DNA of 64,000 nt from an uncultured Clostridia bacterium (lineage in GTDB: Bacteria; Bacillota; Clostridia; Oscillospirales; Ruminococcaceae): the NCBI GenBank assembly GCA_945923775.1, contig CAMELR010000001.1, forward strand, positions 62,001 through 126,000, read 5' to 3'. Below, piece by piece: positions 1-64,000 of the stretch (position 1 is the stretch's first letter; every line of letters begins with the position of its first letter). Made by a program: the position numbers and the translations under genes. The notes under the pieces are model-generated. The model ran no database searches, was not told the DNA's origin, and was given only the letters and a program-made list of their open reading frames with translations.

Positions 1-1601
1 GCGGCGGTGTTGATCATCTCGGGCATCTCAGCGATCTTGCGGATAAGAGCGAACTCCGCCGGCTCGGTGTAGGATACGGCGCCGCCCTCGTACTTCACGC
101 CCTCGTCAGCCTGCTTGCGGATAACGCTGCAAATGCGCGCATGCGCGTACTGAACGTAGAATACCGGGTTCTTGCTGGATTCCTCTACCGCAAGGTCGAG
201 GTCGAACTCAAGGTGAGTGTCGGCGTTGCGCTGGTTGAATACGAATCTAGCTGCGTCTATCGGTACTTCGTCGAGCAGGGTCGTCAGCGTTATTGCCTTG
301 CCGGAGCGCTTGCTGAGCTTGCAGGGCTTGCCGTCGCGGATAAGCATTACCATCTGCATGATAACTACGTCAAGGCGCTTGTCGTCGATACCCAGCGCGG
401 AAAGCGCGATACGCATGCGCTGAACATATCCGTGGTGGTCTGCGCCGAGGACGTTTATCGCCTTATCGTAGGCTCTGGTGATGAGCTTGTCGTAGTGATA
501 CGCGATATCTGGCACGATGTAGGTCGGGAAGCCGTTGGAGCGCACCAGCACGAAGTCCTGGTCGCCGCCGAAATCGGTAGCCTTCAGCCAGAGCGCGCCG
601 TCCTTCTCGTAGGTGTGGCCGCCCTCTTTCAGCTTCTCGATTACCGCCTTTACAGCGCCGTTGTTGTGCAGAGTGCTCTCCTTGAACCAGTTGTCGTACT
701 TTATGCGGTACTTCAGCAGATCCTCCTCGAGGCGCTTCTCGTTGAGCGGCAGAGCATAGTCTACCAGAGCCTTGCGGCGCTCCTCCTCGGACTTTGCGGA
801 AAGCTCCTTCCCGCCGTGGAGGTCATAGTAATTCTTGGCATGCTCGATTATATCCATGCCGAGGTATACGTCGGAGGGCATTGTGAACGGGAAATCCTTC
901 TGCTCCTCGGGGATATTGCCGTTTTCGTCCGGCGTGGAGGTCTGGTCGTAGATGGTCTTGGTGAGCTTCTCCATGTCGGAGCCGCACTCCGCGATGACCT
1001 TCTGACCCGCCTCGCTGCAAAGCTGGAGGTAGCGCAGATCGAGGGATTTTCCGAACTTTGCGACCTGGTTTCCGGCGTCGTTGATGTAGAACTCGCGGCT
1101 GACCTCGTAGCCAGCCTCCTGGAGCAGCGAAGAAAGGCTGTCGCCGATAGCGCCGCCGCGGGCATTGCCTATGTGCATAGGACCGGTGGGGTTCGCGGAA
1201 ACGAACTCTACCAGCACGCGCTTGCCCTTGCCGAGGTCAGTCTTGCCGTAATCCTCGCCGAGCGCAGCGGCGTTCTTAACTACGTCGGCGAACCACTTGC
1301 CGCCGATGAAGAAATTCAGGAAGCCGGGGCCTGCGACCTCGATCTTGCTGAAATCGGTGCCGTCCAGCACAGCGGCATCAACGATCATCTGCGCGATAGC
1401 GCGGGGATTGCTTTTCAGCGCCTTCGCGGACACCAGCGCGGTGTTCGCGGAGAAATCGCCGTGGCTGTTGTCAGCCGGGATAGTCACCTGAAAAGGCGGC
1501 AGCGGCTCTGCGGGGAGCTTTCCCTCGCCGACGAGCCTGCCGAGCGCGCCCATGATTATTTCCTTGACCTGTGCCTTTGCTTCTTCTACTGCGTTGTACA
1601 T
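1..1601 (-). CDS. argS: Arginyl-tRNA synthetase, 3' end cut by window
   Basis: Class I aminoacyl-tRNA synthetase that charges tRNA-Arg in the cytoplasm. About 533 codons are visible; the C-terminal end lies beyond base 1. The N-terminal additional domain is followed by the class I signature with HIGN at about residues 143-146 (context ANPTGPMHIGNARGG) and a KMSK-type loop KLSKRSG near residue 428. The ATG at 1601 follows an AGGAG ribosome site. It is the last gene seen of a ddl - ywiB-like - argS group; a ywiB-argS pairing is also known from Bacillus. Identity is very secure. Confidence 0.97.
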   Translation of the reverse strand, partial: MYNAVEEAKAQVKEIIMGALGRLVGEGKLPAEPLPPFQVTIPADNSHGDFSANTALVSAKALKSNPRAIAQMIVDAAVLDGTDFSKIEVAGPGFLNFFIGGKWFADVVKNAAALGEDYGKTDLGKGKRVLVEFVSANPTGPMHIGNARGGAIGDSLSSLLQEAGYEVSREFYINDAGNQVAKFGKSLDLRYLQLCSEAGQKVIAECGSDMEKLTKTIYDQTSTPDENGNIPEEQKDFPFTMPSDVYLGMDIIEHAKNYYDLHGGKELSAKSEEERRKALVDYALPLNEKRLEEDLLKYRIKYDNWFKESTLHNNGAVKAVIEKLKEGGHTYEKDGALWLKATDFGGDQDFVLVRSNGFPTYIVPDIAYHYDKLITRAYDKAINVLGADHHGYVQRMRIALSALGIDDKRLDVVIMQMVMLIRDGKPCKLSKRSGKAITLTTLLDEVPIDAARFVFNQRNADTHLEFDLDLAVEESSKNPVFYVQYAHARICSVIRKQADEGVKYEGGAVSYTEPAEFALIRKIAEMPEMINTA

Positions 1602-1616
1602 TCTGTTGTTCTCCTC

Positions 1617-2048
1617 TTAGTTGTTGTGGGGTTTTACGTGTATCGTTATCTCATTTTCGAGCATAAGTCCCGCGTTGACGTCTATCGTGTAGCGGACGTA
1701 AAGCTCGCCGCCGTCGGAGGTCATGCCGTTCCTCATATCTACCGTGGAAATGCCTATCATGCAGTCGCCGTACTCCGTGCCGTACTGGCAGAAATGGCGC
1801 TTTCCGTTCTCAAACACAAGGCTCGAAAACGCCTTGCCAGTGCGGATCATGGTGACGGTGTCGTCCTCCTGGCCTATACGGAGCTGCACGTGGCTTCCTG
1901 CGTAGCCGGTGGCTTCACTCTCGTCGTAGTCGATGAAGAAGCTGCCGCCGTGCTCCCGGAATTCACCCTTTGTGAACAGCTCGGAGCTGTCGGTGTTCCC
2001 GTCCGCGGTCTGCTTTAATATGAGCTTTATCTTTGCATTATCTGCCAA
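1617..2048 (-). CDS. YwiB-like DUF1934 beta-barrel protein
   Basis: Encodes about 143 residues with alternating hydrophobic and polar strands (for example GGSFFIDYDE and SHVQLRIGQEDDTVTMIRTG), matching the DUF1934/YwiB family of small calycin-like proteins of unknown biochemical role. The reading frame is open further upstream into ddl, but the best start is TTG at 2048, eight bases after a GGAG, 16 bases beyond the ddl stop; a GTG nine bases earlier is an alternative. It sits directly before argS, the same arrangement as in Bacillus. Function cannot be stated from sequence. Confidence 0.8.
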   Translation of the reverse strand: MADNAKIKLILKQTADGNTDSSELFTKGEFREHGGSFFIDYDESEATGYAGSHVQLRIGQEDDTVTMIRTGKAFSSLVFENGKRHFCQYGTEYGDCMIGISTVDMRNGMTSDGGELYVRYTIDVNAGLMLENEITIHVKPHNN

Positions 2049-2064
2049 TTTTATCACTCCAGCC

Positions 2065-3141
2065 TTAGTTTTCAGAATTTCTCTCCACTGCAAGCTCAAT
2101 GAGCCTGTCGAGCAGGTCTCCGTATTCAATGCCCATGTTCGCCATCAGCTTGGGGTACATGCTTATCGGCGTGAATCCGGGGATAGTGTTTATCTCATTG
2201 AGCACCAGACCGTTCTCTGTCGCGAAGAAATCCACGCGGGAAAATCCGCTGCACCCCATCGCGATGAACGCCTTCTTTGCGGTCGCGCGGAGCTCCTCGG
2301 TCATTTCCGGGGATATTTTCGCCGGAATATCCAGAACGGAAGTGCCCAGCTTGTATTTTGCGTCGTAGTCGTAGAACTCCTCGGCGGGGGTTATCTGCCC
2401 CGGAATGGACGCAATAAGGTCGGTCCCGTTGCCGAGTACCGCACACTCGACTTCCTTGCCGATTATCTCAGCCTCGATCACCACTTTTTCACCGTGGGCG
2501 AACGCTATCTTGATGCCGTTCTTAAGCGCTTCGCGGTCAGCGGCGCGGCTTACTCCAACAGAGGAGCCTGCGCAGGCGGGCTTCACGAACATCGGATAGC
2601 CGCCGAGCTTCTTTTCTATAGTATCGCATGCGCCGTCGATATCATGCAGGGAATCCCGGGTGATATAGCAGTAGGGCGCGGTGCGGATACCCGCCGCGTC
2701 GAGGATAGTGTGGGTAATAGCCTTATCCATGCAGTCAGCGCTGCTGGTCATGTCGCAGCCTACGCAGGGTAGCCCCGCGAGAGCGCACAGAGCCTGCACG
2801 GTGCCGTCCTCACCGAATCTTCCGTGCAGCACCGGGAACACCGCGTCAAGGCGGCGTATGTAGCACTTGTCGTCCGCGCCGAGGAGGATAACTCCCTTGC
2901 TGACCGTATCCGGGCTTATCACTGCTGTGCAGTTATCGGGGTTGTTCTCCCACTCGCCGGTCTTGATGTCCTCGTATTCGCCGGGGTAATAGAGCCAGTG
3001 ACCCTTCTTCGTGATGCCTATGCACATCACGTCGTACTTATCTTTGGGAATATTCGTCAGCACGGAATACGCCGACACCAGGGAGACCTCGTGCTCGCTT
3101 GAAGCTCCGCCGAACAGTACTGCTATCTTCATTTTAGCCAT
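2065..3141 (-). CDS. ddl: D-alanine--D-alanine ligase
   Basis: ATP-grasp enzyme making the D-Ala-D-Ala dipeptide for peptidoglycan. The 358-residue product starts MAKMKIAVLFGGASSEHEVS, typical of the family, and contains a YDYDAKY omega-loop, which is the D-Ala type and not the D-Lac (VanA) type, and the C-terminal metal site LNEINTIPGFT. The open frame extends to 3234 but the ATG at 3141 follows GGTGG and gives the usual length. Upstream transcript positions 3181-3207 form a GTACAG/CTGTAC hairpin whose role is unknown. First gene of the ddl-ywiB-argS group. Confidence 0.95.
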   Translation of the reverse strand: MAKMKIAVLFGGASSEHEVSLVSAYSVLTNIPKDKYDVMCIGITKKGHWLYYPGEYEDIKTGEWENNPDNCTAVISPDTVSKGVILLGADDKCYIRRLDAVFPVLHGRFGEDGTVQALCALAGLPCVGCDMTSSADCMDKAITHTILDAAGIRTAPYCYITRDSLHDIDGACDTIEKKLGGYPMFVKPACAGSSVGVSRAADREALKNGIKIAFAHGEKVVIEAEIIGKEVECAVLGNGTDLIASIPGQITPAEEFYDYDAKYKLGTSVLDIPAKISPEMTEELRATAKKAFIAMGCSGFSRVDFFATENGLVLNEINTIPGFTPISMYPKLMANMGIEYGDLLDRLIELAVERNSEN

Positions 3142-3224
3142 AATTTCCACCATGCGCACAGTAAAGTGCGTCCTTTCTGAGTACAGTTTACTCAAGACTA
3201 CCTGTACATAATAACTCAGACTAT

Positions 3225-3253
3225 ATTTTACCACAAACTCACGCGCATTTCAA
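3225..3253 (-). promoter_or_regulatory. Promoter of ddl group
   Basis: Minus-strand TTGAAA (3248-3253), 17-base spacer, TAAAAT (3225-3230), about 85 bases before the ddl start. Good sigma-A match. Confidence 0.6.
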
Positions 3254-3318
3254 GAGGTAAACCCCATAATTCTGACGAAAAATCTGCGCATTCCGGCGAA
3301 AAATTGAGAAAAACGAAG

Positions 3319-3351
3319 AAAAAAGAACCGCCCCGTAGTCCGGAGCGGCTC
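3319..3351 (-). terminator. Terminator of the hrcA-dnaJ operon
   Basis: Reading the minus strand, an 11-bp stem with a five-base loop (3325-3351) is followed by six U, 15 bases after the dnaJ stop. Confidence 0.85.
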
Positions 3352-3365
3352 TTGAAAGCCATTAT

Positions 3366-4544
3366 TTACTTGAACAGGTCTTTCAGCTTGTCGAAGAAGC
3401 TCGCGCGCCTTGAGTAGTTCTTGTCCTCGAGGGTGCTTTCGAACGCCTGGAGAGCGTCCTTCTGCTTCTTGCTGAGGTTGGTCGGGACCTCGATGGACAC
3501 CTTGACGAGCTGGTCTCCGCGGCCGCCGCGCTGTACGTGCTGAACGCCCTTGCCCTTTATCGTGAACACCTTTCCTGGCTGAGTTCCAGCCGGGATAGTG
3601 TACTTCATCGGGCCGTCGATGGTCGGGATATCTATTTCTGCGCCGAGCGTCGCCTGAGTGTAGGTCAGCGGAACTTCAATTATGATGTTGTCGCCGTCAC
3701 GCTCGAACACCTTGTCGGAAAGGACGGAAACGCGCACCTTGAGGTCGCCGCGGGGGCCGCCGTTAGCGCCTGCGTTGCCCTTGCCGGTAAGTCTGATGGT
3801 CTGACCGTCTGCGATACCAGCCGGGATATTTACCGAGATCTTGACCTTCTTCTGTGTTACGCCGTTGCCGGAGCAGGTCGGGCACGGAGTGTCGATGACC
3901 TTGCCCTTGCCGCCGCACTTCGTGCAGACCCTTGTGGACTGCATCGTGCCGAACATGGTCTGCTGGCGTACGTTTATCTTACCGGAACCGTGGCAGTCCG
4001 GGCAGGTCTTTGCCTGGGTGCCCGCCTTTGCGCCGGAGCCGTTGCAGTCCGGGCAGGTCTCAACGCGGTTGATCTCGATGTCGCGGACTATGCCCTTGCA
4101 GGCCTCCATGAACTTGATATTGAGCGATACGACGATATCAGAGCCTCTGCGCGGCGCGTTCGGGTTGGAACGCGAACCTCCGCTGAAGCCGCCGCCGAAA
4201 ATGTTGTCGAATATATCGCCGAGGTCTATGCCGTCGCCGCTGCTGAAGCCGCCTGTGAATCCGCCGAAACCGCCGAATCCTCCACCGCCGCCTGCGCCCT
4301 GACCCGCGCCGTAGCTCGGGTCTACTCCCGCGAAGCCGAACTGGTCGTATCTGGCCTTCTTCTCAGGGTCGGAAAGCACATCGTTAGCTTCGTTGACCTC
4401 CTTGAATTTAGCCTCTGCCTCGGGATCATCAGGATTAAGGTCGGGGTGGTATTTCTTCGCCATCTGACGGTACGCTTTCTTGATCTCAGCGTCGGTAGCG
4501 CCCTTTTTCAGGCCCAGCACCTCGTAATAGTCTTTTTTATCCAT
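3366..4544 (-). CDS. dnaJ: Chaperone DnaJ (Hsp40)
   Basis: Co-chaperone that stimulates DnaK ATPase and delivers unfolded clients. The 392-residue protein has the full type I layout: J domain with HPD near residues 33-35, a long Gly/Phe-rich linker (about 75-120), four CxxCxGxG zinc repeats ([32 protein letters not shown]) and the C-terminal substrate-binding domains. It is the last gene of the CIRCE-controlled heat-shock operon, separated from dnaK by a hairpin that may lower its expression. Confidence 0.98.
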
Positions 4545-4590
4545 AAGTAATCAATCCTTTGTATGAGGTTTGTATTTGGTATAAGGTACG

Positions 4591-4629
4591 AAAACACAAC
4601 GCCCTGCGGATTACCCTCAAGGCGCTGTG
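4591..4629 (-). terminator. Attenuating hairpin between dnaK and dnaJ
   Basis: On the minus strand an 11-bp stem (CACAGCGCCTT paired with AGGGCGTTGTG) is followed by UUUU. It lies just after the dnaK stop and could set dnaJ below dnaK; partial termination is inference. Confidence 0.55.
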
Positions 4630-4641
4630 CTACCTTAATGA

Positions 4642-6453
4642 TTATTCGTCGATGACTTCGCCGTCAACAGGGCCGTTGTCCTGCTGAGGAGCTGCGCCTT
4701 CAGCCGCACCGGCAGCTGCGCCCTGAGCCTGGTAGATCTTGCCTGCTACCTCGTAGAATTCCTTCTGGAGTTCGTCCTTGGCAGTCTTGATAGCCTCGAT
4801 GTCAGTACCCTTGAGGGCTTCCTTAAGGGCGTCGAGCTTGGGCTGTACCTTTGCCTTGTCGTCCTCTGTTACCTTGTCGCCGAAGTCTGTCATGGACTTC
4901 TCGATCTGGTAAACCATCTGGTCTGCCTCGTTGCGTACGTCTACCTCTTCCTTACGCTTCTTATCCTCTGCTGCGAACTGCTCAGCTTCCTTTACAGCCT
5001 TGTCGATATCGTCCTTGCTCATGTTGGTGGAAGCGGTGATGGAGATGTGCTGCTCCTTGCCGGTGCCGAGGTCCTTTGCGGTTACGTTAACGATACCGTT
5101 GGCATCGATATCGAAGGTAACCTCGATCTGCGGGATTCCACGGGGAGCCGGAGCGATGCCGTCCAGACGGAAGGTACCGATGGACTTGTTATCCTTTGCG
5201 AACTCACGCTCACCCTGGAGGACGTTGATATCAACGCTCGGCTGGTTATCGGAGTAGGTGGAGAATATCTGGCTCTTCTTGGTAGGAATGGTGGTGTTGC
5301 GCTCGATCATTCTTGTGCAAACGCCGCCTGCGGTCTCGATACCAAGGGACAGAGGAGTTACATCGAGCAGAAGCAGACCGGTAACTTCCTTGTTCAGTAC
5401 GCCGCCCTGGATAGAAGCGCCGATAGCAACGCACTCATCAGGGTTGATGCCCTTGAACGGCTCCTTGCCGAGGAAGTTCTTTACTGCGTCCTGAACTGCG
5501 GGGATTCTTGTGGAACCGCCGACCAGAAGGATCTTGTCGATCTCGTTCTTGTCAAGGCCGGAATCGGAAATCGCCTGCTTCAGCGGACCCATAGTGGACT
5601 CAACGAGGTCTGCGGTCAGTTCGTTGAACTTAGCTCTTGTGAGGGTTACGTTCAGGTGCTTAGGACCTGTAGCGTCCGCGGTGATATACGGGATATTTAC
5701 GTTTACGGAAGTGGAGTTGGAGAGCGCGATCTTTGCCTTCTCAGCCTCGTCCTTCAGTCTCTGCATTGCGAACTTATCATTGCTGAGGTCGATTCCGTCG
5801 GACTTCTTGAACTCGCCCTTGAGGTAATCAATTACTCTCTGGTCGAAGTCGTCGCCGCCGAGGTGGTTGTTACCAGCGGTCGCAAGAACCTCCTGAACGC
5901 CGTCGCCGATCTCAATTACGGATACATCGAACGTACCGCCGCCGAGGTCGTATACAACGATCTTCTGCTCCTCTTCCTTATCAATGCCGTAAGCGAGCGC
6001 TGCCGCCGTCGGCTCGTTGATGATTCTGTGTACCTTCAGACCTGCGATCTGACCTGCGTCCTTGGTAGCCTGACGCTGGCTGTCGGTGAAGTATGCCGGA
6101 ACTGTGATTACAGCGTCGGAAACCTTCTCGCCGAGGTATGCTTCAGCGTCGCCCTTCAGCTTCTGAAGGATCATCGCGGAGATCTCCTGAGGAGTGTACT
6201 TCTTGCCGTCGATGTCTACCTTGTAATCGCTGCCCATGTGTCTCTTGATGGAGATAACGGTCCTTTCAGGGTTTGTAACAGCCTGGTTCTTCGCAAGCTG
6301 ACCTACCAGACGCTCGCCGTCCTTAGTGAACGCTACAACGGAAGGTGTTGTTCTGGAGCCTTCGGAGTTGGTGATAACTACCGGCTCACCGCCTTCGATA
6401 ACGGATACGCAGGAATTTGTTGTACCTAAGTCAATACCAATGATCTTTCCCAT
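4642..6453 (-). CDS. dnaK: Chaperone DnaK (Hsp70)
   Basis: ATP-dependent Hsp70 chaperone. Starts [15 protein letters not shown] at the ATG at 6453, preceded by GGAGG; an in-frame ATG five codons earlier lies inside the ribosome site region and is less likely. The 603 residues show the phosphate loops GIDLGTTNS and [11 protein letters not shown], the adenosine motif [12 protein letters not shown], the Gram-positive-type shortened nucleotide domain, the substrate-binding domain and the lid ending [10 protein letters not shown]. Third gene of the hrcA-grpE-dnaK-dnaJ operon. Confidence 0.98.
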
Positions 6454-6519
6454 AATGATTTCCTCCATTCTTCTGTTCGCATGATGTCATGCTATGAAAA
6501 TATACTTGATTTACTGTGT

Positions 6520-7041
6520 TCAGTTTGCAACGGCTACCATTGCGAAACGAATTACCTTATCGTTTATCTTGTAGCCCTTTGCAAAGGTCTTTGCAACCTT
6601 GCCGCTCTCAACGCCGTCCTCGTCGACTCTCTGCACAGCCTGGTGAAGCTGCGGGTCGAAATCCGCGCCGTCGCTCTCGATCTCGGTAACGCCGAGCTTC
6701 TTGAGCGTCTCCATGAAGCTGTCGTAGATCATCTGAACGCCCTGCTTGTACTTCTCGTCTGAGCAATCAGCCTGGAGCGCTCTTTCGAGATTGTCCATAA
6801 CCGGCAGGAAGTCTGAAACAACGTTTGAGATGATGTCCGCGCGAAGCTCCAGCTTTTCCTTTGCGGTGCGCTTTCTGTGGTTGTCGTATTCAGCCATCGT
6901 CCGGAGGAGCTGATCCTTTACCTGTGCCAGCTCTGCGGCGAGCTTGTCATCTGCGGGCTGTTCGTCGACCACCTCTGCTTCTGCGGGGGGTTCTTCGGTC
7001 TGTGCGTTCTGCTCCAGATCCTTGCTTTCGCTATTCTCCAT
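6520..7041 (-). CDS. grpE: Nucleotide exchange factor GrpE
   Basis: Releases ADP from DnaK. The 173-residue product has an acidic disordered N-terminus (QNAQTEEPPAEAEVV), a long coiled-coil helix (DQLLRTMAEYDNHRKRTAKEK) and the beta-wing signature FDPQLHQAVQRVDEDGVESG. The ATG at 7041 fits a GAGG site; a GTG at 7056 gives five more residues. Its start overlaps the end of hrcA by about 11 bases, indicating translational coupling. Confidence 0.95.
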   Translation of the reverse strand: MENSESKDLEQNAQTEEPPAEAEVVDEQPADDKLAAELAQVKDQLLRTMAEYDNHRKRTAKEKLELRADIISNVVSDFLPVMDNLERALQADCSDEKYKQGVQMIYDSFMETLKKLGVTEIESDGADFDPQLHQAVQRVDEDGVESGKVAKTFAKGYKINDKVIRFAMVAVAN

Positions 7042-8104
7042 TTTCCTTGACCTCACTTTCTATCTGAGGCGGCTTATCCGTTTCTTCAGAAAGCAGCCTT
7101 GTAATTTTATTGCTGAAATACTCGATGTACGGAATGACCCTCCGGTAGTCCAGTCTCATCGGACCGATGACTCCGAGAGTTCCCGCGGGCTTGCCGTCCT
7201 TGTAATACGTTCCGCTGACGAAGCTTGAATTGCTTATCGCGAACGTATCCGCGCTGTCCTCGCCGCCGAACTTTATGCTGATGCCCGAGAACGTGCTGTC
7301 CAGCAGCGCTGAAAGCTCTTTCTTGTTCTCCAGGAACTTCATAACGTCCATCACCGGGAACTCCTGACATTCTATCAGGTTGCTCTGTCCCTGGACGTCG
7401 ACGTCGCCCTGCATGAGGTCGTTCGAAAGCTCGCACACCGCTGTCAGCAGCGGCGAGAGCGTTATCATGTACGCCCCGAGCGCCTGGGTTAGCTTGTCGA
7501 TGTACTCGTCGGTCATTTCCGCGAGGTTCACGCCCTGGAGATTCTTGCTGACGAAGTTCGTGAAGAACTCCATCTGCTCGTTCGTCAGGTCGAACTGCAT
7601 TCGGCAGACGCGGTTCTTTATCGCGCCGGTGCTGGTTATCATCAGCAGCACGTACATGCGGCGTCCTGTCGGGATCACGTCCACCTTTGTTATCACTGAG
7701 AACTGCGAAACATGATTCGTTGAATACGTCGCGCATTTCGTGATCTCGGCGAGCGCTGCGGAAGCGCTTTCAACTATCGCTTCCTCCGGCGAGGAGCTGC
7801 TGTCGTGGACCGCCTTTTCAAGCAGCCCGTCGATCTGCTCCTTATCCGCCTGATCCAGCGGTATCGGATCCATAAGGTTGTCGATGTAGAACCTGTAGCC
7901 CTTGTATGTCGGGACCCTTCCGGCAGATGTGTGAGGGTGATCAAGATAACCCTCCTGCTCGAGTGCCGCCATCGTATTTCTTATCGTGGCAGAGGAGACC
8001 GAGATGTCCGGTTTTTCGGCAAGCGCCTTTGAACCTACCGGCTCGCCTGTTCTGATATACTCATCGACTATCGCCGCGAGTATTTTCATTGATCTGGTAT
8101 CCAA
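7031..8104 (-). CDS. hrcA: Heat-shock repressor HrcA
   Basis: Repressor that binds CIRCE and is itself folded by GroEL in related bacteria. The N-terminal winged helix (LDTRSMKILAAIVDEYIRTGEPVGS then SSATIRNTMAALEQEGYLDHPHTSAGR) and C-terminal HrcA domain are intact, about 357 residues. A TTG start at 8104 is preferred because GGTGG lies five bases before it and it aligns with the usual family start; a GTG at 8113 lies too close to the AGGAAG. First gene of the operon; CIRCE lies 22 bases upstream, so it is autoregulated. Confidence 0.95.
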   Translation of the reverse strand: MDTRSMKILAAIVDEYIRTGEPVGSKALAEKPDISVSSATIRNTMAALEQEGYLDHPHTSAGRVPTYKGYRFYIDNLMDPIPLDQADKEQIDGLLEKAVHDSSSSPEEAIVESASAALAEITKCATYSTNHVSQFSVITKVDVIPTGRRMYVLLMITSTGAIKNRVCRMQFDLTNEQMEFFTNFVSKNLQGVNLAEMTDEYIDKLTQALGAYMITLSPLLTAVCELSNDLMQGDVDVQGQSNLIECQEFPVMDVMKFLENKKELSALLDSTFSGISIKFGGEDSADTFAISNSSFVSGTYYKDGKPAGTLGVIGPMRLDYRRVIPYIEYFSNKITRLLSEETDKPPQIESEVKENGE

Positions 8105-8125
8105 TCTGACCACCTTCCTAAGTCT

Positions 8126-8152
8126 TTAGCACTCTAGCTCTCTGAGTGCTAA
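8126..8152. promoter_or_regulatory. CIRCE operator
   Basis: Perfect inverted repeat TTAGCACTC, nine bases, GAGTGCTAA, the HrcA binding site, lying just downstream of the hrcA promoter -10 box. Confidence 0.98.
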
Positions 8153-8156
8153 ATAT

Positions 8157-8185
8157 AATTTAACACGGATTCGCAAAAAAGTCAA
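8157..8185 (-). promoter_or_regulatory. Promoter of hrcA operon
   Basis: Minus-strand TTGACT (8180-8185), 17-base spacer, TAAATT (8157-8162). The start of transcription would fall in or next to CIRCE, as expected for HrcA repression. Confidence 0.8.
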
Positions 8186-8275
8186 GGGTTTTTCAGCAAA
8201 ATTTTCAACAAATAACATATAATTTTTCAAGTCCAAATTGTGCATTTTGCACATTGAGCTCTGCGAACCCGCACT

Positions 8276-8313
8276 GCAAAAAGCACGGCAGCCCCTCGCG
8301 GAGTCCGCCGTGC
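8276..8313 (-). terminator. Terminator of the gerA operon
   Basis: Stem GCACGGC/GCCGTGC (8283-8313) on the minus strand followed by a U-tract, nine bases after the gerAC stop. Confidence 0.8.
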
Positions 8314-8321
8314 CTGAAAAG

Positions 8322-9242
8322 TCACCCGAGCGCGTCAAGCCCCGCCCGTACGATACTATATAGTTCCGACATAGCGGCTTCCTTGAGTTCCTCCGGAAGC
8401 CGGGAGCCGTCACGGCGGCGCAGCTTCGCGGACAGCACGTAGTCGCCGCCCTCCTCCGTCAGCTTCACAGAGTACGCCTCGCAGCCCAGCTCCCTGCCCG
8501 CATGCGAAAAATTCAGCAGAGTGCGGTCGCTTTCCCCGGTCACAAGGAGCGCTCCGGCGGTCTCCTCCGGGTCCAGCGGAGCCGAGAGCCTTCCGCCGCT
8601 CAGGAGCCTCGAACCGTACAGCTCCGCGGTCTCGCCGCTGTCGCCGTCGGTCATGCCGTAGCCGTTCTGCGTTTCGCGGAACCTCGGGAGCAGAGTCTCA
8701 CGACCCGCCGCCGAGTCGTTCAGCAGGTCGAGCAGGTACGCCCTCGGCGACGAGCCGGAGCTGTACGCATTCTCTATCATGCTGACCGGTTTCTCGGCGG
8801 CGGTCAGCCCCTCCTTGAAATGAAGGTCGGTCAGTATCTCGGGATCGTCGGCGGTGCACACCAGCATGTTCAGCGAACAGCGCATGTCCCGGGAGAGCGT
8901 TTCCAGCGCCGGAGTGAAGTCGGTTTCCACGAACCCCGCGCCGAGTATCAGCAGGCGGTTCTCGCTCATGAATATCTCCTTGCCGTCCACAAGCGAGATA
9001 TCGTCGACCGCCTCCGAAAACGTGCTTCCCCGCCCGGTGACTTTAATTACGTTCTCGTCGGCGGCGTTCACAAGCTCGCCGCTCCCGCCTCCGGAGCTGA
9101 ACAGCAGCGCGCTCACGATATATTCACCGTCGTAGTCCACGGCGGCTGCCTGGATTATCGCGCGTTCCCCGATTTCTGACGTGGAACAGCCGCTCAGCAG
9201 CAGCGTGAGCGCTCCGGCAAACAGCAGCAGGAATTTTCTCAT
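8322..9242 (-). CDS. gerAC: Spore germination lipoprotein, Ger(x)C family, C-terminally short
   Basis: Third subunit of a GerA-type nutrient germinant receptor, a lipoprotein on the outside of the spore inner membrane. A signal peptide ending in the lipobox LLLSGC (Cys near residue 19) and the conserved region IIQAAAVDYDGEYIVSALLF and VDGKEIFMSENRLLILG support the family. The start at 9242 overlaps the gerAB stop (ATGA) and has GGAAAGGAGAG before it. At 306 residues it is about 60-90 shorter than typical GerAC proteins and ends in LDALG without the usual final domain segment, so part of the third domain is missing. Confidence 0.88.
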   Translation of the reverse strand: MRKFLLLFAGALTLLLSGCSTSEIGERAIIQAAAVDYDGEYIVSALLFSSGGGSGELVNAADENVIKVTGRGSTFSEAVDDISLVDGKEIFMSENRLLILGAGFVETDFTPALETLSRDMRCSLNMLVCTADDPEILTDLHFKEGLTAAEKPVSMIENAYSSGSSPRAYLLDLLNDSAAGRETLLPRFRETQNGYGMTDGDSGETAELYGSRLLSGGRLSAPLDPEETAGALLVTGESDRTLLNFSHAGRELGCEAYSVKLTEEGGDYVLSAKLRRRDGSRLPEELKEAAMSELYSIVRAGLDALG

Positions 9243-10183
9243 GCGCAGCTCTCCTTTCCGGGCGCGGGCTGTGAAGCCCCGCGGGAGCATTTCAGCACCT
9301 CTCCTATCACCGACCACGCCGCAAGCAGCATAACTCCCATTCTGAACGCCGAAGCCAGCGACCACACCGCGCATGCAGCTCCGTCAAGCCGCTTGAACAG
9401 AACGATGTCCGCAAGCGAGCCGGCGGCGGCTATCGGGTACTCCGACATGCTGTAGTACTCGCCGAGCACCGCCCCGAAGAACACGCAGAACAGCGCGGAG
9501 CAGACCGCCCCAGCCGCCGCAAAGCAGAACCCCGCGGCTCCGAGCTTTTTCTGATCTGCGCTGCTGCGGCGGCGGACATACGGCAGCAGCGCCGCGAATA
9601 CGAGGTACTCCCCGCTGCGGCAGAAACGCTCGATAACATCGGTCAGGAACAGCGCCGTGCTCCATTCCGGGAGTTCCCTTCCGAAATCCATATAAGGGAT
9701 ATCCGCAAGTATCAGCAGGACAGTCACGATCCCCGCCGCCCACAGGAACAGCACTCCCGCCCGGGCGAGAGCCTCGCCGCCCTTCACCGCGGCGTACACC
9801 GCAAACGCCGCCATCAGCATGGCTATCAGGAGCTGCGGAGTTTTCAGCAGCATATTTCTGCGCACAAACCCGGAAGCGTACACCGCAGTTCGCACAACGA
9901 ACCCCGCCAGGAGCAGCGCGGCTCCGACCGCCGCGACCCAGCCCAGGAAGCGGTTTTTACGCCATGCCGCCGCGTAGAATCCACCACCCTTGCAGGCGTA
10001 GATAAGCACCGGCAGGGCTATCAGGAAGCGAACCGCCTCGGCGGTAAGAGCCGCCGCCAGACCGCTCCCGCCGAAGCCGCCCTTTGAGGGGTACACCAGC
10101 TCGGCGGAGACCCTCATCAGCAGGAGTATGCAGAAAAGCTGCGCCGCGCTTATCTTATGCGAATTTTCACTTATCTCAGGCAT
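9239..10183 (-). CDS. gerAB: Spore germination permease, GerAB family
   Basis: Membrane subunit of the germinant receptor, a distant amino-acid permease relative that binds the nutrient signal. The 314 residues contain about nine hydrophobic segments and begin ISAAQLFCILLLMRVSAELVYPSKGG, a family-typical first helix. It is somewhat shorter than the common 360 residues. It overlaps gerA at its start and gerAC at its end by a few bases, so the three subunits are translationally coupled. Confidence 0.9.
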   Translation of the reverse strand: MPEISENSHKISAAQLFCILLLMRVSAELVYPSKGGFGGSGLAAALTAEAVRFLIALPVLIYACKGGGFYAAAWRKNRFLGWVAAVGAALLLAGFVVRTAVYASGFVRRNMLLKTPQLLIAMLMAAFAVYAAVKGGEALARAGVLFLWAAGIVTVLLILADIPYMDFGRELPEWSTALFLTDVIERFCRSGEYLVFAALLPYVRRRSSADQKKLGAAGFCFAAAGAVCSALFCVFFGAVLGEYYSMSEYPIAAAGSLADIVLFKRLDGAACAVWSLASAFRMGVMLLAAWSVIGEVLKCSRGASQPAPGKESCA

Positions 10184-11678
10184 TCTGACCTCCGCTAAGT
10201 TCGCTGCCGTTAAGCCCCTGTACCGTGACGTCGCCCTTCTGGAGGCGCTTCCAGCCCGCGCGGAACAGCATGTCCCGGGAGCTTCTCGGGTTAAACGGGG
10301 ATATCGGCGCCATATAGGGCACGCCGTAGGTGTTCAGCGAACACATCTTGATTATAATTACGCCCGCCGCGAGCAGCAGTCCGAAAAGCCCGAAAATGCC
10401 GCCGGCAAGGATATAGATGAACCTCAGGATAACGGTGCGCTCGTAAAGCGCTGGTACAACGAAGCTGCAAAGTCCGCTCAGCGCCACCACAAGCACCATC
10501 GGAGCGCCGACCAGTCCGGCGTTGACCGTGATATCGCCGATAACTATGCCGCCGACAACGCCTATCGCGTGGCCTATCGGGCGCGGGAGCCGTATTCCTG
10601 CCTCGCGGAGTATCTCGTACATAAAGTGGATAAGCAGGCATTCCGCCATAAGCGAGAACGGTGCCGCCTGCTCCGAGGCTGCGAGGTTCAGCAGCAGCGA
10701 CGACGGCAGCAGCTCCGGGCTGTAAGATGCTATCGCAACGTAGGCTCCCGGAAGGAACAGCGTAATGAAGTACGCCGCCAGCCGCACTATCCTGATGAAA
10801 AGCGCGTAGAACGGCTTCTGGGTGTAGTCGTCCAGGGTCTGGAAATTCTCTATAAAAAGGTACGGAACGGTCAGCGCGAACGGAGTGCCGTCCACGAGTA
10901 TCCCGACCCGCCCTTCGTAGAGCTTCGCCGCGAAGGAGTCCGGACGCTCGCATGTGCCGCACTCCGAGAAAAACCAGCCGCCGCTGCCCTCGAAAAATGG
11001 CTGCAAATAGCCGCTCTCGAGTATCGTGTTGAGCTTCACGGTTTTGAGCCGCTTCTTTACGTCCTCGAGCAGCTTCGGCGACACCTTGTCGCTGAGATAG
11101 CACAGGCAGATATCCGTGTTGCTGCGCTCGCCTATCACCATCATCTCGAACACCAGCGTCGGGGACTTTATGCGGCGGCGTATCAGCGCCATGTTGCGGC
11201 GTATCACCTCCACGAAGCCCTCGCGGCTTCCCCGGACGTTCAGCTCCCCGGAAGGCTCGTCCACCCCGCGCGAGGGGTACCCCTGGATACCGATGGCGAT
11301 ACCCCGGGAAGTGCCGTCCACAAGGACTATCGCGAAGCCGCTCTGCATTTTCAGAACCAGGTCGCCGATGTTCAGTACGTCAAGCTGCTCTGCGGCTATC
11401 AGCCAGTCGTCGAACAGCCGCGACATTATCTCCTCCGGCGGTAGCTTTTCGGAATTTCCGGCGTCGTTCAGCTTTTTGTAGATGAGCTGCGCGAGCGTGT
11501 CCGTGTCGGCCATTCCCTCGCAGGTCACGACTGCTATGCGCGCCCCGCACAGCGTACCGGTCTTTATTATCACATCGCTCGAGCCGCCGGTTATTCCCTT
11601 TAACATCACAAGATTGCGGTCGAGCGATTTCGCAAGCGGAGTGTCCGACGGTATTGATGTGTGTACGTTTTCAGACAA
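10176..11678 (-). CDS. gerAA: Spore germination protein GerA family (receptor A subunit)
   Basis: Largest subunit of the germinant receptor. The 500-residue protein has a soluble N-terminal domain (to about residue 290, with GDLVLKMQSGFAIVLVDG and SREGFVEVIRRNMALIRRRIK) and a C-terminal membrane domain of about five helices. The start is a TTG at 11678 with AAGGGG nine bases upstream. First gene of the gerAA-gerAB-gerAC operon; its presence implies that the organism makes spores. I could not identify a clear sigma-G promoter. Confidence 0.95.
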   Translation of the reverse strand: MSENVHTSIPSDTPLAKSLDRNLVMLKGITGGSSDVIIKTGTLCGARIAVVTCEGMADTDTLAQLIYKKLNDAGNSEKLPPEEIMSRLFDDWLIAAEQLDVLNIGDLVLKMQSGFAIVLVDGTSRGIAIGIQGYPSRGVDEPSGELNVRGSREGFVEVIRRNMALIRRRIKSPTLVFEMMVIGERSNTDICLCYLSDKVSPKLLEDVKKRLKTVKLNTILESGYLQPFFEGSGGWFFSECGTCERPDSFAAKLYEGRVGILVDGTPFALTVPYLFIENFQTLDDYTQKPFYALFIRIVRLAAYFITLFLPGAYVAIASYSPELLPSSLLLNLAASEQAAPFSLMAECLLIHFMYEILREAGIRLPRPIGHAIGVVGGIVIGDITVNAGLVGAPMVLVVALSGLCSFVVPALYERTVILRFIYILAGGIFGLFGLLLAAGVIIIKMCSLNTYGVPYMAPISPFNPRSSRDMLFRAGWKRLQKGDVTVQGLNGSELSGGQNA

Positions 11679-11729
11679 ATCTGTATTCCCCTTTCTGCCG
11701 TTTTCTCGTGTTATTTTATCCTTATATGG

Positions 11730-11758
11730 TTGATTTATTCAGGGATTTATGGTACAAT
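11730..11758 (+). promoter_or_regulatory. Promoter of HD hydrolase gene
   Basis: TTGATT (11730-11735), 17-base spacer, TACAAT (11753-11758), 46 bases before the start codon. Confidence 0.6.
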
Positions 11759-11804
11759 ACTGTCAAAAGAATAAGGCTGCGAGTTCAGATTGTGAGGTAA
11801 TTAT

Positions 11805-12305
11805 ATGATACAGAAGCTCACCGAAAAAATGATAGAGTACTACACAGGCGACCCAAAACGCATTCAGCACTTTATAAAGGTCCACGCGTTCTCACGGTAC
11901 ATCGGGCTGCGGGAACAGCTTCCGGAGCACGAACAGTTCCTGCTGGAATGCACCGCGCTCGTCCACGATATCGGCATCAAGCCCGCGGAAGCCCAGTTCG
12001 GGGAATGCGGCGGAAAGCTCCAGGAACGGCTGGGGCCTCCGGAGGCGGAAAAAATGCTGAAAGAGCTGTACTTCCCCGCCGGCGACATTGCACGGATCTG
12101 CTACATGGTAGGTCATCACCACACCTACTCCGGAATCGACGGTATGGACCTCCAGATACTCATTGAAGCCGATTTTGTAGTAAACCTGTTCGAGGACGGC
12201 GCTTCGATGGACGCAGTACGGAGCGCCTGCGAAAGGATATTCCGCACGGAAAGCGGAAAGGCTCTGCTGCGAACGGTTTTCGGCATTCCGGAGGAGGAAG
12301 CATGA
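11805..12305 (+). CDS. HD-domain phosphohydrolase
   Basis: A 166-residue metal-dependent HD hydrolase of unknown substrate. Metal ligands are seen as H23 or H27 region, HD in ALVHDIGIKPAEAQFG (near residue 50) and the HHH of ICYMVGHHHTYSG (near residue 105), with a downstream Asp in LIEADFVVNLFED. Similar proteins are often annotated as predicted HD superfamily hydrolases or small nucleotide phosphatases. Its stop overlaps the start of the following lipase-like gene by four bases, so the two are cotranslated. Confidence 0.85.
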   Translation: MIQKLTEKMIEYYTGDPKRIQHFIKVHAFSRYIGLREQLPEHEQFLLECTALVHDIGIKPAEAQFGECGGKLQERLGPPEAEKMLKELYFPAGDIARICYMVGHHHTYSGIDGMDLQILIEADFVVNLFEDGASMDAVRSACERIFRTESGKALLRTVFGIPEEEA

Positions 12306-13738
12306 GATTTATCGCGTGGCTCATAACACTGGCGGAAAACTCCGACCGCATAGCCGAAGCCGCCGCTGACTGGCTGCGTGCAAAACTGGGAGGTCACACA
12401 GACATGGTTGTCAGGATAGTTCATTTCCTGCTTATCACCGCGGGTATCTCAAGCCCTCTGCTGATGTATTTTGCGGGAGCGCCGCTGCCGGTGTACATTC
12501 TGGTCTACACCGCGTTTTTCACCTATCTTATAGTATACTGCATTTTCCCGGAGCTGAAAAAATATCCCACCTTCCGGCTCAGGATACTCGCCGACGGCAC
12601 CGAGCAGATACTCGCGTTTTTCGTGACCGGAATAGCCTGCCTGGGTATCGCCGCGTACACGATTTGGGCGGCTGTCTGCAACGTTATTCCTGTGCTGACG
12701 GCGGTCTCGGAGGGTATCGTGCTGTTCTGCGCCGAACTCGTGATTTTCTGGAACGGTATAATAAAGGTCTACTGCACGTCTGTACAGCTCGGGCTGAAAT
12801 ACCGCGTGTGGGGTATCGTGCTTGGCATGGTGGTGCCCGCCGACCTTGTAATGCTCGCGCTGATATACCGCATAACCCGCCGGGAATGCGCATTCGAGAC
12901 CGAAAAGGCGCTGCTCAACAAATCCCGCCGCGACGATCAGCTATGCCACACAAAATACCCGCTGCTGCTCGTGCATGGGGTGTTCTTCCGGGACAGCAAG
13001 CTGATGAACTACTGGGGGCGTATCCCGGCGGAGCTCGAGGCAAACGGAGCCGAAATTTTCTACGGCGAACAGCAGTCAGCGGCTTCCGTGGAAGACAGCG
13101 CCGCTGAACTCGCCGCGCGTATCGAGCAGCTCGTGCAAAAAACCGGCTGCGGCAAGGTGAACATCATCGCGCACTCGAAGGGCGGGCTGGACTCAAGATA
13201 CGCTATTTCGAAGCTCGGCTCGGATAAATACGTCGCTTCCCTGACCACGATAAACACTCCGCACCACGGCTGCATTTTCGCGGAGTACCTCCTGAACACC
13301 GCGCCGGAGAAATTCGTTAAAAGCGTTGAGAAGATCTACAACTCCGCGTTCAAGCGCCTCGGCGACCCCGATCCGGACTTCCTCGCGGCAGTCACCGACC
13401 TCACGAACAGCCGCTGCGAGCAGTTCGACCAGGACACCCCGGACGCTCCCGGCGTGATGTACCAGAGCGTAGGCTCCCATGCGCGCTGCTCAAAGAGCGG
13501 GCGGTTTCCGCTGAACCTCTCCTACCCCATCGTGAAGAAATACGACGGCGACAATGATGGTCTGGTAGCGCTGACATCCGCGCCCTGGGGCGAGGATTTC
13601 ACGGTGCTCCACCCCACAGGAAAGCGCGGTATCACCCACGCGGACGTGATCGACCTCAACCGCGAGAACATACCGGGGTTCGATGTCCGGGAATTTTACG
13701 TGCAGCTCGTAAACAAACTCAAGGTGAGCGGGTTCTGA
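12302..13738 (+). CDS. Membrane-anchored alpha/beta-hydrolase (lipase-like)
   Basis: The 478-residue protein combines an N-terminal region with about five hydrophobic segments (residues 35-200) with a C-terminal alpha/beta-hydrolase domain from about residue 215. The domain starts YPLLLVHGVFFRDS (oxyanion region) and has the nucleophile elbow IAHSKGG, the AxSxG form common in bacterial lipases. Candidate Asp is in YDGDNDGLVAL and His in ITHADVIDL. It overlaps the HD gene by four bases. Probable lipase/esterase acting at the membrane; the substrate is unknown. Confidence 0.8.
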   Translation: MRFIAWLITLAENSDRIAEAAADWLRAKLGGHTDMVVRIVHFLLITAGISSPLLMYFAGAPLPVYILVYTAFFTYLIVYCIFPELKKYPTFRLRILADGTEQILAFFVTGIACLGIAAYTIWAAVCNVIPVLTAVSEGIVLFCAELVIFWNGIIKVYCTSVQLGLKYRVWGIVLGMVVPADLVMLALIYRITRRECAFETEKALLNKSRRDDQLCHTKYPLLLVHGVFFRDSKLMNYWGRIPAELEANGAEIFYGEQQSAASVEDSAAELAARIEQLVQKTGCGKVNIIAHSKGGLDSRYAISKLGSDKYVASLTTINTPHHGCIFAEYLLNTAPEKFVKSVEKIYNSAFKRLGDPDPDFLAAVTDLTNSRCEQFDQDTPDAPGVMYQSVGSHARCSKSGRFPLNLSYPIVKKYDGDNDGLVALTSAPWGEDFTVLHPTGKRGITHADVIDLNRENIPGFDVREFYVQLVNKLKVSGF

Positions 13739-13848
13739 TTTGCGCCGGATAGTAAAAACAGCACGGAAAATCGTACAAATCTATCATCTTTAATTATTTC
13801 GGCGGAAGTTTCGCAAAAATCCCGCTTTTTTATTGTACGGTTTGACGC

Positions 13849-13876
13849 TTTACTTTTTCGGAATTTCTGTTATACT
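13849..13876 (+). promoter_or_regulatory. Promoter of GH13 gene
   Basis: TTTACT (13849-13854), 16-base spacer, TATACT (13871-13876), about 50 bases before the start. Confidence 0.6.
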
Positions 13877-13881
13877 ATAGA

Positions 13882-13895
13882 TGTAAACGGTTTCA
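13882..13895. promoter_or_regulatory. cre-like catabolite-repression operator
   Basis: TGTAAACGGTTTCA matches the Gram-positive cre consensus TGWAANCGNTNWCA at every fixed position and sits five bases after the -10 box, where bound CcpA would block initiation. A local LacI-family regulator of maltose genes could use a similar site. Confidence 0.8.
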
Positions 13896-13925
13896 CCGTA
13901 ACGAAACATTCAAAGGAGAACGATC

Positions 13926-15464
13926 ATGAGTATTACAAAGCAGCCCGAATGGCTCAATAATGCAGTATTTTACGAAATATATCCCCAGTCCTTCAACGAC
14001 ACCAACGCAGACGGCATAGGCGATTTCAACGGAATCATCGAAAAGCTGGACTACATCAGGGAGCTCGGCTGCAACGCCATCTGGATCAATCCCTGCTTCA
14101 AGTCGCCCTTCGGCGACGCCGGCTACGACGTGGAGGACTACTACACCGCCGCTCCGCGCTACGGCACGAACGAAGATCTCGCCCGGGTATTCTCCGAGGC
14201 GCACGCACGCGGAATGCACGTGCTGCTCGACCTCGTGCCGGGTCACACCGCAGTCACCCACAAGTGGTTCAAGGAATCCATGAAGGCAGAGCGCAGCGAA
14301 TTCACCGACCGCTACGTCTGGACTAACAGCATCTGGGAATCCCCCGAGGGAATGGGCTGTATCCGCGGTATCTCCGACCGCGACGGCTCCTGCGCTGTCA
14401 ACTTCTTCTCCCACCAGCCCGCGCTGAACTACGGATTCTACAAGCCCGACCGCGACTGGCAGCAGCCGATGGACGCCCCCGGCCCGATAGCCACCCGCGA
14501 GGCTCTCAAGGACATCATGAGATTCTGGCTTGCGATGGGCTGCGACGGATTCCGCGTCGACATGGCTGGCTCACTTGTAAAGCACGACGAGGACGGCAAG
14601 GGCACTATCGCGCTGTGGCAGAATATCCGCGAGTTCCTTAACAAGGAGTTCCCGGACGCCGCTATGGTCAGCGAATGGGGCGAACCGGACAAATCTCTCA
14701 TCGGCGGCTTCCACATGGACTTCCTGCTGCACTTCGGCCCCTCCCACTACAACGACCTGTTCCGCTGCGAGGAGCCGTATTTCTCCAAGCGCGCAAAGGG
14801 TTCCGCCAAGGAGTTCATCGAGGCTTACAAGGCGAACTACGCCAAGACCGACGGCAAGGGTCTGATCTGCATTCCCTCCGGCAACCACGACATGGACAGG
14901 CTTGCCCGCACCCTCGACGTAGACGAGCTCCGCGTCGCGTTCGCGTTCCTGCTTTCTATGCCCGGCGCTCCGTTTATCTACTACGGCGATGAGATCGGCA
15001 TGCGCTACGTCGAGAACCTGACCTCCGTTGAGGGCGGCTACGGCAGAACCGGCTCCCGCTCCCCCATGCAGTGGAACAAGGGTCTGAACGCAGGATTCTC
15101 CACCGCTCCGGCTGAAATGCTGTACATTCCGCAGGATCCCGCCGCTGATCGTCCCGACGCCGAGACCCAGAGCAGCGACCCGGCTTCCCTGCGCAGCGAG
15201 GTAAAGAAGCTCATTGCGTTCCGCCAGGCTAACCCCGCGCTGCAAAGCCGCAGCTCCATCGAGTTCATCTCCGACGGCTACCCGATGGTCTACAAGCGCT
15301 CCGACGGCTCCCAGACGATCGCCGTGATAATCAACCCCTCCGCCGAAAAGGCTGAGGTCGGCGGACTTCCCGGAAAGCTGGTTTACACAGTCGACGGCAA
15401 GGCTGAACTCATCGGCGGTAACATTAAGGTCGACGGCTGCACCGCTGCTTTCGTTGAGCTTTGA
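13926..15464 (+). CDS. GH13 alpha-glucosidase / alpha-amylase family protein
   Basis: Cytoplasmic (no signal peptide) glycoside hydrolase family 13 enzyme of 512 residues. The (beta/alpha)8 catalytic residues are visible: nucleophile Asp in DGFRVDMAG, acid/base Glu in MVSEWGEP and the transition-state site SGNHDMDR. The start resembles oligo-1,6-glucosidases (VFYEIYPQSFNDTNADGIGD), and SPMQWN is shared with them and with trehalose synthases. Likely cleaves short imported alpha-glucans. Strong GGAG site, own promoter, cre box and terminator mark it as a single-gene unit under catabolite control. Confidence 0.92.
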   Translation: MSITKQPEWLNNAVFYEIYPQSFNDTNADGIGDFNGIIEKLDYIRELGCNAIWINPCFKSPFGDAGYDVEDYYTAAPRYGTNEDLARVFSEAHARGMHVLLDLVPGHTAVTHKWFKESMKAERSEFTDRYVWTNSIWESPEGMGCIRGISDRDGSCAVNFFSHQPALNYGFYKPDRDWQQPMDAPGPIATREALKDIMRFWLAMGCDGFRVDMAGSLVKHDEDGKGTIALWQNIREFLNKEFPDAAMVSEWGEPDKSLIGGFHMDFLLHFGPSHYNDLFRCEEPYFSKRAKGSAKEFIEAYKANYAKTDGKGLICIPSGNHDMDRLARTLDVDELRVAFAFLLSMPGAPFIYYGDEIGMRYVENLTSVEGGYGRTGSRSPMQWNKGLNAGFSTAPAEMLYIPQDPAADRPDAETQSSDPASLRSEVKKLIAFRQANPALQSRSSIEFISDGYPMVYKRSDGSQTIAVIINPSAEKAEVGGLPGKLVYTVDGKAELIGGNIKVDGCTAAFVEL

Positions 15465-15483
15465 GCCATTACAATTTCACTGA

Positions 15484-15510
15484 GGGCTGCATTAAGTTGC
15501 AGCCCTTTTT
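15484..15510 (+). terminator. Terminator of GH13 gene
   Basis: GGGCTGC/GCAGCCC stem (15484-15505) followed by TTTTT. Confidence 0.9.
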
Positions 15511-15570
15511 GCTATGTCTTTTCAGGAATGCGACTATACCAGAATTTATATATAAATAAGTAATTTTCTA

Positions 15571-15599
15571 TTGACTTATTCCGGGCATTGTGGTAGAAT
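15571..15599 (+). promoter_or_regulatory. Promoter of GH9 gene
   Basis: TTGACT (15571-15576), 17-base spacer, TAGAAT (15594-15599). Confidence 0.7.
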
Positions 15600-15677
15600 A
15601 ATCGTGTATTGACATACGCCCGGTACATGAAAATCACCCCAGATCCGGGCAAAAAAACAACACATGAGGTATTGCAA

Positions 15678-17339
15678 ATGAACAATGCTGACATAGAAAG
15701 CCCCCGTCCCGAAAGGCTGGAAGCCTCCTTCCGGATATTCGTCGACCAGGCGGGCTACCTTCCCGGTGCGGAAAAGACTGCGGTTTTCACATTCCCTGCG
15801 GGTTATTTCTCGGTGGTCAACGAAAAAGGGAGAATCTGCTTCTCGGGAGTTCCTATCCCGGCGGGTGCTGACGAAGCCTCTGGCGAAACGCTGTTCAAGG
15901 CGGATTTCAGCCGCCTGACCGCCCCGGGGACTTACCGCGTTACAAGCGGGGCGGATTCCTCGACGGTGTTCCGTATCGGCGCGGACGTCTACAAGGACTG
16001 CTTCGACGACTGCATGAAAGCGTTCTACTTCCAGCGCTGCGGCTGCGCCCTTGAGGAGAAATACGCCGGAATGTGGGCACATGAAAAGTGCCACTCCGCG
16101 CCGGCGGTGCTTTGGGAGGATCACTCCGTAAAGCTCGATGTTACCGGAGGCTGGCACGACGCCGGGGACTACGGAAAGTACGTCACCGCTGCCGCCGCCG
16201 CACTGGCTCACCTTCTCTATGCGTGGAAGATGTTCCCGGAGGTGTTCCGCAGACAGGATCTGAATATTCCCGGCAAACCCTCAAATATGCCTGATATACT
16301 TATAGAATGCCGCTGGGAGCTTGAGTGGCTCCTGAAAATGCAGCGATTCGACGGCGCGGTCTGGCACAAGGCTACCACCGCGAAGCACGCCGCCTTTGTA
16401 ATGCCCGAGGACGACCGCGAACAAATGTACGTGCTTCCGGTCTCCTCCAGCGCTACCGCTGACTTTGCGGCTGTCACCGCGCTGGCTTCCGGAGTGTACC
16501 GCGAGTTCGACAAGGCGTTCTCCGGCAGGCTGCTGAAAAGCTCCTGCGCCGCCTATGAATGGCTTGAGAGGTACCCGGGATTCATCGGATTCGACAACCC
16601 CGAGGGGTGCGAGACCGGCGTTTACGGCGAGCGCAACGACCGCGACAACCGCTTCTGGGCGGCTGCGGAGCTGTTCGCAATTTTCGACAACGAGATGTAC
16701 TACACCAGACTGCTGAACCTGCTGAACGAGAATTTCAGCCTGACTTCGCTGGGATTCGCTTCGGTCGGAGGATTCGGCTCGCTGGCTCTGCTGCTCCACA
16801 ACCGAGGGAACGCCGCGGTGCTGTCAAGGCTGAGATCCGCGTTCCTTGCGAAAGCCGAGGAGCTGGCGAAGGTCTGCGACTCAAACGGCTGGGGAGTTTC
16901 GCTGAAACCCGACCAGTACAACTGGGGAAGCAACATGAGCGTGCTCACAAACGGCATGACGTTCCTCATCGCGGACTACCTCGAAAAACGCTCTATCAAC
17001 GGCGACCCGCATTTCCGGAAGTACGCCGCAATGCAGCTCGATTACATTCTCGGCGTTAACGCCACCGGATACAGCTACATCACCGGGACTGGCAGCCTGT
17101 GCGTGAACTACCCACACCACCGCCCCGCCCACGCCGATAAGGTAGAGGAGTGCATTCCCGGACTGGTCAGCGGCGGCGCGAACAGCCACCTCGACGACAA
17201 ATTCGCCCGGGCGCTCATTCCGAAGGGGACTCCACCGATGAAGTGCTTCTCGGACAACATGGAGTGCTACTCCCTCAACGAAGTCACGATATACTGGAAC
17301 TCCCCGGCGGTTTTCCTGCTGGCGGGTCTTACAGAATAA
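15678..17339 (+). CDS. GH9 family glycoside hydrolase (cellulase-like), no signal peptide
   Basis: An inverting beta-glucanase family enzyme of 553 residues. An N-terminal Ig-like CelD_N domain (about 15-110, beginning FRIFVDQAGYLPG) precedes the (alpha/alpha)6 barrel. Catalytic motif GGWHDAGDYGKYV holds the base Asp, HHRPA is GH9 signature 1, and ECYSLNEVTIYWNSPAV is signature 2 with the acid Glu. The start at 15678 follows GAGG; the longer open frame has no signal peptide either. Without secretion signal it probably acts on imported cello-oligosaccharides, like intracellular GH9 exoglucosidases. Confidence 0.93.
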   Translation: MNNADIESPRPERLEASFRIFVDQAGYLPGAEKTAVFTFPAGYFSVVNEKGRICFSGVPIPAGADEASGETLFKADFSRLTAPGTYRVTSGADSSTVFRIGADVYKDCFDDCMKAFYFQRCGCALEEKYAGMWAHEKCHSAPAVLWEDHSVKLDVTGGWHDAGDYGKYVTAAAAALAHLLYAWKMFPEVFRRQDLNIPGKPSNMPDILIECRWELEWLLKMQRFDGAVWHKATTAKHAAFVMPEDDREQMYVLPVSSSATADFAAVTALASGVYREFDKAFSGRLLKSSCAAYEWLERYPGFIGFDNPEGCETGVYGERNDRDNRFWAAAELFAIFDNEMYYTRLLNLLNENFSLTSLGFASVGGFGSLALLLHNRGNAAVLSRLRSAFLAKAEELAKVCDSNGWGVSLKPDQYNWGSNMSVLTNGMTFLIADYLEKRSINGDPHFRKYAAMQLDYILGVNATGYSYITGTGSLCVNYPHHRPAHADKVEECIPGLVSGGANSHLDDKFARALIPKGTPPMKCFSDNMECYSLNEVTIYWNSPAVFLLAGLTE

Positions 17340-17347
17340 ATACAAAA

Positions 17348-17504
17348 GGTCACCTCTAAAAACCTCGTTTGAGTGAAAATGTGTATAGCACACCGACTGC
17401 TTCTTCAAACCTCCTCGTAAGGCATACAGCCTTACTTCGTCGGCTTTCATCGCATTCGGCGCACTCTACCCATTTTCCCTTTTCAAACCGGTTTTTAGAG
17501 GGTC
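17348..17504. repeat. MITE-like imperfect palindrome
   Basis: Arms 17354-17385 and 17467-17500 are imperfect inverted repeats (tips CTCTAAAAACC and GGTTTTTAGAG), with a further hairpin TAAGGC/GCCTTA inside (17418-17434). A GGTC flanks both sides (17348-17351, 17501-17504) and may be a target duplication. It fills the whole gap between the GH9 and SGNH genes and may also act as a terminator. No coding capacity. Confidence 0.6.
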
Positions 17505-17529
17505 CCAAAAAATAATTGGAGAAAATAAA

Positions 17530-19095
17530 ATGCAGAAAAACAAGAAAATTCCCGGCCGCCCCGTGAAAAAAGGCGGTCTCTCACGCAGCGGTATAATGCT
17601 GATCGTGCTTTCCGTGGCTCTTATTGCGGTGGTTACGGCGCTTATTATCCTGCTGAACGTACGCGGCGGCGAAGAAAGCAAGCCCGAGGAAACCACTCCG
17701 GCGGTGACAACGCAGGCTCCAGAGCCTACGGAAGAACCCACCGAGGAACCGCAGGTCAGCGATGTTGATTTCGGCTCCTCCGATTACAGCCGCGAGTTCT
17801 TCGCGAAGGACCTTTTCATCGGCGACAGTATCGCGACCGGATTCAACGATTATTCCAAGCTGAACGCCGAGAACGTCGCGGCAAGCGTAAACATGACGCC
17901 GTACAAGGCTCATGCGGAAGATATCGCCCTCGCTGACGGAAGCAGCGGCTCCGCGCTTTCCTATGCTGAAAAAATGCAGCCGGAGCGCATATTCCTGATG
18001 ATGGGCTTCAACGGGCTGAACTCCCCGATCGCAATGGAAGGAAGCTTCCGCACCCTGGTTGAGAAGCTGGAATCCGCCTGCCCGAACGCCGTGATCTATC
18101 TCTATTCCATCACGCCGCTCACCGCGAACAGCTCAGCCGCGGCAAGCATTGGCGTTGACAATTCAAACGTTATCTCCTTCAACGAGTATCTCAGGGGTAT
18201 GTGCAGTGAACTCGGCGTTGTATATCTTGACATCTTCTCAAAGATGATAGATAACACAGGCGCGCTCCGCTCCGACTACAACGAATACGACGGCATGCAC
18301 ATCTCCGCTCCGACCTACGATATGATCCTGAGCTACACTCAGCGCTATATCCAGGAAACTCCCGAGCCTGAGGCTTCCTCAAAGCACGCTCCGGTTTCCT
18401 CTCCGGCGGTCACCACGGCCTCCGCACCTGAGGAAACGTCTGCACCCGAGGAAAACTCCACGCCTGACGAGTCCTCCGCCCCCGCCGATTCCGAGCCGGA
18501 GTCCGCGAATTCCCTGTCGGAGGACTACGACAAGTCCTTCTTTGCTGACGACCTGTTCATCGGCGACAGTATCTCCACCGGATTCTCTCTCTACGGCGTG
18601 CTTGATCCGAAGAACGTTGCCGCCGCAGTCGGGTACACCCCCTACAAGGCGCTCAACAACGCCATCGACCTCGGCAACGGCGTGAACGACACCGCATACA
18701 ACTACGCAGTGTCAATGCAGCCCAAGCGTATCTTCATTATGCTCGGCTCCAACGGCATCACCGCCGCTGCTTCAATGGAGGACAGCTACCGCACTCTCGT
18801 TGAGAAGCTCCAGGCAAACTGCCCGGACAGCACCGTTTACATCATGTCGGTAACTCCGGTGACAACCGACAGCTCCACCGCCGCTAACGCGGGTATCGAC
18901 AACTCAATGATACGCGACTTCAACAAATATCTCAGGGAGCTCGCCTCTGAAAAGGGCGTAACCTACATCGACCTGTACGCGCTGCTTTCCGACGACAACG
19001 GATACTTCCTGCATGAATACGCAGAAAACGACGGTCTGCACTTCAAGGGTGCGACTTACAAAGTCGTTCTGAAATATATAGAGGACATCATCTGA
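17530..19095 (+). CDS. Membrane-anchored protein with two tandem SGNH/GDSL hydrolase domains
   Basis: A 521-residue type II membrane protein: cytoplasmic basic tail, one helix (about 22-43), a Pro/Thr/Glu linker, then two homologous SGNH domains (about 85-280 and 335-520) joined by a second low-complexity Ser/Pro/Glu linker. Each domain has the block I nucleophile (FIGDSIATGF and FIGDSISTGF), a block III-like MMGFNG / MLGSNG, and a terminal Asp-His (YDGMH and NDGLH). Such domains often deacetylate cell-wall or glycan substrates; the real substrate is unknown. Start has a TGGAG site. Confidence 0.85.
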   Translation: MQKNKKIPGRPVKKGGLSRSGIMLIVLSVALIAVVTALIILLNVRGGEESKPEETTPAVTTQAPEPTEEPTEEPQVSDVDFGSSDYSREFFAKDLFIGDSIATGFNDYSKLNAENVAASVNMTPYKAHAEDIALADGSSGSALSYAEKMQPERIFLMMGFNGLNSPIAMEGSFRTLVEKLESACPNAVIYLYSITPLTANSSAAASIGVDNSNVISFNEYLRGMCSELGVVYLDIFSKMIDNTGALRSDYNEYDGMHISAPTYDMILSYTQRYIQETPEPEASSKHAPVSSPAVTTASAPEETSAPEENSTPDESSAPADSEPESANSLSEDYDKSFFADDLFIGDSISTGFSLYGVLDPKNVAAAVGYTPYKALNNAIDLGNGVNDTAYNYAVSMQPKRIFIMLGSNGITAAASMEDSYRTLVEKLQANCPDSTVYIMSVTPVTTDSSTAANAGIDNSMIRDFNKYLRELASEKGVTYIDLYALLSDDNGYFLHEYAENDGLHFKGATYKVVLKYIEDII

Positions 19096-19111
19096 TAGAA
19101 AGGACAACACA

Positions 19112-19621
19112 ATGAAAAAGAATATCGCAATTGCAGCTCTTGCGGCTGCGCTCCTCCTGACCGGCTGCTCCAACGGAAACAGCTCCGCTTCTGAGCAGTC
19201 CAGCTCCAGCGCTTCTGAAAGCGCCTCCACCGCCGAGGCTGAGCTCAAGACCGCCGCTGAAAAGGCGGACGCGGTTCTCGCAAACATCACCTTCAGCGGC
19301 GAGATGGTAGCCGTTGACACCGACACCATCGACGTTCGTTTCGGCTTCAGCGCCGACGGGATCTCCGACTACGCGGCTTACATCTGCGGCTCCGGCGCTT
19401 ACCCTGACGAGTTCGGCGTGTTCAACGCTGACTCCGCAGAAAAGGCGGACGAGATCAAGACCGCCCTTGAAAAGCGCGTTGACAATCAGAAGTCCACTTA
19501 CCAGGACTACACCCCCGACGAAATGTACAAGTTCGACGACTGCTTCGTAAAGCAGGACGGCAACACTGTTTACTACGCTGTGACCGCCGACAACACAAAG
19601 GCGGCAGATATCCTCGGCTGA
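19112..19621 (+). CDS. DUF4358 lipoprotein
   Basis: A 169-residue secreted lipoprotein: signal peptide with lipobox LLLTGC (Cys near 20), Ser-rich linker, then a domain with ISDYAAYICGSGAYPDEFGVF and TPDEMYKFDDCFVKQDGNTVYYAVT, typical of DUF4358 proteins, whose function is unknown. It follows the tandem SGNH gene by 16 bases and probably shares its transcript; a joint role at the envelope is inference. Confidence 0.85.
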   Translation: MKKNIAIAALAAALLLTGCSNGNSSASEQSSSSASESASTAEAELKTAAEKADAVLANITFSGEMVAVDTDTIDVRFGFSADGISDYAAYICGSGAYPDEFGVFNADSAEKADEIKTALEKRVDNQKSTYQDYTPDEMYKFDDCFVKQDGNTVYYAVTADNTKAADILG

Positions 19622-19637
19622 TACTGATAATGCAAAT

Positions 19638-19879
19638 AACCCCCGGACGCACCGTCCGGGGGTTGAGACCGTCGAAAAAGTCCCGTTGGGACTTTTCCGC
19701 CGAACATCCGCGCCGCGCGCACGGTTTGTCGGCAAAGCCGACAAACCGCACACTTGCGCGGATAGAAGTGTTTTTTGCCTCGGCAGAGCTGAGGCAAAAA
19801 ACGGATTACAAACGCCTGCTTCGCAGGCAAAAGCTACTTTTTCGACAAGCTGAACCCCCGGACGTTCCGTCCGGGGGTT
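19638..19879. repeat. Complex inverted-repeat element with terminator arms
   Basis: Two outer arms of about 42 bases (from 19640 and up to 19877) are inverted copies of each other with few mismatches, and each arm itself contains a CCGGACG/CGTCCGG hairpin (19638-19664 and 19853-19879). Inside are hairpins AAAGTCCCGTTGGGACTTT, GGTTTGTCGGC/GCCGACAAACC, TTTTTGCCTC/GAGGCAAAAA and GCCTGC/GCAGGC. It separates the convergent DUF4358 and metH genes and can work as a two-way terminator, but its size and nesting suggest a mobile palindromic repeat. Confidence 0.65.
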
Positions 19880-19894
19880 ATTGTATTTCAGGAA

Positions 19895-22267
19895 TCAATC
19901 CTGCGCTCCGTAGACCTTTCTTGCAATATCTACGGTCTCCTTTGCGTCGCGGGCGTAGAAATCCGCGCCTATCTTCTCGGCGTAATCCGGAGTCAGCACC
20001 GCGCCGCCGACTACTATCTTGCAGTTCACGTTGTTTTCGTGCAGCAGCTTTATCGTGTTCTCCATGCTCTTGAGCGTGGTGGTCATCAGCGCGGACAGAC
20101 CTACAAGGCGCACATCGTACTTTATCGCGGCGTCAACAACGTCCTGGTAGTCAACGTCCTTTCCGAGGTCGATAACATCGAAGCCGTAGTTTTCGAGCAG
20201 GGTCTTTACGATATTCTTTCCGATGTCGTGGATATCGCCCTTTACCGTGCAGAGCACCACTCTGCCTGCGGATACTCCGCTGCCGCCGCGCTCGGATATC
20301 GCCTTTTTGATGACGTCGAACGCCGCCTGCGCCGCTCCCGCAGACTGAATGAGCTGCGGCAGGAATATCGTCCCCTTCTCAAACTTGGAGCCTACCGCGT
20401 CCAGAGCCGGTATCAGCTTGCCGTTGATTATCTCCATCGGGTCGGTGCCGGAGGACAGCATGCGGTCTGCCGCCGCCGCGCACTCAGCCTTGAGGCCCGC
20501 GGCAACCGCGTCTGAGATGTCCATTTCCGCAGTGGGGACCGCCGCCGCGGGCTTCTTAACCTCCGCACCGTAGCTCTCGATGAACTCTGCGCCGTGGCGG
20601 TCGTAGCCGCTCAGCAGACGGAAGGCTCTTACCGCGCCGGTCATCGAAGCTATGTTCGGGTTCATTATCGGGAGGGTAAGTCCGCACTGCATTGCGAGCG
20701 AAATAAACGTGGAGTTCACAAGCTCGCGGTTCGGCAGACCGAACGATATATTCGACACGCCGAGCACCGTTTTAAGTCCCAGCTTTTCAGTTACCATGCG
20801 GAGCGCCTTCAGGGTTTCCTTTACGCCGTCCTGCTCTGCGGAGGCGGTCAGGGTCAGGCAGTCGATGTAGACGTCGCGCTTGGGTATGCCGTACTCCTGC
20901 GCGCGGCGGAGTATCTTCTCGGCTATCTCGAAGCGCTCCTCGGCGGTCTTGGGAATGCCGTTTTCATCAAGCGTCAGACCGACCACTGCGGCTCCGTACT
21001 TCTTTACAAGCGGGAGCACCGTGTCGAGCTTCTCGTCCTCGCCGTTGACGGAGTTCACGATGGGCTTGCCGGAAACGATACGCAGCGCGGCTTCAAGCAC
21101 TGGAAGCTCCGTGGTGTCGATTTGCAGGGGAGCGTCCGTCACGGACTGTATCGCGTTGACCGCGGCGAGCATCATTTCCTTCTCGTCGATGTCCGGCAGA
21201 CCTACGTTGACGTCGAGTATCTCAGCGCCTGCGCCGGTCTGCTCCAGAGCCTGTCGCATGATGTAGTCAAGGTCGTGCTTCTTGAGCGCCTCCTTGAAAA
21301 GCTTCTTGCCGGTGGGGTTGATACGTTCGCCGATTATGCGCACCGTGTCGATCGTAACAACGCTGGAAGCGCTACATACCGCTGCGGGGATCTCCGGCTG
21401 CGGCATGGTGCACGCCTTACCCTTGACGCGCTTTGCTACCTCACGGATATAGTCCGGGGTGGTTCCGCAGCAGCCGCCGAGCACCTTTACGCCCTTTGCC
21501 GCGATTTGCTCCATCACCTCGGCGTATTCCTCCGGCGTGGTGTTGTACAGATTCGTGGACGGGTCGGGGAGTCCCGCGTTCGGACGTATCAGCACCGGAA
21601 CGCTGCTCCATTTCAGGATCTCGTCAACGATGGGGAGCGCGTCCTTCGGACCGAGGGAGCAGTTCATGCCGACGACGTCCGCGCCAAGTCCGGAGAGGGT
21701 CAGCGCCATTGCCGCCGCGCTGCACCCGGTGAAGGTACGCATGTTCTGCTCAAACGACATGGTGCAGATGACCGGAAGGTCGGTGTTTTCCTTCGCGGCG
21801 AGGAGCGCGGTCTTTATCTCCATAAGGTCGGTCATGGTTTCGATGGCGATGAAGTCCGCTTTCCTGCCCGCCGTCACTACCTCGCGGAACATATCGTACG
21901 CTTCGTCGACCGGCATGTCTCCGGTCGGGCGGAGCATTCTTCCCAGCGAGCCTATATCAAGCCCGACGAGCACGTCGGTGCCCTCTGCGGCTTCCCGCGC
22001 CAGCTTTATTCCCTGCTTAACTATCTGCTCGACGGTGTACTTGCTGTTTTGAAGCTTGTGGCGGTTCGCTCCGAAGGTGTTCGCGTAGATCCCCTGCGCA
22101 CCAGCTTCGATGTAGGAACGGTGTATCGAACGGATAAGGTCTGGCTCGGTGAAGTTGAGTTCCTCGGGAAGCCCGCCCAGCTTCAGCCCATGCTGCTGAA
22201 GCACGGAACCCATCGCTCCGTCCAGCAGTATATGTCCATCGCCTGAAAGAAGTTCTCTGAATGTCAT
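19895..22267 (-). CDS. metH: Cobalamin-dependent methionine synthase, short form
   Basis: Transfers methyl from methyl-tetrahydrofolate through cobalamin to homocysteine. The 790 residues hold a zinc homocysteine-binding barrel (about 1-290, with MNCS and GGCCGTTP as Cys ligands), a pterin-binding domain (about 310-570, IIGERINPTGKK and GVSNISFGLPNR), the helical cap and the B12-binding domain (from about 665, cobalt-ligating His in VKGDIHDIGKN). The C-terminal AdoMet reactivation domain of E. coli MetH is absent, as in many clostridia, which use a separate reactivation partner. ATG at 22267 follows AGGAG. Confidence 0.95.
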   Translation of the reverse strand: MTFRELLSGDGHILLDGAMGSVLQQHGLKLGGLPEELNFTEPDLIRSIHRSYIEAGAQGIYANTFGANRHKLQNSKYTVEQIVKQGIKLAREAAEGTDVLVGLDIGSLGRMLRPTGDMPVDEAYDMFREVVTAGRKADFIAIETMTDLMEIKTALLAAKENTDLPVICTMSFEQNMRTFTGCSAAAMALTLSGLGADVVGMNCSLGPKDALPIVDEILKWSSVPVLIRPNAGLPDPSTNLYNTTPEEYAEVMEQIAAKGVKVLGGCCGTTPDYIREVAKRVKGKACTMPQPEIPAAVCSASSVVTIDTVRIIGERINPTGKKLFKEALKKHDLDYIMRQALEQTGAGAEILDVNVGLPDIDEKEMMLAAVNAIQSVTDAPLQIDTTELPVLEAALRIVSGKPIVNSVNGEDEKLDTVLPLVKKYGAAVVGLTLDENGIPKTAEERFEIAEKILRRAQEYGIPKRDVYIDCLTLTASAEQDGVKETLKALRMVTEKLGLKTVLGVSNISFGLPNRELVNSTFISLAMQCGLTLPIMNPNIASMTGAVRAFRLLSGYDRHGAEFIESYGAEVKKPAAAVPTAEMDISDAVAAGLKAECAAAADRMLSSGTDPMEIINGKLIPALDAVGSKFEKGTIFLPQLIQSAGAAQAAFDVIKKAISERGGSGVSAGRVVLCTVKGDIHDIGKNIVKTLLENYGFDVIDLGKDVDYQDVVDAAIKYDVRLVGLSALMTTTLKSMENTIKLLHENNVNCKIVVGGAVLTPDYAEKIGADFYARDAKETVDIARKVYGAQD

Positions 22268-22290
22268 TTTGAAATCTCCTGTATTTTATT

Positions 22291-23598
22291 TCAGCGTATA
22301 TCTTCAAGCAGCCTGTCGAGCTGCTCAAGCTCATTGTTGCCGGGGATCTCCCCGCCGTACCTCACGCGGTCATAGGTGCGCACCATTCCGGAGATCTCCT
22401 CCTCTGGCACCCGCCCGCCGAACGCCTTCCCTCCCTTGTCGGTGTGAAGCGTGGTCGTGTCCGTCGGGAGCTGCGGGAACGCCGACCTTCCCAGCCGCAT
22501 AAGAAACAGCTCGTAGCCCTCGCGGTACTTCAGCGCGGGGTCGGTTTCGCGGCGGTATTTTTTCAGCAGCTCACGCTCGGTTCTGGCGGAGCTTCTGGAA
22601 GCGTACTTCGCGTCCCCGGAGGACGACACCTCATCGAAAAACGGCGCGGATTCCTCCCTGACCGGCTCCTTGAACAGCGGCGCGAATATCTCCCGGATAA
22701 AGCCCCATATCTGCCTGCGGAACTTCACGACAAGGAACACGATACCCGCCGCCAGAAGGAACATCAGCAAGTCGGCGTAGGGGTTCTCGTTGGTGGTGTA
22801 GTCTATCACGTCTGACGTGTTCTCTGCAAGCTCGTTGTCGTCGGCGACGTCCGCCCTGCCGCGGTTCAGCAGAGAAAGCAGGAACCTCACCACCGACTTT
22901 ATTCCCTCCAGGAGGGCGTTCCCGAACGGCTTCGCGAACAGGAACAGCGCAAGTATCACAGCGCCGACCACTGCTATCATCAGCGCGTTGCTCCTGCGGA
23001 CTCCCGCCGGAAGGACGGCGCGCCCGCCCGCACGCTGACGGGTCTGGACGTCAATGTTGGTCTGGTTGGTCAGCACCGCCGCGCTGATTATAAGCGCTCC
23101 GAAGGAAACGCAGAGCTGGGTCATTCCCGCCGAGTAGATGAAGTCGTTATGCGTGAAGCTCAGGAGCACCGCCGCGATAACAGCCGCGACAAAATACACC
23201 CCGAACCACCCCCGGGAGAACACCTCGCTGTAGTCCCTGCCGACCGAAAGGCAGCCGCCGTAATACGCGGCAATGCAGCCCGGGAGTAGGTACAGATAAA
23301 GCCCGGAATGCAGCCCCGCCAGCCCGCAGACTACGCAGAACGCCGCGCCCGGCGCGACAAATCCGACCCTCGACAGGAAAACCGCCCAGGCGCGTCCGCG
23401 CTTGGAAAGTCCGGCGCCGGAAGCCCAGCCGCGGAGCAGCCTCCCGACCGCCCAGAATCCCGCCGCCGCGGCGTACATCACGGCGTAGTGCCACCAGACG
23501 AACTCGCCGAAGCCTATCCCCTCGCTCATCACGAGGAACGGGAACAGCACCAGGAACTGGCACAGAACCGCCAGCACCATAAGCAGCTTCTTATGCAA
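22291..23598 (-). CDS. DUF4129-type membrane protein of a MoxR-DUF58 cluster
   Basis: A 435-residue protein with about eight membrane segments (residues 5-235 and one near 285) and a cytoplasmic C-terminal part. That part contains YREGYELFLMRLGRSAFPQ and ends in EQLDRLLEDIR, as expected for the DUF4129-like region found beside MoxR and DUF58. Exact family membership is inferred from topology and neighbours. It lies 30 bases after the DUF58 gene in the same operon. Confidence 0.65.
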   Translation of the reverse strand: MHKKLLMVLAVLCQFLVLFPFLVMSEGIGFGEFVWWHYAVMYAAAAGFWAVGRLLRGWASGAGLSKRGRAWAVFLSRVGFVAPGAAFCVVCGLAGLHSGLYLYLLPGCIAAYYGGCLSVGRDYSEVFSRGWFGVYFVAAVIAAVLLSFTHNDFIYSAGMTQLCVSFGALIISAAVLTNQTNIDVQTRQRAGGRAVLPAGVRRSNALMIAVVGAVILALFLFAKPFGNALLEGIKSVVRFLLSLLNRGRADVADDNELAENTSDVIDYTTNENPYADLLMFLLAAGIVFLVVKFRRQIWGFIREIFAPLFKEPVREESAPFFDEVSSSGDAKYASRSSARTERELLKKYRRETDPALKYREGYELFLMRLGRSAFPQLPTDTTTLHTDKGGKAFGGRVPEEEISGMVRTYDRVRYGGEIPGNNELEQLDRLLEDIR

Positions 23599-23627
23599 CG
23601 CCGCACCGCCTTTCGCCCATTAGTCCA

Positions 23628-24758
23628 TTATCTGATGTGCGGTCTAGGGATATGCCAGACTTCGCACAGATCCGTCTGTTCAATGTCAGTTGAGAATATC
23701 GAAACGCTCCTGCCGTTTTCAGACAGCGCATGAAGCGTCTCATAGCACTTTTCATCAAGGAAGCTGCTGATGAACACCACGTCCGTATATCCATCGAACC
23801 GCAGTCCGGTCACGAAGTCGTCGATGTGTTCGCCGCAGGAGGTCTCAAGCTCTGCAAGGCTGCGGAGCTGCTTTATCGTATGACCGTAACCCTCGCCGCA
23901 TTCCGGTTCCAGCGGCTGCGGCGAGTTCACCGCCAGCGCGCACTGCGTGTGGGTTTTCATGCACCAGTCGAGCATGAACGCCGCGCCCTTTATCAGAGCC
24001 TCCAGCGTGGGAACGCTTATCTCCTGCCGCTCGCCGTGGAAGCTCCGCTGGACGTTCAGCAGAATGAGCACCCGCCGCTCGGTGGTGTACTCGTTGTTGT
24101 AAACCATCAGCGAACCGGTCCGTGCGCTCTGCGCCCAGTGTATGCGGTTCATCGGCTCCCTGCCGGTGTACTCCCGCGCGCCGCTTATCACGAACGGGTC
24201 AGGCAGGACGAACCTCCGCACTGGGATATCGCCGATGAAAACGTCGCTGGACATTCCCCCGGCTTCGATGTCAGCAGGCACGGGGAGCACCCGCACCTGC
24301 TGATTCAGCTTTATTACCCTCGCCGACCTCACAAGCCCGAAAAGGTCGCTGACCGTCAGCGAGATATCCTCCACCGTGAACATTCCGCGCTTCTCGCAGC
24401 GTACCCGCCACGTCCTGCGGCACTTCTGCCGCCCGCGCAGCGTGAATATCCCGGAGATCAGCCCCTTCTGTGCGCCGTCCTTCGAAGCGGCGTCCCCGCC
24501 GTAGAAGCTGAGCCACCTGGAGCAGCTTATTTCCGAGCGCACCCAGGGTAGCGGAAGCGGCTTCGCGTTGTCTATCTCCTCGATGAACTCCAGCTCCTCG
24601 CCCTCAAACGCTTCCACAATGCCGCTGTCGGATTTCCCGTCGCTGCGGCGGCGTATCGTAAGGCTGTAGCTGAGGTCTTTAAGTCCGAAGCGCTTGTAAA
24701 TGAAATACTGTCCCACCAGTACGGCGGTCAGTATCAGCGCCATTGCAGCAAGTTCCAT
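23628..24758 (-). CDS. DUF58 domain protein
   Basis: A 376-residue protein with an N-terminal membrane helix (about 5-20), a beta-rich middle (EEIDNAKPLPLPWVRSEI) and the conserved DUF58 core RVLPVPADI and FVISGAREYTGREPMNRIHWAQSAR, a VWA-related fold normally partnered with a MoxR ATPase. The start overlaps the moxR stop by one base, which couples them. The cluster is generally thought to assist assembly or maturation of envelope complexes; the client here is unknown. Confidence 0.92.
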   Translation of the reverse strand: MELAAMALILTAVLVGQYFIYKRFGLKDLSYSLTIRRRSDGKSDSGIVEAFEGEELEFIEEIDNAKPLPLPWVRSEISCSRWLSFYGGDAASKDGAQKGLISGIFTLRGRQKCRRTWRVRCEKRGMFTVEDISLTVSDLFGLVRSARVIKLNQQVRVLPVPADIEAGGMSSDVFIGDIPVRRFVLPDPFVISGAREYTGREPMNRIHWAQSARTGSLMVYNNEYTTERRVLILLNVQRSFHGERQEISVPTLEALIKGAAFMLDWCMKTHTQCALAVNSPQPLEPECGEGYGHTIKQLRSLAELETSCGEHIDDFVTGLRFDGYTDVVFISSFLDEKCYETLHALSENGRSVSIFSTDIEQTDLCEVWHIPRPHIR

Positions 24759-25690
24759 CAGCCTTCGGTGGGAACAGGAACGCTGTCCAGAACCTGGCGC
24801 AGTACCTCGTCAGCGGTGGACTCGGCGCCGCCTGCCGCTCCGGAATATCCGCGGCAGATAAGGCGGTGCTTGACTACGTACGGAGCCGCCTCGATAACGT
24901 CCTGCGGCATCGCGTAGTCACGCCCGGACGCCATCGCGAGCGCGCACGCCATACGTCTCAGCGCGACCGCTCCTCGGGTGGAAAGCCCCAGCTTTACGCT
25001 GCCGTGCCTGCGGGTCGCCGCGGCGATGTCCGCGATGTATGTGCAGACGGCCTCCCCCGCCTTGCAGGAGTCTATCTCCTGCTGAGCCTTAACGATGTCC
25101 TCCGCCGTGCAGACTGCGCTTATCTCCTGCGCCGCCGCTCCGCCTATGACCGCGATCTCCTCGGAGCGTTCGGGATAGCCCAGCGCCAGGCGTATCATGA
25201 ACCGGTCTAGCTGCGCTTCCGGCAGTGGGTAGGTTCCCTGTATCTCCACGGGATTCTGCGTTGCGATAACGAAAAACGGACACTCCATCGGGTAGGTCTC
25301 GCCGTCTATTGTGGTCTGGCGCTCCTCCATGCATTCCAGCATCGCGGACTGCGTACGCGGAGTTGCGCGGTTTATCTCGTCAGCCAGGATTATGTTGGAG
25401 AACACTGGCCCCTTGCGAAGCTGGAACTCCTGCTGCTTCATGTTGAAAAAGTTAATTCCGGTGATGTCGGACGGCAGCAGGTCGGGGGTGAACTGTATCC
25501 TGCGGAATCCCGCGTCGACTGACTTTGCAAGCGTCCTTGCAAGCAGGGTCTTTCCGGTGCCGGGGACGTCCTCAAGCAGGACGTGGCCTCCCGCGAGCAT
25601 TGCCGCGCATATCACGCGCAGCTCCCGGCGCTTGCCCTTCACCGCCAGGGACACATTGTCGACTATTCGGTCAGCCAGCTCGTTTATCAT
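24758..25690 (-). CDS. MoxR-family AAA+ ATPase
   Basis: A 310-residue AAA+ ATPase. Walker A is EDVPGTGKT (about 39-47), Walker B is IILADEINR (about 100-108), sensor 1 is VIATQNPVE and the arginine-finger region is PEAQLDRFM. The start lies inside the end of the upstream MATE gene (20-base overlap) and has AAAGGAG seven bases before the ATG. It precedes DUF58 and DUF4129 genes, the usual MoxR partners. Confidence 0.95.
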   Translation of the reverse strand: MINELADRIVDNVSLAVKGKRRELRVICAAMLAGGHVLLEDVPGTGKTLLARTLAKSVDAGFRRIQFTPDLLPSDITGINFFNMKQQEFQLRKGPVFSNIILADEINRATPRTQSAMLECMEERQTTIDGETYPMECPFFVIATQNPVEIQGTYPLPEAQLDRFMIRLALGYPERSEEIAVIGGAAAQEISAVCTAEDIVKAQQEIDSCKAGEAVCTYIADIAAATRRHGSVKLGLSTRGAVALRRMACALAMASGRDYAMPQDVIEAAPYVVKHRLICRGYSGAAGGAESTADEVLRQVLDSVPVPTEG

Positions 25691-27044
25691 CTGCTGCTCC
25701 TTTCATTTGCACGGCGTCGTCCTTCGGAAGGCGGCGCAGGGTTATCAGCGCGATGGTGCCTATCACTATTGCGCATAAAGTCCAGATTATAGGCTCGGAT
25801 ACGATAACGCCCATGTATTCCAGCCAGGGTATCATGAATGCTACGGTGCATATCTTCCACACAAGCTCGATGATGCTCGCGACTATCGGTATAACGCTGT
25901 GTCCCAGCCCCTGGAGCGTACTCCGCAGCTCCAGCAGGACGGTCAGGAAGAAGTAAAACGGAACGTTCACCCGGAGGTACAGCACCGCCGTATCCTCAAC
26001 GTAGGAAGCTACGTCGGGCAGGATAATCCCCACCATTGCGCGCCCGAGGGTGTACACGAGCAGCACGTCGAACGCCGCGCAGGCGAATCCCAGCAGCAGA
26101 CCGTCGCGTACGCCCTTGCCGATTCTGGAGTACTTCCCGGCGCCGCGGTTCTGGCTGGCGTAGGTCACGAGGGTGGCGCTCAGCGCGGAGAACGGCATGA
26201 TAGTCAGGCTGAATATCTTACGCGCCGCCGTGTGAGCCGCGATAATGTCCTCGCCGAAGCCGTTTATGCCGTTCTGGAGAACGATAGAGCCGATGTCCAC
26301 GATGGAGTACATCAGCGCCATGCCGCAGCCCGCGCTGAGAAGCTCCGCTGTGGAGGAAGCCGTGAATCTGAAGTCCCGGGGCTTTACCACCAGGAACGTG
26401 CGCTTCTTTATCAGGTAGATAAGGCACACGACAGCGGAGATAAACTGCGCGATGACCGTAGCGAGAGCCGCTCCGGCAACTCCGAGCGGAAACACCACTA
26501 CCATCACGATATCCAGCGCGATGTTGAGAATCGTGGAAATGATCAGGATAACAAGGGGGATAACGCTGTCGCCGACTGCGCGGAGTATCGCGGATTCAAG
26601 GTTGTAAAACAGCGTAGCGACCAGCCCGAAGCAGACTATCATGAGGTAAGTCCGTGCTTCGTCGAAAATACCCGCCGGGGTGTCCAGCGCATGGAGGAGC
26701 GGGTCAATAAAAATCGAGATCCCGGCGATTATGAGCGCAGTCGCCGCCGCCGAGAATGTGATCGTTCTGGCGATGGAACGGCGCATTTCGTCGTGGTCTC
26801 CGGCGCCGAAATTCTTCGCAATGACTATCGCGAAGCCGGTAACGAGTCCGTTAATAATGTTGAACATCAGCGACACCACCGAGGCGGTCGAGCCGACGGC
26901 GGCAAGCGAGTTCTTGCCGAGCTGTCTGCCGATGATTATGGTATCCGTAAGCGTGTACGCCTGCTGGAACGCAAGTCCCAGAAGCACCGGAAGCGCAAAG
27001 CCGATTATCAGCTTTATAGGCTTTCCAGAAGTAAGTTCTTTCAT
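25671..27044 (-). CDS. MATE-family efflux transporter
   Basis: A 457-residue membrane protein with 12 predicted helices in two MatE repeats. The N-terminal block FALPVLLGLAFQQAYTLTDTIIIGRQLG and GLVTGFAIVIAKNFGAGD is typical of the DinF/NorM-like branch. Exports cationic drugs or metabolites by sodium or proton exchange; the substrate cannot be named. It overlaps the moxR gene and follows an EamA transporter by 14 bases in the same operon. Confidence 0.93.
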   Translation of the reverse strand: MKELTSGKPIKLIIGFALPVLLGLAFQQAYTLTDTIIIGRQLGKNSLAAVGSTASVVSLMFNIINGLVTGFAIVIAKNFGAGDHDEMRRSIARTITFSAAATALIIAGISIFIDPLLHALDTPAGIFDEARTYLMIVCFGLVATLFYNLESAILRAVGDSVIPLVILIISTILNIALDIVMVVVFPLGVAGAALATVIAQFISAVVCLIYLIKKRTFLVVKPRDFRFTASSTAELLSAGCGMALMYSIVDIGSIVLQNGINGFGEDIIAAHTAARKIFSLTIMPFSALSATLVTYASQNRGAGKYSRIGKGVRDGLLLGFACAAFDVLLVYTLGRAMVGIILPDVASYVEDTAVLYLRVNVPFYFFLTVLLELRSTLQGLGHSVIPIVASIIELVWKICTVAFMIPWLEYMGVIVSEPIIWTLCAIVIGTIALITLRRLPKDDAVQMKGAADDKRAG

Positions 27045-27057
27045 TCTATCACCTGTT

Positions 27058-27918
27058 TTATGTCTGTATAATATTTCCTATTAGCTGGAATCCCAGCACT
27101 CCGGCGATACATATGATACCGCCTATTATGTTCAGCTTTGTGCAGTCCTCTTTCCTGATAACGCCGATGAAGAACAGCACTGCAAGTATCATCGGCTGTA
27201 TGAACGAGTAATTCGCCATGCTCTGCTGCGCTACGATGTTTTCCAGAACCAGCCCTATCACGTTCGGAATTTTGGTAAGCCCCACGATGAGGACGCCTTT
27301 CGGCTGCTCCCTGAAAAGGCGTATCGGGTGAACCGCCGGAGCAAGCCCGACGGCGAGGATAACCAGCGCGAAAAACAGCGAAAAGCTCGGCGAAATGCTG
27401 TTCTTAGTAAACGTGATTATCAGCCCGTATCCGAACTTGCACAGCAGGTACCCCGCCAGCGGAAGCGCTATCTTCGCGTAATTTATCTTCCCTCCGGACT
27501 TGTCGGAGCGGGCTATCATGAACAGTCCCGCCGCAGTCACAGCGATGAACACGAACTTCCAGGCGGTGACTGCACCGAGCGCCGCACTGCCCAGCAGGAG
27601 GTCGGTTCCGTAGGAAAGGAACACGGTCAGCCCCAGCCACGCTTTAAGCTCGAACGCGGACATTTCCTTCAGCACCACCGCCGCAAGCTGAAATTCCAGA
27701 AATTTCGACGCCGCCATAAGCAGTATCGCAAGGTACGCCGTGAAGCTCCCGTCAAAATGCCTGCTGTCGAACGGGAGATACACGAGCATGAAAAACGCAG
27801 TGGCAGCCGCCATTATGAACGTCAGCGTACTGCCGTTCATTTTCAGCTTAGAGACCGCGTACTTGTCGCTCAGCGAGCATATCGTGTAGCACGCGACTAC
27901 GGCGAGCATAAGAAGCAT
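27058..27918 (-). CDS. EamA/DMT-superfamily transporter
   Basis: A 286-residue integral membrane protein with about ten helices and two internal repeats, beginning MLLMLAVVACYTICSLSDKYAVSK, which fits the drug/metabolite transporter superfamily. No substrate can be inferred. ATG at 27918 lies two bases before the stop of the small upstream gene, indicating coupled translation. Confidence 0.82.
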   Translation of the reverse strand: MLLMLAVVACYTICSLSDKYAVSKLKMNGSTLTFIMAAATAFFMLVYLPFDSRHFDGSFTAYLAILLMAASKFLEFQLAAVVLKEMSAFELKAWLGLTVFLSYGTDLLLGSAALGAVTAWKFVFIAVTAAGLFMIARSDKSGGKINYAKIALPLAGYLLCKFGYGLIITFTKNSISPSFSLFFALVILAVGLAPAVHPIRLFREQPKGVLIVGLTKIPNVIGLVLENIVAQQSMANYSFIQPMILAVLFFIGVIRKEDCTKLNIIGGIICIAGVLGFQLIGNIIQT

Positions 27919-27919
27919 G

Positions 27920-28090
27920 TCAGCCCTCCGTTATCTCATAGCAGAGGTTCTCATAGTGGAGCTGCGTTCCGATATCCACCCCGTCGGGCAGCAGGAAGAG
28001 CGCGATGAAAAGCTCGTCGCCGGTGTTTATGTCGGTGAGGGTCGCGTATTCGCCCTCTATCTTTGTGACTTTGTAATCGTGTGGTTCCAT
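27920..28090 (-). CDS. Small acidic protein, DUF3006-like
   Basis: A 56-residue protein, first gene of the long operon, starting at ATG 28090 after GGAGAAC and ending two bases before the EamA start. It reads MEPHDYKVTKIEGEYATLTD, then a stretch ending LLPDGVDIGTQLHYENLCYEI; the LPxGVxxGxxL pattern resembles the small beta-barrel DUF3006 proteins of Firmicutes. No function is known. Promoter position and coupling to the next gene support it as real. Confidence 0.7.
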   Translation of the reverse strand: MEPHDYKVTKIEGEYATLTDINTGDELFIALFLLPDGVDIGTQLHYENLCYEITEG

Positions 28091-28140
28091 TGTTGTTCTC
28101 CGTTCCCATGCGCCCGAACGGCGCAGTTTTTTACTATACT

Positions 28141-28169
28141 ATTCTATCACAAGGCAACACAAATTGCAA
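28141..28169 (-). promoter_or_regulatory. Promoter of the 28.1-19.9 kb operon
   Basis: Minus-strand TTGCAA (28164-28169), 17-base spacer, TAGAAT (28141-28146), 51 bases before the small gene. Divergent from the lipid-kinase promoter. Confidence 0.6.
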
Positions 28170-28222
28170 GGTAGTATTTTAATAAAGTTGCAGCCATTTG
28201 CGCCGCGATTTTCGGAAATTTG

Positions 28223-28251
28223 TTGACAGACACCCGGGAATCTGTTATAAT
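28223..28251 (+). promoter_or_regulatory. Consensus promoter of lipid-kinase gene
   Basis: Exact TTGACA (28223-28228), 17-base spacer, exact TATAAT (28246-28251). Confidence 0.9.
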
Positions 28252-28287
28252 ACAAATACTGGAACACACGCGAAAGGCGGAGCATAC

Positions 28288-29187
28288 ATGAAGAAACTAC
28301 TTTTCACATACAATCCCAACTCGGGGAAAGGCGCGGTAAAGGCGGCGCTTTCGGATATAATCAGCACGTTTACCACAGGCGGCTACGATGTCATGGTGCA
28401 CCCGACCTGCTGCGCCGGGGACGCCATTGATTTCATATCCCAGCGCGGCCGTGATTTCGACCTTATCGTAAGCAGCGGCGGCGACGGAATGCTCCACGAG
28501 CTTGCCTACGGAATGTCCGCCGGGAAGGTCGACTGCCCCTGCGGCTACATACCGTCGGGAACGGTCAACGACTTCGCGTCCTCGCTGAATATCCCGAAGG
28601 ACATGCAGAAATGCGCCGCCATGATAATGCAGGAGCATTTCCAGCCGGTGGACCTCGGGCGCTTCAACGGCGGCTATTTCGCGTACATCTCCGCGTTCGG
28701 GTGGTTCACCGACGTAAGCTACGTGACCCCGCAGAAAACCAAGAACGTGCTCGGCTCGTTCGCGTACTTCCTCCAGGGGCTGAGATCCTTCGAGCCGCGC
28801 TATCTCAAGGAGAACTCCGGCAGGGTCAGGATCACCTGGGAGCACGGCGTTATCGAGGACGATTTCATCTACTGCATGATCGGGAACACTCACTCCGTCG
28901 GCGGCATGAAGAACCTCGTCCCGGACGGAGCCTCCCTCACGGACGGCATGCTCGACTGCATGTTCGTGAAATCTCCGAAGAACCTCGCCGACCTCGACGA
29001 GCTGAACCGCTTCATGCTGACCCACGACACCGATACAGACATGATAGTTTCATTCAAATCCGCACGGCTCAGGGTCTCCTGCCAGAAGCCGTTCCGCTGG
29101 ACGCTTGACGGCGAGGACGGCGGTCAGTACACCACCGCTGAGATCGAAGTAGTTCCGGGAGCACTCAATATCGCAGTTCCCGTATAA
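28288..29187 (+). CDS. Diacylglycerol/lipid kinase family protein (YegS/DagK type)
   Basis: A 299-residue cytoplasmic kinase of the DAGK catalytic family. The nucleotide motifs are LFTYNPNSGKG (residues 4-14), the signature SSGGDGMLHELAYGM and the phosphate loop GYIPSGTVNDFASSL; the C-terminal beta domain ends in WTLDGEDGG. Likely phosphorylates diacylglycerol to recycle it for phospholipid or lipoteichoic acid metabolism. The ATG at 28288 follows AAAGGCGGAG; the longer open frame would cover the promoter. Confidence 0.92.
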   Translation: MKKLLFTYNPNSGKGAVKAALSDIISTFTTGGYDVMVHPTCCAGDAIDFISQRGRDFDLIVSSGGDGMLHELAYGMSAGKVDCPCGYIPSGTVNDFASSLNIPKDMQKCAAMIMQEHFQPVDLGRFNGGYFAYISAFGWFTDVSYVTPQKTKNVLGSFAYFLQGLRSFEPRYLKENSGRVRITWEHGVIEDDFIYCMIGNTHSVGGMKNLVPDGASLTDGMLDCMFVKSPKNLADLDELNRFMLTHDTDTDMIVSFKSARLRVSCQKPFRWTLDGEDGGQYTTAEIEVVPGALNIAVPV

Positions 29188-29196
29188 CAAAACAGA

Positions 29197-29225
29197 ACAG
29201 CCGGTCGTCCGACCGGCTGTTTATT
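29197..29225. terminator. Bidirectional terminator
   Basis: ACAGCCGGTCG/CGACCGGCTGT stem between convergent genes, followed by TTTATT on the plus side. Confidence 0.8.
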
Positions 29226-30587
29226 CTATAGTTTGATCACTTCATCTGCAAGCGCTTCCGCTTCGGCTCTGTCATGAGTCACCAGCACCGCCGTCCTGCC
29301 GCGGAGCATTTCCCGGCTGAACTCCATAACCTGCCGCTTCGTGGCTTCGTCCAGCCCCTTGAACGGCTCGTCCAGCAGGAGCGCTCCGCCCTCCGCGAGC
29401 AGCGCCCTTACCAGCGCGACCCTACGCTTCATTCCGCCGGAAAGCTCCCCTGCGAGCCTGTTTTCGCAGCCGGAAAGCCCCAACGCCGCGAACGCCGCCG
29501 ATATCTCCCCGGCGCTGCGGAACTCCCCGCAGGCGAGCCGTACGTTCGCCGCCGCGGTGAGATTCCCGCACAGCCTGTCCTCCTGGAATACCGCCGAGAA
29601 CCGCGTTCCCTCCTGACCGTACACCGTTCCGCAGTCCGGCGGGAGCAGCCCGGAAATCACCCGCAGCAGCGTGGTCTTTCCGCAGCCGGAGGCTCCCATC
29701 ACCGCCGTGGTCCTCCCCGGCTGGAATTCCGCGCTGAATCCTTCAAGCGCCGAAGTCCCGCCGAACCGCTTTGTTACGCCCTCCGCACAGAGCCGCGCCG
29801 GGGAGTTGTCAGGCTCCCGCAGCTTGCTGCAGCGGAACGCGTTCTTCCCGGAAACCGCCCGCACCGCAAGCCCCACAAGGAACAGGAACAGCTTCTCGCT
29901 GAGCCAGCTCAGGAGTATCACGGCGATGGTCCACGCGAATAGGTCGGCGGTCTCGAGGTACACTTTTGCTTCGTAGAGCTTCTCGCCGATGGAGCCGGAG
30001 GGTATCCCGATGACCTCCGCAGCCGCGCCGCTCTTCCAGCTCAGACCTATAGCAAGCTTCGCCGCAGAGCGGAATCCCGGCAGGAGCTGCGAGAGGTACA
30101 CCCCGGCGAACCGCTTCCACCCGGAGATGTGGTATAGCTCCGCCATTTCGGTGAGTTTCGGATCCATGCTGTCGAAGCTCTCCAGCATGTTTGAATACAC
30201 CACCGGAAGCGCGATGAGGAACGTCACCAGCACCGAAAGATTCCGGGAGCTGACCCACACCAGCGCAAGCACCGTGATACTCGCCACCGGAACGGCCTTC
30301 ACGGCGGCGACAAGCGGCGCTAGGAGCGTCCGCACAAAGCGGAATTTCCCCGCAAGGAGCGCCAGCAGAGTGCCGCAGGTCAGCCCCAGCCCAAAACCGC
30401 CGAGTATCCGCCCGGAGGAAAACGCGACGCTCCGCAGGAATCCCTCCGTCGGGATAAGCTCCAGAAGCCTGCCCGCCGCGCGCACCGGGGACACAAGAAG
30501 CAACTCCTGCCCGAGAAGCATTGCGCCGACCTGCCAGACCGCAAGCCAGAAAAGCACGCAAACCGCAGTGATAAGCCGTTTTTTCAT
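29226..30587 (-). CDS. ABC transporter permease-ATPase fusion (TauC/SsuC plus TauB/SsuB type)
   Basis: One 453-residue polypeptide carries both transporter parts. Residues 1-245 are a permease with about six helices and the coupling motif region (KSGAAAEVIGIPSGSIGEKLYEAK, shortened here). Residues 265-453 are a complete ATPase: Walker A GASGCGKTT, Q-loop VFQEDR, signature LSGGMKRR, Walker B ALLLDEPF, His switch VTHD. In relatives these are separate genes. It follows the binding-protein gene by 53 bases containing an attenuator. Probably imports a small organic compound of the nitrate/sulfonate/thiamine-precursor transporter class; substrate unknown. Confidence 0.9.
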   Translation of the reverse strand: MKKRLITAVCVLFWLAVWQVGAMLLGQELLLVSPVRAAGRLLELIPTEGFLRSVAFSSGRILGGFGLGLTCGTLLALLAGKFRFVRTLLAPLVAAVKAVPVASITVLALVWVSSRNLSVLVTFLIALPVVYSNMLESFDSMDPKLTEMAELYHISGWKRFAGVYLSQLLPGFRSAAKLAIGLSWKSGAAAEVIGIPSGSIGEKLYEAKVYLETADLFAWTIAVILLSWLSEKLFLFLVGLAVRAVSGKNAFRCSKLREPDNSPARLCAEGVTKRFGGTSALEGFSAEFQPGRTTAVMGASGCGKTTLLRVISGLLPPDCGTVYGQEGTRFSAVFQEDRLCGNLTAAANVRLACGEFRSAGEISAAFAALGLSGCENRLAGELSGGMKRRVALVRALLAEGGALLLDEPFKGLDEATKRQVMEFSREMLRGRTAVLVTHDRAEAEALADEVIKL

Positions 30588-30604
30588 GCTGTCCCCTCCT
30601 TAGT

Positions 30605-30632
30605 AAAAGAGCCTGTCGGGTGCGGCAGGCTC
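30605..30632 (-). terminator. Attenuator between binding-protein and transporter genes
   Basis: Minus-strand stem GAGCCTG/CAGGCTC (30609-30632) followed by TTTT. It could keep the membrane part below the binding protein in amount. Confidence 0.6.
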
Positions 30633-30640
30633 AGAATTAT

Positions 30641-31756
30641 TTACGCGCCGTAATAGAAATCGTCCCCGGGGAGCGCGCCTCCGACCGCTGCGGGAGCGCT
30701 GTCAAACAGCACGCCGAGGTAACCTGAAAGCTTCTCCTTCATATCGCCGCCGGTAATGAACACGATGTTGCACTTCGGCAGAGCCTTCTCAGCGACCGCC
30801 GCAGGAACTATGTCGTACTTCCCGATAAGCTCCGCAGCGGCGGAAACGTTCGCATTGACGTACTTCACAGACTCGCCATAGCCGTCAAGAAATCCGTCCA
30901 CAGCGCCGGGATACTTCTCCGCGAACTCGCTGCGCGCGATGACTACGCCGGTTATAAGCGCGCTTCCGTTGTTAAGCTCCGCCCACGCCTGGTTCATGTC
31001 GACCACTACGTTCACGTTTTCGTTCTTGGTCTGCGCGGTGGTAACGAACGGCTGCGGGAGCATTGCGGCGCTTCCCGGGTCGTTCATCAGCGCGGTCAGG
31101 CACTCGGCGTGCTCGGTTTTCCACTCGATCGTGACGTCCTTCTCCGGGTCTATGCCGTTCTGGGTCAGCAGGTAGTTCAGCGCGTACTCTGGGGTCGCTC
31201 CCTTGCCGCTTGCGTAGATCGTCCTGCCCTTCAGGTCGGAGATTTCCGCGATGGTCGGCTCGCCGTTCTCAACTATGTAGAGCACTCCCAGCGTGTTGAC
31301 CGCAAGCACCTTCACGCCGCCCTCCGTCTTGTTGTAAAGCACAGAAGCCAGGTTCGCAGGTACGCACGCGATGTCAACGTTTCCCTGTATTATTGCGGGA
31401 GTAAGCTCGTCTGCGGCCCCGGCGATGGTGAACTCGTAGGCGCTGTTTTCGCTCTCGTCGTCCATCAGCTTGATCATTCCCATCGCGGTGGGTCCCTTCA
31501 GCGCCGCAATGCGGACTACATCGGGAGTTTCCTCCTCAGGCTCTGCGGATGGCGCTGTGGGATTTTCAGGCTCGGCGGTCGGCTCAGCCTGGGCGGTAGG
31601 CTCCGCACTGGTGGAGCTGTCAGCCGCAGAGGCGCTTTCCGCCGCGGAAGAAGTGCTTTCAGTCGCGCTGACCTGGGGAGCGCCCTGGCAGGCGGTCAGC
31701 ATTCCCATGCAGAGGACTGCGGCGAGCGCCGACCTAATTTTTCTTGTGATGCTCAT
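30641..31756 (-). CDS. ABC transporter substrate-binding lipoprotein, NMT1/THI5-like
   Basis: A 371-residue lipoprotein: signal peptide with lipobox MLTAC (Cys near 23), a long Ser/Ala/Pro/Glu linker (to about 78) and a periplasmic-binding-protein type 2 fold starting VVRIAALKGPTAMGMIKLMDD. The blocks GNVDIACVPANLASVLYNK and LKGRTIYASGKGATPEYALNYLL are typical of the NMT1/TauA-like group. The start overlaps the stop of the upstream regulator gene (ATGA). It supplies the fused permease-ATPase encoded next. Confidence 0.9.
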   Translation of the reverse strand: MSITRKIRSALAAVLCMGMLTACQGAPQVSATESTSSAAESASAADSSTSAEPTAQAEPTAEPENPTAPSAEPEEETPDVVRIAALKGPTAMGMIKLMDDESENSAYEFTIAGAADELTPAIIQGNVDIACVPANLASVLYNKTEGGVKVLAVNTLGVLYIVENGEPTIAEISDLKGRTIYASGKGATPEYALNYLLTQNGIDPEKDVTIEWKTEHAECLTALMNDPGSAAMLPQPFVTTAQTKNENVNVVVDMNQAWAELNNGSALITGVVIARSEFAEKYPGAVDGFLDGYGESVKYVNANVSAAAELIGKYDIVPAAVAEKALPKCNIVFITGGDMKEKLSGYLGVLFDSAPAAVGGALPGDDFYYGA

Positions 31757-32037
31757 GATTCATGTCCTTTCTTTGTTTCCGCGGCGGGGAGCTTCGAGTA
31801 GACCGCCTTTGCGGTCACTCCCGGGAGCCTTCCCAGCTTTCCGGACAGCGCCGATACGGCGTCCATCGGGGCGTCAAGGACAACGTTGATTATATTCAGA
31901 CCCTTTTCTCGGTAGGGGATTCCCATTCTGCCGATGATGTACTCCCGGCAGTCGTGGAGCAGCGCGTTTATAGACGCGGCGCTTTCCTCGTTGTCGATTA
32001 TCATTGAGATCACCGCCACGCGCGTTTCGTCCTGCAT
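31753..32037 (-). CDS. TM1266-family putative iron-only hydrogenase system regulator
   Basis: A 94-residue ACT-like protein: RVAVISMIIDNEESAASINALLHDC, EYIIGRMGIPYREKGLNIINVVLDAP and SGKLGRLPGVTAKAVYSKL match the small family named after Thermotoga TM1266, usually found with [FeFe]-hydrogenase maturation genes. ATG at 32037 has GGAGGG six bases before it. Here it is the first gene of an ABC-transporter operon and no hydrogenase gene is nearby. It probably senses a small ligand, but DNA binding has not been shown for it from sequence. Confidence 0.85.
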   Translation of the reverse strand: MQDETRVAVISMIIDNEESAASINALLHDCREYIIGRMGIPYREKGLNIINVVLDAPMDAVSALSGKLGRLPGVTAKAVYSKLPAAETKKGHES

Positions 32038-32039
32038 AG

Positions 32040-32209
32040 TATCCCTCCATACAAAAAAGACCTCTCCCTCTGCGGGAAAGGCGCACGAAAAACTCCCCCG
32101 GAAATCGGGGAATCCAGCCTTTTGCCTCAAGCCCTGCGGGGTTTCGGCAGCAGAAGTCAGCATTGTCCGTCCCGTCAGGCGCAAAGCAGCTTCCGGTGCG
32201 GAAGTTATC
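32040..32209 (-). ncRNA. Structured leader with two tandem terminators (riboswitch candidate)
   Basis: Between the promoter and the regulator gene about 170 bases would be transcribed. In order on the minus strand: hairpin CTTCCG/CGGAAG (32190-32204), a G+C-rich central part containing CTGCCGAAACCCCGCAG, a terminator CCCCG/CGGGG with U5 (32088-32110), and a second terminator with an 8-bp stem and U6 (32053-32081) ending four bases before the ribosome site. This is the layout of an attenuated or ligand-sensing leader. The aptamer class is not recognised. Confidence 0.55.
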
Positions 32210-32215
32210 AACATT

Positions 32216-32244
32216 AATATAACACATTTTTCCGCAGTTGTCAA
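32216..32244 (-). promoter_or_regulatory. Promoter of TM1266/ABC operon
   Basis: Minus-strand TTGACA (32239-32244), 17-base spacer, TATATT (32216-32221). Confidence 0.85.
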
Positions 32245-32253
32245 GCATAAGTC

Positions 32254-32282
32254 TGGACTTTTCGGACTTCCGGTGGTATAAT
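32254..32282 (+). promoter_or_regulatory. Promoter of amidohydrolase gene
   Basis: TGGACT (32254-32259), 17-base spacer, TATAAT (32277-32282); divergent to the TM1266 operon promoter. Confidence 0.65.
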
Positions 32283-32319
32283 ATGTTCTGCAAGTTCATA
32301 ATGTAAGGAGCACACCAAA

Positions 32320-33108
32320 ATGATAATAGACGCACACGCACACATATTCCCGGACAAGATAGCTTCCCGCGCCGCCGACGGCATCAGCAGCTTCTACGAT
32401 ATCCCGGTGAGGTTCGACGGCTCGGTCGGGCAGCTTCTCGAGATAAACCGCAAAGCCGGCGTCGACAGGGCGATAGTGCAGTCGGTGGCGACCGTACCCG
32501 AGCAGGTCCACAACATCAACAATTTCATCTCGGAGCAGGTACGGCTCCACCCGGAGCAGCTCATCGGCTTCGGAGCGCTCCACCCGGATTTCCCCGACAT
32601 CGCCGGAGAGACTGAGCGTATAATCTCGCTCGGGCTGCGCGGAATAAAGCTGCACTCCGACTTCCAGCGGTTCAACATCGACGACCCGAAGGCGTTCCCG
32701 ATCTACGAAGCCGCCGAGGGCAGGCTTCCGATACTGTTCCACTGCGGGGACGCGCGGTACGATTATTCCTCGCCGAAACGGCTGTACAACGTCATGAAGC
32801 GCTTCCCGAAGCTCACGATAATCGGCGCTCACCTCGCCGGCTGGACTAAATGGGACGAAGCCGCCGAGCTGTTCTCCGGGGGCGTCATCTACGCCGACCT
32901 CTCCAGCAGCCTGTACGCCCTCGCCCCGGAGCACGCGGCGGAGCTTATCAGGAAAATCGGCACAAAGCGCGTTATGTTCGGCACCGACTACCCCATGTGG
33001 GGCGCGGACGACGAGCTGGAGCGCTTCCGGAAGCTCCCGCTTACCTCTGAGGAGCAGGAGGACATACTTTGCCGAAATGCGCTGCGGCTTCTTGGAGAAA
33101 CCGTATAA
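32320..33108 (+). CDS. Amidohydrolase family protein
   Basis: A 262-residue TIM-barrel metal hydrolase of the amidohydrolase-2 family. Metal ligands are seen as IDAHAHIFPD (HxH at residues 5-7), IKLHSDFQRF, LFHCGD, IGAHLAGW and the terminal FGTDYPMWG (Asp). Relatives include decarboxylases and lactone hydrolases; the substrate is not predictable. Single-gene unit with its own promoter. Confidence 0.88.
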   Translation: MIIDAHAHIFPDKIASRAADGISSFYDIPVRFDGSVGQLLEINRKAGVDRAIVQSVATVPEQVHNINNFISEQVRLHPEQLIGFGALHPDFPDIAGETERIISLGLRGIKLHSDFQRFNIDDPKAFPIYEAAEGRLPILFHCGDARYDYSSPKRLYNVMKRFPKLTIIGAHLAGWTKWDEAAELFSGGVIYADLSSSLYALAPEHAAELIRKIGTKRVMFGTDYPMWGADDELERFRKLPLTSEEQEDILCRNALRLLGETV

Positions 33109-33131
33109 CCTGTATAACCTGGAGAAAGTAA

Positions 33132-33160
33132 TTGACAAGCCGCCCGCAAAGGTGTATAAT
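33132..33160 (+). promoter_or_regulatory. Consensus promoter of phoH-ybeY-dgkA
   Basis: Exact TTGACA (33132-33137), 17-base spacer, exact TATAAT (33155-33160). Confidence 0.9.
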
Positions 33161-33204
33161 AGTTTCAGGCACTATGCCTAATCTCAACTCAGGAAAGGCG
33201 CAAT

Positions 33205-34212
33205 ATGTCAGAAGCATCACTCACAATGGAAAGCATTGAGCAGCTCCACGCGCTGTTCGGCGATCTTGACTGCAATGTGAATACAATACAGAAGGCGTTC
33301 GGCGTGACGGTTTTCAGCCGCGGAAGCGACGTGAAAATAACCGGTGCGGACGAAAATTCCGTGAACGCCGCGAAGCGCTGTCTGGAGTCCCTCTCGAAGA
33401 TGTACTTCAAGGGCGACCCGATAAACGACCAGAACGTGCGCTACGTGATATCCCTCGTGAACGACGGCACGGAATCCCAGGCGGACACCATCTCCTCGGA
33501 CTGCGTGTGCGTAAGCTATGCAGGCAAGCCGATACGTCCCAAGACCCTCGGTCAGAAGAAGTACTGCGAGATGATACACAAGAACACCATCACCTTTGGA
33601 GTAGGCCCCGCCGGCACCGGCAAGACCTACCTCGCGGTGGCCCTCGCAGTTAGCGCGTTCAAGGCGCACGAGGTGCAGAGGATAATCCTCACCAGACCAG
33701 CGGTCGAGGCAGGCGAGAAGCTGGGATTCCTCCCCGGCGACCTCCAGAACAAGGTCGACCCCTACCTGCGCCCGCTTTATGACGCACTTTTCGAGATGTT
33801 CGGGCAGGAAGCGTTCGCGAAGCTCCAGGAGCGCGGCGTAATTGAGGTCGCGCCGCTCGCGTACATGCGCGGACGCACCCTCGACGACAGCTTTATAATC
33901 CTCGACGAAGCCCAGAACACCACCCGGGAGCAGATGAAAATGTTCCTGACCCGACTGGGTTTCAACAGCAAGATGGTAATAACCGGCGACATCACGCAGA
34001 TAGACCTCCCGGAGACCTCGAAATCCGGACTTATCGAAGCGCTGCGCGTCCTGAACGGCGTTGAGAACATCGCCCAGAACCGATTCAGCGAAAAGGACGT
34101 CGTGCGCCACAGACTGGTCCAGGACATCGTACGGGCGTACGAGAAGTACAATCAGGCGAACAAGCCGGAGCAGACTAAAAAGCCGTATCAGAACGGCAGG
34201 AGGAACGCATGA
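33205..34212 (+). CDS. phoH: PhoH-like ATPase (YbeZ)
   Basis: A 335-residue P-loop NTPase linked to RNA metabolism. An N-terminal KH-like region (to about 100) precedes the PhoH core with Walker [11 protein letters not shown] (near residue 135), [21 protein letters not shown], Walker [10 protein letters not shown] and [11 protein letters not shown]. It overlaps ybeY by four bases; the ybeZ-ybeY pair acts in ribosome maturation and RNA quality control in known bacteria. Confidence 0.95.
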
Positions 34213-34691
34213 AAATCGTAACATTTATAAGCGACGAGCAGGATAAGCTCGCGCCCCCCGAGGACATCGAAAAGCTCATAGAGGACTGCACCGCCGCAGC
34301 GCTTGAGGAAGAAGGCATCGACGATTCCGCCGAGGTCTCCGTGACCTTCGTGGACAACGAGGGTATCCGTGAGCTGAACAAGGAGCACCGCGACATCGAC
34401 CGCGAAACCGACGTGCTGTCCTTCCCCCTCGGCGACGACGAAAACGGCTACGAGGTAGACCCGGACACTGACGCGATAATGCTCGGCGACATCGTTATAT
34501 CCCTCGAGAAGGCGAAGCAGCAGGCGGAGGAGTACGGCCATTCCTACCGTCGCGAAGTCGCCTTCCTGCTGACGCATTCCCTGTTCCACCTGCTGGGCTA
34601 CGACCACGTTAACAGCGAGGAAGAGGAAAAGGAGATGTTCGGCAAGCAGGACAAGGTGCTGGACAAGCTCGGCATCACCCGCGAGTCATGA
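34209..34691 (+). CDS. ybeY: Endoribonuclease / rRNA maturation factor YbeY
   Basis: A 160-residue metalloprotein needed for 16S rRNA 3' processing and ribosome quality control. The zinc motif H3xH5xH is present as THSLFHLLGYDH near residues 115-127, and RELNKEHRDIDRETDVLSFP is family-typical. It overlaps both neighbours by four bases (ATGA junctions), so phoH, ybeY and dgkA are coupled. Confidence 0.96.
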   Translation: MKIVTFISDEQDKLAPPEDIEKLIEDCTAAALEEEGIDDSAEVSVTFVDNEGIRELNKEHRDIDRETDVLSFPLGDDENGYEVDPDTDAIMLGDIVISLEKAKQQAEEYGHSYRREVAFLLTHSLFHLLGYDHVNSEEEEKEMFGKQDKVLDKLGITRES

Positions 34692-35149
34692 TAAAATTTC
34701 TGAAGGGATTCGGGTACGCCGCAGCGGGTATCTACCACGGATTCAATGAACGGAATTTCCGGGTGCATATTTGCGCCATGCTGTTCGTGACCTGGTTCGC
34801 ATTGAAATTCTACGAGCTTTCCCGGGCGGAATGGGCGGTGCTGTTTCTGACCTTCGCGGCGGTGATATCAGCGGAGCTTTTCAACACCGCTGTGGAGCGC
34901 CTCTGCGACAAGGTCTGCCCCAAAAAGGACGAGCTTATAAAAATCTGCAAGGACTGCGCCGCCGGAGCCGTGCTAGTCTGCGCGATATTCGCGGTCATCA
35001 TCGGAATCGTCCTGTTCTGGGATACGGAACGGTTCGCGCTCATCGGGAAGTACTTCCTCGCCGAGCCGGTGAGGTTCGTGCTTCTTGGAGCCGCGATAGC
35101 CGCGGCGGCAGTGTACGTTTTCCTGCCGGAGCGGTTCAAGAATGAGTAA
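34688..35149 (+). CDS. dgkA: Diacylglycerol/undecaprenol kinase, DgkA type
   Basis: A 153-residue membrane kinase with four predicted helices; the usual family has three, so the last helix (about 128-148) is an extension. The catalytic region AEWAVLFLTFAAVISAELFNTAVERLCD with its conserved Glu-Asn pair is intact. In Gram-positives this family phosphorylates undecaprenol for cell-wall synthesis. Third gene after phoH and ybeY, a common Firmicutes order. Confidence 0.93.
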   Translation: MIKFLKGFGYAAAGIYHGFNERNFRVHICAMLFVTWFALKFYELSRAEWAVLFLTFAAVISAELFNTAVERLCDKVCPKKDELIKICKDCAAGAVLVCAIFAVIIGIVLFWDTERFALIGKYFLAEPVRFVLLGAAIAAAAVYVFLPERFKNE

Positions 35150-35178
35150 CCTGCGGCAAGGCTCCGCATATAATGATT

Positions 35179-35207
35179 CAGGGCGGCAGACATTCCGCCC
35201 TGTTTTT
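35179..35207 (+). terminator. Terminator after dgkA
   Basis: CAGGGCGG/CCGCCCTG stem (35179-35202) followed by TTTTT. Confidence 0.9.
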
Positions 35208-35223
35208 CTGGAGGTGACAGCTT

Positions 35224-36084
35224 ATGTTTCCCGTGACTGGGCTTGTTTTCTGCGGCGGAGGCGGCAGAGGCGCGTATCAGGTAGGAGTCTGGCAGGCGCT
35301 GAGGGAACTCGGGCTTGACAGGTACACAGCCGCCGTGTCCGGAGCTTCGGTGGGAGCGCTCAACGCCGCGCTGTTCGCCTGCGGGGACCTTCCGCTCGCC
35401 GAAAGAGTGTGGACCTCCCTGAAGCGCGGCGACATCACCGACCCCGCCGAGACCGCCGGCCGCGTGATAAACTCGGTGCTGAACTTCCTCGGCTCCGACG
35501 ACCGCACTATAACGATAGACCCCGACAGGCTGTCAAGGGGCGGGATATTCTCGCTGGAAGGCCTGGTGAACGTGATAGCTGAAAACGGCGTGAACGACTG
35601 CGTTTCCGGCTGCGGTACTCCCTGCTTCGCATGCTGCCACAACACCGATGGGAACTACCCGGAATATTTCGACCTGAGCGCCTACCCCGCCGGGAAAATA
35701 ACGCAGTACCTCGCGGCTTCCTGCGCGCTCCCTGCGGTGTTCCCGGCGGTGGATATCGACGGCACCGAGTACCGCGACGGCGGCATCTCCGACAACACTC
35801 CGGTGAAGCCGCTCTACGATATCGGAATACGGCGGTTCATCGTTTCCTACCTCGGGAGCGGCGGCGCCGACCTCTCGAAATTCCCGGGTGCGGAATTCAT
35901 CGAGCTGTTCCCGTCGGACGAAATATTCCTCGGGAAACGCGAAAACAGCGTGATAGCGCCGGGTACGCTGGATTTCGACGGCGAGAACGCCGCTGTGCGC
36001 ATAGAGCTTGGCAGGCGCGAGACCCTGGAACAGCTTTCCGAAACCGACCTGTCGTCCTTCCTGCCCGCGAATATTTCCGGCTGA
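35224..36084 (+). CDS. Patatin-like phospholipase
   Basis: A 286-residue cytoplasmic patatin-fold acyl hydrolase with a Ser-Asp dyad. The oxyanion loop is FCGGGGRGAYQVG (residues 9-21), the nucleophile elbow SGASVGALN (near 39) and the catalytic Asp lies in YRDGGISDNTPV. A four-Cys insert CVSGCGTPCFACCH near residue 130 is unusual. A GGAGGTGA ribosome site precedes the ATG; it sits after the dgkA terminator, so expression must come from read-through or an unseen promoter. Confidence 0.9.
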   Translation: MFPVTGLVFCGGGGRGAYQVGVWQALRELGLDRYTAAVSGASVGALNAALFACGDLPLAERVWTSLKRGDITDPAETAGRVINSVLNFLGSDDRTITIDPDRLSRGGIFSLEGLVNVIAENGVNDCVSGCGTPCFACCHNTDGNYPEYFDLSAYPAGKITQYLAASCALPAVFPAVDIDGTEYRDGGISDNTPVKPLYDIGIRRFIVSYLGSGGADLSKFPGAEFIELFPSDEIFLGKRENSVIAPGTLDFDGENAAVRIELGRRETLEQLSETDLSSFLPANISG

Positions 36085-36124
36085 CCTGCGCAATCTATTT
36101 TCATTCAAGTTGCGGAGGTGCAGT

Positions 36125-36298
36125 ATGAATCTAGTTCCATGCAGCGAAAACTGCCGCTGGCAGAGCGACGGAATGTGTACGCTGAAAGACCTCACCCGCC
36201 CGACAAACTCCGCCGGGTCAGAGTGCCGATACTTCGAGAAAACGGATATCCAGACCTGCGGAAACAGCGCGGAAGCCGGAACCCGGCATATCGGCTGA
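36125..36298 (+). CDS. Small cysteine-rich protein
   Basis: A 57-residue protein with five cysteines in a zinc-ribbon-like layout (VPCSENCRWQSDGMCTL, then ECRYFEK and QTCGN), often present in clostridia under unreliable names. ATG at 36125 follows GGAGG by six bases, which makes it convincing. It lies 40 bases after the patatin gene and ends before a strong terminator. Metal binding is likely; function is unknown. Confidence 0.75.
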   Translation: MNLVPCSENCRWQSDGMCTLKDLTRPTNSAGSECRYFEKTDIQTCGNSAEAGTRHIG

Positions 36299-36309
36299 CG
36301 TAATAGAAA

Positions 36310-36346
36310 CAGAGCCTCCGAAGCTGTTCTGGAGGCTCTGTTTTTT
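36310..36346 (+). terminator. Terminator after patatin and cysteine-rich gene
   Basis: Stem CAGAGCCTCC/GGAGGCTCTG (36310-36340) followed by TTTTTT. Only its plus-side U-tract is good, yet it also marks the outer boundary of the phage module. Confidence 0.9.
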
Positions 36347-37664
36347 ATGGATTCGTTATGTCGTAGGATATCTTGAGATTGTGCTCCGAGGTCTTTTCAA
36401 GCGGCTCGCTGAGGTTGTTTATCGTCGCAAGATAGCCCATCGAAAGCCCGAGGTACGGATTCCACGAGCTGCTGTTGTTGCCCGCATTTGTCATGTTGAA
36501 GTAGCTCATAGAATAAAACGGCGGCTTGATATCGCAGGAGTACGCCGGGAGGTAGTCCTCGGGATTGTAGTACACATACATATTATCCGAGCTGTCGAAA
36601 ACCGCTATCTTTCTCACGCCTACCGAAGCGACAAGCATGTTCTCCCACATTGAAAAGAAGCTGGAATTCTGGCTGTAAATGTTGTAGGTTTTCAGCCAGC
36701 CGCCGCCGAGCGTGAACACCTGTATGTTGGTATAGCACATCACGTAGAATCTGTCGCCGACGACCGCGCAGGCATACACGGTCGCGCAGTCCTTTATGTT
36801 CTGGGTACCGGTTTTCACGACGGTCAGCGTATTGAGGTCAACCGCCGCGTAGTCGATAAGGCGGTCGCCGCTTCCCTGCTCTACGCGCGTGTTGGTGAAG
36901 AAGTACATCAGCTTCTTCGACGTATCCACGAACGCCTTGAGTATGTAATTCAGCGTGATGGGAAGCTCAACTGAAACCGAGGATTCAGCCGCAGGCCAGC
37001 CGGAGAGATTCCCCGGGTCGTTTATTCCAAGGTCGGCTGGGTTCGGCGACCTGTATTTCAGGAACGTGACCGTATTCCCGCTGTATGTGATATACAAATG
37101 GAGCCTGTCCTGAAAAGTGCCGATATACTGCCCCCTCGCGTGGAAAAACTGAGTGGTTTCGCTGAACTGCGCCGTAATATTCGACGGATCCGCGAACAGC
37201 TTACCTTCGTTGCCCATGTTATCAAACGCCGAGTTGCCGAAATACTGGCTTGTAAGCGCCACGGACTTTATAACTCCGTTCGCCTTGTCCGTTCCGAAAT
37301 CCCACGTGAAATGGTATCCGTCCGCCGTCGCGTAGCTCTCGTTAGTGTTGAGCGTTCCGCGGCGGACGTTGGCTCCGGCGTATTCTCCCCCGGCGGTCGC
37401 CACGGGAATGCAGTCTCCGCTGAGCATTACGTTTTCGCGGCTCTCGCTGAGTGTGTTCCCCAGGAGCATTATTCCGGAAAACAGCTTCGATGCCGGCATG
37501 ACGTTATTTATAAAATTGGGAAAATTAAAACTGTAGAGCATTGCGTACACCGGCGGGTTGAGTATCCTCTTTACCGCGTCGGTGACGAGATTGTGCTCCG
37601 TGACCTTCTTCACGACCCTGCCGCTCTTTGCGTCGGTCAGGGTCAGGGTCGCCTTTCCTTCCAT
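36345..37664 (-). CDS. Putative phage tail/receptor-type protein
   Basis: A 439-residue protein, last gene of the phage module. It begins MEGKATLTLTDAKSGRVVKKVTEHN, a pattern seen in phage tail-tip proteins, and continues with beta-rich, Asn/Ser/Tyr-rich sequence (repeated strands such as DRLHLYITYSGNTVTFLKY and DRFYVMCYTNIQVFTLGG) like a beta-propeller or host-binding tip. No signal peptide or transmembrane segment. The start overlaps the stop of the previous gene. Specific role is inference from position. Confidence 0.6.
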   Translation of the reverse strand: MEGKATLTLTDAKSGRVVKKVTEHNLVTDAVKRILNPPVYAMLYSFNFPNFINNVMPASKLFSGIMLLGNTLSESRENVMLSGDCIPVATAGGEYAGANVRRGTLNTNESYATADGYHFTWDFGTDKANGVIKSVALTSQYFGNSAFDNMGNEGKLFADPSNITAQFSETTQFFHARGQYIGTFQDRLHLYITYSGNTVTFLKYRSPNPADLGINDPGNLSGWPAAESSVSVELPITLNYILKAFVDTSKKLMYFFTNTRVEQGSGDRLIDYAAVDLNTLTVVKTGTQNIKDCATVYACAVVGDRFYVMCYTNIQVFTLGGGWLKTYNIYSQNSSFFSMWENMLVASVGVRKIAVFDSSDNMYVYYNPEDYLPAYSCDIKPPFYSMSYFNMTNAGNNSSSWNPYLGLSMGYLATINNLSEPLEKTSEHNLKISYDITNP

Positions 37665-39151
37665 TATGTGACCTCCTTATCCATCTGTGCCGCTATTTCC
37701 TTCAGCGTCAGTTTCGGCTCCACCATGCTGAGGTGCGGCAGCCTCTCGTAAAGGGTTATCTTATCCCTGGAGCTTCCCATGTTACCGTAGATCCCGTGTC
37801 CCACAAGCGTTGCGAGCATATCTCCGGCGGGGATATACGCTTCGCCGGATTTAGTCTGCACAGTGACGTAAATGCGGTTCTTCCCCGCCGGGAGCTTCTC
37901 CGCAAGATGGTACACATGCAGCAGCTCGAAATCCGTTCCGGAAAGCGTCTGTACTATCCTGCGCGTAATATCTTTCCCGTTGACGTTCACGCCGATGATA
38001 AGCTGATCCGCCGTGCTGTTCTTAACAGTGAAATTTACGTCGAGCTGCGCGAACATGTTCTCCTCGGATTCAAACTCGAAATCCGCGATTATCTGCGCCA
38101 GCGGCTTAACGTTTATCTGCCCGGAATTCTCGCGCTTGTAGTAGACCGCGTTTTTCTTGTGCAGCAGTTCTTCCAGGAGCTTCTCAAGGTCGCTGCTTTC
38201 CTCCTCGTAGACCTTGTTCTTCGAATAAAGCACCGCCGACAGCCCGCCGTCGTAGGTGTATTCTATCTCGCTTATCACGATACGGTACAGCAAGCTGCGG
38301 TCGAGGAAGTACAGCGAATCGCCGGACTCCAGGAACGGCATTCCCTGCATGCGAAGCTCCGCACCGTAGAACGAAAACGGCTTGTACATAACGTACATAT
38401 CCTCGGTAAGCTTCTGCGTCATGAGCGGGTTGTAGATCTCTATCGTGGAGATATCCGCGCCGCCGCCCGCGGTGAAATCCTCGTCCCCGGTGTGCGCCTT
38501 TACACAGGTCACAACCGAGCTTCCCATGTTTCGCTGGACCTCCCAGCAGTTCTTGTCCTGCAGCTCAAAATCTATCGGGGAATGATATTTCAGCGTGAGC
38601 CTGCCGGTGCGGTCGATTTTGGCGCAGGCGCGGTTTATTCCGGCGATGTAGCCGATGAGGTCCTGCGCCGTGCTGTTCTCAGGGAGCTTCTCAAGCTTTA
38701 TCGGCTGACCTGCTTCCGCGCATTCAACGCCAACGCTGCTGCATATATCCCGGAGAAGCACGTCGGAAGTGACCGGCAGCTCCCCCTTCCAGCCGTAGTT
38801 TACATCGAGGCTGTACATCTTGTCATAGGCGGTCACGCTGACATATTTCCCGCGGACGTACCTGCGGCTGATGTAGAACACGCCAAGCGGGCACCACTCC
38901 TCGCCGTCGAAGCTGATGTAAGCCCTGACCTCCGCGCCAGAGGAAAGCTCCCCGGAATATCTTGCGGTAAAATGCAGGCGGTTCGAGCAGGTGGTGCCTA
39001 CCGTGAACCAGTCGGGGTGTATCACATCGTCGAACGTCATATCGGTGATGCGGTCGTCGAGGAACTCCTCGCCCCCGACTGTGATCCTGCACCAGACCTC
39101 GCGGCCGTTATCCTGAGCCAGCTTCCTGAACTTTTCAGAAACCGTGATCAT
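37664..39151 (-). CDS. Phage tail-hub / baseplate-type protein
   Basis: A 495-residue protein similar in layout to siphovirus tail hub proteins: an N-terminal domain on the virion-building pattern VWCRITVGGEEFLDDRITDMTFDDV, the LGVFYISRRYVRGKYVSVTAYDKMY segment typical of YqbQ/Gp37-like hubs, then a C-terminal beta domain ending LKEIAAQMDKEVT. Overlaps or abuts both neighbours. In full phages this gene follows tail tube and tape measure genes, which are missing here. Confidence 0.7.
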   Translation of the reverse strand: MITVSEKFRKLAQDNGREVWCRITVGGEEFLDDRITDMTFDDVIHPDWFTVGTTCSNRLHFTARYSGELSSGAEVRAYISFDGEEWCPLGVFYISRRYVRGKYVSVTAYDKMYSLDVNYGWKGELPVTSDVLLRDICSSVGVECAEAGQPIKLEKLPENSTAQDLIGYIAGINRACAKIDRTGRLTLKYHSPIDFELQDKNCWEVQRNMGSSVVTCVKAHTGDEDFTAGGGADISTIEIYNPLMTQKLTEDMYVMYKPFSFYGAELRMQGMPFLESGDSLYFLDRSLLYRIVISEIEYTYDGGLSAVLYSKNKVYEEESSDLEKLLEELLHKKNAVYYKRENSGQINVKPLAQIIADFEFESEENMFAQLDVNFTVKNSTADQLIIGVNVNGKDITRRIVQTLSGTDFELLHVYHLAEKLPAGKNRIYVTVQTKSGEAYIPAGDMLATLVGHGIYGNMGSSRDKITLYERLPHLSMVEPKLTLKEIAAQMDKEVT

Positions 39152-39162
39152 GCGTACTCACC

Positions 39163-39525
39163 TCACTTCTGAAGCATGACGAGCTCCACGCCGCCGTACA
39201 TCGTCACGCCGTTTACTGTCGTAACAGTCGGTGCAGGCTCGTCGGAAATGTGGAACTCCCCGGTAACAAGCCCGCCGTCGGCTGACTCTCCCTCAGGCGC
39301 GGGGAACTTAACGGTCACGAATATCTCCTTAGTAAGGCTGCGGAGCTGCTCCAGCTCCTTGGAGGTCAGCAGCCCGAACCTCACCGTGAGCCTGTATTTC
39401 CGGTTCACAAGGTCTATCAGCATATCGCCCTGCGTATTGTAACGGATATCGGTGCGGCGAAGCTCCCGCTTGGCGGAAAGCTCCGTCACACTGCTGAATC
39501 CGGTGTCGTTTATCCAGATCGTCAT
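39163..39525 (-). CDS. Phage tail-associated protein
   Basis: A 120-residue protein (MTIWINDTGFSSVTELSAKRE) with LTVRFGLLTSKELEQLRSL and FHISDEPAPTVTTVNGVTMYGG; similar short proteins sit before the hub gene in siphovirus-like modules. The open frame reaches 39585 but the ATG at 39525 fits better with GGAGGTCAGATGAC upstream. Role unknown. Confidence 0.65.
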   Translation of the reverse strand: MTIWINDTGFSSVTELSAKRELRRTDIRYNTQGDMLIDLVNRKYRLTVRFGLLTSKELEQLRSLTKEIFVTVKFPAPEGESADGGLVTGEFHISDEPAPTVTTVNGVTMYGGVELVMLQK

Positions 39526-39547
39526 TCTGTCATCTGACCTCCTAGCT

Positions 39548-39682
39548 TTATCTGCGCGCCTTCTTGAGATTGAGCTGCCGCGCAAGCTCGCGGTTTCCAG
39601 CCCTGAGCAGCTTCGCCATGCGGTAGCTTTCCTCGCGCGAGCTGTCGGGCGCTGAGTTCTTCTTTGTTGTGGACTCCGCCAT
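39548..39682 (-). CDS. Small phage-module protein
   Basis: A 44-residue basic protein beginning MAESTTKKNSAPDSSREESY and ending in LNLKKARR. The ATG at 39682 has a strong GGAGG six bases before it, and it fits exactly between two coding genes of the module (14 bases after one stop). No family recognised; similar short basic proteins occur in phage head-tail regions. Confidence 0.6.
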   Translation of the reverse strand: MAESTTKKNSAPDSSREESYRMAKLLRAGNRELARQLNLKKARR

Positions 39683-39695
39683 ACTGCCCCTCCTT

Positions 39696-40037
39696 TCAGG
39701 TATGTTCCCCGCCGGTCTTGCGCGCCTTTACGCGCCAGTGGTGGGGATCCTCTCCGGCAAAAAGCTCCGCGGAAACTACCTCGAAGGTCTCGCCGCAGTA
39801 TTCCAGCGACTGACCCGCTGTGAATTCCGTACCCGAAGGCGAGGAATTCACGCAGTCGAAGTACATTACAAGCTCGGTGCAGTCGCGCGTGCGCCCGGTG
39901 GTGTAGTCGGTGATCGCGCTCACTCTTACGATACGCACGCTGTCCAGTGTCTCCCTCGAGTACCCTGAGCCATTCGGAGTAAGCAGCACAGCGCTGTCAG
40001 TGAGCAGCTCAGCGGGAATCGGCTTAACTCCGTTCAT
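39696..40037 (-). CDS. Putative head-tail joining protein
   Basis: A 113-residue protein (MNGVKPIPAELLTDSAVLLTP, later VMYFDCVNSSPSGTEFTAGQSLEYCGETFEVVSAE) matching in size and place the minor capsid or stopper proteins after the connector. It overlaps the connector gene by four bases. Assignment rests mainly on gene order. Confidence 0.6.
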   Translation of the reverse strand: MNGVKPIPAELLTDSAVLLTPNGSGYSRETLDSVRIVRVSAITDYTTGRTRDCTELVMYFDCVNSSPSGTEFTAGQSLEYCGETFEVVSAELFAGEDPHHWRVKARKTGGEHT

Positions 40038-40429
40038 TCCAGCACCTCCACTCCGGCGTACAGGCAGCCGGCGGCGCGAAGCAGCCTGATCACGTTGAGG
40101 CTATTTTCATCGTCCGAAGCCGTACTTCCGCTGTCGCTGCTCTCGCTTGACTGCGTGCTGTAGGAATAGTCGCCGATAGAGACCTTCTCCGAACCTGAGC
40201 GTGAACTTTTCTCGTAACGCTCGTTTTCCCTCAGCAGAATGTAGGTCTGAAAACCAGCCGCCTGCTTGACGAGCTCAGCGGGCTTCCCGCCTGCTTCTAT
40301 CGACTTTTCGGCCCTGCCCTCCGTGAGCGCGGAGATAATGTAGTCGCTTCTCTTGATGCAGCTCTCGACATCTCCGCCGCTGACCGCCGGAAATCCCATG
40401 CTGCTGTATTCACTTGCTGTAATAAGCAT
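40034..40429 (-). CDS. Putative head-tail connector protein
   Basis: A 131-residue protein starting MLITASEYSSMGFPAVSGGD at ATG 40429 (AAAGGAGGAAC site); the frame is open further up into the capsid gene. The helical first half with IKRSDYIISALTEGR and a Ser-rich loop resembles gp6/gp15-type connectors, which are the next gene after the capsid in many siphoviruses. Confidence 0.65.
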   Translation of the reverse strand: MLITASEYSSMGFPAVSGGDVESCIKRSDYIISALTEGRAEKSIEAGGKPAELVKQAAGFQTYILLRENERYEKSSRSGSEKVSIGDYSYSTQSSESSDSGSTASDDENSLNVIRLLRAAGCLYAGVEVLE

Positions 40430-40446
40430 AGTTCCTCCTTTCACAG

Positions 40447-40474
40447 AAAAGGGCGGCAGCCCCTGCCGCCGCCC
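40447..40474 (-). terminator. Terminator after capsid gene
   Basis: Minus-strand stem GGGCGGC/GCCGCCC (40451-40474) followed by TTTT, 14 bases after the capsid stop; probably partial, giving more capsid than connector. Confidence 0.75.
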
Positions 40475-40487
40475 TGTAGATCTCACA

Positions 40488-41378
40488 TCACACACCGAGT
40501 GACACTGCGATAACAGCCTTCTTGTTTTCGGGAACGAAAAGATCGTGATACTTGCGGTAGTCGATATCCCACGCGTCGGCAAACTGGTTCGCCTCGGGGG
40601 TTATGATCTTCACGTTGTCCGTCTTGGAGACTGCGATGGGGGCTGACTTGGGGCAGATGATCCAATTAATATCCTTAGCAGAACTCTTCGCCGCGAACCC
40701 ACCAGCGGAGTCAGTCTTGAAGTCATACTCAGACTTCATTCGAGCCGAAGGCACCGGGATCACCGGAACGCCGTTGATAGACTTAACGCTGAACTCAAGT
40801 TCGCCCTGCTTGAACTGAGTAGTTTCCACAGCGTAGGAGATCTCTCCGGAAAGCATGAGCTTGTCGTAAACAGGGCGGCTCATTACTATAACGACGTCGC
40901 CCTCGTCGCCGGTGATATCGCGTACTTCGCCGAGCTGCGCCAGAAGAGAGGACATCACGGTAGCCTTGTCCGGAGTGTAGGTATCCTTGATTCCAGCGGC
41001 AGCCGCCAGCTTTGAGTAGCGGTAAGCGTCGATCTCGGGAATCACCTGAGTGCGCTGGAACTCAGCCGCAACATTTGCCGCCGCCAGTCCGAATCCGCTC
41101 TCATCAACGTCGATCGCGTCGATACGGAAACGTCTGCCTCTGTCCTGGGTGAGCGCGAAGGTCTCGTAGGAATATGTAACAGCGCCGCCGGAGTAACCCG
41201 CGTCGCGGTCGTAGCTGCCTAGTCCCTGGAGAGACATCTTGGGCATCTTGATCTCGTTGCCGCCGTTGTAGATTACCTGGGAGGCGTTCTCCTCCATCCA
41301 ACCGGAAGTAGAACCCTCCAGCACCTGCTTGTCAAGCTCCTTCTGAAAAACCTGTGCATAAGTAATTGTGTTTGCCAT
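40488..41378 (-). CDS. Phage major capsid protein
   Basis: A 296-residue HK97-fold-type coat protein: MANTITYAQVFQKELDKQVLEGSTSGWM, YNGGNEIKMPKMSLQGLGSYDRDAG, RRFRIDAIDVDESGFGLAAANVAAEFQRTQVIPEIDAYR and a C-terminal SLGV tail are typical of Clostridium-type major capsid genes (P22/N4 gp56-like group). Strong AGGAGG before the ATG. A 383-base gap lies between it and the scaffold-like gene. Confidence 0.85.
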   Translation of the reverse strand: MANTITYAQVFQKELDKQVLEGSTSGWMEENASQVIYNGGNEIKMPKMSLQGLGSYDRDAGYSGGAVTYSYETFALTQDRGRRFRIDAIDVDESGFGLAAANVAAEFQRTQVIPEIDAYRYSKLAAAAGIKDTYTPDKATVMSSLLAQLGEVRDITGDEGDVVIVMSRPVYDKLMLSGEISYAVETTQFKQGELEFSVKSINGVPVIPVPSARMKSEYDFKTDSAGGFAAKSSAKDINWIICPKSAPIAVSKTDNVKIITPEANQFADAWDIDYRKYHDLFVPENKKAVIAVSLGV

Positions 41379-41761
41379 TATAGTAAATCCTCCTAAAAAA
41401 GTAGTTGATCCGTCCCCGGCGGAGCCAGCCCGCTGCCGCGCCGTAATTTTCCCGGCTGACCGCCTCGGTTGCGCCGCGCGGCCTTCCCCGGAGAACTGAT
41501 TGAAATTATATGTGAACCCGCCGTCCCACCCTCGGCATTACGCCGCGTTTTGATCCAGCCTGCGTCCTGCGGCTGTGAATTCCGGTAAGTCCGTGACCTT
41601 CCGCACCGCAAAGCTGTTGTGTTCTGTTGACCGCGCCTGCCCGGCTGTGTACTGCGGTAAGCCCGCTGCTTTCCGTCGGCTGCGGCATTCTCTTGATTTA
41701 CGAGCGTTGCCGACCGCTTGATACGCGCTGTCGGAACCCGCTCGTATTTAATCAGCGGCTG
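41379..41761 (-). ncRNA. 383-base non-coding, structured stretch between scaffold and capsid genes
   Basis: No convincing gene: open frames of 60-72 codons exist but lack good start sites. On the minus strand there is a nested hairpin (TACGAGCG 41738-41745 pairing with CGCTCGTA near 41699-41706, enclosing CCGAC/GTCGG) and a 50-base approximate direct repeat starting near 41670 and 41600. G+C-rich. It could be an RNA gene, a packaging-related site, or debris of a lost gene; which one is unknown. Confidence 0.35.
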
Positions 41762-42157
41762 TCACTTTCGCGCGAAAATGCTCCTGATAGCCGCGAATCC
41801 ATCGCTGGCGCCCCTGCTCTCCGCAGAGAACTGGGGAACGCTGCGCCTTACAAGCCTGAGGTGCGGATACTCGCGCAGGACCTCCGCCGCAGCGTCGTCA
41901 GGCTCCGTGCCGTCGGCAGACATTATACCCGCCGCAAGCTTAACGCCCTCGCAGAGCCTCTCTGGAGCTGCGCCGCCGGTCAGCAGCGCAAGTTTCAGCC
42001 TGAGTTCCATTATCTCTGCACGAAGCTGGTGAAGCTCCTCAGCCTGAGAGTCCTCCACAGGAGCCTCCTCAGACTCCTCCGGCTCCTGCACTGCTTCAGC
42101 GGGAATCTCCGCCGCTGTGCTCTCAAGCTCCTCCTGATTAGTGATCTCGTTATCCAT
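41762..42157 (-). CDS. Putative phage scaffolding protein
   Basis: A 131-residue acidic protein starting MDNEITNQEELESTAAEIPAE, with a Glu/Pro-rich N-terminus and a coiled coil (EELHQLRAEIMELRLKLALL), then a short basic C-terminus (FAAIRSIFARK), the standard appearance of phage scaffold proteins. ATG at 42157 follows AAGGAC and overlaps the portal stop by eight bases. Confidence 0.65.
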   Translation of the reverse strand: MDNEITNQEELESTAAEIPAEAVQEPEESEEAPVEDSQAEELHQLRAEIMELRLKLALLTGGAAPERLCEGVKLAAGIMSADGTEPDDAAAEVLREYPHLRLVRRSVPQFSAESRGASDGFAAIRSIFARK

Positions 42158-43532
42158 CGTTGTCCGTCCTTTCCATCGCCTGAGCCTCCTCAAGCGATAT
42201 TCCGTAGATCTGTGAAAGCGCACGCGCCTTGGAAATAAGCCCCGCGCTGTAAAGCTTCACAGCCCTGTCAGTTCTTGTGCCGTCGTCCTCTGCGGCACCG
42301 TCCGCGAATATCGCGGAAGCGCTCTCGCAGGCGTTGTCGGGAAGCTCCCCCGCCATCTTGCCAAGCCGGCAGATAAGCTCCACCATTCTGCTGAGCGCGT
42401 CGCCGATCCTGCGTCGGTAAAACGCCTGAGTGCGGTAAGTGCGGCTGTTTCTGCTGACTACCTCGGCGGCGGTCTTTATCGTGCCGTCCTTGAACGAGAG
42501 CGCTCCCTCGGAAAGCCCCGCCTGCATACACAGCAGGTCGAGAAGCTCACCGAGCGCCTGCACATGCTCCGTTACCCTGAGTTCCCCGGTGTTGTCGGTG
42601 ATCTTGAGTTCCTCGGCGTCAGACGTTGACATTGCCTGGAACACCTCGTCGTTCACATCGAAGTAGTGCTTCTTGTTGCCGGCGGCGTCCCATTCTCCGC
42701 GCACCGCGTAAGCCGGGACGATGATACGCTTCTTACCGAGGACGAACTCCCTTGAAAGGCTGTCGAACACGATGTCGATGCTCTTCAGAGTATCCTCCGC
42801 GCCGTCGAAAACCGAGCTTCCCAGCAGCGGACATTCGCCGGAGCTTACAGCCCGTCTTGAGCCTGCGCTGAGGTAAACGAACAGCGGAGCCGTCAGCCCC
42901 TTAACGCTGCTCTGACCGCTCAGCCCGGGAAGCACGGAGCTAATATCAGCCTTGCCGCCGTCCTCACGGAACAGCCGATTCTCGATAGTGAGCTGATCGC
43001 CGCTCAGTTCCTGGGATTCAGCGAGAATGTAGTTTCTCCCGCCGGAAACTATCCTTGAAGCGAACGCTCCGCCAGTGATTTCACGGGAGTTCCACGCTGT
43101 CGGCAGGAAGCAGTCCGCGGTAACGAGGTCGACCCTCACTCCGGGAACTCCGTCCGGCGTACTGTCGTCGTAGTAGACCTTTATCACACCGCCGCCCAGC
43201 GCAAAGACCTTCTCCAGAAACACCGGGAATCTCTCGGAAAACCGGCTCTCAGTGAGAACTCTGTTCACGAAGCTCTCGGTGTCGCTGTCGGAGTAGCACA
43301 TTGAAGTACCCTCCGTGAAACACAGCCTGGCGAGTTCCCCGCACAGCGCCCGTGCCGCTCCCAGTGAAGCTAGCTTTCTGGTGCCGCCCTGAATTCCTCC
43401 CCTGCGGGCGCAGCGCCAGTCGCCGCCGCCGTTGTAGATGTCCTCCCAGCGCTGGATATCGGCGTAGCAGCCCGCAATGTCAGCCGAACCGCTGTTTCTG
43501 CCGGAGCGCAGCAGCCAGTCCTTTAAGCCCAA
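42150..43532 (-). CDS. Phage portal protein
   Basis: A 460-residue portal-type protein (A118-like minor capsid/portal family): LARLCFTEGTSMCYSD, FALGGGVIKVYYDDS, LLGSSVFDGAEDTLKSIDIVFDSLSREFVLGKKRI and KDGTIKTAAEVVSRNSRTYRTQAFYRRRIGDALSRMVELI. Starts at a TTG (43532) with AAGGAGG upstream. First gene of the module; the normally preceding terminase genes are absent, since a terminator and a chemoreceptor gene lie upstream. Confidence 0.8.
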   Translation of the reverse strand: MGLKDWLLRSGRNSGSADIAGCYADIQRWEDIYNGGGDWRCARRGGIQGGTRKLASLGAARALCGELARLCFTEGTSMCYSDSDTESFVNRVLTESRFSERFPVFLEKVFALGGGVIKVYYDDSTPDGVPGVRVDLVTADCFLPTAWNSREITGGAFASRIVSGGRNYILAESQELSGDQLTIENRLFREDGGKADISSVLPGLSGQSSVKGLTAPLFVYLSAGSRRAVSSGECPLLGSSVFDGAEDTLKSIDIVFDSLSREFVLGKKRIIVPAYAVRGEWDAAGNKKHYFDVNDEVFQAMSTSDAEELKITDNTGELRVTEHVQALGELLDLLCMQAGLSEGALSFKDGTIKTAAEVVSRNSRTYRTQAFYRRRIGDALSRMVELICRLGKMAGELPDNACESASAIFADGAAEDDGTRTDRAVKLYSAGLISKARALSQIYGISLEEAQAMERTDNDG

Positions 43533-43616
43533 ATCACATTCCTCCTTGATATGTATTTACCGGAAGTTCCAGTCTTTTTTCCTGTTCCTTCCCGCAATAT
43601 GATAATACCCCCTGCG

Positions 43617-43634
43617 TTACTGCAATTTACTGCA
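43617..43634. repeat. Tandem TTACTGCA direct repeat
   Basis: Two copies of TTACTGCA ten bases apart, about one helical turn, between a terminator and the portal gene. The arrangement suits an operator for the module, but no regulator gene is present. Confidence 0.4.
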
Positions 43635-43638
43635 AAAC

Positions 43639-43661
43639 AAAAAAACCGGAAAAATTCCGGC
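43639..43661 (-). terminator. Terminator facing the phage module
   Basis: Minus-strand stem CCGGAA/TTCCGG (43646-43660) followed by seven U. It stops transcripts from the chemoreceptor side before the portal gene. Confidence 0.7.
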
Positions 43662-43753
43662 TTAAACTGAATAAACTATTTATAAGGATAAATAACGTCA
43701 CTCACAGGAAATAATGCAGACGTGATATCTCACGCTAAGAAGTTCCGCCGCAT

Positions 43754-43789
43754 AAAAAAGCTCCCGCACATTTTCCGTGCGGGAGCTTT
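43754..43789. terminator. Terminator after chemoreceptor gene
   Basis: Stem AAAGCTCCCGCAC/GTGCGGGAGCTTT with a U-tract on the minus strand, just after the chemoreceptor stop. Confidence 0.9.
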
Positions 43790-43798
43790 GCCGTTATA

Positions 43799-45829
43799 TT
43801 ACCTGAGCCTGAACCTGCTGACAAGCTCCTTGAGCGTTTCAGCCTGCCCCGAAAGCTCCTCGGAGGAAGCCGCGCTCTGCTCTGCTGTAGCGGAATTCGA
43901 CTGAACGACAGCGGATATCTTCCCGATGTCAGAGTGAATATTCTCCACCATTTCGTTCTGGCTCCTGCAGGATTCGGTGATGCTTCCAACTATCTCCTTG
44001 ACCGATTCGGTGTACTCGTTGAGCGTCTTTATTGCCTCTGCGGTCTGCGCGGTGATCTCTGCGCCGTTGTTTGCCGCCTTCACGGAGCTTTCAATGAGCA
44101 TGGTAGTATTGCCCACTGCTTCCGCAGACTTCCCAGCAAGCGTGCGCACTTCGTCCGCAACCACCGCGAAGCCCTTTCCAGCCGCGCCGGCGCGGGCGGC
44201 CTCGATAGCCGCGTTAAGCGCGAGAATATTCGTCTGGAAAGCGATATCCTCGATTGCCCCGATGATGTTGCTGATTTTTCCGGAGGTCTCGTTGATGTTG
44301 TTCATTGCTTCGGTAAGCGACGCCATCTTTACATTTACCCCGTCAAGGAACTGCGCGGTTTTATCCATGAGTTCCCGGGCGTTCTCACACTTTTCGGAGT
44401 TATGCTGAACCTGCTTCTCTATGTTGGAGATATTCTCCGCAAGTTTCTCAACGGAAGCGCTCTGTTCAACAGAGCCCTGCGAGAGTACCTGAGCGCCGGC
44501 CGCGACCTGCTCCGAGCCGGAGCTTACATCGTCCGCCGACTTGTAGATATCGGAGATGACACCGGAAAGCTTGTCCCTGATAGTGGCAAGGCTTCCCGCA
44601 AGCTCCGAGAAATCACCAGTGTAGTACTGGCTGTTCTGATCAACGTCCACCGCGAGGTTCTCGTTTGCAAGCTCGCTGAGTATGCGTCCTACGTCCGCGG
44701 TGGCGTTGCGGAGCGACTCGCTCATATCCACGATTGCAGTAGCGATGGTGCCGACCTCGTCGGGGCTTTTCATAAGGTCGCGAACCTCGTCCGCTGACTT
44801 GAGGTCGATGTTCTCCAGCTTCTGAGCCGCCTTCTCCACGCGCTTGAGCGGGAGCATGAGGTTATGTACCACGAGATATACCCAAAGGGTAAGCACCGCC
44901 ATGCATATAATGCTGACCACAATAAGCTGAATTCTCATAGATACCGCAGAATCCATAACCTCAGATGAGCTGTCGGAAATGATGAACACCCAGTCCTAAT
45001 CGTTCATGTATGTGTAAGCCGCAACGCGGTTTCCGCCGTCGCTGTAAGTAAACGAATCCGTGACCATCTCACCGGAATTCTTCAGGCTGCCGATAAGATC
45101 AATGATGTATTGTTCTTCAGCAATGGTGGCTACCTTATCCTTATTCGGGTGGAAGATGTACTCGCCGGTGCCGACATTTACAAGATAATAATCCGAATTT
45201 TCAAATCCATTCATCGGAAGCTCATTTAGCTTTGACGCAAGACCATCCGTATAAATCCCGATTCCGCCGAGACCGATAGGGCTGCCATTTTCATCAAAGA
45301 CTGCCCGGTACATTGAAATGATCTGTTTGCCTGAAGCCGGCGAGATGATTATACCCGCATTGTACACTCCGTCAGCGGAAAGCAGCGCTTGATTAAGCTG
45401 ATCACACTTATCCTTGTCGGGACGCGTGACCTTACCTACAACCTGCGCCGAAGTGTGGGCGCGCACGGTCGTATCCCAGGAACTTACGTAAATTCCCTCA
45501 AGGCTGTCTATATCCTTGCTGTAGTCCTCAGTATACTTCTGCGCTGCTGCAATCGCTGCAGTGTCGTCAGGATTTTCAAGAATGTCTTTGATCTGCTGAG
45601 CCTTCAGATAATCTGTCAGAGTGCCTTCAGTCGAATCGATATAGGATTCGATAAGCTCCACCCTGTCCCTGGCGGCGGTTTTCATATTGTTGACCACATC
45701 GTTATAAGACGCCGTTGAAATAGAGTGATTTATCAGCAGGAACAAACCCGCAAACACAATCAGCTGAATCACGAACAATGTTACTGTGATCCTGAAATCC
45801 AGACCAAACCTTCTCACTTGCTTTTTCAT
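43799..45829 (-). pseudogene. Methyl-accepting chemotaxis protein interrupted by in-frame TAG
   Basis: Reading the minus strand as one frame gives a complete chemoreceptor: helix 1 (about 14-34), an extracellular dCache-like sensor domain, helix 2, HAMP and a signalling domain with NTTMLIESS and the hairpin tip [42 protein letters not shown] single TAG at 44996-44998 lies between YTYMND and [10 protein letters not shown], near the end of the sensor domain, without any frameshift. The two halves cannot work apart. So it is a recent nonsense allele, a sequencing error, or a case of amber read-through. Confidence 0.88.
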
Positions 45830-45918
45830 ATTATCTCCAGTTCCAAATAAGCCTTAGCTTAGTTTCCATTCCCGCCCAAAATAATACTCGAAAAACGTCA
45901 ATTTTTGTATCTGTATTT

Positions 45919-45947
45919 ATTATATAACAGCAAACCGCAAAAGTCAA
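45919..45947 (-). promoter_or_regulatory. Promoter of chemoreceptor gene
   Basis: Minus-strand TTGACT (45942-45947), 17-base spacer, TATAAT (45919-45924). The 333-base gap 45830-46162 holds this promoter and that of pdxS; nothing else was seen in it. Confidence 0.8.
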
Positions 45948-46084
45948 TCAATTCTCCAGGATTTCTTTAACTATGTGAAATATACACATTTGTGACTTAC
46001 ATCTTTGGTTATATTCTTATTAAGATTCAACATACAAAACCCATCGGAGAAATCTGGTATTATAAAAAAATATTATTCTGAGCA

Positions 46085-46112
46085 TTGAAAGATAACCAGT
46101 TCTAGGTATAAT
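46085..46112 (+). promoter_or_regulatory. Promoter of pdxST
   Basis: TTGAAA (46085-46090), 16-base spacer, TATAAT (46107-46112), 51 bases before pdxS. Confidence 0.7.
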
Positions 46113-46162
46113 AAAATACAAGAGAGCGCTCAGAACAACAATACCAGAAGGAGACAACAACC

Positions 46163-47035
46163 ATGTCAGACAGACTTGAACTTAATAAGAATCTCGCCCA
46201 GATGCTGAAGGGCGGCGTAATAATGGACGTAACCACCCCGGAGCAGGCGCGTATCGCGGAAGCCGCGGGAGCCTGCGCAGTCATGGCGCTGGAGCGCATT
46301 CCGGCGGATATCCGCGCAGCCGGCGGCGTATCAAGAATGAGCGACCCGAAGATGATCAAGGGCATTCAGGAAGTCGTGTCGATACCTGTAATGGCGAAAT
46401 GCCGAATCGGCCATTTTGCAGAGGCGCAGATACTCCAGGCGATCGAGATAGACTACATCGACGAGAGCGAAGTTCTTTCCCCTGCTGACGACAAGTACCA
46501 CATAGACAAGACGAAGTTCGACGTTCCGTTCGTATGCGGAGCGAAGGATCTCGGCGAAGCGCTCCGCCGCATAAACGAGGGCGCCTCCATGATACGCACG
46601 AAGGGCGAGCCGGGCACCGGAGACGTAGTGCAGGCAGTACGCCACATGCGCATGATGCAGAGCGAGATCCGCAGGATAGGCTCAATGGCTGAGGACGAGC
46701 TGTACGAGACCGCAAAGAGCCTCGCAGTGCCGTTCGAGCTTGTGAAGTACGTTCACGATAACAAGAAGCTGCCAGTAGTAAACTTCGCGGCAGGCGGAGT
46801 TGCGACCCCGGCGGACGCTGCGCTGATGATGCAGCTCGGCGCTGAGGGCGTATTCGTAGGCTCCGGCATATTCAAGTCCGGAAACCCGGAGAAGCGCGCT
46901 GCGGCGATCGTAAAGGCAGTAACCAACTTCACCGACGCGAAGCTGCTCGCAGAGCTTTCCGAGGACCTCGGCGAAGCAATGGTAGGCATCAACGAGCAGG
47001 AGATCGCACTCCTGATGGCGGAGCGCGGCAAATGA
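46163..47035 (+). CDS. pdxS: Pyridoxal 5'-phosphate synthase lyase subunit PdxS
   Basis: Makes pyridoxal phosphate from ribose 5-phosphate, glyceraldehyde 3-phosphate and ammonia, with PdxT supplying the ammonia. The 290-residue TIM barrel shows [21 protein letters not shown], the active-site Lys in [35 protein letters not shown] and the conserved RIDESEVL-like segment [17 protein letters not shown] at 46163 with AGAAGGAG. Overlaps pdxT by four bases. Confidence 0.98.
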
Positions 47036-47619
47036 TGAAAATAGGAGTATTAGCGCTTCAGGGCGCATTCATCGAGCACGAGAAAATGCTCGCCAGCCTG
47101 GGTGCCGAGAGCTTCGAGATACGCCAGCTCAAAGACATCGACCAGCCGATGGACGGTCTCATAATCCCCGGCGGAGAGAGCACCGTACAGGGAAAGCTGC
47201 TTCGTGAGCTTGGACTCATGGAGCCGCTGCGCGGGCTTATCAGCGGCGGACTCCCGGTATTCGGGACATGCGCGGGACTTATCCTGCTCGCAAAGTCGAT
47301 AGACGGCGGAGAGGCTCCTCATCTCGCGGTGATGGACATAACCGCAAAGCGCAACGCCTACGGCAGGCAGCTCGGAAGCTTCGCTGCAAACGGCGTATTC
47401 AAGGGGATAGGCAGCGTCCCGATGACGTTTATCCGCGCTCCGTACATCAGCAGCACGCAGGGCGCCGAGATACTCGCGGAGGTCGGCGGAAAAGCCGTTG
47501 CTGCGCGTCAGGGGAATATGCTGGTCACAGCGTTCCACCCGGAGCTTACCGAGGACACATCGGTACACAGCTATTTTCTGGACATGGCGGCTGCCGCGCG
47601 GGAATCTGCGGCGGTTTAA
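47032..47619 (+). CDS. pdxT: Pyridoxal 5'-phosphate synthase glutaminase subunit PdxT
   Basis: Class I glutaminase partner of PdxS. The 195 residues begin [20 protein letters not shown] and contain GGEST, the catalytic Cys in [13 protein letters not shown] (near residue 80) and the His-Glu pair in [10 protein letters not shown]. Start ATG overlaps the pdxS stop, or three bases later, giving translational coupling and stoichiometric production. Confidence 0.97.
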
Positions 47620-47635
47620 ACTGCATAAATTACAG

Positions 47636-47664
47636 AAGGTCTGCCTTAACCGGCGGACCTTTTC
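47636..47664 (+). terminator. Terminator of pdxST
   Basis: Stem AAGGTCTGCC/GGCGGACCTT followed by TTTC. Confidence 0.65.
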
Positions 47665-47703
47665 GTATTTCTTCAGTTTTTCAGTGAACAATAGAAATAA
47701 CTC

Positions 47704-47732
47704 TTGACAAAAGGCGGACTTTGCATTATAAT
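47704..47732 (+). promoter_or_regulatory. Consensus promoter of radC
   Basis: Exact TTGACA (47704-47709), 17-base spacer, exact TATAAT (47727-47732). Confidence 0.9.
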
Positions 47733-47781
47733 GTATTGTGTATCGTTCACCAGGCGAAGAAAACGTGAAAGAGGAACTGAA

Positions 47782-48477
47782 ATGGCTGAGGAAAAAAACA
47801 TACATTCCGGGCACCGCCAGCGTATGCTGAAAAAGTACCTGGAACATGGCATAGACTGCTTCGAGGATCATGAGATACTGGAGATATTTCTCTTTACCGC
47901 ATATTCCCGCAGGAACACAAACGACATAAGCCACCAGCTCATCAACCGCTTCGGTTCACTGGAGGGCGTGCTGAACGCAGGCTACGACGAGATAGTCGAG
48001 GAAAAGAACGTAGGAGTTACCGCGGCGGCGCTGATCAGCTTTATGAAGGACTTCGCGCGGAAATACAACCGCACTCAGCTGGCAGGAATGAAGCTCTCCA
48101 GCTCCGAGAGCGTGCGGAAATTCTGCTACGAACTCCTCAAGGACAGCACCACTGAGGAAGCGCACGTGCTCTTCCTTGACCAGAACCTCAATTTTGTCGG
48201 TGAATCCCAGATATCCCAGGGCAGCCCGAATTCGGTGGACCTCGACCTGCACGATATCGTAATAAAATCGGTGCGTACCTCATGCACTAAGATAATCCTC
48301 ACGCACAGCCACCCGCACGGAGTTCTTCTGCCGTCGTCGGCTGACATAGCGTCGACCCGCCGTGCCGCCTCCGCGCTGAACAGCATAGGCATCGAGCTGA
48401 TAGACCACATCATCGTGAACGAGGAGGACAGCTACTCCATGCGAACCGCGGGAATGCTGCCCGACATCTGGTTCTGA
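47782..48477 (+). CDS. radC: RadC-family JAB-domain protein
   Basis: A 231-residue DNA-repair-associated protein with a UPF0758/RadC layout: a helix-hairpin-helix-like N-terminus (HGIDCFEDHEILEIFLF) and a JAMM metalloprotease-like domain with LTHSHPHGVLLPSSADI (the HxHxxG...S..D metal motif, near residue 170) and LIDHIIVNEEDSYSM. ATG at 47782 follows GAGG; the open frame upstream spans the promoter. Upstream of uvrB-uvrA, so possibly part of a repair region; biochemical function of RadC is unclear. Confidence 0.93.
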   Translation: MAEEKNIHSGHRQRMLKKYLEHGIDCFEDHEILEIFLFTAYSRRNTNDISHQLINRFGSLEGVLNAGYDEIVEEKNVGVTAAALISFMKDFARKYNRTQLAGMKLSSSESVRKFCYELLKDSTTEEAHVLFLDQNLNFVGESQISQGSPNSVDLDLHDIVIKSVRTSCTKIILTHSHPHGVLLPSSADIASTRRAASALNSIGIELIDHIIVNEEDSYSMRTAGMLPDIWF

Positions 48478-48498
48478 CCTTGAATAGCAGGTGTTTTT

Positions 48499-50463
<1,965 letters not shown>

Positions 50464-50490
50464 GCAGAAAGGAACAAAAGAGTAGCGACA

Positions 50491-53313
50491 ATGGCAAAGA
50501 ACGATAAAATAATAATCCGGGGTGCCCGCGAGCACAACCTGAAAAATATAGACCTCACTATCCCGAGGGATTCCCTGGTGGTAATGACCGGACTTTCCGG
50601 CAGCGGTAAAAGCTCGCTGGCGTTCGACACGATTTTCGCGGACGGTCAGCGGCGGTATATGGAGAGCCTTTCCTCCTACGCGAGAATGTTCCTCGGGCAG
50701 ATGGAAAAGCCCGATGTAGACAGTATCGAGGGACTTTCCCCGGCGATATCCATTGACCAGAAGACCACCTCGAAGAACCCGCGCTCTACAGTGGGCACCG
50801 TCACCGAGATATACGACTACCTGCGACTGATGTACGCCCGGATAGGCGTTCCGCACTGCCCCGTCTGCGGCAGGGAGATAAAGCAGCAGACCGTCGACGA
50901 GATCGTCGATAAGGTGCTGGAGCTTCCCGAGCGCACCAAATTCCAGGTGCTTGCCCCGGTTGTCCGCGGACGCAAGGGTGAGCATCAGAAGGAGTTCGAA
51001 GCCGCGCGTAAATCCGGATTTTCAAGAGTACGCGTAGACGGCATCGCCTACGACCTAAACGAGAAGATCACGCTTGAAAAAAACAAGAAGCACTCCATTG
51101 AGATAGTCGTGGACCGCCTTGTAATGAAGGACGGCATAAAATCCCGCCTCACCGAGAGTATCGAAACAGCCGGCACCCTCACCGGCGGGTTAGTTTACAT
51201 CGACGTCATCGACGGCGAGGAGCTGCACTTCTCCCAGAGCTACGCCTGCCCGGAGCACGGCGTATCCATCGAGGACCTTTCCCCGAGAATGTTCTCGTTC
51301 AACAACCCCTACGGAGCCTGCCCGAAATGCACCGGCATAGGAAGCTCCCTGCGGGTAGACCCTGACCTCATCATGCCCAACGCCGGACTTACCATCAGGA
51401 ACGGCGCCATAAAGGCTTCCGGCTGGAATTACGCGGAAGGCACCATAGCCGCAATGTATATCGACGCCCTCGCCGAAAAGCACGGATTCTCAGTCGATCA
51501 GCCGGTGTCCGAGCTGTCAGATGAAGCGATAAACGAGATAATGTACGGCACCCACGGCGAGAAGATACTGATAAAGCGCCCGAAACAGCAGGGCGGCGGT
51601 CAGTTCTACACCGATTTCGAGGGTATCGCGACCAACCTGGAGCGCCGCTACGCCGAAACGAACAGTCAGTATTCCCGTGACACCATCGAGGAATTCATGA
51701 GCGAGGTAGAGTGCCCGGAATGCCACGGCGAGCGTCTTAACAAAGCGGCTCTGTCGGTAACTGTCGGCGGCAGGAACATCATGGAGTTCTGCCGCATGTC
51801 CGTCACCGAAGCGCTGGATTTCGTGAACAGTCTGGAGCTTACTCCGCGCGAAGCGATGATAGCCAAGCAGATACTCAAGGAAATAAAATCGCGCCTGGGC
51901 TTCCTCCAGAGCGTAGGTCTGGAATACCTGACGCTTGCCCGTTCGGCGGGGACCCTCTCCGGCGGCGAGAGCCAGCGTATCCGCCTTGCAACGCAGATAG
52001 GAAGTTCCCTCACCGGCGTGCTTTATATCCTGGACGAGCCGTCCATCGGACTTCACCAGCGCGACAACGATAAGCTGATAGCAACGCTGAGAAGGCTCCG
52101 CGACCTCGGAAACACGCTGATAGTAGTCGAGCACGACGAGGACACCATGCGCGCCGCCGACTGGATAGTCGACATCGGCCCCGGCGCGGGAGTCCACGGC
52201 GGCGAGGTCATCTACAGCGGCGAAGTCAGCGGGCTGCTGAAATGCAAGGATTCCATCACCGGGCAGTACCTTTCCGGAAAGCTGAAGATTCCGGTGCCGG
52301 AAAAGCGCCGTCAGCCGTCGGATAAGTGGCTGCACGTTATCGGAGCGGCTGAAAACAACCTCCGCAATATCAACGTAGACGTGCCGCTCGGTATATTCAC
52401 CTGCGTTACCGGAGTTTCCGGAAGCGGCAAAAGCTCCCTCGTCAACGAGATAATTTACAAGCACCTCGTTGCAAAGCTTAACCGCGCGCGTACCCGCCCG
52501 GGCAAGTTCACCGATATGACCGGCTCTGAACACCTTGACAAGGTGATAATGATAGACCAGTCTCCGATAGGGCGAACCCCTCGGAGCAATCCCGCGACCT
52601 ACACCGGCGTGTTCAACGATATCCGCGACCTGTTCTCCCAGACCAACGAAGCGAAGGCGAAGGGCTACGGCCCGGGGAGATTCTCGTTCAACATCAAGGG
52701 CGGCCGCTGCGAGGCGTGCGAAGGCGACGGCATCATCAAGATAGAAATGCACTTCCTGCCGGACGTATTCGTACCCTGCGAGGTCTGCAAGGGGCACCGC
52801 TACAACCGCGAGACCCTGGAGGTCCGCTACAAGGGAAAGAACATCTTCGAGGTTCTCGACATGACCGTCTCCGAGGGCGTGGAGTTCTTCGCGAACATTC
52901 CGAAGATATACAACAAGCTCAAGACCCTCGAGGAAGTCGGACTGGGATATATCAAGATAGGTCAGAGCAGCACGACGCTTTCCGGCGGCGAAGCTCAGCG
53001 AATAAAGCTCGCGACGGAGCTTGCAAAGCGATCCACCGGAAAGACGATATATATTCTTGACGAGCCGACCACGGGACTTCACACCGCCGACGTCCGCAAG
53101 CTCATCGAGATACTCCAGAAGCTGACCGACGGCGGAAACACCGTGCTGGTTATCGAGCACAACCTCGACGTGATAAAGACCGCGGATTACCTCATCGACA
53201 TGGGACCCGAAGGCGGCAGCGGCGGCGGAACCGTCATTGCGTCCGGAACCCCCGAGGAGGTCGCGGCAAACCCGGTAAGCTACACCGGCGCGTACCTCAA
53301 GAAACTCTTATAA
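50491..53313 (+). CDS. uvrA: Excinuclease ABC subunit A
   Basis: Damage-sensing ATPase dimer of excision repair. The 940 residues hold two ABC modules: Walker [11 protein letters not shown] (about 29) and [10 protein letters not shown] (about 640), signatures LSGGESQR and LSGGEAQR, Walker B ILDEPS and ILDEPT, and zinc-finger Cys pairs CPVCGR, CPKCTG, CPECHG and CEACEG...CEVCKG. Downstream partner of uvrB in one operon. Confidence 0.99.
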
Positions 53314-53318
53314 AACGC

Positions 53319-53348
53319 GATCCCTCTCCAGCCCGGAGAGGGATCTTT
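53319..53348. terminator. Terminator after uvrA
   Basis: GATCCCTCTCC/GGAGAGGGATC stem (53319-53345), then TTT; between convergent genes. Confidence 0.75.
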
Positions 53349-53367
53349 CAGCATATTCTGCCAGGAA

Positions 53368-54537
53368 TCATGCAAGCTCGCTCATCACGATGTTCTTTAT
53401 CCGTCTGACGAGGCCGCCGGTTCTGCCAACGCCCGCCTGCTGCGTACCGAAAAGCAGTGTGATACCGTGGGCGGGCTCATTCGAGAAGAACGTACCGAGC
53501 CAGCCGTCCCAGCCGTACTCTCCCCTGGACGCAAACAGCGTAGTCATGCTCTCGTCGTCGCACACGCGCATAAGGTTGCCGTAGGTGTAGCCGCGCATCC
53601 AGCCCCAGCCGTCCTCAAGCTGCTGTTTCTGGTTCGGCTTGAGACCTCCGTGGGTCAGGAACCTCACGGACTCCGGCTTTAATATCTGCCTGCCGTTGAA
53701 GCTGCCTTTGTTCATCAGCATACCGGCGAATTTCGCGTAGTCGTCCAGCGTGGAGCAAAGCCCCGCGCCTCCGGACTGAAACGCCGGGATAATATCACGG
53801 TCGTAAGCCAGCCCGAGGTGATTCGTGCGAAGCTCGTACAGCCCGTTTTCGGAATAGTCGTACACCTTAGCCAGCCGCCTGGACTTTTCCGCAGGCACCC
53901 AGAAGTCGGTATCCTTCATACCCAGCGGCTGGAAAAACTCAGAGATGAGGTAGTCACGGAAGCTCATTCCGCTGACTTTCTCGATCACCGCGCCCAGGAC
54001 GTCAGCGGAAGCGCCGTACATGAACCTTTCGCCAGGCTCAAAGCAAAGCTCGCCCTCGGACATCTTCCGCGCGAATTCAGCCGTTGTGACCGGCGAATCG
54101 GAATACAGCTTCTGCTCGATCTCCCAGAAAACCGCGCCGCTGTGCTTTCCGCCCTCGCTGTCCTCGCAGGGATACGGGATACCCGAGGTCATGTTCAGCA
54201 GGTCGCCGACCGTGATATGCTTCTGCGCCTGGACGCGCTCCCCGTTGCGCCGCACGTACGATACGGCATATTCGGGCAGGTAATCCGAAAGCCAGGCTCC
54301 AGCGTCGAGCTTCCCCTTTTCCATGAGCGACACCGCAGCGGCGGCGGTTATCGGCTTGGTCTGGGAATACAGCCGGAAAATCGTGTCGCGCTCGATGGGA
54401 AGACGGTTTTCGATGTCGCGCATTCCATAGCCGCAGTACGCCGCTTCTTTGCCGTCCTTGATAACCAGGACGTTTGCACCGGCTGTGTCGCCGTTATGTA
54501 CCGCGTCCTCGATAGCGGCAAGTATTTTTTTCTCCAT
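53368..54537 (-). CDS. Beta-lactamase-family serine hydrolase
   Basis: A 389-residue class C beta-lactamase/penicillin-binding-fold enzyme without signal peptide, thus cytoplasmic. The SxxK motif is SQTK (near residue 58), followed by a Tyr-x-Ser element in MYGASADVLG and a terminal GWLGTFF/HG region. Relatives include esterases and peptidases (LACTB, EstB-like) rather than drug-resistance enzymes. ATG at 54537 has AAAGGAG; own promoter. Confidence 0.87.
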   Translation of the reverse strand: MEKKILAAIEDAVHNGDTAGANVLVIKDGKEAAYCGYGMRDIENRLPIERDTIFRLYSQTKPITAAAAVSLMEKGKLDAGAWLSDYLPEYAVSYVRRNGERVQAQKHITVGDLLNMTSGIPYPCEDSEGGKHSGAVFWEIEQKLYSDSPVTTAEFARKMSEGELCFEPGERFMYGASADVLGAVIEKVSGMSFRDYLISEFFQPLGMKDTDFWVPAEKSRRLAKVYDYSENGLYELRTNHLGLAYDRDIIPAFQSGGAGLCSTLDDYAKFAGMLMNKGSFNGRQILKPESVRFLTHGGLKPNQKQQLEDGWGWMRGYTYGNLMRVCDDESMTTLFASRGEYGWDGWLGTFFSNEPAHGITLLFGTQQAGVGRTGGLVRRIKNIVMSELA

Positions 54538-54577
54538 GATACGGTAACTCCTTTGTGATTTGATCTCTCCGCTAATA

Positions 54578-54606
54578 ATCGTACCACAAATCGGCGATTT
54601 TTACAA
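54578..54606 (-). promoter_or_regulatory. Promoter of serine hydrolase gene
   Basis: Minus-strand TTGTAA (54601-54606), 17-base spacer, TACGAT (54578-54583). The 306-base gap to trkA also holds the trkA promoter and nothing else seen. Confidence 0.6.
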
Positions 54607-54757
54607 GGGCTTTTCAAAAAATACGCCAAGAATCAAAAACAATGTTCAGAAACCTCGATATTCCAAGCACAAAAACGCCAGTGCGATCCTGAGAAGTATC
54701 CGCACTCGAAACGTAAGTTAACTCTCGATATGTTCCACGAACTTTAAGTTTTCAGCA

Positions 54758-54786
54758 TTGACTTTTCCCGCGAAAAGGTGTATATT
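54758..54786 (+). promoter_or_regulatory. Promoter of trkAH
   Basis: TTGACT (54758-54763), 17-base spacer, TATATT (54781-54786). Confidence 0.75.
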
Positions 54787-54843
54787 ATATAGGTAATGAT
54801 ATAAGACGAATAGCGGAGACAGCCGCTGAAAAAGGAGAACACA

Positions 54844-56202
54844 GTGAACATAATCATCGTAGGCTGCGGCAAGGTCGGACAGGCGCTTGTAGAGCAGCTC
54901 AATGACGAAGGAAACGATATAACGGTAATAGACAAGGTAGCCGAAAAGGTGAACGACGTATCCAGCCGCTGCGACGTAATGGGCGTTATAGGAAACGGCG
55001 CGACCCACTCGGTGCAGCGGGACGCAGGAATAGACACTGCCAACCTGCTGATAGCGGTCACAGGCTCAGACGAGCTGAATCTGCTGTGCTGCCTCATTGC
55101 GAAAAAGGCAGGCAACTGCCACACCATAGCCAGAGTAAGGAACCCCGAATACTACAGCGAGAGCCAGTTTCTGAAAGACGAGCTGGGTCTTGCAATGGTG
55201 ATAAACCCGGAATTCGCAGCGGCAAGCGAGATAGCAAGGGTGCTGCGGTTCCCTTCCGCAATAAAAATCGACGTATTCGGCAGAGGCAGGGTGGAGCTTC
55301 TGAAATTCCGCCTGCCGGAAAACAGCCCGCTTGCAGGCTGCGCCGTCAAGGAGATAGTAACCAAGCTGCACTGCGACGTGCTGGTATGCACGGTTGAGCG
55401 CGGCGACGAAGTCCACATTGCAAACGGCGAATTCGTGTTTGAAGAAAAGGACGTCATTTCGATAGTGGCGGCTACACGCAAGGCGGGAGAATTCTTCCGC
55501 AAAATAAAATACAAGATGAACTCAGTAAAGGACGTAATGGTAGTAGGCGGCGGCGAGATAGGGCACTACCTGTGCGAGCAGCTCATACGCTCGGGAATGT
55601 CCGTAAAGCTCATTGAGAAGGACCCCGCACGCTGCGAGACCCTGTGCGCCACGCTCGACGACGGAGTATCGGTCATCAACGGCGACGCGAGCGACCAGAA
55701 TATCCTGGTTGAATCCGGACTGGAGCAGACCGGCGCATTCGTAGCGCTGACCAACCTTGACGAGGAAAACATACTGCTGTCGCTGTTCGCGAAAAGCGTC
55801 TGCGACTGCAAATGCGTAACCAAGATCAACCGAATCGGGTTCGACAACGTAATAAGCAAGCTCGACCTCGACACGATAATCAATCCCAAGAGCATTACAT
55901 CGGATACAATCGTAAGATATGTACGCGCGATGAACAGTTCCCGCGGCAGCAACATGGAAACGCTGTACAATGTGATAAAGGGCAAGGTAGAAGCCGCAGA
56001 ATTCATCATCAAGGAAGATTCGCCGGTGGTTGACGTTCCGCTGATGGAGCTCGACCTGAAGCCCGATGTGCTGGTAGCCGCGATACTCCGCGACAAAAAG
56101 GTGATGATCCCCCGCGGACACGACAGCCTGCAAATAGGCGACGCGGTGATAATCGTTTCACGTCAGATAGGCCTGCGAAACATCACCGACATAAGAAAGT
56201 AA
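54844..56202 (+). CDS. trkA: Trk potassium uptake regulatory subunit TrkA
   Basis: Cytoplasmic nucleotide-binding gating ring of the Trk potassium channel. The 452 residues are two RCK units, each with an NAD-binding Rossmann fold (VGCGKVGQALVEQL near residue 5; VVGGGEIGHYLCEQL near residue 231) and a TrkA-C domain. The start is a GTG at 54844 with AAGGAG six bases before. trkH follows in the same transcript (12-base gap). Confidence 0.96.
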   Translation: MNIIIVGCGKVGQALVEQLNDEGNDITVIDKVAEKVNDVSSRCDVMGVIGNGATHSVQRDAGIDTANLLIAVTGSDELNLLCCLIAKKAGNCHTIARVRNPEYYSESQFLKDELGLAMVINPEFAAASEIARVLRFPSAIKIDVFGRGRVELLKFRLPENSPLAGCAVKEIVTKLHCDVLVCTVERGDEVHIANGEFVFEEKDVISIVAATRKAGEFFRKIKYKMNSVKDVMVVGGGEIGHYLCEQLIRSGMSVKLIEKDPARCETLCATLDDGVSVINGDASDQNILVESGLEQTGAFVALTNLDEENILLSLFAKSVCDCKCVTKINRIGFDNVISKLDLDTIINPKSITSDTIVRYVRAMNSSRGSNMETLYNVIKGKVEAAEFIIKEDSPVVDVPLMELDLKPDVLVAAILRDKKVMIPRGHDSLQIGDAVIIVSRQIGLRNITDIRK

Positions 56203-56214
56203 CCGGAGGTCGTT

Positions 56215-57648
56215 ATGAACTACAGAATGATCTCCTATATCCTCGGCTGGATACTGATATTTGAAGGGCTGTTCCTGTCGGTTCCGATGCTGACCGCCAT
56301 AGTATACGGCGAGTCCGTGCTGTCAAGCTACCTTATCGCGATGGGAATTTGCTTTCTTATAGGGGGACTGCTGGTATTCAAAAAGCCGAAAAAGAAGCAG
56401 CTATTTGCCCGCGAAGGCTGCGTGATAGTTGCACTGAGTTGGATAGTACTCAGTGCGTTCGGAGCGCTCCCCTTTCTGATGACCCGGGAGATCCCGACGT
56501 TTATCGACGCGCTCTTTGAAACCGTATCCGGATTCACAACGACCGGAGCAAGCATACTATCAGATGTTGAAAAACTCTCGCATGCGTCGCTTATGTGGCG
56601 GAGCTTCACTCACTGGGTCGGAGGCATGGGCGTACTGGTGTTTATAATGGCGTTTATACCGCTGTCAGGCGCCCAGAACATGCACATTATGAAGGCGGAA
56701 TCTCCAGGGCCGTCCGTCAGCAAGCTGGTTCCGCGAGTTAAAACCACCGCGCTGATACTCTATTCGATTTATTTCGCGCTGACGCTTATTGAATTCATAA
56801 TGCTCCTTTTCGGAGGAATGACGGTATTTGAAGCGCTGAACACCGCGTTTGCAACAGCGGGAACCGGCGGATTCGGGTTCTACAATTCCAGCATGGGAAG
56901 CTTCTCACCGTACTTGCAGATAGTCATTACGGTTTTCATGATACTGTTTGCGATAAACTTCAACTGCTACTACCTGCTTTTGTGCGGTAAACTCCGTGAA
57001 GCATTCAACCTTGAACTCCGAACGTTCCTGATAATCATAGCATCGGCGATAACCGTCATAACTATAAACATACATGGTATGTTCTCAAGTGTTGGGGAAG
57101 CGCTTCGTCATTCAGCGTTTACAGTAGCTTCGCTGATTTCGTCCACAGGCTTTTCAACGGTGGACTTCAACCAGTGGCCGGAGCTGTCGCGAACTCTGCT
57201 GGTAATCATAATGTTCATCGGAGCCTGCGCAGGAAGTACCGGCGGCGGTATTAAAGTATCGCGAATAATAATTCTGTTCAAGGGCATGTCTAAGGAGCTC
57301 CAGACGATGGTGCAGCCGCGTCAGATCAAGAAGATCAAGATGGATTCCAGGCTTATTGATCACGAGACGGTGCGTTCGGTAAACGTCTATATGGTTGCAT
57401 ATCTGATGATATTTGCGATATCCCTGGTACTGATATCGTTTGATAATCACGATCTGATAACGAGTTTCACAGCAGTAACTGCAACAATAAACAATATTGG
57501 TCCCGGTCTTGACCTGGTTGGACCTACGTCAAATTTTGGATTCTTCACCATGCAGTCGAAAATCGTGCTGATATTTGACATGCTGGCCGGCAGACTTGAG
57601 TTGTTCCCGATGCTGCTTTTATTCACCCCGGCGACCTGGAAAAAGTAA
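56215..57648 (+). CDS. trkH: Trk potassium uptake channel subunit TrkH
   Basis: Membrane potassium-translocating subunit of 477 residues built of four M1-P-M2 units. Selectivity-filter segments appear as TTTGAS, ATAGTGGFG, SSTGFSTVD and CAGSTGGGIK. Partner of the upstream trkA. C-terminus ends LLFTPATWKK, the normal family end. Confidence 0.96.
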   Translation: MNYRMISYILGWILIFEGLFLSVPMLTAIVYGESVLSSYLIAMGICFLIGGLLVFKKPKKKQLFAREGCVIVALSWIVLSAFGALPFLMTREIPTFIDALFETVSGFTTTGASILSDVEKLSHASLMWRSFTHWVGGMGVLVFIMAFIPLSGAQNMHIMKAESPGPSVSKLVPRVKTTALILYSIYFALTLIEFIMLLFGGMTVFEALNTAFATAGTGGFGFYNSSMGSFSPYLQIVITVFMILFAINFNCYYLLLCGKLREAFNLELRTFLIIIASAITVITINIHGMFSSVGEALRHSAFTVASLISSTGFSTVDFNQWPELSRTLLVIIMFIGACAGSTGGGIKVSRIIILFKGMSKELQTMVQPRQIKKIKMDSRLIDHETVRSVNVYMVAYLMIFAISLVLISFDNHDLITSFTAVTATINNIGPGLDLVGPTSNFGFFTMQSKIVLIFDMLAGRLELFPMLLLFTPATWKK

Positions 57649-57660
57649 CGAATAAATACG

Positions 57661-57692
57661 AGACCGCTGAACGGAAATTCAGCGGTCTTTTT
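57661..57692. terminator. Terminator after trkH
   Basis: Stem AGACCGCTGAA/TTCAGCGGTCT followed by TTTTTC. Confidence 0.9.
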
Positions 57693-57712
57693 CTATGCAC
57701 TAAAAAGGAAAT

Positions 57713-57734
57713 GCCCTCTCGCCAGGAGAGGGCA
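57713..57734 (-). terminator. Terminator after the Thr-Asp surface protein gene
   Basis: Minus-strand stem GCCCTCTC/GAGAGGGC just after the stop; the following U-tract is weak. Confidence 0.55.
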
Positions 57735-57740
57735 TAACAA

Positions 57741-60700
57741 TTACTTCTTGCGCTTCTTGAGAGCCGCAGCAGCTCCAAGAGCGGCGACTGCACCAGCAGC
57801 GGCGATTCCAGCTCCAACCGGAGCCTCGACGCCCATCTTAGGATTCTGCCCAAGCGGGATAGTGCCATCGTCGAACGTTACAGAATCAGTGGGGTTATCC
57901 GGAGAATAATCATCAGGAACAAATCCCATAGGAACATCTTCCGGAGGAATATCAATTATCTCCCCGTCAGAGTCATCGGGGACATCATCGGTATCAGTAT
58001 CCGTATCGGTGTCGGTATCTGTGTCCGTGTCGGTATCTGTGTCCGTATCGGTATCTGTGTCCGTATCGGTATCGGTATCTGTATCAGTATCGGTATCTGT
58101 ATCAGTATCGGTATCTGTATCAGTGTCAGTGTCGGTATCAGTATCTGTGTCCGTATCGGTATCTGTGTCCGTATCGGTATCGGTATCTGTATCAGTATCG
58201 GTATCTGTATCAGTATCGGTATCTGTATCAGTGTCGGTATCAGTATCCGTGTCCGTATCTGTATCCGTGTCCGTATCAGTATCCGTGTCTGTATCTGTAT
58301 CCGTATCGGTGTCCGTGTCGGAATCCGTATCAGTATCTGTATCTGTGTCGGTGTCAGTATCCGTATCAGTGTCAGTGTCAGTATCCATGTCCGTATCTGT
58401 ATCCGTGTCCGTATCTGTATCTGTATCTGTATCCGTGTCCGTATCTGTATCTGTATCCGTGTCCGTATCAGTATCTGTATCCGTGTCCGTATCGGTATCT
58501 GTATCGGTGTCCGTGTCGGTATCCGTATCTGTATCCGTATCCGTATCGGTATCGGTATCGGTATCGGTATCTGTATCCGTATCGGTGTCCGTATCAGTAC
58601 CTGTATCCGTATCGGTATCAGTATCGGTATCAGTGTCAGTGTCAGTGTCGGTATCTGTATCCGTATCGGTGTCAGTGTCGGTGTCGGTATCTGTATCCGT
58701 GTCGGTATCGGTGTCAGTGTCGGTATCTGTATCCGTATCGGTGTCAGTGTCGGTGTCGGTATCTGTATCCGTGTCGGTATCGGTGTCAGTGTCGGTATCG
58801 GTATCCGTGTCGGTATCGGTATCCGTGTCGGTATCGGTGTCCGTATCTGTATCTGTATCCGTGTCTGTATCTGTATCTGTATCTGTGTCAGTGTCAGTGT
58901 CCGTATCTGTATCTGTATCTGTGTCAGTGTCAGTGTCCGTATCTGTATCTGTATCCGTGTCTGTATCTGTATCTGTGTCAGTGTCAGTGTCAGTGTCCGT
59001 ATCGGTATCCGTATCGGTATCGGTATCGGTATCGGTATCCGTGTCAGTATCGGTATCTGTGTCCGTATCAGTATCAGTATCCGTGTCCGTGTCAGTATCA
59101 GTATCGGTATCAGTGTCTGTATCCGTATCGGTATCAGTGTCTGTATCCGTATCGGTATCTGTATCCGTGTCGGTATCGGTATCAGTATCGGTGTCGGTAT
59201 CTGTGTCCGTATCCGTATCGGTATCCGTGTCGGTATCGGTGTCAGTGTCCGTATCAGTATCTGTATCAGTGTCAGTATCAGTGTCAGTATCTGTGTCAGT
59301 ATCCGTATCAGTATCTGTATCTGTATCGGTGTCAGTGTCCGTATCTGTGTCAGTGTCAGTGTCTGTATCCGTATCGGTGTCAGTGTCAGTGTCGGTATCT
59401 GTATCCGTATCGGTGTCAGTGTCGGTATCTGTGTCAGTGTCCGTATCTGTGTCAGTGTCCGTATCTGTATCTGTATCAGTATCTGTATCTGTGTCGGTGT
59501 CAGTATCCGTATCAGTGTCAGTGTCGGTATCCGTGTCCGTGTCTGTATCCGTGTCCGTATCAGTATCAGTGTCAGTATCAGTATCCGTGTCTGTATCAGT
59601 ATCCGTGTCCGTATCAGTATCAGTGTCAGTATCAGTATCAGTATCCGTGTCTGTATCAGTATCCGTATCGGTGTCAGTGTCCGTATCTGTATCTGTATCT
59701 GTGTCAGTATCTGTATCCGTGTCCGTGTCGGTGTCCGTATCTGTATCTGTATCCGTGTCGGTATCGGTGTCCGTATCAGTATCAGTATCCGTGTCAGTAT
59801 CGGTATCCGTATCGGTGTCAGTATCAGTGTCCGTGTCTGTATCAGACTCCTGATCATCATCGCCTTCATCAGGCGGAGTTACAGGATCCTGATCATCGTC
59901 ATCTTCATCATCTACATCAAACTTATACTCACCGCGAGTGGACTGGTGGATCTCACCCTGCTGAGTAAAATTATCGCAGATAACCGCGCCGTTAGCGTTA
60001 CCGGTATCAGTGGAAACGTGAGCAAACGGAGCCACAACGATTCCTCCGGCAGGAGCCGACAGCTCACCTGCATAATCGCCGAAATTCCAAACGACATTAG
60101 AGCCGGTCTTGAACTGCTCGTTGTTTATATTCCTGATCTGGAGTTTTGACCCGCTGTAGCTGCTTGTATCAACGTTAATTACAACATCAACGCCGGAATT
60201 AAGGCTCAGCAGCTCAGTAACCGCCCTTGGAAGCTCATTCTGATTGTAGTCGAATTCACTGGCGTCGATATTGAGGATCATCGTCTCGCCTGCGCTGACC
60301 TTACCGGTTCTTATAGCCTCAGAAGCGTCCCTGAACGTGGAAACAACGTCCCCGTTCTCGACCATTCCCACGGAATCCATCAGCTTTACGCCGGTAGTGC
60401 CCAGCTTATCGAGATTAGCCGAGATATCGAAGGAGGTCTCATTATCCTGCGCGCGGCGCAGTGTGAAATCAGCCTTTTTATGCTCGGAGCCCTCGATGTA
60501 GTATCTCTTTCCGCCTACCTCGAATCCGACGTTGTTGTTAACAGTAATCGGAGTATAGTCAAAACCGAGCACCAGCTCATACTTAGTGCCTGACGGGAGG
60601 TTGGACATCTTGATGACAGTATCGCCAAGATCCTCGGCGCTGTCGAGATAAACTACGTATCTTCCGCTTTTTATCGTCTGCATGCTATGTACGCGATTGT

Positions 60701-61052
60701 AATCCTGGTTGATCGCGCCGGTAGAGCCGAAGCATGCGTTGCCCTCGATGTGGTTGATAGAAGCGGTTCTGGCGTACAGACCGAAGTCCTTGACTTCGTT
60801 GAGCGCGTCATAGTACTCCTTGAGCGCCTTTGCCTGGCGTGTAGCCACAAAGACGTTATCGTTGATTTTGGTATAAGCCGGGGTACCTCCGGTGTACTTT
60901 ACATCGGTAAGATCCGGGTTCTGAACGAAATCGCTGCCGGAAGTCTCCTCAGCCGCCGCCATGACAGAAACAGCGTTGGACGCAAGCAGTGCTGCTGCAA
61001 GCGCAAGGAAAGCCGTAGTCTTTTTTCCGGATTTGCGTTTGTTTTCGCTCAT
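57741..61052 (-). CDS. Giant-linker surface adhesin-like protein, Thr-Asp repeats
   Basis: A 1103-residue exported wall protein. Signal peptide to about residue 35 (AAEE after hydrophobic core LALAAALLASNAVSVMAAA); residues about 40-385 form a choice-of-anchor A-like beta domain (SINHIEGNACFGSTGAINQDYN); an acidic turn QDPVTPPDEGDDD; then about 310 Thr-Asp dipeptides; then IIDIPPEDVPMGFVPDDYSPD and a C-terminal anchor NPKMGVEAPVG, a hydrophobic helix and KKRKK. This is the arrangement of Sdr-like adhesins. NPKMG replaces the usual NPKTG-type sortase motif. Confidence 0.85.
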   Translation of the reverse strand: MSENKRKSGKKTTAFLALAAALLASNAVSVMAAAEETSGSDFVQNPDLTDVKYTGGTPAYTKINDNVFVATRQAKALKEYYDALNEVKDFGLYARTASINHIEGNACFGSTGAINQDYNRVHSMQTIKSGRYVVYLDSAEDLGDTVIKMSNLPSGTKYELVLGFDYTPITVNNNVGFEVGGKRYYIEGSEHKKADFTLRRAQDNETSFDISANLDKLGTTGVKLMDSVGMVENGDVVSTFRDASEAIRTGKVSAGETMILNIDASEFDYNQNELPRAVTELLSLNSGVDVVINVDTSSYSGSKLQIRNINNEQFKTGSNVVWNFGDYAGELSAPAGGIVVAPFAHVSTDTGNANGAVICDNFTQQGEIHQSTRGEYKFDVDDEDDDDQDPVTPPDEGDDDQESDTDTDTDTDTDTDTDTDTDTDTDTDTDTDTDTDTDTDTDTDTDTDTDTDTDTDTDTDTDTDTDTDTDTDTDTDTDTDTDTDTDTDTDTDTDTDTDTDTDTDTDTDTDTDTDTDTDTDTDTDTDTDTDTDTDTDTDTDTDTDTDTDTDTDTDTDTDTDTDTDTDTDTDTDTDTDTDTDTDTDTDTDTDTDTDTDTDTDTDTDTDTDTDTDTDTDTDTDTDTDTDTDTDTDTDTDTDTDTDTDTDTDTDTDTDTDTDTDTDTDTDTDTDTDTDTDTDTDTDTDTDTDTDTDTDTDTDTDTDTDTDTDTDTDTDTDTDTDTDTDTDTDTDTDTDTDTDTDTDTDTDTDTDTDTDTDTDTDTDTDTDTDTDTDTDTDTDTDTDTDTDTDTDTDTDTDTDTDTDTDTDTDTDTDTDTDTGTDTDTDTDTDTDTDTDTDTDTDTDTDTDTDTDTDTDTDTDTDTDTDTDTDTDTDTDTDTDTDTDTDTDTDMDTDTDTDTDTDTDTDTDTDTDSDTDTDTDTDTDTDTDTDTDTDTDTDTDTDTDTDTDTDTDTDTDTDTDTDTDTDTDTDTDTDTDTDTDTDTDTDTDTDTDTDTDTDTDTDTDTDTDTDTDTDTDTDTDTDTDDVPDDSDGEIIDIPPEDVPMGFVPDDYSPDNPTDSVTFDDGTIPLGQNPKMGVEAPVGAGIAAAGAVAALGAAAALKKRKK
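57988..59845 (-). repeat. Thr-Asp coding hexamer tract, about 310 units
   Basis: About 1.86 kb of six-base units reading ACN GAY on the minus strand. Synonymous bases vary at random-looking positions, while the amino acids change only three times: Ser at about 58321, Met at about 58387 and Gly at about 58597. Higher-order blocks recur, for example near 58660-58735 and 58736-58800. Confidence 0.95.
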
Positions 61053-61145
61053 TTAAGATCAACCTCCTTAAGCTGGTCTCATGGGAAGCGCACCGCATGT
61101 CTCCTGACAATAAATGGGTATAGCTATCCCTATTAGTATATGATA

Positions 61146-61174
61146 ATTATACACGATTTCAAGCGGAATGTCAA
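61146..61174 (-). promoter_or_regulatory. Consensus promoter of the surface protein
   Basis: Minus-strand exact TTGACA (61169-61174), 17-base spacer, exact TATAAT (61146-61151). Confidence 0.9.
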
Positions 61175-61283
61175 GTTCTTCAAAGGGAAAAGCCGCATTT
61201 GAGCTAACTTCCGAAACCGCTCGGCGAGTGGAGTTACACGAATTTACATAATCATTCCTGATTTACATTACTATATCAGTAAT

Positions 61284-62336
61284 TTACATAATACGTTTTG
61301 CCATGATATCCGGGTTGTAAGCATAGTCTACAGCGGTCTTAGCGCTGATCCTGCCCTCGCGGAAAAGCTTGATAATACAGCTATCCATAGTCTGCATGCC
61401 GCCTGCGGACTGGAGTATCGTGTCGATCTGGTGCGTCTTTTCGTCCCTGATGAGGGTGCGGACCGCGCTGTTTGTGGTCATTATCTCAAACGCCGGAATG
61501 AGACCGCCGTCCACAGAAGGCAGTAACTGCTGACAAACCACGGCGTTAAGCACCATCGAGAGCTGCACGCGTATCTGGTGCTGCTGATTTATCGGGAACA
61601 CGTCGATTATGCGGTCAATCGTATTCGCGGCGCCGAGCGTATGCAGAGTCGAAAGCACGAGCTGACCGGTCTCAGCGGCGGTCATAGCAACGCTGATGGT
61701 CTCATAGTCGCGCATTTCTCCGAGCAGGATAACGTCCGGGGACTGCCTGAGCGCCGCACGGAGCGCGTCGATGTAGCTGTCTGTATCAATATTTATCTCG
61801 CGCTGGCTGACAATGCAGCGATTGTGCTTGTGAAGGAACTCGATAGGATCCTCTATCGTTATTATATGCCCGCTGCGGCTTTGGTTGATACGGTCGAGAA
61901 TGCACGAAAGCGTAGTGGACTTGCCGCTGCTTGCCACACCGGTTATGAGAACTATGCCGCTCTTGCATTCGCTGAGCTGCATGACCTGCTCCGGAATACC
62001 GAGCTTCGCCGGGTCGGGAAGGTCGAACGGAACATACCTCAGCACAGCCGAAAACGACCCTCTCTGCTTGTAGATGTTAACACGGAATCGTCCCACCCCG
62101 GCAACGGAAAGCGAAAAATCCTCCTCACGCTCAGGGAGCTGCTCCTCGGTGATATCCCTCTTTGCAAGGTGGAATATCTGAAGCACCAGATTCTTGGTGT
62201 CCTCCGGGGACAGCGCGTCGCCGTCCATCTCGTACATTCTGCCGTTCGCCTTGAAGCTCAGAACCGCGCCGCAGACGATAAAAATATCCGCGGCCTGATT
62301 CTCTGCTGCCTTTTTCAGTATATCCAGAATATCCAT
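61284..62336 (-). CDS. pilT: PilT-type retraction ATPase
   Basis: Hexameric ATPase that powers pilus retraction and twitching. The 350 residues hold an N-terminal PAS-like domain, Walker A GVASSGKSTT (near residue 130), the Asp box ITIEDPIEFL, Walker B VILLGEMRD with its catalytic Glu and the His box TLHTLGA. PilT usually lies next to pilB and pilC; here the neighbours are pilus-like membrane proteins. ATG at 62336 has AAAAGGAG. Confidence 0.92.
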   Translation of the reverse strand: MDILDILKKAAENQAADIFIVCGAVLSFKANGRMYEMDGDALSPEDTKNLVLQIFHLAKRDITEEQLPEREEDFSLSVAGVGRFRVNIYKQRGSFSAVLRYVPFDLPDPAKLGIPEQVMQLSECKSGIVLITGVASSGKSTTLSCILDRINQSRSGHIITIEDPIEFLHKHNRCIVSQREINIDTDSYIDALRAALRQSPDVILLGEMRDYETISVAMTAAETGQLVLSTLHTLGAANTIDRIIDVFPINQQHQIRVQLSMVLNAVVCQQLLPSVDGGLIPAFEIMTTNSAVRTLIRDEKTHQIDTILQSAGGMQTMDSCIIKLFREGRISAKTAVDYAYNPDIMAKRIM

Positions 62337-62363
62337 ACAACGCTCCTTTTCAAACCTGTTTAC

Positions 62364-62858
62364 CTATACCAGATCCCCGCCGTCCCATACCGACGGGTGA
62401 CTTTCACCGGAGATCTCCTTCTCCGTGCTGTTCCACTTTTCAATCCTGAACCGCTCCCCGGAAGGCGCGCTGAAGAACACAACGCTGACCGCCAGGGTCT
62501 GCCGCTCGTTTATCGCCTGCGAGAATTCCACCCGGACTCCCCCGGCGATCCTCGCCGCGGAAACTCCCTCAACACCGGATACCGCCTCGATGAACCCATC
62601 TTCGAAAGAGAATCCGTCAAGCGCCTCCGCCGCCAGCCCGTCGAGCTTGGAGAGCGTTTTCTTAGCCTCCATGTCAGCCGTGTAGTACTGCTGAGTGAAT
62701 CCGTCGCTGCGGCTGGTCATCTTGTCGCTGGAATACACCGCCTGGAAGCTCAGCACCGCAAATATCGTAAGGCAGATCACAGTGAATATCAGCATTATCG
62801 AGATGTACCCCACGCCGACAGTACCGCCGGATCTTCCCTTTTTCTCCGTATTATCCAA
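62364..62858 (-). CDS. Hypothetical pilus-cluster membrane protein
   Basis: A 164-residue protein with one N-terminal helix (GYISIMLIFTVICLTIFAVLSF) and an extracytoplasmic alpha/beta domain, the topology of a minor pilin or pilus-assembly protein. The TTG at 62858 follows GGAGGTG and is preferred to the ATG at 62879, which has no ribosome site. It overlaps the gene before it by eight bases. Function unassigned. Confidence 0.75.
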   Translation of the reverse strand: MDNTEKKGRSGGTVGVGYISIMLIFTVICLTIFAVLSFQAVYSSDKMTSRSDGFTQQYYTADMEAKKTLSKLDGLAAEALDGFSFEDGFIEAVSGVEGVSAARIAGGVRVEFSQAINERQTLAVSVVFFSAPSGERFRIEKWNSTEKEISGESHPSVWDGGDLV

Positions 62859-63315
62859 CCGCTGCACCTCCCGGAACATACGCGCCGCATTTCAGCGAAT
62901 AGATCAATTCCTCGTCATCGCCGGAGTTATCGAAGAACTCCACCACCAGCTCGGAGTAAATACCCGCGGCGGTATCCTGCTTCTGTTCGTCCAGCCGCAG
63001 GATCACGTCGGAGGAATCCGCCGGGTAAAACCCGCTGTCCAGACCTATCTCAGCGCTTCCGGTGAAGTCGCGCAGATCTGCGCCCAGAGCCAGACTGACC
63101 GCCTTCTGAACGTCCCCGCTGACCGAGTAAGCCTCCGCGATGGACTGCGCGCACAGCGCCGCGCTCTGCCGCTGGCGGCTCCTGCGCTCAAGGCTGTCCG
63201 CCGAAGCGAAAACGCGGATAATTACCGCAAAGGAGATGACGAAGAACAGCAGCGCAATGATCATCTCCGCATAAAGCAGAACATTTGATCTTCTGTTGAC
63301 CTTCAGTCTTATCAC
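62851..63315 (-). CDS. Hypothetical pilus-cluster membrane protein
   Basis: A 154-residue protein with a short basic N-terminus, a helix (VLLYAEMIIALLFFVISFAVIIRVF) and an extracytoplasmic domain with QSAALCAQSIAEAYSVSGD. Start overlaps the preceding gene by four bases (ATGA). The prepilin-like helix without a clear Gly cleavage site makes minor-pilin function only likely. Confidence 0.75.
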   Translation of the reverse strand: MIRLKVNRRSNVLLYAEMIIALLFFVISFAVIIRVFASADSLERRSRQRQSAALCAQSIAEAYSVSGDVQKAVSLALGADLRDFTGSAEIGLDSGFYPADSSDVILRLDEQKQDTAAGIYSELVVEFFDNSGDDEELIYSLKCGAYVPGGAAVG

Positions 63316-63761
63316 CCTTTCCGAACCAGTATGACAGAGCTGCTGACGCCGCTGTCGACTGTAATTTCATAAAGCCCGTCGTGCTCGCTGAACTCCAGCG
63401 AGGAAGCCGCCGAAATGAGCTCCCCGCCGTCGGCTGTAAGCTCCCCGCCGGGAACCGTGTTTTTCTCATAAAGGCCGCCGTCGCCGCAGTAGATCACGCT
63501 GACCGTCCCGGCGCTCTCGATCGCAGCCGCGCTGCCGTCCTCAAGCAGTGTGACGTTTTCAGCCGCCCTGAGCTTATTCGATATGTATTTTATGGAAGCC
63601 GCCGTTCCGAAGGACTGCTGATATCCGGTCTTTATCCGGCTGTAGGTATCCGCAGCGACGGCGACCGCCATCAGCATACAAACCGCGAACAGCACGAACA
63701 GCAGCATGCTCCCGACCGCGGAAGCGGTATCTCCCATGCTCCTTGCCCTGTGATCCTTCAT
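63312..63761 (-). CDS. DUF4860 family protein
   Basis: A 149-residue protein with a Gly-Asp-Thr-Ala start (RSMGDTASAVGSMLLFVLFAVCMLMAVAVAADTYSRI), one membrane helix and an extracytoplasmic beta domain, the look of the DUF4860 proteins found in Clostridia pilus clusters. ATG at 63761 follows GGAGGGAG. Function unknown. Confidence 0.75.
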   Translation of the reverse strand: MKDHRARSMGDTASAVGSMLLFVLFAVCMLMAVAVAADTYSRIKTGYQQSFGTAASIKYISNKLRAAENVTLLEDGSAAAIESAGTVSVIYCGDGGLYEKNTVPGGELTADGGELISAASSLEFSEHDGLYEITVDSGVSSSVILVRKG

Positions 63762-63762
63762 A

Positions 63763-64000
63763 TCAATTCTCCCTCCGGATAACCGTGACAGTCGGGCGGA
63801 CATTCGCCGCGAAGCACTCGTAATGCACCAGGTATTTGTCCTCGTCGAATACCACGCCGTAGCTTTCCGTGAGGTATTCCAGGCTCTCGGGGTACGCTCC
63901 CTCGACGGCGTAGCATAATGTCACGCCGTTTTCCACCGACTGCCTCACCTGAGCCAGCCGTTCCTCCTCGGAGGCGCTGGAAGCGTTGGAAAGCCCCATC
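63763..64000 (-). CDS. Pilus-cluster protein, 5' end outside window
   Basis: About 79 codons are visible, ending one base before the next gene's ATG. The sequence ENGVTLCYAVEGAYPESLEYLTESYGVVFDEDKYLVHYE is typical of type IV pilin-associated proteins in this cluster type; the N-terminal part with any membrane helix lies beyond base 64000. Confidence 0.6.
   Translation of the reverse strand, partial: MGLSNASSASEEERLAQVRQSVENGVTLCYAVEGAYPESLEYLTESYGVVFDEDKYLVHYECFAANVRPTVTVIRREN

Follow-up and report, generated by a model that had tools for sequence, protein, structure and literature searches.

A nine-gene head and tail-tip operon

The 64,000-nucleotide stretch of DNA analysed here (the window) carries nine open phage-type genes on its minus strand between positions 36345 and 43532, identified by reading open reading frames (ORFs) and by Pfam/PHROGs family searches (Table 1). 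These searches bear out the original prediction of an intact phage module read in one direction. Its predicted borders are also in place, with a terminator-like hairpin and a TTACTGCA repeat on one side and a second terminator-like stem on the other. The repeat, at 43617 and 43627, is the direct repeat of the portal-operon promoter. A hairpin scan yielded 12 terminator-like sites compared to 7.3 +/- 3.0 in shuffles; the stem after the operon has a loop longer than that scan allows and hence was found by reading. Rfam gave no match in the window between 35 and 47 kb.

Table 1. Features of the head-tip locus (window positions)
Feature	Position	Strand	Evidence
Terminator-like stem after operon, T-run on plus strand	36310..36346		10-pair GC stem, 11-base loop, T6, by reading
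Tip-like protein	36345..37664	-	phrog_19291 3e-30; function unknown in PHROGs
Tail-hub-like protein	37664..39151	-	phrog_6616 3e-34
phrog_1194 protein, probably tail-associated	39163..39525	-	phrog_1194 7e-11; start chosen at ATG 39525
Small basic protein, 44 aa	39548..39682	-	ORF reading; look-alike at same place in L190
Minor_capsid_1-type protein	39696..40037	-	Family match 8e-6
Head-tail adaptor	40034..40432	-	phrog_541 2e-12; start chosen at ATG 40432
Major capsid protein	40488..41378	-	phrog_422 1.6e-103
Scaffold-like protein	41762..42157	-	phrog_2303 7e-4 (weak); place conserved in relatives; start chosen at ATG 42157
Portal protein (SPP1/A118-like)	42150..43532	-	PF05133 6e-17, phrog_533 5e-98
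Promoter box TTGCAGT-N3-TTGCAGT-N11-TATTAT before portal operon	43602..43635	-	Zero mismatches to composite
Terminator-like hairpin just upstream of promoter	43643..43663	-	Hairpin scan

The operon stands apart from other phage genes. No terminase, tail tube, tape measure, lysis or integrase gene adjoins it, and TerL, tail tube and one integrase used as queries gave no match at 1e-4 in the whole window. In a functional prophage a single element would combine an integrase, a repressor and replication genes; none of these is among the ORFs between 29 and 50 kb of the window. The ORFs of that interval around the operon are presumably ordinary chromosomal genes, which they resemble by names mostly assigned from the sequences, and a family search identified patatin and chemoreceptor genes among the flanks.

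Conservation and selection across the genus

The operon appears to be kept throughout the genus, whose members are uncultured gut bacteria. A portal orthologue at 58-82% identity is present in 38 of 43 species-level genomes (in pieces in G002), and was not found in G006, G010, G018, G026 and G028. Among the good genomes the count is 26 of 27, an automatic tally of 27/27 having included a 27% prophage-type match in G028. A capsid search returned 51 loci in records titled Oscillospiraceae, Ruminococcaceae, Ruminiclostridium, Clostridiales or Clostridia. phoH lies near the head genes in 22 of the 51; many of the others end too early or come from other genera, and L036, L042 and L064 are long enough yet lack it. 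Several of the 51 records have deer, water-deer or rabbit-like names in their titles. IMG/VR held no portal match to six exact peptide patterns, a search in which near relatives alone are detectable, and the best phage-record capsid among the matches listed is 47.9% identical.

The operon genes are under purifying selection. We calculated dN/dS by NG86 within a group of the window plus the three relatives nearest to it, and for up to seven close pairs per gene (dS 0.08-1.15; the L069-L070 pair is from another genus). Within the window group synonymous changes are near saturation, and five comparisons in which they were infinite were dropped. Over the genes tested dN/dS ranged from 0.01 to 0.33: 0.01-0.085 for capsid and 0.04-0.145 for portal, the two genes singled out for this check by the original prediction; 0.04-0.27 for adaptor, phrog_1194 protein and hub; 0.01-0.33 for scaffold; 0.07-0.32 for Minor_capsid_1; and 0.16-0.31 for tip.

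Inheritance appears vertical, with co-diversification of operon and host as described for gene transfer agents (GTAs), judging by Mantel tests of protein distances against phoH. Portal and phoH distances correlate with r=0.93 (15 genomes), TerL and phoH with r=0.81 (9 genomes), and portal and TerL with r=0.78 (19 genomes; p=0.0001 for each). Because phoH is a single gene and an operon neighbour in many genomes, it is a limited host marker for portal and a better one for TerL.

The window has only part of a phage gene set, as would a decaying prophage remnant or a helper-dependent phage satellite, the latter a reading that the original prediction had entertained. Such an origin is highly improbable, given that the same genes occur in 38 of 43 species-level genomes, dN/dS is low, distances track phoH, the terminase forms a clade separate from genus prophages, and the promoter is absent at <=4 mismatches in 12 prophage loci (both below). 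Genus-wide presence, low dN/dS and the match to phoH instead favour the domesticated particle that was also offered there, kept by selection.

A separate terminase locus

The missing terminase is encoded elsewhere in the same genomes. With TerL of L066, a contiguous cluster from another genus, as query, we found an orthologue at 58-66% identity in 36 of the 43 genomes (34 whole, two in two pieces), including 24 of 27 good ones. None was found in G002, G007, G039, G041, G018, G026 and G028, the last three of which lack both halves of the system; completeness is 92% for G007, 97% for G041 and 98% for G028. Portal and TerL are both present in 34 genomes: 33 have them on separate contigs, and in G042 a single contig carries both at a distance of ~69 kb. 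In the window's genome TerL is at G000:C23:36761-37990 and matches terminase ATPase and nuclease domains.

Six TerL regions that we read (L134, L136-L139, L142) show TerL solitary or with a short TerS-like gene, amid non-phage genes. The short protein 5' of TerL is conserved in split and contiguous layouts, with 48% identity over 54 residues between the window's genome and L066. A reading was obtained at 31 of 32 loci, with none at L127 and what looks like a wrong frame at L129. We take it to be a small terminase because of its place before TerL. By the same criterion of place, the corresponding protein of genus prophages is a different one of 152-164 aa (eight loci). The TerS-like proteins of the window's genome and L066 gave no family match pointing to DNA binding, which may hint at random packaging of host DNA.

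A promoter shared by dispersed loci

A short sequence signature connects the two loci. With the repeat taken from the window alone, its complement TGCAGTAA has a single occurrence within the 20-kb terminase region, and this lies immediately 5' of TerS. In the window's genome the 15-base form TTGCAGTAANTTGCA has just two exact copies, one at the portal promoter and one at the TerS promoter.

To score the signature, we used a composite drawn from portal loci, TTGCAGT-N3-TTGCAGT-N11-TATnAT, with 19 scored positions, at 30 of 38 portal genomes, 20 of 36 TerL genomes, and 30 holin and 30 fibre loci, one each of the latter being dropped. At <=5/19 mismatches it lies upstream of 30/30 portal loci (a partly circular count, as the motif was drawn there), 19/20 TerL, 13/29 holin and 14/29 fibre loci. 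The box is not expected at every holin or fibre locus, as prophage copies are among those matches. Shuffled sequences gave 1/600 for portal, 1/400 for TerL, 2/580 for holin and 2/580 for fibre. The downstream sides gave 0/30, 3/20, 0/29 and 0/28, and the reverse strand 1/30, 0/20, 0/29 and 0/29, in the same order.

The box is also enriched genome-wide. At <=3 mismatches the 43 genomes of the genus hold 242 composite sites vs 28 for the reversed pattern (5.6 vs 0.65 per genome), and 195 genomes of other genera hold 214 vs 85 (1.1 vs 0.4 per genome). G018, with no orthologous portal or TerL, has no composite site; G028 has 11, yet neither orthologue. Twelve prophage loci (144.8 kb) contain none at <=4 mismatches and two at 5. 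The -10-like part is too near the second repeat for an ordinary -35, which suggests an activator-type site. A single activator-type promoter, built on two direct repeats of TTGCAGT, appears to tie the portal, terminase, lysis and fibre loci together.

Lysis and fibre genes behind the same box

Lysis and fibre loci emerged from the neighbours of promoter boxes. At L215 the genes after the box encode a small protein, a holin-like one and a lysozyme of the glycosyl hydrolase 25 type, and L193 and L338 resemble it. In the window's genome a holin search matched C19:4960-5148 (phrog_297 2e-4), which begins 297 bases from the box before it; an Amidase_2 endolysin (1.7e-11) comes next. A scan of this genome gave 36 two-mismatch sites, one of them a tandem box at C4:96803-96827; a later fibre search placed a fibre gene directly after it (C4:96897-97835; phrog_4492 tail fibre, 5e-24). 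The module had been described as isolated, without terminase or lysis genes; this is correct locally, but the same promoter stands before a terminase pair, a lysis cassette and a fibre gene at other loci.

The window's genome has four loci, on C1, C23, C19 and C4, an endogenization over multiple loci of the kind seen in GTAs. Since the loci are on different contigs, one headful could hardly span the system. Some relatives are split further: in G008 the capsid-to-hub genes are on a contig other than the portal's, with their own box; in G005 a capsid fragment, located on another contig, has a box before it; and in G007 an additional box separates portal from capsid. Clustering of the genes of 42 regions, in search of a single conserved third locus, gave no cluster spanning more than four regions.

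Replication initiators behind the box

Other boxes precede replication initiators. All 12 proteins tested match replication-initiation or DnaD-like families; the 12, with L186 and L198 among them, were picked for likeness rather than randomly, and many other box loci have other or ambiguous neighbours. A DnaC/IstB-like gene is added beside the initiator at L200, L329 and L332. The initiators of L186 and L320 belong to the window's genome, and L320 has a phage-type integrase (1e-28) near its box-bearing initiator. This integrase alone was supported; ORFs in L199, L322 and L324 considered as mobilisation or partition genes found no support in Pfam.

These neighbours allow the tentative and somewhat unlikely proposal that the GTA control circuit also drives DNA replication, through DnaD-like or O-like initiators behind the same promoter. 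The timing of replication may follow that of packaging, perhaps through elements that ride on the particles. If so, chosen regions or promoter-bearing integrated elements would be amplified as packaging starts and over-represented in particles, and integrated elements would hitch-hike on their host's gene transfer agent.

The box also precedes unrelated genes. Its presence before a glycosyltransferase and other genes, as well as before replication genes and in an integrase-bearing region, would suit a general stress response of the host, one also used by many mobile elements, with the loci only loosely co-regulated. Packaging, head, lysis and fibre genes all carry the box, also in the window's genome, and speak for a tighter link; we regard a general response as possible, though on balance doubtful. 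It would alter the regulon and not the particle, and can hold together with a dedicated particle system.

Contiguous clusters in related genera

In other genera the same genes lie together. TerL is beside the head genes in 9 of the 51 capsid loci (L047, L054, L057, L066, L068-L070, L074, L077), and a tail tube in 10: seven of those nine plus L061, L065 and L079, whose contigs are cut. TerL and tail tube are open wherever matched, and among capsid loci without a tail tube TerL adjoins only in L054 and L057. The remaining 39 have neither within the sequence covered.

These clusters share with the split system orthologues of TerL, portal and capsid and, in most cases, of hub and tip, along with the TerS-like protein in all seven checked. 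They differ in forming a single cluster, in having a tail tube in all but L054 and L057 (the latter short), and in lacking the TTGCAGT box at <=3 mismatches. L066 has a major tail protein match and a short tape-measure-like protein (233 aa, phrog_1535 3e-5); in L054 a holin follows the tip, and the tail tube is absent.

Phylogeny matches the separate loci to one another. A TerL tree of 36 rows, including 12 of the genus's 36 TerLs and 11 genus prophage TerLs, places the lone TerLs in one clade (support 98), joined at support 100 to seven contiguous-cluster rows and L054. Lone and contiguous TerLs together are set apart from these 11 prophage sequences. The capsid tree, with 52 rows, recovers the same grouping at support 92. 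Both trees come from a quick method, with SH-aLRT support only and some long branches.

The presence of terminase or tape measure genes in the same island of other strains had been named as evidence against an intact, selected module. TerL and tail tube do lie within the cluster in related genera; because the split genes of the genus are open and conserved, we read the single TerS-to-tip cluster as the ancestral layout.

Capsid identity alone does not separate prophage from lone-operon groups. An initial view of capsids at <=40% identity as the sole prophage type was dropped once genus prophage capsids at 47-60% identity were found. In the window's genome the tail tube query matched only a C8 prophage, at 40%, and a tape measure query, run without a positive control, gave no match. 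These searches covered the window's genome and, for the tube, the fetched loci; a diverged tail tube or tape measure may exist elsewhere in the genus. In the wider family, 87 of 298 sampled genomes have capsid matches. Among 20 such regions, at least four from g42 are apparent lone clusters, as are pairs from g108 and g100, and these pairs share flanking genes; the other regions are prophage-like or ambiguous.

A proposed model for a particle

Combining these observations, we propose that the window probably holds the head-tip locus of a domesticated, short-tailed, GTA-like system spread over at least four co-regulated chromosomal loci: the head-tip operon, a TerS-TerL operon, a lysis cassette made up of a small membrane protein, holin and endolysin, and a fibre gene. 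A regulator would switch on all loci under a host signal. Heads would assemble on the portal, and TerL with the short TerS-like protein, seemingly devoid of a DNA-binding domain, would fill them with host DNA from no specific start site. Adaptor, hub, tip and fibre could form a stub-like tail, proposed because no tail tube or tape measure was found. Lysis, suitably timed, would free particles that bind related cells and might transfer DNA to them.

Head, tip, fibre and lysis genes would suit killing as well. A conserved headed particle could kill related strains in the manner reported for PBSX, with host DNA perhaps packaged and not delivered, and the available text of PMC12946183 leaves the same question open for the FpGTA of Faecalibacterium prausnitzii. 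Pfam/PHROGs searches, however, found no contractile sheath or long-tail gene in the operon, and the terminase, needless for a pure killer, is kept with selection-like conservation. We consider a killer particle quite unlikely.

Comparison with known systems

To our knowledge, few GTAs are known outside Alphaproteobacteria. A short promoter signature that links the dispersed loci of a Gram-positive GTA-like system genus-wide makes its regulon listable and testable. The system also offers a view of how a contiguous phage cluster can be broken up into separate loci under host control, the tail tube apparently being lost.

GTAs are defined, in the portion of PMC9662315 at hand, by tailed-phage proteins, random host DNA, endogenization often over multiple loci, incomplete self-packaging, mostly vertical inheritance and DNA delivery to cells. 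The first of these features is present here at the level of genes. RcGTA, BaGTA and other classified GTAs, as covered in the accessible parts of PMC9662315 and PMC11841831, resemble the window's system in their dispersed loci, vertical inheritance, phage-derived head and packaging proteins, and small terminase without a detectable DNA-binding domain. Such dispersal makes GTAs hard to find by sequence, according to the same portion of PMC11841831. The classified GTAs differ in belonging to another bacterial phylum, and neither a tail tube nor a tape measure was found for the window's system. BaGTA production has a link to run-off replication, whereas a common-promoter link to many replication genes is not described in these parts of the two sources.

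The closest published system, likened by description of gene content, is FpGTA (PMC12946183, as far as its text was available), and open-licence literature held nothing nearer for such a split system or its promoter. That source reports GTA-like packaging in Ruminococcaceae and Oscillospiraceae. FpGTA comes from the same host family of related gut bacteria and shares a TerS without obvious DNA-binding domain, TerL, portal, scaffold and capsid, with structural and lysis genes on a second operon and no replication genes within the operon. Its tailless-looking, probably short-tailed heads resemble those proposed for the window's system. FpGTA places terminase and head in operon I and fibre, holin and endolysin in operon II, and the word 'promoter' does not occur in the available text of PMC12946183. 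In contrast, the window's system distributes terminase, head-tip, lysis and fibre genes over four loci with one promoter architecture, which is shared with replication initiators.

Sequence relationships of the head genes

Prophages of the same genus (loci L360–L368) encode capsids with 47–60% identity to the window capsid, as counted across the regions that contain a capsid gene, whereas their portals share only ~23–25% identity and their TerLs ~44–46%, the latter measured against the TerL of L066, a contiguous TerS-to-tip cluster from a related genus. This pattern points to a mosaic descent of the head genes.

Features within and beside the operon

The head-tip operon contains a strong terminator-like hairpin directly 3' of its capsid gene. 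In the adjoining chemoreceptor gene, a single in-frame stop creates two same-frame ORFs, reflecting either a genuine break or an assembly error.

Positions of the hairpin and the split gene
Feature	Window position	Strand	Basis
Terminator-like hairpin after capsid gene	40450–40475	minus	hairpin scan
Chemoreceptor gene, two ORFs	43799–45829	minus	ORF reading

Related loci elsewhere

Downstream of the TTGCAGT promoter, three species carry a conserved glycosyltransferase-like gene (L205, L221, L325), accompanied in two of the three by a second box on the opposite strand. On another contig of the window's genome (G000:C5; L320, 4060–5921), a one-mismatch box precedes an AAA_15/OLD-like ATPase gene, and this region also contains a box-driven replication gene and an integrase. 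Lysis cassette and terminase gene lie ~5 kb apart in one species (L289, G036:C12).

Apparently lone phage clusters also occur in other genera of the family, namely g42 (L340–L343), g108 (L348–L349) and g100 (L353–L354), and some have the same flanking genes in different species. These clusters are candidates for further domesticated particles.
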